From a virus, in the IMG/VR virus record IMGVR_UViG_3300050821_000779, positions 1-25,448 of that record: a stretch of DNA of 25,448 nucleotides; one strand, 5' to 3'. The first letter of the stretch is position 1. Each line of letters begins with the position of its first letter. A model generated the notes under the pieces. The model made no database searches and had not been told where the DNA came from. It saw nothing but the letters and a program-made list of their open reading frames with translations. The translations under genes and the position numbers were made by a program. This document shows positions 1-25,448 of the stretch, one piece after another.

Positions 1-1172
1 CAGGTCACGATTGGCTGGCCGCCTTCCACGTTGGATTCCTCCAACTGGATTGCCAGGTTGTCCACGTCAAAGCGGACGGGCTGGTCATACTGAAACGTCG
101 CATAGATGATTCCAGCGCCGCTAGAAGGCACCCAATCTGTTACACCCTGGCCGGCTTCCGTGTGGGTTGAGGCACTACCATTCACCACGGTGAATGTGCC
201 CGTACCGATGGCGGTGATGTAGCCTATGACGTTGTTCCCAGTGTGCGCCATACCAGTGACAATCACACGTTGGCCGACAGCCGGTGCGAGGCCACTCGTT
301 TGGGTGTAAGCGTATACGCCGTTGCCACCAGAAGCGGTTACGCCAGTGATTGCCAGGTCGCCCCATCCGGTGTATGCGGTGCCACTCACCGAAGTGAAGC
401 TGTTACTGGAAGCAACGTTAATTGTGAACCACGCATTGTTGCTGGCGTCGGAACCAACTCCGACGCCCGTGATGATACCACCCGCGGGCAGCGAAACTTG
501 GTGGAGGAATACCTGTTGATTCTTTATCGGTGCCAGGCCACTCGTGAGCGTGTAGTAGATGCGCCACTGGCCGTTCAAACTGTCAATGCCGGTAATGTTC
601 GCAACCGTGGCAGACCCGAAGGAAACTGTGCCGGTAGTTTCATCCAACGTGTACTTCGCCGTGGCACCGCCAACGTAACCCGGCAAGGCTGTCTGGAGGG
701 TTGTGCTGACTTTGATTGCGACAGTGTCTAGCAACGCGTTGCCAAGGTAATCTAGCACCAGGGACGTGACCGGCTTGGCGATAAACTTTTGATAGTTCAG
801 GTTCCCGGTTGGGTAGTTCTTGACCAGCAGGAAGTTACCCGTAAGCCCGTCACCCACACCGATGGCCTGCTGCGTCGCACCATTGGTGAAATCTTTGTGG
901 TCCTTCAACCGGAAGGCATTAGCTTTCCCGCCGACGTTCAGGAAGAAGGCCGTCAGGGCGTCAATGTATTGCTGTGTGGTCGCCAACGTTGGGGCAGCCG
1001 CGCCGCCCGGCACGGGTGTTTCCAACGAGACTGTCCACTGGCCACGAGCAGTCTGCCAGTTCTGGTTCCGCTGTTCAAAGCCCGAGAAGCCAGAGTTCAC
1101 CGTCGTATTGAAGGCAGGTCCACCCATCGCCTTATACGAGATTGTTTTCGGGAACTGAATTTCTACGAACAC
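1..1172 (-). CDS. Distal tail protein, DUF2460 family, 3' end beyond window
   Basis: Open frame of 390 codons running off the window edge; it begins with GTG at 1170-1172, 4 bases after a GGAGG ribosome site that overlaps the tape-measure stop. The first 186 residues show the DUF2460 pattern: GGPAFNTTVNSGFSGFEQRN (18-37), AFRLKDHKDF (86-95) and a TGTVSF segment (181-186). The C-terminal signature YATFQYDQPVRFDVD follows at 357-371. In the family these two parts are close together; here about 160 residues are inserted between them, containing two similar units around TSGLAPIKNQQV (210-221) and TSGLAPAVGQRV (292-303). DUF2460 proteins cap the tail tube and hold the baseplate hub in gene transfer agents and related siphophages. 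The position directly after the tape measure gene fits. The C-terminus is not visible. Confidence 0.85.
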   Translation of the reverse strand, partial: MFVEIQFPKTISYKAMGGPAFNTTVNSGFSGFEQRNQNWQTARGQWTVSLETPVPGGAAAPTLATTQQYIDALTAFFLNVGGKANAFRLKDHKDFTNGATQQAIGVGDGLTGNFLLVKNYPTGNLNYQKFIAKPVTSLVLDYLGNALLDTVAIKVSTTLQTALPGYVGGATAKYTLDETTGTVSFGSATVANITGIDSLNGQWRIYYTLTSGLAPIKNQQVFLHQVSLPAGGIITGVGVGSDASNNAWFTINVASSNSFTSVSGTAYTGWGDLAITGVTASGGNGVYAYTQTSGLAPAVGQRVIVTGMAHTGNNVIGYITAIGTGTFTVVNGSASTHTEAGQGVTDWVPSSGAGIIYATFQYDQPVRFDVDNLAIQLEESNVEGGQPIVT

Positions 1173-1173
1173 G

Positions 1174-4146
1174 TTACCTCCGCCCGTTTGCTTGGCTGAC
1201 CGACTGCGTCAGGGATTGCGAAACCTGCGTCTTGTTCTTCTTGAACGAATCAAAGTCTTGTACGCCGTGGAAGTGGAAATGGTTCACGTTGCCACCACTA
1301 GACATTTTCATGGACGGCACAATCGTGCCCGACGTCTTCGGTACGAAGAACTCGGGATGGTTCTCGCCCACTACATAAGCCTTCCCCGGTGTGACGTCGC
1401 CGCCGTCGGCTAGTCCAGGGATAAAGCCGAGAATGCCACTGAGAATTGAACCAAACAACCCACCACCACCACCACCCGGTATGATGCTGCTGGCTGCGCC
1501 GGCAATAGGACCAGCACCACCGCCACCAGACATCCCAGGGAACTCACTGGTGTTCTTGACGACGACGTTGAACGGTGCGCCATTGGAACCGTCCGGCTTG
1601 TTCATGTCCGGCAGTAGTCCGCCCAAACCCGTATTGTCCAGGATGCTGCCCGCGGCCTTGGAGGTCAAAGACTTGATGCCAGTTGTGAGGCTGCTCTGTT
1701 CAAACCCCTGGAGGATTTGTTTGAACCCACCCTTGCCGGTGACGACGAATTTCGAGATAGCACCTTCCAGCGAATTGAAGGCGTTGAGGCCGTCCTGCTC
1801 GAAACTGCCCCAGAAGTTTTGGCCTTCCTGAACCAACTCATTCAACCCCGCCGCGGCCTTCTGGCTGAAGTCACCCACCTTCATGGCAGCGTCGTCCCAC
1901 TGCTTGTTAATTTTGTTCTGCGCATCGAAGATAGCCGCGTCAATGGCAAGGGTATCGTCACCCTTCTGCTTTATCAGGTCGCGGGCTTTGGTGAGCTTGT
2001 CAATTTCGTCTTCGTACGACTTATTCAAATCGTATTGAGCCGCCGTTGTACGAACGGTTGCCTGAAACTGTAGGTCCAAACTCTGTAGAGTATTGTCGTG
2101 GACGGCCTTGACCGTCTTGTCGTCAGCTGCCGGGTTGGCAATCTTGAATTTCGCCGCCGCAGCCTGTGCAGCCGCTTCGCGTTGGGCAGCTGCACTGTCC
2201 AGAGCCGCCGCACCAATAATGTCGTATGCCGCGGCCTCAGCCTTCAATGCGTTGGTCTGCTCGGCAATCTGTTTCGCCAGTTCCAGGGACAGCCCTTGCT
2301 TCACGAGTGCCTGGTGCAATTCAAATTGAGCGTTGGCGGTCGCAAGGGCTTCGGCCAGAGGCTTGAGGGCAGCTTCAGTCACGCCTTGCTGTCGGGACAG
2401 GAGTGCATACTGTTCCGTGAGTTCAGCAATCTTGTTGATGTCCGGTTCCAGCTTCGCGGCCACCTGTGCGTCAACGATGGCCTGCCCACCCTTACGGTAA
2501 GCATCGGCTGTGTCGCCAAGGACTTGATTCTGTTCTTCCAGCTTATCGGTTTCCTGCGACAGCCCTTGGTTCGTCTTCGTGGCGAGGTCGGCAGTGGCGG
2601 CTTCCTGCGCCCAAGCAACGATTGCCAGGCGGTTCTTATCAATCATCGCCGTGAGCTTGGCACGTTCCGCACCAGTGGCCTTAGAGGCTTCAGCGTCTAG
2701 CTTCTGGATTTCAACCGCGGCCTGCGCGGCGGCTTTGGCAAGGTTGGTGGCAGCAACGCTCTGTCCGGAAGCAGCAGCTTCCGTGAGCTTGGCGTTTGCT
2801 AGTGCCTGGTAGTGGTCAATCTGGCTCTGGATGTTTTGAGCAAGTTTGTCCGGACCACTTTGAGAAGTGTCGGAGGTTCCCGTCGGGGCCGGTGTGCGCT
2901 TCGGTGTAGGTGAACCGTCGGCAAACACCTTCTGCAAGAACCCGGAGTAATCCGTCCAGTCTTTCTTGCTGTCGGTCAAGAACGTGTTCAAGCTGGCCTT
3001 CGCGTCGTCAAGCCCACCAGAGAAGGACTTCTTGAAAGCGTCCATGTCCCAATGCGCGATTGCAGCGGCCGCATTGTAAATCGTTTCCGCCAGGACTATC
3101 AACTCGGTAGCAAGCAACACCACCACGTCGTAAACCTGTTTGATAACGGTCCAGGTGAGGTCGGCAAACGATAGGAAGTATTGGGTGACGGTAACAATCT
3201 CCGGACCATATTCCTTAATCAAAGCCAGCAGGCTCTTCAACCCTTCAATCATTTGTGAGCTGACTGCCTTGAATGCTGGCAGGAGTTCCGAAAGCAATTG
3301 GTTCCCGACGCCGGTGCCCGCGGTACCGATGGCAGTGAGGTCGCGCTCAAACTCTTCCGCAGCCTTTGCGGTGTCGGTGGACATTGCTTGGCCGAGGTCA
3401 ACGGCCTTCTGTTTCAGCTCGTCCAAACCTTCGCCGGCTTCCATAATCAGCGGCGTGAGTTCCACACCACCACGGCCGAAGATGGCCTTGGTCAAAGCAA
3501 TACGCTCGCCGGCATTCTGTAGGTTGGCGAGCTTGGCGATTACTTCGTCAAACAGGGCACTTGAATCCTTGAGGTGTCCGGCAGCGTCCGTGACAGTGAT
3601 ACCAAGGCGGGTGTAAGCGTTCGTCGCGCCAGCCGGCGCAATTTCGGCGGCATAGGCAGACTTGTTCATCAACTCCAAAGACTTGGCCAACGTCTCCGTG
3701 CTAACGCCGGTTTCTTTGGCAGCAAATCCCAGGACCGACAGGGTTTCGACACTCACGCCGGTCTTCAAAGACATTTGATACAGTTGCGCCGCGGACTCCG
3801 CGGACTTAATTGTCAGGGCGTCTACGGCGCCGACAACCGCCCCAATAGCAGCAACGCTGGCAGCTGCACCAACTCCGAGGGCGCCCATAGCACCACCCAA
3901 AGAGCCAATCCCGCCAGCAAGGCCCGACAGTTGTGAAGACAAACTCTCAAAAATTCCTCCGACAGCTTCACCGAGTTCACCGAACTGGCCAAGAACACCA
4001 CGCAGAGACGAACCCATCTGGTCAAAAGCATCGGCGATGTCCTTCGCGCCTTGCTTGGCTTTATAGGTTGCCTTGTCCATCCCCTCGACGAACGCGGCGG
4101 TGTTGATGCCGAGTTCGACGAGGAGCGTGCCGATGTTATTGGCCAT
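1174..4146 (-). CDS. Tail tape measure protein
   Basis: 990 residues. The N-terminus (residues 1-48) has the usual amphipathic start, followed by a Gly/Ala-rich hydrophobic stretch (about 55-112) and the conserved helical block with QLYQMSLKTGVSVETLSVLG. The middle is long, Ala/Gln/Lys-rich and predicted coiled coil, with a Pro/Thr linker near 415-430. The C-terminus carries a glycine-rich hydrophobic segment and the lambda-type ending FIPGLADGG...PGKAYVVGENHPEFFVP. It sets tail length and is threaded through the tube; at roughly 0.15 nm per residue a tail near 150 nm is expected (inference). The start ATG at 4146 is preceded by GGCAGGTAGGC. The gene follows the T-frame chaperone with a 2-base gap and precedes the DUF2460 gene, the standard order. 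Confidence 0.96.
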   Translation of the reverse strand: MANNIGTLLVELGINTAAFVEGMDKATYKAKQGAKDIADAFDQMGSSLRGVLGQFGELGEAVGGIFESLSSQLSGLAGGIGSLGGAMGALGVGAAASVAAIGAVVGAVDALTIKSAESAAQLYQMSLKTGVSVETLSVLGFAAKETGVSTETLAKSLELMNKSAYAAEIAPAGATNAYTRLGITVTDAAGHLKDSSALFDEVIAKLANLQNAGERIALTKAIFGRGGVELTPLIMEAGEGLDELKQKAVDLGQAMSTDTAKAAEEFERDLTAIGTAGTGVGNQLLSELLPAFKAVSSQMIEGLKSLLALIKEYGPEIVTVTQYFLSFADLTWTVIKQVYDVVVLLATELIVLAETIYNAAAAIAHWDMDAFKKSFSGGLDDAKASLNTFLTDSKKDWTDYSGFLQKVFADGSPTPKRTPAPTGTSDTSQSGPDKLAQNIQSQIDHYQALANAKLTEAAASGQSVAATNLAKAAAQAAVEIQKLDAEASKATGAERAKLTAMIDKNRLAIVAWAQEAATADLATKTNQGLSQETDKLEEQNQVLGDTADAYRKGGQAIVDAQVAAKLEPDINKIAELTEQYALLSRQQGVTEAALKPLAEALATANAQFELHQALVKQGLSLELAKQIAEQTNALKAEAAAYDIIGAAALDSAAAQREAAAQAAAAKFKIANPAADDKTVKAVHDNTLQSLDLQFQATVRTTAAQYDLNKSYEDEIDKLTKARDLIKQKGDDTLAIDAAIFDAQNKINKQWDDAAMKVGDFSQKAAAGLNELVQEGQNFWGSFEQDGLNAFNSLEGAISKFVVTGKGGFKQILQGFEQSSLTTGIKSLTSKAAGSILDNTGLGGLLPDMNKPDGSNGAPFNVVVKNTSEFPGMSGGGGAGPIAGAASSIIPGGGGGGLFGSILSGILGFIPGLADGGDVTPGKAYVVGENHPEFFVPKTSGTIVPSMKMSSGGNVNHFHFHGVQDFDSFKKNKTQVSQSLTQSVSQANGRR

Positions 4147-4148
4147 GC

Positions 4149-4508
4149 CTACCTGCCCTTCCGGTTGTATATCTTCTTGCTGAACATGCCCTTGATGTAC
4201 TTCGCTTGGTCCTCAGGGGACATGGTTGACAAGTCGAAATCCTTCTTCTTGACGCCTGGTACGAAGTCCAACGGTGACATTGGTTTCTCCGGACGTCCCA
4301 TTGAAAAGTTCACGACCGCGGCCGCGATGATTCCGGTCCGGTAGTACTCCAACCTGTCAGCCGCCTGCTTACGTTGTAGCAGCAAGTCAAACAGGTGTGG
4401 AGTAAAGCTCCCGAACTCGTTATCAGAAAGTCGCAGGTCAAACCTGGCAATGGCCCACAACTTCTCTAGCGTAACTACGCTATCGGGGTCGGGGTCGTCG
4501 GTGGAGGG
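4149..4508 (-). CDS. Tail assembly chaperone T frame, made by -1 frameshift from the G gene
   Basis: This reading frame is open from the slippery site at 4505-4511 to its stop at 4149. It has only a TTG at 4458-4460 as a possible independent start, and no convincing ribosome site, so translation through the -1 frameshift is preferred. After the shift the frame reads STDDPDPDSVVTLEKLW and continues into a basic C-terminus ending KKIYNRKGR. In lambda and most siphophages the G and GT proteins bind the tape measure and recruit tube subunits; the T part contacts the tube protein. The location between G and the tape measure gene, and the small basic domain, match. I do not recognise its sequence family; the assignment rests on position and the shift signal. 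Confidence 0.8.
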   Translation of the reverse strand, partial: PSTDDPDPDSVVTLEKLWAIARFDLRLSDNEFGSFTPHLFDLLLQRKQAADRLEYYRTGIIAAAVVNFSMGRPEKPMSPLDFVPGVKKKDFDLSTMSPEDQAKYIKGMFSKKIYNRKGR

Positions 4509-4921
4509 TTTCCGCTACCCTCACTCCCGGCATCAGCCTTTGCTTCGGCTGCTTGAATCTTCTCACGCGCATCCTTGGACAGGCAAAGCAAGAATGCTTC
4601 CTTGACTGCCGTCCCAATGTCCGCGGAGTTCGAGAGGTCAACGATTGAGCCCAAGAATTCAAGCCCTTCGTCACCACTGTACTCGGGGTTGTTCAGTTGG
4701 AGAGCTGCCCACAAAGCCACGACGAGGTTCGTGGCGTTGAGCTGGCGGAACAAATCACCGCGCAGCATATTCAACCCGGTCTTGCCTTCAATCAGCGCGA
4801 ACGCGTTGAAGTCAAACGCCAGGCGGACCGATAGTGTGCGGACGCCGCCATCCGCATCAAACGTCAAAGTCAACGGGGTGCTCGGAACCAAACGCTTCGC
4901 AAACTTCTTCACTGGTGCCAT
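4475..4921 (-). CDS. Tail assembly chaperone G
   Basis: 148 residues from ATG at 4921, chosen over an in-frame ATG at 4954 because AAGGATG lies 6 bases upstream of 4921. The sequence opens MAPVKKFAKRLVPSTPLTLT and has the compact 'solid, folded then disordered' shape of this family: LSVRLAFDFNAFALIEGKTG, an alpha-helical middle (NLVVALWAALQ; FLLCLSKDARE), and a Pro/Thr/Ala-rich disordered tail that is bypassed in the GT product. It is expressed alone as G and, by the frameshift near its 3' end, as GT. Two stem-loops separate it from the upstream tail tube gene, probably lowering its expression relative to the tube protein. Confidence 0.82.
   Translation of the reverse strand: MAPVKKFAKRLVPSTPLTLTFDADGGVRTLSVRLAFDFNAFALIEGKTGLNMLRGDLFRQLNATNLVVALWAALQLNNPEYSGDEGLEFLGSIVDLSNSADIGTAVKEAFLLCLSKDAREKIQAAEAKADAGSEGSGNPPPTTPTPIA
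4505..4511 (-). promoter_or_regulatory. Programmed -1 ribosomal frameshift site, A AAC CCT
   Basis: On the minus strand the G frame reads GGA AAC CCT. The heptamer A AAC CCT has the X XXY YYZ form (AAA, CCC, T), so both tRNAs can slip back one base to AAA and CCC. The G frame ends 30 bases downstream at 4475, while the -1 frame stays open to 4149. This is the conserved arrangement for siphophage tail chaperones. Confidence 0.75.
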
Positions 4922-4935
4922 ATATCCATCCTTCT

Positions 4936-4952
4936 GCGGGTCTTGGACCCGC
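4936..4952 (-). terminator. 7-bp stem-loop upstream of chaperone G
   Basis: Perfect inverted repeat GCGGGTC / GACCCGC with a 3-base loop, just before the ribosome site of G. No T-run follows, so it may act as an attenuator or transcript stabiliser rather than a full terminator. Confidence 0.5.
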
Positions 4953-4979
4953 ATATAGGCGGGCGAATGTTATGGGTAA

Positions 4980-5001
4980 GACGGCCCGTTGCCAGGCCGT
5001 C
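4980..5001 (-). terminator. Stem-loop after the tail tube gene
   Basis: Perfect 7-bp stem GACGGCC / GGCCGTC with an 8-base loop, 20 bases after the tail tube stop, followed on the minus strand by CTTACCC. Likely partial terminator limiting read-through from the abundant tube transcript into the chaperones. Confidence 0.55.
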
Positions 5002-5021
5002 CCTCCATAGCAAGTCGTGGC

Positions 5022-5447
5022 TTAGAAGCCGGAGACTTGGCCAGTGATTTTCAGTTTGCCCGAGATGGTGGCTTCCTTGTCCAAAGGCAGATTGTGTTCA
5101 AGGCTGGAAACATACGCCTTGAAGGTAATCACGCCGAGGGCGTTGGGGAGCGTCACCTGCCAGCTGATGAGCGTGCCGGCATTGAAGAACCCGAGCAACG
5201 CAGCTTGCGATGCGTCAGTGGGAATATAATTCCCGGTGAAGCTGACTTCGCCGCTGTCCGCCAGGGTGGTCAACCACTCGCGGAAGTTGCCGGACTCGTA
5301 GTTCGTCACGTCGGCGAGGTCGTACTTCGCGCCCGTGAAATTGATTTCCTTGATTTCCGCCAAAGGCAAGAAACCAATCGAGGGATTGCTCTCGTAAGAG
5401 ATGACAGTTCCTCGGGGTGAAAAAGCCTGCGAACCATTGTAACTCAT
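5022..5447 (-). CDS. Major tail tube protein
   Basis: 141 residues starting MSYNGSQAFSPRGTVISYES. It has the tail-tube pattern seen across siphophages: an N-terminal strand region, the helix NFREWLTTLADSGEVSFTGNY (about 53-73), and the C-terminal strand EATISGKLKITGQVSG that packs adjacent rings. Length is at the short end but usual for GTA-like tubes. A strong ribosome site (AGAGGAG, 8 bases before ATG) fits a highly expressed structural gene. The unusual repeat and hairpin region 5470-5545 lies in its leader, and the tail terminator gene is next upstream. Confidence 0.9.
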   Translation of the reverse strand: MSYNGSQAFSPRGTVISYESNPSIGFLPLAEIKEINFTGAKYDLADVTNYESGNFREWLTTLADSGEVSFTGNYIPTDASQAALLGFFNAGTLISWQVTLPNALGVITFKAYVSSLEHNLPLDKEATISGKLKITGQVSGF

Positions 5448-5469
5448 GGCTGTGTCTCCTCTGTTTCAA

Positions 5470-5545
5470 ATTGTGCTCACCCGATAATTCATCGGGCGTT
5501 GTGCTACATTGTGCTCACCACCGCGGCGGCGGGTGGCGTTGTGCT
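5470..5545 (-). repeat. Two tandem hairpin units flanked by AGCACAA boxes, leader of the tail tube gene
   Basis: On the minus strand two units share the same frame: AGCACAACGCC, then a hairpin, then TGAGCACAAT. The first unit (5508-5545) has a GC-rich hairpin, CCACC...GGTGG; the second (5470-5506) has CCCGAT GAATT ATCGGG. The flanks are conserved and the hairpins differ. Position between the tail terminator stop and the tube gene suggests a role in transcript stability or processing, or a protein-binding array. Confidence 0.7.
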
Positions 5546-5558
5546 GCCAGCCTATTCC

Positions 5559-5978
5559 TTAGGGCTCAACGTACATGAACATGAAGTCAACGTGCGTGGC
5601 AAATAACGTGCCTTCCGCTCGGGACTCACTGTCGTCGGCCTCAAACTCTTGCATCACGTTCTGCACTACGGTCCCTTCATTCAGGGTGCCGGTGTAGTCG
5701 GCGAAGAAATCCTTGATGGCATTTGCCAGCATCCAAGCATTGCGCTGTGTGCTGCCGTAGCAACTGAATCGCCACCGTGAAGTCGTAAACTTGTTCGCGC
5801 CCTGGTACGTGATGTTCGGCACGCCGCTCATACGCTGATACGTCACGTATGGCAAAATCGGTTGACCAATTCCCAGCACCGGATATACGCCGGTGGTGTT
5901 GTCACTCCGCGAGGGTCCAAGCACCGTTTTGATTTCCGGTGCCGTCGAAACTAGATGGAACAAGCCGTCTTGGAACAT
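5559..5978 (-). CDS. Tail terminator protein, DUF3168-like
   Basis: 139 residues. The start MFQDGLFHLVSTAPEIKTVL and the LPYVTYQRMSG segment (about 42-52), followed by strand pairs RWRFSCYGSTQRNAWMLANA, match DUF3168 tail terminator proteins, which form a ring at the head-proximal tail end and join it to the neck. ATG overlaps the upstream stop by one base (TAATG), implying translational coupling with the head closure gene. In GTA-like modules this gene comes just before the tube gene, as here. Assignment by sequence pattern and position. Confidence 0.8.
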   Translation of the reverse strand: MFQDGLFHLVSTAPEIKTVLGPSRSDNTTGVYPVLGIGQPILPYVTYQRMSGVPNITYQGANKFTTSRWRFSCYGSTQRNAWMLANAIKDFFADYTGTLNEGTVVQNVMQEFEADDSESRAEGTLFATHVDFMFMYVEP

Positions 5979-6373
5979 TAGCTTGTCCCCGCGGAATCGT
6001 TGACCTCACTGCAAACCAAAACGAGCAGCTTGCTTTGCTCGGTCGGGTTCAGCACGGCCTCAATCTGGAACGTACGATTCTTTCCCGTGAAATCTCGAAA
6101 CCAAACTTTGTTCTGCGACGTCGGTGTAAACGTCTTCGGGTGACGAATCACAATCCAGTGTGACGCCGAAGAAAGGAACTGATTCGCTGCCAGTTCCGCC
6201 GTCCCTGTCCAGGCATCTACGCTGGCCCAGCACGTCCGCAAAATCTGCCACTCAGTACGGTCTTGCGGCGACACTCCACCCGCAGGGTCTTGGCCCGATG
6301 TAGCCGGCCCAACAATTTGTATCCGGTGCCGCAGTTCGCCTGCGGATATCCCTGTAGGTAGACGATGTGCCAT
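5978..6373 (-). CDS. Head closure (stopper) protein, phage head-tail joining family
   Basis: 131 residues with the N-terminal signature SAGELRHRIQIVGP (10-23), the hallmark of the SPP1 gp16/HK97 gp7-like head-tail joining family (Pfam Phage_H_T_join). Later strands include WQILRTCWASVDAWTGTAEL and HWIVIRHP, then VWFRDFTGKNRTFQIEAVLNPTE, the typical end where RxFxI.....P is conserved. These proteins form the ring that closes the portal channel after packaging. It is translationally coupled to the tail terminator gene. The usual gp10-like neighbour is missing from between the two; see 18814-19293. Confidence 0.88.
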   Translation of the reverse strand: MAHRLPTGISAGELRHRIQIVGPATSGQDPAGGVSPQDRTEWQILRTCWASVDAWTGTAELAANQFLSSASHWIVIRHPKTFTPTSQNKVWFRDFTGKNRTFQIEAVLNPTEQSKLLVLVCSEVNDSAGTS

Positions 6374-6394
6374 GACTAAGCCTACACGGTGATG

Positions 6395-8161
6395 TTACGC
6401 CGACTCCACTTGGCCCATGTACGGGTCCGGTGCACCCGCGGGTGCATCAGCCACGACCACCACTTGCGTGAGGGTCGGGTTGCCTGAATTCGGTAACGGC
6501 GAAGGTGTTCCCACCACTACGTTGCCAAGGTACGGCGCTGCAATGCCGGCCGGAGCTGAGGCAAGTACTTTGACCGTTCCCAAGAACGATGGCTGTCCCG
6601 ACGGTGCGCTTCCCACCACACGCACGCTGCCAGAAAATGAAATCGTCGGGTCGTAAACGTCGCCAGATACGCTGATGGAACCCACAACGACGTTGATGAC
6701 CTGCGCGTGCGCCGTGTTGTCTGCGGCCATATCAATGGAGCAGAACCCAGACGACAGGTTGGTGTCTTGCGCTGAGGTGATTTGCGTGCCATTCTGCAAG
6801 AAGAACAATATGCCATTGTAGACGCCGAACAACACGACGTCCGTTCCGAAAACAAATGGCAGCGAAGTGTTGGTATAAATATCGTTCGCAATGCCCGGAG
6901 CGAAATACGTTATCACGGCGGTGGCTGTGCCGTCTCCGTTGTTCCCGAAGGAAAGATAATAACCGTAGTCACCAGTCGTGTCACTATAGAGCCCAACAGA
7001 TACGAAAGCATCGGAAGGTGAATCCAAGGTAGTTATTTTGAACTGTATGAATCGGTTTGAACCCGCAGCAACCTCTGTAAAGTTTTGCAGGTTGTTCGTG
7101 GCATTGTCAAGAACCGTTGCGGCAATGGCATCGCTAATGATTTGCAGCGCCGTGTACCCATCCGTTGCCGTGGTCCATTTTGTTGGGTCCAAAGGATTTT
7201 CATTCGCCCGTTGCGCATTGTCGGAACCAAGGACCGTGAAGTTGTAACCTGCCTGGGAAAATCCAGCAGAGAAGTTTTGCCCGGTGATGTTCACACCACT
7301 GACCGTTTCGGACTTGCTTGCCGGGGTGAACGTGTAACCGGACAGGGTAGGAGTCACGGTGTAGGCACCGTCCGCCAGCCCTGTGATTGAATAGTTACCG
7401 AACGAATCGGCGGTCACGCTGCCACTTGCGGCACCTGTGTAAGCCACAGCCGCACCAGAGATACCAGCGTTGCCGGAAATCGTAGAGCCTGCCGGCGCCA
7501 ATTTGAATGAAGCGACAAGCCAGAGCCAATCACTATTGTTCGCAGAAGTCGTGAACGTGGCACCGATAGGTGACGTTCCTGAGTCAACCAAGTAAGCGCC
7601 CATGCCGGCTTCAGGGCTACCAGACAATGCTTGCGGCAGTGCGGCACCAGCAGCCACACCTTGACCGCCGTTGAATCCGTTGTTAACCGTTCCAGTTGAG
7701 ATGCTGCCGTTGGTAGCGAGCCCGGCAAGGATGACTTCACCAGCAACGGACGGCGTGATAGTTCCGGTGACAACTGATTGTCCGGAGGTTTGGGACGTGG
7801 CACCATTTTGTGATTCCAGGGACCACGTACCGGCACCACTGAATGCAAAGACTTGGCTGCATGCTGCCTGGCCGACAGGGGTGAACGTGTGCGTGGTGTC
7901 TGTCGTTGGGTTGAAGCAGTAAGCAATGGAGATTGCGGTTGGATGCCCGGTCGCGTTGAACAATGTGCCGTACTGCCACGTATTGTTCTTCTTGTCCGTC
8001 ATGGTGGGAGCGCCACCAGCAAACTGAGTTTGGATGATGGCAACAAAAAGCGTTGCGCCTGTGGTGTCAATGTTGGCCGCACCACCAGACGCGCCCGTGA
8101 CTGTGTTCAGTCCAAAGCCCGACGCAACCGCCATTATGCTCTTGAGAAAGTTAGCAGCCAT
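6395..8161 (-). CDS. Large multidomain structural protein (head or neck decoration/fibre candidate)
   Basis: 588 residues, Gly/Ser/Thr-rich and almost free of charged residues. Residues 1-222 look like a beta-sandwich (TLFVAIIQ, VFAFSGAGTW, GEVILAGLAT, DWLWLVASFKLAP). Residues 226-299 resemble the carboxypeptidase-regulatory/Cna-B type fold (GNYSITGLADGAYTVTPTLS). Residues 305-500 resemble a concanavalin-type beta-sandwich with VSVGLYSDTTGDYGYYLSFG. The C-terminus (about 505-588) has degenerate repeats around APAGxxxPYLGxV. It starts one base before the connector stop region and sits between connector and head closure, a spot where most phages have no gene of this size. Such domains are common on virion surfaces for carbohydrate binding. 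Function not known; a virion surface role is inferred. Confidence 0.7.
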   Translation of the reverse strand: MAANFLKSIMAVASGFGLNTVTGASGGAANIDTTGATLFVAIIQTQFAGGAPTMTDKKNNTWQYGTLFNATGHPTAISIAYCFNPTTDTTHTFTPVGQAACSQVFAFSGAGTWSLESQNGATSQTSGQSVVTGTITPSVAGEVILAGLATNGSISTGTVNNGFNGGQGVAAGAALPQALSGSPEAGMGAYLVDSGTSPIGATFTTSANNSDWLWLVASFKLAPAGSTISGNAGISGAAVAYTGAASGSVTADSFGNYSITGLADGAYTVTPTLSGYTFTPASKSETVSGVNITGQNFSAGFSQAGYNFTVLGSDNAQRANENPLDPTKWTTATDGYTALQIISDAIAATVLDNATNNLQNFTEVAAGSNRFIQFKITTLDSPSDAFVSVGLYSDTTGDYGYYLSFGNNGDGTATAVITYFAPGIANDIYTNTSLPFVFGTDVVLFGVYNGILFFLQNGTQITSAQDTNLSSGFCSIDMAADNTAHAQVINVVVGSISVSGDVYDPTISFSGSVRVVGSAPSGQPSFLGTVKVLASAPAGIAAPYLGNVVVGTPSPLPNSGNPTLTQVVVVADAPAGAPDPYMGQVESA

Positions 8162-8162
8162 C

Positions 8163-9089
8163 TTATCCTCGTGTCGGGCTCATGTCCATAACTCGGTGAG
8201 GCCACAGCATCTGCCGGACGTGGCGTGGCAGCTGTTCGCCATCTTCTTTAACTGGCTCACGGTTTTCGTAGCAATCGGCAACCGTCAGCATGATGGCTGT
8301 AATGATGTTCGCGGGCACATCGGTGGGGTCATCACCATAGCCTGCGTGGTAGTGAATTTGAACGGCATTCGGCACGTAAAGCACGGACGGCCAGTACCCG
8401 GCAGAGTTGCCAGCCGGGAAGATGCCAGGGAACAAACGAGCCGGCTCGCTGACTTTGTCAACGATGTAGGCACCGAACTCACCCGTGGGAATCGGTCCTC
8501 GGTTAATCCAGATTGCCGTGGCCGGAGCCGTCTCAACCGTGATGTCACCAAGGTTCTTTCCCCAAGTCGTAAACTTGATGCCGCTCTTGCCCGTGCCTGT
8601 ATTGGACGGGTCGCCCATGTGAAGTTCTTGGACGTTGCCATTGTTGTCTGCAACTTGGTCGCCGTCGGTGTACACCGTCTGCGGGTACCAAGGCAAGGGC
8701 TGTGGCACAAGGTCTTGGAATGAACTGGTCGCGCTGTCCATGTACGTGATGCGGTCAACGCTCACCAGGGGTGGGCGCCACAGCTTAATCATCTGGCTGT
8801 AATTCCACAGGGTCGTGCTGTACTTGGGCAAAGCGTAATAGCTCGGCGGGTACGCGAGCTGGCTCAGCATGGTGTCGGTGAAATACGGGAAAGCATCCAA
8901 GGTCATTATGAAGCCCTTGGTCATGAACGAACGCCGGCAGAAGTTTTCGCAGGCAATCGTGGCGCCCGAAATCAATCCGGTAATCAGGGCATCGTCGTCG
9001 TCGATTTCGTCCACACGAAGAAAGTTCTTCATCTGGTCGAGACTGACAGGGTCCAACGCTGCCGGAAATTCTACTATCAGTCCAGCCAT
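8163..9089 (-). CDS. Head-tail connector (adaptor) protein, HK97 gp6-like
   Basis: 308 residues. The N-terminus has the gp6-like helical pattern LDQMKNFLRVDEIDDDDALITGLISGATIACENFC (about 17-51), and the C-terminus keeps the closing helix VPANIITAIMLTVADCYENREP. Between them is a long strand-rich region (RPPLVSVDRITYMDS and onwards), longer than the roughly 100-aa HK97 gp6 and closer to the long phiE125 gp8-type connectors. It forms the ring under the portal. ATG lies just beyond the stop of the preceding small gene, and the 588-aa gene follows directly, so the three are probably co-translated. Confidence 0.85.
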   Translation of the reverse strand: MAGLIVEFPAALDPVSLDQMKNFLRVDEIDDDDALITGLISGATIACENFCRRSFMTKGFIMTLDAFPYFTDTMLSQLAYPPSYYALPKYSTTLWNYSQMIKLWRPPLVSVDRITYMDSATSSFQDLVPQPLPWYPQTVYTDGDQVADNNGNVQELHMGDPSNTGTGKSGIKFTTWGKNLGDITVETAPATAIWINRGPIPTGEFGAYIVDKVSEPARLFPGIFPAGNSAGYWPSVLYVPNAVQIHYHAGYGDDPTDVPANIITAIMLTVADCYENREPVKEDGEQLPRHVRQMLWPHRVMDMSPTRG

Positions 9090-9090
9090 G

Positions 9091-9273
9091 TTACCTTACC
9101 GCCTTTCCCAGCCAACGGGCGGTATTCTCGAAAGCCTTCGAGAGCTGGACTGCAAAGTGGCGTTTCTCTGGAAGAGGGGCGAGCTCCGCAGAACCTTCGT
9201 TGAGGCGGAGGATGGCCGGCTGGTCCATCATTTCGAGGACTTGTCCGGTTTCCTTTATGCGGATGCGAATCAC
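9091..9273 (-). CDS. Small head-module protein of unknown function
   Basis: 60 residues, starting at a GTG (9271-9273) preceded by AGGAG at 5 bases. MIRIRIKETGQVLEMMDQPAI followed by LNEGSAELA resembles short proteins often found between capsid and connector genes in HK97-like phages, where the pattern is a strand, a turn, and a small residue-rich loop. No catalytic motif. It is the last gene before the HNH insertion. Confidence 0.7.
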   Translation of the reverse strand: MIRIRIKETGQVLEMMDQPAILRLNEGSAELAPLPEKRHFAVQLSKAFENTARWLGKAVR

Positions 9274-9305
9274 GGGTGCTCCTACTTGATTGTCCCGTCC
9301 TTGCC

Positions 9306-9315
9306 GTGTTACGCT
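9306..9315 (-). repeat. TAACAC box upstream of small head gene
   Basis: Minus strand reads AGCGTAACAC. One of seven related boxes found at gene boundaries on the late strand (see findings). It also lies in the leader of the opposite-facing HNH gene. Confidence 0.4.
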
Positions 9316-9323
9316 AGCAGGTT

Positions 9324-9734
9324 ATGGGTTCATACCATACTGAGTGGCTCTGCTCCTATAAAAGGAATGCTAGAAATCGTGGCCTGACTTGGGAGCTCAC
9401 GGACCAAGAGGCAATTGCCCTGTCCGTTCAGTGCTGCTATTGGTGTGGTGCTCCGCCTCAGCCAAGGACAAGAAATAAGAGGCATTGGAGAACCAGAAAA
9501 TTCAGGACTGTATCCTTCACCGCAAACGGCATTGACAGGGTTGATTCTAAACTCGGGTACACTGTACAGAACTGTGTCCCGTGTTGTTTCGCCTGCAATC
9601 ACAGCAGGTCCAACACGCCAGCGTATGAGTGGCTGGCACATTGCAAGAGAGTTACAGAATTCCAAGAAATGAAGGGCGGCTCTCATAAAGCCGCCCTCCG
9701 GGGTGGACACTCTAATCCGGGTCGTACGGATTAG
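9324..9734 (+). CDS. HNH endonuclease, likely free-standing homing-type insertion
   Basis: 136 residues. Two zinc-knuckle pairs flank the nuclease core: CCYWCG (37-42) and CCFACNHSRSN near residue 87. Between them is NGIDRVDSKLGYTVQNCVPC, the beta-beta-alpha pattern of phage HNH proteins of the IDRxDxxxGY..NC type; the first His of the motif is replaced by Asp/Arg as is common in this subgroup. It is the only rightward gene inside the leftward structural block. A weak TTGATT/TACGCT promoter-like pair precedes it, and its 3' end overlaps the capsid gene stop inside a shared stem-loop. Such genes cut intron-less or competing phage DNA, or support packaging. A homing role is inferred from position. 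Confidence 0.85.
   Translation: MGSYHTEWLCSYKRNARNRGLTWELTDQEAIALSVQCCYWCGAPPQPRTRNKRHWRTRKFRTVSFTANGIDRVDSKLGYTVQNCVPCCFACNHSRSNTPAYEWLAHCKRVTEFQEMKGGSHKAALRGGHSNPGRTD
9673..9697. terminator. 9-bp perfect stem-loop between HNH and capsid genes
   Basis: AGGGCGGCT / AGCCGCCCT with a 7-base loop, inside the last codons of the HNH gene and just after the capsid gene. On the minus strand it is followed by TCATTTCTT, giving a fair rho-independent shape for the capsid transcript. Confidence 0.65.
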
Positions 9735-9740
9735 GAGTGT
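9707..9740. terminator. Long stem-loop spanning the convergent HNH and capsid stops
   Basis: Arms ACACTCTAATCCG and CGGATTAGGAGTGT pair over 13 bp with one bulged base and a 7-base loop. Both stop codons (HNH TAG 9732-9734, capsid TAA 9731-9733) lie in the second arm, so it can serve either direction. Confidence 0.6.
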
Positions 9741-11089
9741 TGCTGTAGGGTGTTGATGGGGTGCGTGCCGGCGTCGAGCAGGTTCGCGTCGAGACGTGCG
9801 AAGGACACGAAGCCGACCTGGCCGAGTTCAGCGTACCGTTCCACCAACTTCATGACCGTGAGGTCTTTCACGCGGCGGGCAATGAATTTCTTCATGTCGC
9901 CGAATGCGATGGTCGTCGCGGAGGGAGCAATGACGGGCATGCTCTGGTTGATGACGTACTGGTACCCATTGATGCGGTCCGGTTCGCCAACGGCAATTCC
10001 GGGCGTCCAAAGAGGACGGCCGAACTTGTCCAGGATGCGCTTCAGTGCGCTGAGCGTCTGGTCGTGGAACATATACTTCGCTCCCCGACGGTAGGACGGG
10101 TCAACGCTGTGCTCCAAGTTCACGAGGTCGCTGTAACCGATGCTGTTCGCGCCGGTCTGTGCTCCGCCCGTGGACTCCGAAGAACCTGCGGCAACGATTG
10201 GCGTTGCGCCAGAAGCGGCGACGGCGGTCAGCAAGCCCGTGGGCTGGCTATTGCCGGTGCCGTTCGTGAGGAAGTTTTCCAAACCACGGCCCCAACGTTC
10301 CGCGAACCGTGCAGCCAGCCACGCTTCGAGGTCAAACGCCGAGTCCTGAATCAATTCCAGCGAAGCCTTGACAAGTCCGGAAGTGAACTTGTAAGCGCCG
10401 AAGTTGATTTGCGAAGCAGTGACGTCCTGCTCGCTCACCGGCGATGCTTCGCCGACGATTGTGGCTTGCTGTGCCGTGTCATTGCTGGTCGGCATCGGGA
10501 GAGGCTGGCCGGTCGCGGTGTCCATGACGGTGATGACGCTGCCGTCGAGGAGAGGCGCGAAATACTTGGTCGCCTGTTCGATTGCATTCACGAAGCCCGT
10601 CGGCACAAAGTAGCCGAGGCCCGTGTACGTGCCGATATGGTTCAACATCGGGGCGCCTTCAACGAGCCCGTCGCGATGTTCTTGTGCGAACTTCAAACCA
10701 CGTTCGAGGGAAACGCGAACGCGCTCGGAAACGTTGGAGATTCCGGCCTGACCGATGGTGCTGTCCGGACCGAAGCCGACGTTGCCAGTGTTCTTGTTCT
10801 TCAGCATGCTGATGAACGCGGTGCGATACTCTTCACCGAGTTTCTTGGGGTCCACGTTCGACAGGTCGCCAAGAGGAGCCGTTCGGTCAACCGGCTGATT
10901 GGCACGCAACTGCGCGTCAATCTTGTCCGCTTGCTCGATGCGTTGGATGTCCGATTCCATCGTGGCGATGTCCGCGATGGCCTTGTCGGCGCTTGCGCGC
11001 GACTCGGGTGTGAGGTCTTGCTTCAGGATTGCGGTGAGCTCAGTGGATGCCTGAGCGCGCTTCTCCCGAAGTTCTTTGAGTTTGCTCAT
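9731..11089 (-). CDS. Major capsid protein, HK97 fold
   Basis: 452 residues. Residues 1-60 form a charged coiled coil (KLKELREKRAQAS...MESDIQRIEQAD), the delta domain acting as internal scaffold and removed by the prohead protease. The mature shell part shows YFVPTGFVNAIEQA, the P-domain/spine region, ASQINFGAYKFTSGLVKASLELIQDS (about 225-250) and FAERWGRGLENFLTNGTG, all typical of HK97-family capsids. Ribosome site AAGGAC is 8 bases before ATG. Preceded by a hairpin after the protease gene and followed by two stem-loops, so the capsid message may be a discrete, stable transcript. Confidence 0.96.
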   Translation of the reverse strand: MSKLKELREKRAQASTELTAILKQDLTPESRASADKAIADIATMESDIQRIEQADKIDAQLRANQPVDRTAPLGDLSNVDPKKLGEEYRTAFISMLKNKNTGNVGFGPDSTIGQAGISNVSERVRVSLERGLKFAQEHRDGLVEGAPMLNHIGTYTGLGYFVPTGFVNAIEQATKYFAPLLDGSVITVMDTATGQPLPMPTSNDTAQQATIVGEASPVSEQDVTASQINFGAYKFTSGLVKASLELIQDSAFDLEAWLAARFAERWGRGLENFLTNGTGNSQPTGLLTAVAASGATPIVAAGSSESTGGAQTGANSIGYSDLVNLEHSVDPSYRRGAKYMFHDQTLSALKRILDKFGRPLWTPGIAVGEPDRINGYQYVINQSMPVIAPSATTIAFGDMKKFIARRVKDLTVMKLVERYAELGQVGFVSFARLDANLLDAGTHPINTLQQHS

Positions 11090-11205
11090 GGGAATTGTCC
11101 TTTTCTTTCCTGCCGTTGGTCTTACAGGTTTCCCACGGTCAGGAGGTATTGCTATCGGTCAGCGCGCTGTCCACGCCTTGTGAACTTCACTGCCCGAAGT
11201 TTATC

Positions 11206-11227
11206 GGGAAGGTGTTACAACCTTCCC
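11206..11227 (-). terminator. 8-bp stem-loop after the protease gene
   Basis: GGGAAGGT / ACCTTCCC with loop GTTACA (plus-strand reading), 7 bases after the protease stop. The loop and stem include a GTAACACCT box. It may terminate or process the message between protease and capsid. The rest of the 145-bp gap holds no gene; it carries only the capsid ribosome site. Confidence 0.6.
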
Positions 11228-11234
11228 AATCTCG

Positions 11235-13112
11235 TTAGCACTTTGCGGAATAAGCGTTGGCGGTCTTTGACTGACTGTTCGCCATTGCTCGGTCCATCGG
11301 GTCCGCTTGGTCGCCAGCATCTTCGACTTTCTTCTGCGCCACTTCTGCACGCATGTGCTGGTCGGCAGCACGCATGTTGCAACGCGCTTGCTCGTGGTCC
11401 CCGTCCTTGTGCGAATCCATTGCGGCGCTCAAATGTTGCTTAGCCGCGAAGTTGTGCTGGTCGGAAGAGCGGGCGTCCTCGCCTTTGCCAGAGCCAAACT
11501 TGCCGGAGTACTTCCGGGGTTGTTCAGGAGCATACCGTACCAGGGACTGAGGAACGCCTGCCGCGGCCATACTGGCGCGGACAACGTACTCCATAGCCCA
11601 AGGGACGGCCTTCTCTTCACTCACTTCAATTCCAAACTTTTTGGCTGCGGCGTGAATCTTGCGCAGCACGCCAGCCTTTGCATCAGCCGGCAGGTCCGTG
11701 GAGCTAAACCGTGCCAGGGCATTGCGAACGTGGGAAGCGTCATGGATAGGCAGCTTCCAGGTTTCCGTCTTGTCCGGGTCGCCAACGTATGCGAACGACT
11801 TGGCGGTCAAATCTTTGCCGGCAACGCGCTTGGTACGCGTGAAGCCGCCACGGGTTTCGTCGGTTGCTTCAGCGCCAGTGTAGAAGACGTCTCCGGTGTA
11901 AACGACGCCACGAGCTGCCCCTGAACCTGTGGGAGCCCATCGGTTCTGGCAACGGCAATCGCCTTCCGCGCAGTCACCGTCATCCGTGTGATTGTCATGG
12001 ACCGACAGTGGGTCAAAGTCGCGCCCAATCAAAGCACGGTCAAAGTCTTCGTCCAGTTCCTCGTCCATGTCGTCCAGCAGTTTCTCTTCCTTGCGGAAAA
12101 CCGGGAACTGCTTCCTGAACTCGGCAATCTTGGCAGCCGTGCGGTCAGAAGGAACCCAAACCTTCTCTACTTCAACGGGAGCGCCGAAAGTGATTTGCTC
12201 ACCCACTGGCTTGCTCTCGTCGTGGACATACTGAATCTGGAAGTTGGCGCCGGTCGAGCACTCAACCACGATGACAAAGTCTTCGTAGGTTTCGCATTCG
12301 TAGAATCGGCCGCAAGGATACGGGCACGCCTGGCCTTCGACAGTCTCTGCCGGAAAGGCAACGTTCAGGGCTTTGCAAACTTCGGAAATGGCGTCCTCAA
12401 ACGAATCCAGGTCGGTGTCAATGGCGTCAATTATTTCACGCTTCTCGCCGTTGAACTTGGTGTGCGCCTTGGCGCGGAGGTCTTTCAAAGAAATTGGTTT
12501 CACGGTAGTAGTCCTCTGAATATCTGCCGGAGGTGTTACAAGGGCAGCATTCTTAGAATCAACGGCGCTGCGGAGTTCAACAGGAACCTCGGCGCAGTTG
12601 CGGGCATAAACTTCCGTCCCGGAATAGCACGGGTACGTTACAGGGCTGACATCGTGGAGGTTCAAGTCCGTGATGTCACGCGCCACGAAATAGCTGCCAT
12701 CGGTGTCCTGCGCTTCGCTCCACGACTGGCCACCGTCAGGAATCGTAAACGCAAAAGAGCAACCGTTAATGTCCCCGCGTTGAATTGACGTGTGCAAGTC
12801 GCGGGCAGTCTGGGTGTTGGGCAGCTCGCAAGAGTAGAACAAGCCGCGTGCGTCCTGGCGTAGCGTCAGGGTGCCGGAGGTCGTCCGGCCAAGTACGAAA
12901 TTCGCATCGTGGTTGAACAAGCAAACCACGTCCTGCTTCTCAGTGAGGGCACGGGTGAAAGCACCGGGCTTAATCTGTTCACGGAATCCCGGGAGTTGAG
13001 CACGGGTGTTGAATACCGACGCGTAGCCTTCAATGCGGAGCGGGTCTGCATCTCCGGAACCGCCAACGGCTCGGCACTCTGTTGCTTGGATGTAGCGGAT
13101 TTCGCGTAGCAT
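11235..13112 (-). CDS. Prohead protease (HK97 gp4/U35-like) with long C-terminal extension
   Basis: 625 residues, about three times the usual 200. The first 180 residues are a full prohead protease: GYASVFNTRAQLPGFREQIKPGAF, catalytic His68 in CLFNHDANFVLGRT, and catalytic Ser119 in RGDINGCSFAF. The rest is unusual: an acidic middle (DDMDEELDEDFD), a Cys-rich patch (DGDCAEGDCRCQNR), a segment SFAYVGDPDKTETWKLPIHDASHVRNALARF resembling DUF6582 found on phage proteases, and a Gln/His/Asp-rich tail. It cleaves the capsid delta domain and probably itself during head maturation. A good internal GTG start at residue 204 may give a separate C-terminal product. Start ATG has GAAGGGAA upstream. Confidence 0.92.
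   Translation of the reverse strand: MLREIRYIQATECRAVGGSGDADPLRIEGYASVFNTRAQLPGFREQIKPGAFTRALTEKQDVVCLFNHDANFVLGRTTSGTLTLRQDARGLFYSCELPNTQTARDLHTSIQRGDINGCSFAFTIPDGGQSWSEAQDTDGSYFVARDITDLNLHDVSPVTYPCYSGTEVYARNCAEVPVELRSAVDSKNAALVTPPADIQRTTTVKPISLKDLRAKAHTKFNGEKREIIDAIDTDLDSFEDAISEVCKALNVAFPAETVEGQACPYPCGRFYECETYEDFVIVVECSTGANFQIQYVHDESKPVGEQITFGAPVEVEKVWVPSDRTAAKIAEFRKQFPVFRKEEKLLDDMDEELDEDFDRALIGRDFDPLSVHDNHTDDGDCAEGDCRCQNRWAPTGSGAARGVVYTGDVFYTGAEATDETRGGFTRTKRVAGKDLTAKSFAYVGDPDKTETWKLPIHDASHVRNALARFSSTDLPADAKAGVLRKIHAAAKKFGIEVSEEKAVPWAMEYVVRASMAAAGVPQSLVRYAPEQPRKYSGKFGSGKGEDARSSDQHNFAAKQHLSAAMDSHKDGDHEQARCNMRAADQHMRAEVAQKKVEDAGDQADPMDRAMANSQSKTANAYSAKC
12501..12540 (-). promoter_or_regulatory. 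Possible internal translation start within the protease gene
   Basis: On the minus strand: GTAACACCTC, then AGAGGA, 8 bases, then GTG (12501-12503) beginning KPISLKDLRAKAHTKF. This starts a 422-residue C-terminal product at residue 204 of the long protein. The same GTAACAC box lies upstream of several true gene starts here, which suggests a former or active gene boundary. Confidence 0.45.
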
Positions 13113-13129
13113 GACAGTTCCCTTCTTTA

Positions 13130-13139
13130 GTGTTACGGG
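13130..13139 (-). repeat. CCCGTAACAC box upstream of protease gene
   Basis: CCCGTAACAC on the minus strand, 18 bases before the protease ATG and before the GAAGGGAA ribosome site. Same sequence as at 15132 and 18234. Confidence 0.5.
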
Positions 13140-13177
13140 TTACATATACTCTCCGTACTATTTTCCTATTCGCGAAA

Positions 13178-15124
13178 TTAGGCGTTTAGGATAGCTTCCA
13201 GGAGTTTGTCAAATTCAATGGCGGACTCACCGTCCAGGTCCGTAGCCCAACCTTCGCCCTTGCGGGTGAATAGCTCGGTCGTATAGGCCCGGATGAACTC
13301 ACTGGCGTCCGTCGGCTCGTCAAACGATGCCTCAATCATGGCGGAAGCGATTGGCCCGAATACTGTGGTGTAGTCAGCCACTGTTGCCTTCTTACGGAAC
13401 GAGGCACGGCCAACTGCGTCACGGTACATGCCGGCGAACACACGGGTCAGGTCTGCCCGCTTCTTGGCTTTCTTGGCGCCTAGCTTATTCTTGCCTGGCG
13501 TGGGCTTGTCATCTTGTTCGTCTGCGTTCGGGTCTTTGCCGGAGTGCTTCGCAATCTTAACGGAAGCGTCAGCGGAAATCTGGTGCTTCTGTAGGTCAAG
13601 GGCCATCTTCGCCTTATCCTGTTTCTGCTGGTCCTTAACAATCGGGTGGTCCCCAATCGGCGTGACGTTTGAAGGTGTGGCAGCCAACGTACCATCTTCC
13701 AGGCCGTCGGTAACTGCCTGTGAGTGGGCGGAAGCGGTAGCGGCGTCAACCATATTGTTCGGCATCCAGTAAGAATCACCGGAACCATCTTCAACGGGGT
13801 TCATGCCTTCCAACTCATGGATGTCATTGGTGTTGAGGTATCCCCACTGCTTACCGGACCCGTAGAACGTCGAACGGCTGGCCGCATCGGGGTACATCAT
13901 CTTGCGGAGGTCAAACGAGGCAAAGAACTTGTTCGCTGCCTGGCCGACCTGCGGGAACAACTTGTATTCCATTTCCTGTTCGAGGTCCACAGCGTGCGGG
14001 TCAACGCAGAAGAGTTTGAATTCAATGCTCGACTGCTCGACGGTGGACTTGCCGGCGTCGTCGCCGTTGATGCCCACCATGTGACCAGGGACGTTGAAGA
14101 ACGAAGCAATCTCAAGCCGTTGGTGCTGGCGAGTCTGCAACATCTGGCCCTCTTCAGGGCTGGAACCCGTCTTGGTATACGTCACGCCAGGCGGTAGCAC
14201 GCCGGTCTTATGTTGGTTCTCACCACCGTGGGATTCAGCCCACGAACGTTTGAGCACTTCCCACTGAACGTCGCTCATGTCGCCGGGGACGCCCAAGATG
14301 CCGTGAGGGATAGCACCGTTGCCGAAGAACTTCGCACCGTACTTTTCAGTCGCAAGTGCCAGGCCGATTGCTTGGCGGGCCAAGATAACAACGTCCTGAC
14401 CGATGCGGCCGTCGAGCGACAGCCCAGGGAAGTGCATCATGTCTTCCGCCAGCACCAGCCGGCGATAGCCATAGTTTTGATTATCGTTGTCCTGCTCCAT
14501 GATTTGTGCGTCGCGCAAAGCGTCGAACGTTTCATAGAACATGGTGCCCTGCGGGTACGTGGTGCCTTCCATAGTAATGGAAGACAACGAACGCACGGGG
14601 CGGGTGCGGGCGGGGTTCCGCGGCCACAACGCTACGATGCGGTTGTATTGGTCGCGTTCAATTTCGGTGAAGGCATTTCCCCAGAGCAGCTTATGCACCA
14701 TCATCGTTCGGCGCCAAGTCGCAGAGGTCATTTCTGGGTTCGGGCGTTTGGCGAGTAGGGTAGACAACGGATGGGAATATGTAACCTTCTTGCCGGTGCG
14801 GTCATTCTCAAACAACCGTTGGCAAACGTTGAGCGGATGCGAAGCCATAGCGTTCGCAATAATGGTCACGCACTGGAAAACTGTGGAGGCTTGCAGCGCC
14901 GTCATTTCCGAGACACGAAGTCCGGAGTCGGTGCGACCACCATTGAAAATGTCGAGGAGCCATTCGGCGGGATAGCTTAGAGGTGTCTGTGGATTTTCGA
15001 GAGACGAACGCAGAATCGTCCAGGCCAACTTCATCCTGTCCGTCACGCCAATCTTCTTCCGCTGTTGCTGCGCCACAGTGTCCACCTTGGACTGACCCGC
15101 ATCTTGCGGGGTACTGCGAATCAT
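13178..15124 (-). CDS. Portal protein, HK97 family
   Basis: 648 residues (HK97 portal is 424). The core, about 60-430, matches the family: VSEMTALQASTVFQCVTIIANAMASHPL, HPLSTLLAKRPNPEMTSATWRR, LLWGNAFTEIERD, and the crown region EVLKRSWAESHGG with TRQHQRLEIASFFNVPGHMVG. The last 200 residues are an extension: Gln/Lys-rich helix (VKDQQKQDKAKMALDLQKHQ), Lys-rich linker, then a globular helical end FIRAYTTELFTRKGEGWATD. The portal forms the dodecameric DNA channel and is the docking site for terminase. No clear ribosome site precedes ATG 15124; the CCCGTAACAC box lies there instead. Confidence 0.95.
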   Translation of the reverse strand: MIRSTPQDAGQSKVDTVAQQQRKKIGVTDRMKLAWTILRSSLENPQTPLSYPAEWLLDIFNGGRTDSGLRVSEMTALQASTVFQCVTIIANAMASHPLNVCQRLFENDRTGKKVTYSHPLSTLLAKRPNPEMTSATWRRTMMVHKLLWGNAFTEIERDQYNRIVALWPRNPARTRPVRSLSSITMEGTTYPQGTMFYETFDALRDAQIMEQDNDNQNYGYRRLVLAEDMMHFPGLSLDGRIGQDVVILARQAIGLALATEKYGAKFFGNGAIPHGILGVPGDMSDVQWEVLKRSWAESHGGENQHKTGVLPPGVTYTKTGSSPEEGQMLQTRQHQRLEIASFFNVPGHMVGINGDDAGKSTVEQSSIEFKLFCVDPHAVDLEQEMEYKLFPQVGQAANKFFASFDLRKMMYPDAASRSTFYGSGKQWGYLNTNDIHELEGMNPVEDGSGDSYWMPNNMVDAATASAHSQAVTDGLEDGTLAATPSNVTPIGDHPIVKDQQKQDKAKMALDLQKHQISADASVKIAKHSGKDPNADEQDDKPTPGKNKLGAKKAKKRADLTRVFAGMYRDAVGRASFRKKATVADYTTVFGPIASAMIEASFDEPTDASEFIRAYTTELFTRKGEGWATDLDGESAIEFDKLLEAILNA

Positions 15125-15131
15125 ATGCTAG

Positions 15132-15141
15132 GTGTTACGGG
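15132..15141 (-). repeat. CCCGTAACAC box upstream of portal gene
   Basis: CCCGTAACAC on the minus strand, 8 bases before the portal ATG, where a ribosome site would be expected. Confidence 0.5.
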
Positions 15142-15150
15142 GTAGTTCCG

Positions 15151-15196
15151 TATTCTACGCATTATTCTACGCATGCTAGATTCTACGCATGCTAGA
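15151..15196 (-). repeat. Short tandem repeats between TerL and portal
   Basis: Three direct copies of TTCTACGCAT (plus strand); the last two extend to the 16-base unit TTCTACGCATGCTAGA, joined head to tail. The unit contains the palindrome GCATGC. The last copy supplies the TerL stop codon. Confidence 0.75.
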
Positions 15197-17114
15197 TTGT
15201 CCGCACCTTGAACCTGTCCGGGTCATCCTTCTTATTGAGGTCGGGGTGCGCCAGGGCACGGTTCATGGCAATCACAGTTGCCACGATGCCGTCAATCTTG
15301 CTCTTGGACTTGCCCTTGTCCGGACGTTGGTTGCCATTTGAATCCAGCAGCAGTTGAACGTTGCTGGCGTTCCAGCGCAACACGGGATTGTTATAATGCT
15401 CCACGGCCTTGCCAGTAATCAGTGCGGTCAGGTTCTTGGTCGGCCCTGACATATGCTCGTAGAACGGTGGCACCTTCACGGCCTTGATTCCGTCCTCAAC
15501 CATCTTGGGTCCAATCCAACCTGTGTTCCAAGGGTCAAACCCAACCTCATGGATGCGGAAGATGCTTTTGAGTGTCCGTATCTTGGCATGGATGACTTCC
15601 TGCGAAATTGCCAGCCCAGGGCACGTATCAATAAACCCGGCGCGTACCCAAGTTTCGTACGACTGCTTGGCCTGTTTGCCAAGGTCGTCCATAAGCCCTT
15701 CCGGAATCCAGAAGAAGGGCAAGATGCTCCACTTGTCGTCCTTCTCATACACCGTGCGCAGCTTGCAGTTTTCCGGTATCTCTTCCGTGCGTTCGCCGGC
15801 CTTCAACCGTTCAAGGTTCTGGATGTTTGTCTCCGGCAGAATCTTGACCTCACCGCTCGCCATCTTAAAAATACCGTGGCCTGCTGGTATCTCAGGCACC
15901 TGCTGTGTTTCGCACGGCGGGAACAGTAGCACCACCGCGGCCAAGTCGTTGGTGCTCGCAAGGTCCATACCACCGAGACAGATGCGGCCCTTGAGCTTGT
16001 CGAAAGCAAACTTCCTTTGTTCAATAGCTTTAGCATGTTCGCCAGCAGCGCAGCATGCTTCCCACTTGCCGTCCAGCAGCCAAGCGGTGTTCTGTGAAGT
16101 CCAGACGTTAAGATGCTTGCGCAGGAATTCGTTCTGCGCCGCGGGTTGTTCTTTGGCCTTGATGAAGTTTGGCCGGATGGCTTCCAAGCTGGTGGAGATA
16201 CCAAGGTTCGGGTTGGCCTTAATCCAGCAGGACTCGTCATCCCATTTGTCGTCTTTGTCCAGACACGCAATGTAGGCGAAGAAGTTGTCGTCTACCGCAA
16301 TGCCACCGCACACCTTGACGCCATAGTCGCGCTGGTCCCAGCAAATGCCTTCGCGTGTGAACCCGGCAGTGGTGATGCAAACGATTAGGGGTTGGCTACG
16401 GGAGCCGGTGGCCGTGTTCAAAACGTCGTACATGGTGCGGTCTGGGTGCTCGTGCAGTTCGTCAATCAGGCCACAGTGAATGTTCAAACCGTCCAAGGTT
16501 CCGGAGTCGCTGGCCAGTGGTTCAAACTTGGAGGAGGACTCGTCAACGTGAAGGTTATTGCGCCAAGCCTGGATGCGGGACTTGAGGAAGGGCGACACCT
16601 TCACCATGTCCTGTGCGGCCTTGAACACGATTTTGGCTTGGTCCTTTGTGGTGGCAGCGCTGTAGACTTCGGCGCCAGGTTCACCATCGGCGTACATCAT
16701 GTACAACCCAATGCCGGCAATGAACGTGGACTTCCCGTTCTTACGGGCAACCTCTAGGTAGGCTTCACGGAACCGGCGCTGGCCGTTGTCCTTGCGGATG
16801 AAGCCGAAGAGATTGGTGAGGATGAAGACCTGCCAGGGTGCCAGTAAGAATCCGGACGTCTCAACCTGTTTGGCCCATATACCTTTCGTGTGGCGGAGGA
16901 ACCCAAAGAAGCTGACCGCGTGCTCGGCGGCTTTATCACTGAAGTAAAACGGGCAAGTGTCTTTCTCGTTCTGGGCACGGATGAGGTCGCGCAGGAAGCG
17001 GACACAGCACTTGACGACGAGCTTACCGGCAACAACGCGGCCGGCAATAACGTCTTGGGCATATTTGATGGAGGTTTCGTAGGCGGGGAGCTGCTGAATG
17101 TAATCGTGAGCCAT
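15192..17114 (-). CDS. Terminase large subunit (TerL), HK97-type
   Basis: 640 residues. ATPase domain: Walker A-like EVARKNGKST (121-130) and Walker B CGLIDELHEH (214-223; D218, catalytic E219), followed by the coupling segment LIVCITTAG (243-251). Nuclease domain: acidic residues D384 in GGMDLASTND, D527 in GFDPWNTGW, and D608 in KSKSKIDGIVATVIA, the RNase H-like metal site. It drives DNA into the prohead and cuts concatemers. An in-frame TGA lies 21 bases before ATG 17114, so this start is forced; the ribosome site is weak. It lies downstream of TerS across a 278-bp gap. Confidence 0.97.
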   Translation of the reverse strand: MAHDYIQQLPAYETSIKYAQDVIAGRVVAGKLVVKCCVRFLRDLIRAQNEKDTCPFYFSDKAAEHAVSFFGFLRHTKGIWAKQVETSGFLLAPWQVFILTNLFGFIRKDNGQRRFREAYLEVARKNGKSTFIAGIGLYMMYADGEPGAEVYSAATTKDQAKIVFKAAQDMVKVSPFLKSRIQAWRNNLHVDESSSKFEPLASDSGTLDGLNIHCGLIDELHEHPDRTMYDVLNTATGSRSQPLIVCITTAGFTREGICWDQRDYGVKVCGGIAVDDNFFAYIACLDKDDKWDDESCWIKANPNLGISTSLEAIRPNFIKAKEQPAAQNEFLRKHLNVWTSQNTAWLLDGKWEACCAAGEHAKAIEQRKFAFDKLKGRICLGGMDLASTNDLAAVVLLFPPCETQQVPEIPAGHGIFKMASGEVKILPETNIQNLERLKAGERTEEIPENCKLRTVYEKDDKWSILPFFWIPEGLMDDLGKQAKQSYETWVRAGFIDTCPGLAISQEVIHAKIRTLKSIFRIHEVGFDPWNTGWIGPKMVEDGIKAVKVPPFYEHMSGPTKNLTALITGKAVEHYNNPVLRWNASNVQLLLDSNGNQRPDKGKSKSKIDGIVATVIAMNRALAHPDLNKKDDPDRFKVRTI

Positions 17115-17392
17115 ATAGTCGTTGAATCATCCGTCCGTACTTCTTGTCCTTCGCGGTAACGTTGGAAGGTCAGTGGACAGCGTTTCGATTCGGCGGTTCT
17201 CCTCTCCTGGTGTAAGGTACGGCGGCCACGCAATGCTTCCGGTTTAGTTTCTACCCACCAAGGTTTCCGCTAACCCTTGGACACCGCGTTGGTGTTGGCT
17301 GCCGCACCTACCACCTGGCATCGCGACCAACTAACATCCGGAAGGTGTGGCGCACTGCCACAGGAGCCGGAGTCGAGTAGTGGTCGCAAATC
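17115..17392. other. 278-bp gap between TerS and TerL; two small hairpins, no gene seen
   Basis: No frame has a supported start and protein-like composition. Two adjacent stem-loops are visible: CCAAGG / CCTTGG (17258-17280) and ACACC / GGTGT (17281-17295). A gap of this size between the terminase genes is unusual; cos or pac sites often lie in this area, but no specific site can be claimed. Confidence 0.5.
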
Positions 17393-17956
17393 TTATTCCG
17401 CTTCCATCAAAGCGGGGTCAATCGTGAAGGGCAACGGCGAGTTGTTTCCGCCAGTTGGTTTCTTCCCTTTCAAATACTGGTCCATCGCGTCGCCGTCGTC
17501 CTTCTTGGCAATCTTCAGCTTGCTGCGCGAGGCCGGTGTCAAACCAAACTCAATCAGGAAAGACTTCATGGTCTTGGCGGCGTTGTTAGCTATCGCAACG
17601 CACGGATGTGGTTTCATGTCGCCCGCAATGAGGTTGCCTTCTTTGTCCTCATAATGCTGGATGAAGGTGATGCCTTCCTTCAGGTATTGATTGCGCGCGG
17701 TTTCCCACAGCGCATAGAACTCGCAGTAACTTGCCAGGGCTTTGCCGTCCACGACGGACAGCACACCAAGAGACATCAACTCGGGGACGATGCGCTTCCA
17801 TTCGCGCTTCGCGGCCTTGCTCAAACCTTTGGGCATTTCTGGAACGCCAATGGGCGGGGCGGGATTCTCATCACCCTTCAAATCAGCTTGGCTGAAGTGC
17901 CTGGGATTCCCGTTGAGTTGATGAATAGCTAGCGGCTTGGGCCGGCGTCCGGCCAT
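17393..17956 (-). CDS. Terminase small subunit (TerS), P27 family
   Basis: 187 residues from ATG 17956, chosen because GAGGTG lies 4 bases upstream; a longer in-frame start at 18031 has no ribosome site and adds 25 unrelated residues. MAGRRPKPLAIHQLNGNP is the P27-type N-terminus, followed by PPIGVPEMPKGLSKAAKREWKRIVPELMSLGVLSVVDGKAL and FGLTPASRSKLKI, all typical. It recognises phage DNA and recruits TerL to start packaging. The short membrane-protein gene is next upstream, 49 bases away. Confidence 0.93.
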   Translation of the reverse strand: MAGRRPKPLAIHQLNGNPRHFSQADLKGDENPAPPIGVPEMPKGLSKAAKREWKRIVPELMSLGVLSVVDGKALASYCEFYALWETARNQYLKEGITFIQHYEDKEGNLIAGDMKPHPCVAIANNAAKTMKSFLIEFGLTPASRSKLKIAKKDDGDAMDQYLKGKKPTGGNNSPLPFTIDPALMEAE

Positions 17957-18005
17957 AAAGCACCTCGTTAGAATTTTGTGGAGGGAGCGAACTCCCTCCC
18001 GGCGA

Positions 18006-18206
18006 TTACAGCTTCGCCTTGAGCGCGGCAACCAGAGTTTTCACTTCGGCGCCGGCGGACGCAGCAACTTTCGCAAGCTCGGCCTTGACCGCGGCGACCT
18101 TGGCTTCTGCATAAGCCTTGTCTGCGGCAACGTTCGAGAGCTTGGAGTAGCCAAAGGCACCTGCGACAGCACCGATGACCAATGACACTACGACGACTGC
18201 TATCAT
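18006..18206 (-). CDS. Small membrane-anchored coiled-coil protein
   Basis: 66 residues. One transmembrane helix at the N-terminus (IAVVVVSLVIGAVAGAFGY, 2-20), then an Ala/Lys-rich amphipathic helix to the end. Ribosome site CGGAGGTA is 8 bases before ATG. The layout recalls small spanin- or holin-associated proteins, but nothing diagnostic is visible and no endolysin gene is nearby. It is the first gene of the leftward terminase-to-tail block. Confidence 0.75.
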   Translation of the reverse strand: MIAVVVVSLVIGAVAGAFGYSKLSNVAADKAYAEAKVAAVKAELAKVAASAGAEVKTLVAALKAKL

Positions 18207-18233
18207 GTGGAGTACCTCCGAGCCGCTTGCGAG

Positions 18234-18243
18234 GTGTTACGGG
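18234..18243 (-). repeat. CCCGTAACAC box upstream of small membrane gene
   Basis: Exact CCCGTAACAC on the minus strand, 28 bases before the ATG at 18206. Confidence 0.5.
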
Positions 18244-18283
18244 TTCGTGATTCGGGTTTCGTCTTTTCTTTTTTCGACGCTCA

Positions 18284-18339
18284 AAACAGGGCTGAAAACA
18301 GGCTAAATTCCGCACCAGGGGAATGCGCACTGAAACAGG
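18284..18339 (+). repeat. Three AAACAGG boxes in the divergent region
   Basis: AAACAGG at 18284, 18296 and 18333, two of them 12 bases apart. They lie between the leftward late block and a rightward set of small genes. Repressor or activator sites are possible. No convincing promoter hexamers were found with them, although TATACT occurs at 18393-18398. Confidence 0.4.
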
Positions 18340-18502
18340 GTTGAATGCGGCCGAATCTGGTAAGCGCAAGAAAAGCGCAGATATACTGGCCGGGTGCTCG
18401 TTGGTCAAGGTGCGTGTGTTCAACGAGAAGTTTCCCGAGGGCAAGGTGAACCTCGCTCCTGTGTACCTGGCGTGCCAGCAGCTTGGAGGTCCGCGTGTTT
18501 GA
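18323..18502 (+). CDS. Small protein of unknown function (59 aa)
   Basis: Frame from ATG 18323 to TGA 18500-18502. The C-terminal half reads as a clear folded protein: LVKVRVFNEKFPEGKVNLAP then VYLACQQLGGPRV. AGGGG precedes the ATG too closely for an ideal ribosome site, so the true start may be a later GTG at about 18413. It overlaps the next gene by 8 bases, a sign of coupling. Not recognised. Confidence 0.55.
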   Translation: MRTETGLNAAESGKRKKSADILAGCSLVKVRVFNEKFPEGKVNLAPVYLACQQLGGPRV

Positions 18503-18695
18503 AGCCGGCGACCGCGTTGAGCACAAGGTCCACAAGGTTGCCGGGCACATTGACCGCGTGCTCCCAAACCGCAATCTCATCATCATCACAGACACCCCGA
18601 CGACTGTCGTGGCACAACCCTGGGAAGTTGACTACTGGTACCCGGTAAGCCTGGACGATTTGAAATTCTTGGAATCCATGAAAGTGAGGTGGTAA
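18495..18695 (+). CDS. Small beta-rich protein of unknown function (66 aa)
   Basis: Starts at GTG 18495, 5 bases after GGAGG (18485-18489); an in-frame TTG at 18483 is rejected because it overlaps that site. Sequence FEAGDRVEHKVHKVAGHIDR then NLIIITDTPTTVVAQPWEVDYWYP looks like a small SH3/KOW-type barrel, followed by a short helix. Ends directly at the next gene's TTG start. Function unknown. Confidence 0.7.
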   Translation: MFEAGDRVEHKVHKVAGHIDRVLPNRNLIIITDTPTTVVAQPWEVDYWYPVSLDDLKFLESMKVRW

Positions 18696-18860
18696 TTGCG
18701 ACCGAAGACAGATTGGGCCGCCATCAGCCGGGAGGTTTCCCTGGCACGCCGGGAACAGGAACACAAGGAAGTCAGGCAGGTTGAACAGTTGAATGCGGAG
18801 GTCCGGCGCCGGCTTATTTGCTTACCAGTATCAGCCAAGCCTTCAGCTTCTCAATCATAG
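18696..18860 (+). CDS. Small helical protein of unknown function (54 aa)
   Basis: TTG start immediately after the preceding stop, with GAGGTGG 4 bases upstream. RPKTDWAAISREVSLARREQ then EHKEVRQVEQLNAEVRRRL is highly charged and amphipathic, as in a coiled coil. The last 47 bases overlap the 3' end of the convergent gp10-like gene. Supported by the ribosome site and composition only. Confidence 0.5.
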   Translation: MRPKTDWAAISREVSLARREQEHKEVRQVEQLNAEVRRRLICLPVSAKPSASQS

Positions 18861-19293
18861 CGTCCAGGGCAGTGCCCTTCTTCGTCTCAAACGCTTGGGT
18901 CATGAAAGGCTTCTTGCCCATCTTGCTCGTGCCGAACTCTAGGAACCGGGCAACGCTGGCGACGCTTATGCGGCCAATCTGGTACGTCTTGCCTTTGCGG
19001 TTGACCTTGTCACGGTAGCCGCCATCACCGTTGGGGTAATCAATTTTCCCGGCAGGGCCGACGAAGCACTTGCCTACCAGTCCGCCATCCTTAACGCTTA
19101 TCTTCACGTTGAAGTGTTCTTTGAGGAATCCGGTGTCCTCAGGAGCGGCGGCAACCATACCGTCACGCATGACATCACCACCCGCACCGAGGGCGGTACG
19201 CATGGTCTTTTTGGCAAGGTCTTCCGGGAGGGCTTCTAGCTTCTTTTGGAGCTCGTCCCAGCCGGTGAACTTAGTGGTGACGATTTCGCTCAT
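18814..19293 (-). CDS. Head-tail/neck protein, HK97 gp10-like
   Basis: 159 residues. The family pattern is clear: GWDELQKKLEALPEDLAKKTMRTALGAGGDVMRD (11-44), MVAAAPEDTGFLKEHFNVKI (46-65), and the conserved end ARFLEFGTSKMGKKPFMTQAFE (114-135). These proteins are minor components between head closure and tail terminator. The gene is displaced: it should lie near 5978 but is about 13 kb away, downstream of a tRNA and facing a convergent gene set. It has no competing copy in the structural cluster, so it is likely the functional gene. Confidence 0.9.
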   Translation of the reverse strand: MSEIVTTKFTGWDELQKKLEALPEDLAKKTMRTALGAGGDVMRDGMVAAAPEDTGFLKEHFNVKISVKDGGLVGKCFVGPAGKIDYPNGDGGYRDKVNRKGKTYQIGRISVASVARFLEFGTSKMGKKPFMTQAFETKKGTALDAMIEKLKAWLILVSK

Positions 19294-19298
19294 GGAAT

Positions 19299-19375
19299 TG
19301 GTTGCGGAGGTCAGATTTGAACTGACGACCTCAGCCGTATGAAGGCTGCGAGCTACCAGGCTGCTCCACTCCGCA
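19299..19375 (-). tRNA. tRNA with CAT anticodon, initiator-like scaffold
   Basis: 77 bases with encoded CCA. Acceptor TGCGGAG/CTCCGCA, D stem GAGC/GCTC with loop AGCCTGGTA, anticodon stem CAGCC/GGCTG with loop TTCATAC (anticodon CAT), variable AGGTC, T stem GTCAG/CTGAC with loop TTCAAAT, discriminator A. The D-arm and its loop match bacterial initiator tRNA, including the A11-T24 pair. But base 1 pairs with A72 (T1-A72, not the C1 x A72 mismatch), and the three GC pairs GGG:CCC of the anticodon stem are changed to GCC:GGC. It lies 5 bases upstream of the gp10-like gene on the same strand. Confidence 0.93.
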
Positions 19376-19388
19376 AGGCAACCCCGTA

Positions 19389-19398
19389 GTGTTAGGGG
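19389..19398 (-). repeat. TAACAC box upstream of tRNA
   Basis: CCCCTAACAC on the minus strand, 14 bases before the tRNA 5' end; one base different from the CCCGTAACAC boxes. Confidence 0.35.
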
Positions 19399-19403
19399 TA
19401 CCG

Positions 19404-19436
19404 AAGTACTAGTCGAATTTTGTGACTAAAGTACTA
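19404..19436. promoter_or_regulatory. Paired AGTACT element, likely operator
   Basis: Two AAGTACTA copies (19404-19411, 19429-19436), 25 bases apart, with AGTC and GACT as an inverted repeat between them. The whole element directly abuts the -35 box of the following promoter, a good place for a repressor or activator. Confidence 0.5.
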
Positions 19437-19464
19437 TTGTGATTCCCAGGCTCCGGCGTACAAT
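19437..19464 (+). promoter_or_regulatory. Sigma70-type promoter PL1 of the rightward accessory genes
   Basis: TTGTGA (19437-19442), 16-base spacer, TACAAT (19459-19464), followed by the leader GGGTACAGTAAGAGG. The leader is repeated almost exactly at 21730-21744. Confidence 0.72.
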
Positions 19465-19489
19465 GGGTACAGTAAGAGGAGAACAGCAC

Positions 19490-19687
19490 ATGGACAACAA
19501 AGCGGTCATCTACAACAAAGTTTGCAAGGGCTACTGGACAGGCAACCGGGCAGACGGCACACCAGGGTATTGGTCACGCCGCACCAACGCCTATGTCTAC
19601 GACAGCCAAGACATCGCGTTCAGTGTGCTGGCAACTCTCAAGGGTATAGACGCAATGTACACAATCGTCAAGCTGGTGAAAGGATAA
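19490..19687 (+). CDS. Small protein of unknown function (65 aa)
   Basis: Start ATG 19490, after the ribosome site AAGAGGAGA. Residues show a YWTGNRADGTPGYWSRRTNAYV segment, which looks like strand-turn-strand, then a helix SQDIAFSVLATLKG and a final strand. First gene of the operon behind promoter PL1. No known family recognised. Confidence 0.75.
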   Translation: MDNKAVIYNKVCKGYWTGNRADGTPGYWSRRTNAYVYDSQDIAFSVLATLKGIDAMYTIVKLVKG

Positions 19688-19690
19688 TTT

Positions 19691-20234
19691 ATGAGCTTCG
19701 GCATACCAATGACGGACAAAGCGCGCATCGCAGTAGCCTTCCGGGCACTGCGCAGTGAAGGGCTTCGCGGTTCAATCTTCGTGCGCCAATCCTTTTCGTG
19801 CTGTGGTGGTTGCGGTTGCAGCGAAATCAGTGACATGAAGGGCGTCTGTGCTTGGGCGTTCTACACCAAGCAACAGGCGCACAAAGCGTTCAACGAAGAA
19901 GGCAACCTCACCAAGCAAGTTGCTCTGGTCTGGGGTTTGGGCTTGGCCCACCGCGCCGTTGAAGGTACGCACCCGGACCACGCTGAAGCCATGACGGAGT
20001 GGGGCAACAAGATTGTTACCGCCCTCGCCGCCGTTGGCCTGGACTGTCGAATGGGACGGCAAGGACTCTACCACCATCCTCATCTCACACAAAATCACGC
20101 GCCTCATGTTAACGGTGTACGTGAACAACGACCAGGACACCGCCGCGGTTTCCGGTTTGCTGCAAGCCATGAAACAGACGACGGTCCCTGGTGTTGATTT
20201 TGACCAGACGTGGGAGGTTACGGAAAATGACTAA
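19691..20234 (+). pseudogene. DUF6891-like protein with an apparent +1 frameshift
   Basis: The family pattern is split over two frames. In the first: LRGSIFVRQSFSCCGGCGCS (25-44, Cys cluster), a YTKQQAHKAF helix, and WGNKIVTALAAVGL ending at 20041. In the second, resuming one base later at 20043: TVEWDGKDSTTILISHK. DUF6891-like proteins have NFtCC..CG..EI, then G..V...L...GL.V.WdG in one frame, so joining CTG (20039-20041) to ACT (20043) restores it (about 180 residues). The second frame then runs to TAA at 20234. Either a real mutation, a sequencing/assembly slip, or translational frameshifting; the site GCCTGGACT shows no known +1 signal. Function unknown. Confidence 0.65.
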
Positions 20235-20412
20235 GTACTACATCGGGTTGGAGGTTAACGCCAAGCGGTTGACTGTGTTTGGTGAAGACCGTGGTGATGG
20301 CAAAGCCCTGGCGGAAAGCGGCTATGACTTTGTGGCCGGCCCGTACGCGACACAGGCCGAGGCCACACGCGAAATGGACATGTTCTACACTTCACTGAAG
20401 TACGGAGGCTGA
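20227..20412 (+). CDS. Small protein of unknown function (61 aa)
   Basis: ATG 20227, overlapping the previous stop, with GGGAGG 9 bases upstream; an in-frame earlier start at 20191 is less likely. MTKYYIGLEVNAKRLTVFGE then AESGYDFVAGPYATQAEATR suggests a two-strand, one-helix domain similar in look to small 'ATQAEA' phage proteins, but no family is assigned. Coupled to both neighbours. Confidence 0.75.
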   Translation: MTKYYIGLEVNAKRLTVFGEDRGDGKALAESGYDFVAGPYATQAEATREMDMFYTSLKYGG

Positions 20413-20658
20413 ATGACGTTCCTACAGCGCAACGAACTCATCAATGGGTTGACGGCCCGCGGGTTCAGTCCCAGGGGTGGCAACCATGAAGGGTGGAACT
20501 ACAATCACCGGGACGGCTTCAAGGTGTTCTTCACTGTGGACGGGAAGTACACCATGGAGTACCGCCTCCATCGCAACCCAACACAGCAAGTTGAGGGTGT
20601 CCTGAAACAGCCAGCCGACCTGCTGAACCTCATTGACTCACTTGCGGCGGGTATCTAA
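20413..20658 (+). CDS. Small protein of unknown function (81 aa)
   Basis: ATG directly follows the preceding stop; GGAGG is 5 bases before it. Has an N-terminal helix (TFLQRNELINGLTARGF), strand pairs WNYNHRDGFKVFFTVDGKYT, and a C-terminal helix. The overall look is a dsRBD-like or HicA-like alpha-beta fold, not certain. Its stop overlaps the DUF2786 gene start by 1 base (TAATG). Confidence 0.75.
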   Translation: MTFLQRNELINGLTARGFSPRGGNHEGWNYNHRDGFKVFFTVDGKYTMEYRLHRNPTQQVEGVLKQPADLLNLIDSLAAGI

Positions 20659-21473
20659 TGGCTATCAACATCCTGGACCTCTTACGCAAGCTGATGGCCC
20701 ACGAAAAGTCCTGCCGGACCATTGGCAACATCAAGGAAGCGGAAGCGTTTGCTGCCCGCATCCAATCCCTGATGGATGAACACCGCCTTGGTATGACCGA
20801 CGTAGACTTCACCGACCGCGAGGAAACGGAACCAATTAGTTGGACGCACGTTGATTCGACGGACGAAGGATTCACCTGGCAAAAGAGCCGGCGCTTGTGG
20901 CAGGTTCGTTTGGGCCAGGCACTAGCCTACTGCAATTCCTGCCAGTGCGTTCTCTCCCGCAAGAATGGGAACGCCCTGTCATTTGTTGGGCGCACTAGCG
21001 ACCGCGAGTTCTGTAAAGTCCTGTTCATCTACCTGCTTGAACTGGCCGAACACCTCAATGAACTTTCGTGTCAGCAAGAGCACGGACAGATGAAGTTTGA
21101 CTATGTGAACTCCCTACGCCCCGACCAGGATTGGGACATCCACAAATTCAACGCCATCATGCGGTCATTCAAAACATCCTGGTACGAGGGGTTCAGTGAA
21201 GCAGTTTGCCTCCGCCTATATGACGAACACCGCAAACGCCGGGATGCCGCAAAGGCTGCGGGTACCACAGCCCTGGTGCATATCAACGCCGACGCCATTG
21301 CGGTTAAGAACTACCTGAAGGGTGCCACCCGAAAGACGTCTGGTGGCCGACGCCCACGCGAAATCAATATGCACGGGTTCGCCCGTGGAAAGGCACAGGG
21401 CAATGCTATCAACCTTTCTCCATCACGTTTTGGCGATACAACCGGGAGGACGGCCAGACTTCTACCAGGGTGA
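20658..21473 (+). CDS. DUF2786-domain protein
   Basis: 271 residues. The N-terminus has the DUF2786 pattern: ILDLLRKLMAHEKSCRTIGN then EAEAFAARIQSLMDEHRLGM (27-46). The middle is RRLWQVRLGQALAYCNSCQC...NALSFVGRTSDREFCKVLFIYLLELA, matching the partner domain (DUF7168-type) that follows DUF2786 in phage proteins. The end MHGFARGKAQGNAINLSPS is the usual closing Gly/Ala motif with N-L. Function unknown; widespread in phages and actinobacteria. It is the largest gene in the accessory block, coupled to the gene before it. Confidence 0.88.
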   Translation: MAINILDLLRKLMAHEKSCRTIGNIKEAEAFAARIQSLMDEHRLGMTDVDFTDREETEPISWTHVDSTDEGFTWQKSRRLWQVRLGQALAYCNSCQCVLSRKNGNALSFVGRTSDREFCKVLFIYLLELAEHLNELSCQQEHGQMKFDYVNSLRPDQDWDIHKFNAIMRSFKTSWYEGFSEAVCLRLYDEHRKRRDAAKAAGTTALVHINADAIAVKNYLKGATRKTSGGRRPREINMHGFARGKAQGNAINLSPSRFGDTTGRTARLLPG

Positions 21474-21513
21474 GCAGCCGGAACAACGTACAGGAACTAT
21501 GCGAGGTATTCCA

Positions 21514-21612
21514 ATGTGGACCCGCACCTGCCCGTTGTGTAAAGCACCCCTCTCGAAGCCGCACCCTCCGGTTGAGCCGGTCAAATGTAAGTGCGGATGG
21601 ACCTGGAAATGA
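21514..21612 (+). CDS. Zinc-ribbon mini-protein (32 aa)
   Basis: ATG 21514, 8 bases after GCGAGGT. Two metal-binding pairs, CPLC (6-9) and CKC near residue 26, flank a Pro-rich turn. Ends WTWK. Probably binds zinc; function unknown. An upstream in-frame ATG at 21499 would place the ribosome site inside the gene and is less likely. Confidence 0.55.
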   Translation: MWTRTCPLCKAPLSKPHPPVEPVKCKCGWTWK

Positions 21613-21695
21613 AAAGACTACTGCAGGCCACGCTGGTCATAGTTTGGGTGTGGGTTGTGGTGGTCTTTGGACCTGGGAGGCACCGTGCGAAATAA
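21609..21695 (+). CDS. Micro membrane protein (28 aa)
   Basis: ATGA overlap with the zinc-ribbon stop. MKRLLQATLVIVWVWVVVVF is a basic start and a single hydrophobic helix, then a basic tail GPGRHRAK. Too small to identify; the 4-base coupling and membrane profile are the only support. Confidence 0.4.
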   Translation: MKRLLQATLVIVWVWVVVVFGPGRHRAK

Positions 21696-21700
21696 CCCTG

Positions 21701-21744
21701 TTGAACTTTTGTCGGGCTCGCCGTATGATGGGTACAGTAAGAGG
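21701..21744 (+). promoter_or_regulatory. Sigma70-type promoter PL2 with leader shared with PL1
   Basis: TTGAAC (21701-21706), 17-base spacer, TATGAT (21724-21729), then GGGTACAGTAAGAGG, identical for 15 bases to the PL1 leader. Stronger hexamers than PL1. No AGTACT element is seen here. Confidence 0.78.
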
Positions 21745-21754
21745 GAGAACAAAC

Positions 21755-21979
21755 ATGGTAGCCACATACAAGGTCACTAGCAAGTGCGGCGGCGAAATCA
21801 AGTACATCCAAGTTGAGGGCGTCGCCAACTCAACGCAGGCGGCTCTGGTTTGCCGCAGGTTGTGCGTCAACAATAACCTCCCCTCCGCCAACGTCGAATT
21901 CGTTTGCATCCAAGACCACACCATGACCTATACTTTCAACGAGGCCACCACCGAACGCAACCTCTTGGGTGGACGCTAG
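21755..21979 (+). CDS. Small protein of unknown function (74 aa)
   Basis: ATG 21755 after AGAGGGAGA. Has TYKVTSKCGGEIKYIQVEGV (4-23), a helix with CRRLCVNN, then strand VEFVCIQDHTMTYTF. Looks like a ferredoxin-like alpha-beta fold with paired Cys. First gene after PL2; its stop overlaps the next gene's GTG by one base. Confidence 0.75.
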   Translation: MVATYKVTSKCGGEIKYIQVEGVANSTQAALVCRRLCVNNNLPSANVEFVCIQDHTMTYTFNEATTERNLLGGR

Positions 21980-22266
21980 TGCGTCGCCCTTCCAAAGCCC
22001 TGGCGCGGTACCAAGCTGCGGGTGCGGAAGTGACCCGCCTCTGGCGCCTGGCGTGCCTCCACGATAACATTGGCACAGCTAGCCAGTTCGTCGTCTTCTC
22101 CAAAGACAACCCCTTCAACGCGGAGTACAACGCCGCGGTTAAAGAGTCAATGCGTGCCCGCAAGACTTGGATGGCGGCTCGTAACCGGGCAGCCAAGCGG
22201 GACGTGCTGGATAGTTTGGGTATGAAAGAAGTGCGCGGCGCCCTTGGCGGCCGCTACATCGAATAG
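21979..22266 (+). CDS. Small basic helical protein of unknown function (95 aa)
   Basis: GTG start at 21979 shares a base with the previous TAG stop; GGGTGG lies upstream. Rich in Arg/Ala helices (RRPSKALARYQAAGAEVTRL; SMRARKTWMAARNRAAKRD), ending GALGGRYIE. May bind nucleic acid (inference from charge). No family recognised. Confidence 0.75.
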   Translation: MRRPSKALARYQAAGAEVTRLWRLACLHDNIGTASQFVVFSKDNPFNAEYNAAVKESMRARKTWMAARNRAAKRDVLDSLGMKEVRGALGGRYIE

Positions 22267-22274
22267 GAGATGAT

Positions 22275-22781
22275 ATGGACCGCAAGCCACTCAGCAACGC
22301 GCAGTTTCTTTTGCTCAAAGCCGGCGACCGAGTTTGGATTTCGTCCAGACACGGGAATGACCGTGACCACATTGAGGTCGTGCAACGCACCACCGCCACC
22401 CGCATCATGTTGGACGAGGGCGGCGAGTTCGATATCTTCTGGCGCGTTCCCACTGGCCGGTACATGGGCAGCGCCGGCCGCCAGTGCGCCAACCTTTCCT
22501 TCCGCCGGTACATCACGTACCTGGCAACCCAAGAGGAATGGGACACGCAATGTGAAAAGGAACGAATCCGCAAATCCCTGGAAACACAACGCGAGAACGA
22601 AAAGAACGACCGCGAACGCAAGCAGAAGGCTTTGCAACTCTCGTTCTCCGGCCAGCCCAACACCTACGTTCACAGTGGCCATGAAGGGAAGACTTGGAGT
22701 GTCGAAATCAGTGGCCTGACAGGCGAACAGGTCCGCAACTTGGCCCGCGTACTGAACGGGTGTTTCTGGGAGGCCAAGTGA
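22275..22781 (+). CDS. Protein of unknown function with charged coiled coil (168 aa)
   Basis: ATG 22275 after AGGAGAT. N-terminal SH3-like part LKAGDRVWISSRHGNDRDH then strand-rich region FDIFWRVPTGRYMG; a long charged helix QCEKERIRKSLETQRENEKN (92-111, continuing to about 121); C-terminal strand-helix part. The AGDRV opening recalls the small barrel gene at 18495. Its stop overlaps the polymerase-fragment gene (GTGA). Confidence 0.75.
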   Translation: MDRKPLSNAQFLLLKAGDRVWISSRHGNDRDHIEVVQRTTATRIMLDEGGEFDIFWRVPTGRYMGSAGRQCANLSFRRYITYLATQEEWDTQCEKERIRKSLETQRENEKNDRERKQKALQLSFSGQPNTYVHSGHEGKTWSVEISGLTGEQVRNLARVLNGCFWEAK

Positions 22782-23137
22782 GCCCAGAACGCCGCAGCCG
22801 GGTACGGACACCAGGCAGGTTCAAGGAAGCCTGTGACGCAGCTTATGCAACAATGCGCCGTCGGGCAGAAGTGTTCACCGTTGACATCGCGGCCGTCGAA
22901 CGCCGTATGCTGGCAAACCGTCAGCAAGAGCAAAGCCGGGACATCAACTGCAACATTCAATCAGCCGAGCAAGACATTCATCTTCTCCGTGCTGTGGAAA
23001 TGTTTGGCGTCCGTTATGAAGACGTTACCAAGGAACAACGGTCAGTTGCCAAGGCGGATAACTTTGGGAGAATCTATGCCAACCCGGGACTCCGGTCGTA
23101 CTCCGGCGACAAACCCGATGATATCATCCGCTTTTGA
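22778..23137 (+). CDS. Mini family A DNA polymerase fragment: motif A to O-helix only
   Basis: 119 residues from GTG 22778, with GGGAGG 5 bases upstream. Three Pol I hallmarks appear in order and correct spacing: motif A FTVDIAAVERRML (D36, E41, R43 match E. coli Pol I D705, E710, R712); QDIHLLRAVEMFGV (D66-H68); and O-helix VTKEQRSVAKADNFGRIYA, keeping R88, K92, F96 and Y100 (R754, K758, F762, Y766). Missing are exonuclease, thumb, and motif C with the second catalytic Asp. The protein stops 19 residues after the O-helix Tyr. Polymerase activity is not expected from this piece alone. It is intact, well placed in the operon, and has a basic N-terminus. Could be a decayed pol gene, one half of a split enzyme, or a co-opted nucleotide/DNA binder. 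Confidence 0.82.
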   Translation: MSPERRSRVRTPGRFKEACDAAYATMRRRAEVFTVDIAAVERRMLANRQQEQSRDINCNIQSAEQDIHLLRAVEMFGVRYEDVTKEQRSVAKADNFGRIYANPGLRSYSGDKPDDIIRF

Positions 23138-23330
23138 CCAAGTGTGGCAGTGGGAGGGCTCCTGGTGGCGTCCAGTCTACCGCAAGGGCCAACGTTGCCG
23201 CATTCTTGTGTGGGCGCCGGCCATGAACTCTGTCCTCGTTGAATTTGAGGACGGGTTCAAGGTCAATACGTCACGGTGGGCAGTTCGCCCGGTACGGCAG
23301 GGTGAGGTTGAGCAGTCGTCTTTCTTTTAG
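23076..23330 (+). CDS. Small beta-rich protein of unknown function (84 aa)
   Basis: ATG 23076, 6 bases after GGGAG, overlapping the polymerase-fragment gene by 62 bases; a later ATG at 23118 lacks a ribosome site. After a disordered start, QVWQWEGSWWRPVYRKGQRC and RILVWAPAMNSVLVEFEDGF then NTSRWAVRPV look like a small SH3/KOW-type barrel. Its stop overlaps the convergent glycosyltransferase stop. Confidence 0.7.
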   Translation: MPTRDSGRTPATNPMISSAFDQVWQWEGSWWRPVYRKGQRCRILVWAPAMNSVLVEFEDGFKVNTSRWAVRPVRQGEVEQSSFF

Positions 23331-24388
23331 CCGTTCATCAGGCGTGAGAACATTTTCTCGTACCATTTGCGAGGCGTGCCCAAGAAGGCAAGCCACTGTT
23401 CTATTGCCCTGGCGTTGTGCCGGCGCAGAGCTTTGAATCCGCGCACATTGCTGTTAGGATTCTTCAGCAGTCCCAGGCCGACGCTTGCGATGTCCAGGGC
23501 ATTGTCCGGGTCTGCCTTCCAGTCGTCCGGCGCCCAAGAAATTGCTGGCCCGACAACTGAAGGAACACCTGCGTGAATTCCGTCCGCAGTGACCATGTTG
23601 AAAGACTCGGTGAACGAAGGCTGCAAGAGCAGGTCCATGCGGCCAACGAGTTCCACGAAGTCATCCCAATACTGCCAGTCATGTTTGATGAGCGTGACGC
23701 CAGTGTTCTCGAAGACTTGGTTGATGGCGTTGGAAATGCAATTGCCGATTTCTTCTCCACCGCCACTCATATGGAACTCAACGGGCAAGCCGAGCCGGCG
23801 CTGGATTACAGTTGCGGCACCAGCGGCAGTCATGAAATTCTTGTAAGGCCGCAGGGCACCGAACGCTCCGATGCGGATGGGCACTCCGGTATGAGTCTTG
23901 ACTTTGCACTTGCCGACGGGATACAGGTTCGGCAAGTGAACAATCTCCCCGCCGTACGAGCCCATCATCCAGTCCGTAAAGCGATTGCAGTTGCCGCCAA
24001 CATGGAGGTTGGAATAATTCTTGGACAGTTCGTGGTATGCCCGGAGCAGGCGAACACCTTCTGGGTCCGCTTGCAGAAAGCCGACGTTGCTGTGCGACAG
24101 AATGGCAAACTTGGTGCCGGTGAAATTTTTCACCAGGGCTTCAAGGTCGTACACGCTCAGCCAAGGTGCGGAGATGACGCAGTGTGTGATTTGTTCGTGA
24201 TGAGTTTCGTTGTAGTGGTCAATGGCGGTAACGATGTCAACGTTATGGCGAACCGGGAAGACGTGGACATCAATGCCCGCGTCCCGGAGGACTTTGGCTG
24301 TCGCGAAGCCGGCCACGTTGAGGCCGACACACGAACTGCGGCACCATGCCGCAAAGTCTTTGAACACGAGTGCTAGATGGATGCTCAC
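23327..24388 (-). CDS. GT-B glycosyltransferase, GT4-like
   Basis: 353 residues from GTG 24388 with AGGAG 6 bases upstream. N-domain: VGLNVAGFATAKVLRDAGID (22-41) and strand THCVISAPWLSVYDLEALVK. C-domain: RIGAFGALRPYKNFMTAAGA (the IGaFg...KN nucleotide-sugar start), FHMSGGGEE, and FTESFNMVTADGIHAGVPSVVG, the GT4 acceptor-to-donor segment; the second Glu of the EX7E pair is Asp. It probably uses a UDP- or NDP-sugar. In phages such enzymes glycosylate DNA bases, capsid proteins or host surface sugars; no modified-base pathway is seen here. It faces left, ends against the small barrel gene and stands alone. Confidence 0.88.
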   Translation of the reverse strand: MSIHLALVFKDFAAWCRSSCVGLNVAGFATAKVLRDAGIDVHVFPVRHNVDIVTAIDHYNETHHEQITHCVISAPWLSVYDLEALVKNFTGTKFAILSHSNVGFLQADPEGVRLLRAYHELSKNYSNLHVGGNCNRFTDWMMGSYGGEIVHLPNLYPVGKCKVKTHTGVPIRIGAFGALRPYKNFMTAAGAATVIQRRLGLPVEFHMSGGGEEIGNCISNAINQVFENTGVTLIKHDWQYWDDFVELVGRMDLLLQPSFTESFNMVTADGIHAGVPSVVGPAISWAPDDWKADPDNALDIASVGLGLLKNPNSNVRGFKALRRHNARAIEQWLAFLGTPRKWYEKMFSRLMNG

Positions 24389-24427
24389 TTCAAACTCCTA
24401 TTGGGTGGATTGCTGGCGCATATCGTC

Positions 24428-24457
24428 TTGACGCTGTTCCGGGTGATGTGGTACACT
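24428..24457 (+). promoter_or_regulatory. Sigma70-type promoter upstream of the tmRNA
   Basis: TTGACG (24428-24433), 18-base spacer, TACACT (24452-24457). The predicted start lies about 130 bases before the acceptor half. A second consensus TTGACA occurs at 24470-24475 without a good -10. Confidence 0.55.
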
Positions 24458-24569
24458 TCTTGAGTCGGGTTGACATAAAAGGCTCCCGGTGCCCGCAAGG
24501 GCACTTCTACGATGTCAGTGGATATTGGGCAGCCAATGTTCGCCCGGCTGGTGGAGGCGACGTGGGAAA

Positions 24570-24880
24570 CCGCGTCACCCAAGACAACGCACGTAAACGG
24601 CATAGAGGCTCCATTTCGGACCGGGGTTCGACTCCCCGCAGGTCCACCGAACCGCCCATGTACAGGAAACTCAAACGCGGAGGCGAATGAGTCCGCAAGG
24701 GCGGTGCGGCGGGCCTGAATCGGTTTCGACGGATGGACAGCTGCTATCAACCGCGTGCCGAATAGCCTACCCGACGCAAGGGAAGGTAAACCAAGAATGC
24801 CAAACTGGCATCCAAGGTTCGTGCTTTCGTGAACGGGGCATTCGTGCCTCAGTTCGCGGCCTGCGCGGCCTAGTTGTACC
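24570..24880 (+). ncRNA. ssrA: Circularly permuted two-piece tmRNA gene
   Basis: The acceptor half precedes the coding half. Acceptor half: GGAC just before the T-arm, T stem CGGGG/CCCCG with loop TTCGACT (24622-24638), acceptor strand CAGGTCC (24639-24645), discriminator A and CC. After a 62-base intervening segment, the coding half begins GGGCCTGAATCGGTTTCGAC (24711-24730), the classic tmRNA 5' end. GGGCCTG pairs with CAGGTCC over 7 bp including G3.U70, the alanine identity pair. H2: GGATGG/CCATTT, AGC/GCT, CTAT/ATAG and CCG/CGG pair the two halves in order. A tag frame ends TTCGCGGCCTGCGCGGCCTAG (24853-24873). tmRNA rescues stalled ribosomes with SmpB and tags proteins for degradation. End points are approximate. 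Confidence 0.9.
24799..24873 (+). other. tmRNA proteolysis-tag reading frame
   Basis: The frame ends in AACAA-stop at 24871-24873, similar to the usual Ala-Ala ending of tags. With resume codon GCC (24799, followed by AAA, matching the common GCN-AAN pattern) the tag has 24 residues: AKLASKVRAF at one end and VPQFAACAA at the other. With GCA at 24838 it would be the 11-residue AFVPQFAACAA. The first is preferred because of its distance from the likely first pseudoknot, but it is not settled. Confidence 0.6.
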
Positions 24881-24916
24881 CGCGGCAGGGCCGGACCAGA
24901 ATCCGGCCCTGCCGCG
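24881..24916 (+). terminator. 15-bp perfect stem-loop after the tmRNA coding half
   Basis: Arms CGCGGCAGGGCCGGA and TCCGGCCCTGCCGCG with a 6-base loop, followed by ATTTCGAT. Eight bases after the tag stop. Likely terminates or protects the 3' end of the coding piece. Confidence 0.75.
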
Positions 24917-24934
24917 ATTTCGATGGGAGCCCAA

Positions 24935-25150
24935 GTGAAAGTCCAAACACCAAAATTTATCAGCATCACCAGTTCGGCGGAATCCATATCGGGCGGGACG
25001 TACCGCTGCATCGGGAACGTGTTCCTCTACGGCCTAACAGCCGAGGGCGAAGTCTACCAGTGGCAGGGACCATACGCGGCGTGTCGTCCAGGTGAAGTTG
25101 ACCGAGAAGGCAAATGGCACCTGTGCGCGAACGGTGTCCGGACTCCATGA
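24935..25150 (+). CDS. Small beta-rich protein of unknown function (71 aa)
   Basis: Chosen start GTG 24935 after GGGAGCC; an ATG at 24923 in the same frame overlaps that site. KFISITSSAESISGGTYRCI then VFLYGLTAEGEVYQWQGPYA resembles short phage proteins with a repeated-strand LYGLd.eG.VwqW motif. No function known. Its frame continues past the TGA stop into the next small gene. Confidence 0.65.
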   Translation: MKVQTPKFISITSSAESISGGTYRCIGNVFLYGLTAEGEVYQWQGPYAACRPGEVDREGKWHLCANGVRTP

Positions 25151-25186
25151 GGGCGCCCTAACCCAAGGCAGCTCACTGTAACCCTG

Positions 25187-25327
25187 GTGCTACAGATTGG
25201 CACCACCCGGTATGTGGCCGAGGGCTTTCTCCACAGCAGCGTGCGGTACTGTTTTCCTCCCAAGGACGCCACCCTTGCTCAAGTGGCGGAATGGGCTCGC
25301 CTAAATCCTCTCCCAGAAGCGATTTAA
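25187..25327 (+). CDS. Small protein of unknown function (46 aa)
   Basis: Same frame as the previous gene. The protein-like part LQIGTTRYVAEGFLHSSVRY then CFPPKDATLAQVAEWARLNP reads well, but only GTG 25187 is a candidate start and no clear ribosome site precedes it. Either a weakly initiated gene or the end of a longer product. Confidence 0.45.
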   Translation: MLQIGTTRYVAEGFLHSSVRYCFPPKDATLAQVAEWARLNPLPEAI

Positions 25328-25448
25328 CGCATTATCTCCTCGGGGTAGCACTTTGACCCGCCTGCCCGGCGAACGCCGTGCCTGGCCCGCCCCGTTGCTG
25401 CGGTTGCCCCGATTATAATGAATCCATTTCGCGGACGTGTGTATGGAA
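25328..25448 (+). promoter_or_regulatory. Non-coding end of window with perfect -10 box
   Basis: TATAAT at 25414-25419; the matching -35 is poor (CCGTTG, 16-base spacer). A CGGCG AA CGCCG hairpin lies before it. ATGGAA at 25443 may begin the next gene but only two codons are visible. Confidence 0.4.

Follow-up and report, generated by a model that had tools for sequence, protein, structure and literature searches.

The window, by which we mean the whole 25,448-base stretch analysed here (IMG/VR virus contig IMGVR_UViG_3300050821_000779), carries on its plus strand an intact circularly permuted ssrA gene (24584-24916), which is a divergent member of the already known phage two-piece tmRNAs and, as read from its sequence, is a real and probably functional phage gene. 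The locus is likely to encode an RNA for trans-translation that would be processed by the host, charged by AlaRS and delivered by SmpB. A phage-borne, circularly permuted tmRNA in two pieces had already been proposed for this place in the initial annotation, and the proposal is borne out by a match of the gene to the Rfam family RF04321 (tmRNA_permuted), by the ARAGORN verdict (tmRNA*, that is, permuted tmRNA), by the co-folding of the two predicted mature pieces and by the tailed-phage genes of the same contig.

The acceptor piece, or 3' tRNA half, comes first (24584-24648, +) and was delimited by the RF04321 and beta_tmRNA alignments together with the two-piece co-fold. It contains the 3' strand of helix H2 (24589-24615), the GGAC motif (24618-24621) directly before the T-arm CGGGG TTCGACT CCCCG (24622-24638), the 3' half of the acceptor stem, CAGGUCC (24639-24645), and A73 followed by CC; the 3' end is encoded as ACCG, not ACCA. 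An intervening segment of 62 nt (24649-24710, +) lies between the two mature pieces and, by likeness to known permuted tmRNAs, would be cut out of the precursor. The mRNA piece (24711-24916, +), followed by the RF04321 alignment as far as 24873, includes the 5' tRNA half, the 5' strand of H2, the tag frame and a 3' hairpin. It begins with the 5' half of the acceptor stem, GGGCCUG (24711-24717), which pairs 7/7 with 24639-24645 and includes the G3.U70 pair, the two halves standing in reversed order, 65 nt apart. The D-loop-like GGUUUCGAC (DNA letters GGTTTCGAC) is placed at 24722-24730 by the RF04321 alignment, and the 5' strand of H2 (24732-24758) pairs with 24589-24615 in interrupted blocks which the co-fold shows in the right order: GCACG/CGUGC, CGG/CCG, AUAG/CUAU, then GGC/GCU and UCCAUU/GAUGGA. 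The complete T-arm preceded by GGAC, the 7-bp acceptor stem with reversed halves and G3.U70, and the four-block interrupted H2 that had been read by eye were thus all recovered, the last with at least four blocks paired. Upstream of the resume codon, folding gives a hairpin in the PK1 position (24765-24787, +); only this first stem was identified in the folds of the window gene, and a second stem of the PK1 pseudoknot was not found. Behind the tag, a 15-bp hairpin with the loop region ACCAGAAU (24881-24916, +) matches the ACAGAA hairpin of relatives and probably closes the mRNA piece at its 3' end. A promoter-consensus scan returned one match against 0.2 expected, a sigma-70-like sequence TTGACG-18-TACACT with an extended -10 TG (24428-24457, +; 9/12), which is a candidate promoter for the tmRNA.

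The tag frame (24799-24873, +) was assigned from the AAUGC resume context of RF04321 and from the open frame. It starts at the resume codon GCC, in the context AAGAAT-GCC, and encodes 24 residues, AKLASKVRAFVNGAFVPQFAACAA (codons 24799-24870), before the stop codon UAG (24871-24873), so that the end FAACAA agrees with the 24-residue tag ending in AACAA suggested at first; the gene falls within RF04321 and the frame ends in small hydrophobic residues. The tag printed by ARAGORN (VPAAGPDQ...) was rejected, as it starts at the wrong codon. Among approximately 160 viral tags read with a simple script, 110 end in LAA and the CAA end of the window tag is unique. Of the comparisons made with the window tag, only that with the tag of the viral contig L235 gives a similarity beyond chance (matched by 4/1000 shuffles), at least 65/1000 shuffles matching the similarity of each of the others. 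Since the similarity is not significant against most relatives, membership in a tag family by alignment was rejected, and the similarity of the tag to those of relatives is suggestive only.

To place this architecture among viral genes, 178 non-redundant viral permuted tmRNAs, window included, were compared. The acceptor stem pairs 7/7 in 178/178 of them when three linker lengths are permitted (159/178 with two), against 22% when partners are shuffled between genes; G3.U70 is present in 177/178, pairs 1, 2 and 7 are fixed as G-C and pairs 4-6 vary in compensating ways. The spacer lengths are two-humped (4-28 and 50-90 nt), which the two search ranges explain in part. Only 4-5 nt separate ACC from the first acceptor base in L194 (7339-7385), L195 (5690-5736) and L198 (4197-4243), and the same is seen in L207, L211, L219, L226, L227, L231, L247, L256, L257 and L265; with such a spacer the acceptor stem of the precursor would be capped by a loop of about 8 nt. 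The idea of a short intervening segment as a phage-only trait was dropped, as the segment is also short, at about 6 nt, in the bacterial gene L173. Three further viral permuted tmRNAs (L212, L214 and L243) have long tags containing AANNIVAFSR, which we take to resemble cyanobacterial ssrA tags preceded by extra residues.

The window gene has the lowest RF04321 score of all permuted genes scored here, and this score, taken together with the ACCG end and with a CAA tag end found in no other viral tag read, makes an impaired function possible. The gene could then be a decayed or competing tmRNA, transcribed and tagging poorly, possibly acting as a decoy for SmpB or for alanine charging, and a tag-less phage form (DS6A) has been reported as an inhibitor of endogenous tmRNA in E. 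coli (PMC11915505). We regard this as unlikely, given that the tRNA-like pairs, G3.U70, the T-loop, the resume context and the 24-codon frame are all intact and that an encoded CCA is also missing in 20/177 of the other viral permuted genes.

Two-piece tmRNAs are not new to phages. A 2021 survey of 18,146 phage genomes (PMC9004378) counted 402 with tmRNAs, of which 133 were unique and 53 of these two-piece, and a list of 79 bacteriophage tmRNA sequences is available (PMC11915505). The survey describes a two-piece tmRNA in the methylophage Melnitz, an alphaproteobacterial-type gene with a riboswitch and therein unlike the window gene, and proposes as roles that the hijacked machinery is kept up or that host proteins are recycled. 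A permuted tmRNA is annotated in the isolated Stenotrophomonas phages Yut2 and Marzo, and our motif scan of IMG/VR returned at least 119 viral contigs, a second motif with a shorter spacer returning 98; 50/50 of the records scored from the first scan, and 15/15 in a second batch partly overlapping these, lie above the RF04321 cut-off. The view expressed in the initial annotation, that the known phage tmRNAs are one-piece, is contradicted by the survey, by Yut2 and Marzo and by the scans, and because two-piece tmRNAs are published, annotated and common in phages, the claim of novelty fails.

Unannotated permuted tmRNAs were also found in Xanthomonas phage XacN1 (L307, 773-1072; tag ANANTFDYALAA by ARAGORN), in Bordetella phage PHB04 (L305, 782-1023; tag ANDDYIRAAA by ARAGORN) and in Tunturiibacter phage Tunturi_5 (L304, PP885688.1, 769-1065; 86.4 bits, missed by ARAGORN), the genes of these three phages and of Yut2 and Marzo scoring 86-123 bits on RF04321. 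Tunturi_5 infects an acidobacterium and has a genome of 309 kb; the phage's genome paper reports 43 tRNA genes and does not mention a tmRNA in its text, and direct translation gives a tag of 34 residues, AKNSPVVRGTAKVLSFARKFVPAVSSTRAFAMAA. Yut2, Marzo, XacN1 and PHB04 resemble the window in having a permuted ssrA in a tailed phage, but their genes score 104-123 bits and encode short tags according to ARAGORN (VAANDDSYTVRIAA in addition to those of PHB04 and XacN1). BLAST of the window gene against the named phages gave no match. With the families RF04321 and RF01850 the window gene shares the order of the pieces, the TTCGA T-arm, the G3.U70 stem, GGUUUCGAC, the interrupted H2 and the resume context, whereas its tag does not follow the AND...ALAA pattern, its 3' end is ACCG and its score lies under the betaproteobacterial cut-off.

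By the tRNA-like domain, the closest relatives are the viral contigs L100-L102 and L193-L200, which keep the gene layout of the window and have tags of 26-28 residues such as AKNTDSAKNAKVLAFPARPAVALQMAA; the acceptor piece of the L100 type is approximately 75% identical to that of the window over 74 nt. Together with Tunturi_5, these genes resemble the window gene in their long tags starting with AK or AT, in a KV(L/R)xF core and in a CAGAA hairpin after the tag, and differ from it in tags that end in MAA and count 26-34 residues. Among these relatives the permuted tmRNA stands next to a terminase in L100 and L102 and, according to gene calls made by eye, between probable tail genes in L101. 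The long-tag genes of the KVxAF type have so far come from viral contigs and from one phage of an acidobacterium; that they form, together with the window gene, a phage-specific branch of permuted tmRNAs, whose long basic tags would send rescued proteins to another fate than the host tag does, seems improbable to us.

The record itself is a tailed-phage fragment. Its minus strand encodes the large terminase subunit (15192-17114, phrog_9, E 7e-163), the small terminase subunit, portal, protease, capsid, head-tail connectors and tape measure, the plus strand carries small genes from 19.4 kb onwards, including one that belongs to the phage family phrog_421, and a second contig (L004) matches window positions 6668-15673 at 99.98%. 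A tRNA with a CAU anticodon (19299-19375, -; 61.4 bits) lies beside the packaging and connector genes. Ahead of two plus-strand start codons there is a 26-nt repeat, 88% identical between its copies (19454-19479 and 21719-21744, +), with TACAAT or TATGAT and a TTG-type hexamer upstream where none is expected by chance; these sites are probable early promoters. On the minus strand, divergent from the tmRNA gene, the ORF 23327-24388 is glycosyltransferase-like (GT4 type, just below the Pfam cut-offs) and found no relative in the phage or IMG/VR searches. No SmpB gene was found among the window ORFs scanned.

Since ssrA is a classic integration site, the gene could also be the ssrA of the host itself, at the edge of a prophage integrated there. 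Its position 530-860 nt from the contig end would fit, as would the fact that neither flanking ORF, 23327-24388 (-) or 24923-25150 (+), has a match in the annotated phage collection. This origin is nonetheless quite improbable: the window ORFs scanned include no integrase, no part of the tmRNA gene turned up a second time in the window, a narrow pattern for a gene of the window type had no match in 84,980 species genomes, the matches of a wider pattern were confined to three betaproteobacterial genomes whose acceptor stems differ and none of which has a gene of the window type, and the closest relatives sit in viral contigs. In 398 proteobacterial genomes, BLAST with the gene as query found short matches only, mainly to the T-arm. 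Assignment of a host was given up in view of these short matches, of the missing bacterial gene of the window type and of terminase relatives that are at most approximately 41% identical and spread across many hosts. An alphaproteobacterial origin was rejected, as the alpha-type genes read have a different T-arm, GGGGGCGGUACCC; among the genes studied, L165 is an alpha_tmRNA, confirmed by a model match.

The search with covariance models of permuted tmRNAs and the folding of both pieces, which had been suggested as checks, both favored a permuted gene. On RF04321 the window gene scores 66.4 bits (E 5.5e-11, full model 1-213), above the gathering cut-off of 47 bits. In a 0.9-kb scan beta_tmRNA (RF01850) matched with 44.8 bits (E 2e-12), T-arm then D-arm in permuted order, which is below its gathering score of 84. 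Co-folding (-135.5 kcal/mol) joins the two predicted mature pieces in a complete tRNA-like domain with the interrupted H2. The folding energy of the precursor lies 8.7 sd under that of dinucleotide shuffles, and for the mRNA piece z is -5.7 relative to shuffles. Partners pairing 7/7 with CAGGUCC occur at 15 sites in the 25,448 bases; the window gene combines complementary halves with the permuted order, G3.U70 and a TTCGA-type T-loop.

The RF04321 score has to be read with care. Across 299 proteobacterial genomes there is a class of matches at 47-65 bits, and the five members that were inspected (L296-L299 and L301) proved to be ordinary one-piece tmRNAs. They reach 105-121 bits on RF00023 and 55-65 bits on RF04321. 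The cut-off of 47 bits does not separate the permuted from the one-piece form, and 66.4 bits alone is therefore not proof of a permuted order; with no match to the one-piece model RF00023 listed in the window, it is the order of the parts and the acceptor pairing that establish the permuted state. Such scores of genuine one-piece genes might suggest a chance match, or that a one-piece tmRNA has been mistaken for a permuted one; both readings are refuted at the level of sequence, since the T-arm and the 3' half of the acceptor stem precede the 5' half, the two acceptor halves pair 7/7, and the RF00023 match that those genes give is lacking.

Permuted tmRNAs undergo spacer removal, CCA addition, charging by AlaRS, delivery by SmpB, tagging and proteolysis. 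For the phage-encoded gene favored here, transcription would start from the candidate promoter some 130-160 nt upstream of the gene, and the 62-nt segment would be removed by the tRNA-processing enzymes of the host. As the gene encodes ACCG, completion of the 3' end would fall to the host CCA-adding enzyme. The two mature pieces would be held together by the acceptor stem and H2, the host AlaRS may charge the RNA with alanine through G3.U70, and host SmpB would deliver it to stalled ribosomes, tagging and proteolysis of the rescued proteins then following. The likely benefit for the phage would be that ribosome rescue and the turnover of broken proteins are maintained in infection, while host RNAs decay. 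The initial annotation had put forward such maintenance of rescue as a possible role, alongside a possible re-routing of rescue tagging by the phage.

Taken together, the window gene adds a divergent and intact case to the known, little-studied phage two-piece tmRNAs, and the scans show how common phage-borne permuted tmRNAs are in IMG/VR. For annotation, they imply that in the region of 55-66 bits an RF04321 score cannot by itself tell the two gene forms apart, and that permuted tmRNAs stand unannotated in phage genomes already published, such as those of Tunturi_5, PHB04 and XacN1. Should the unusual tags be different from those of the hosts, these phages would offer a natural test of the importance of the tag sequence in infection.
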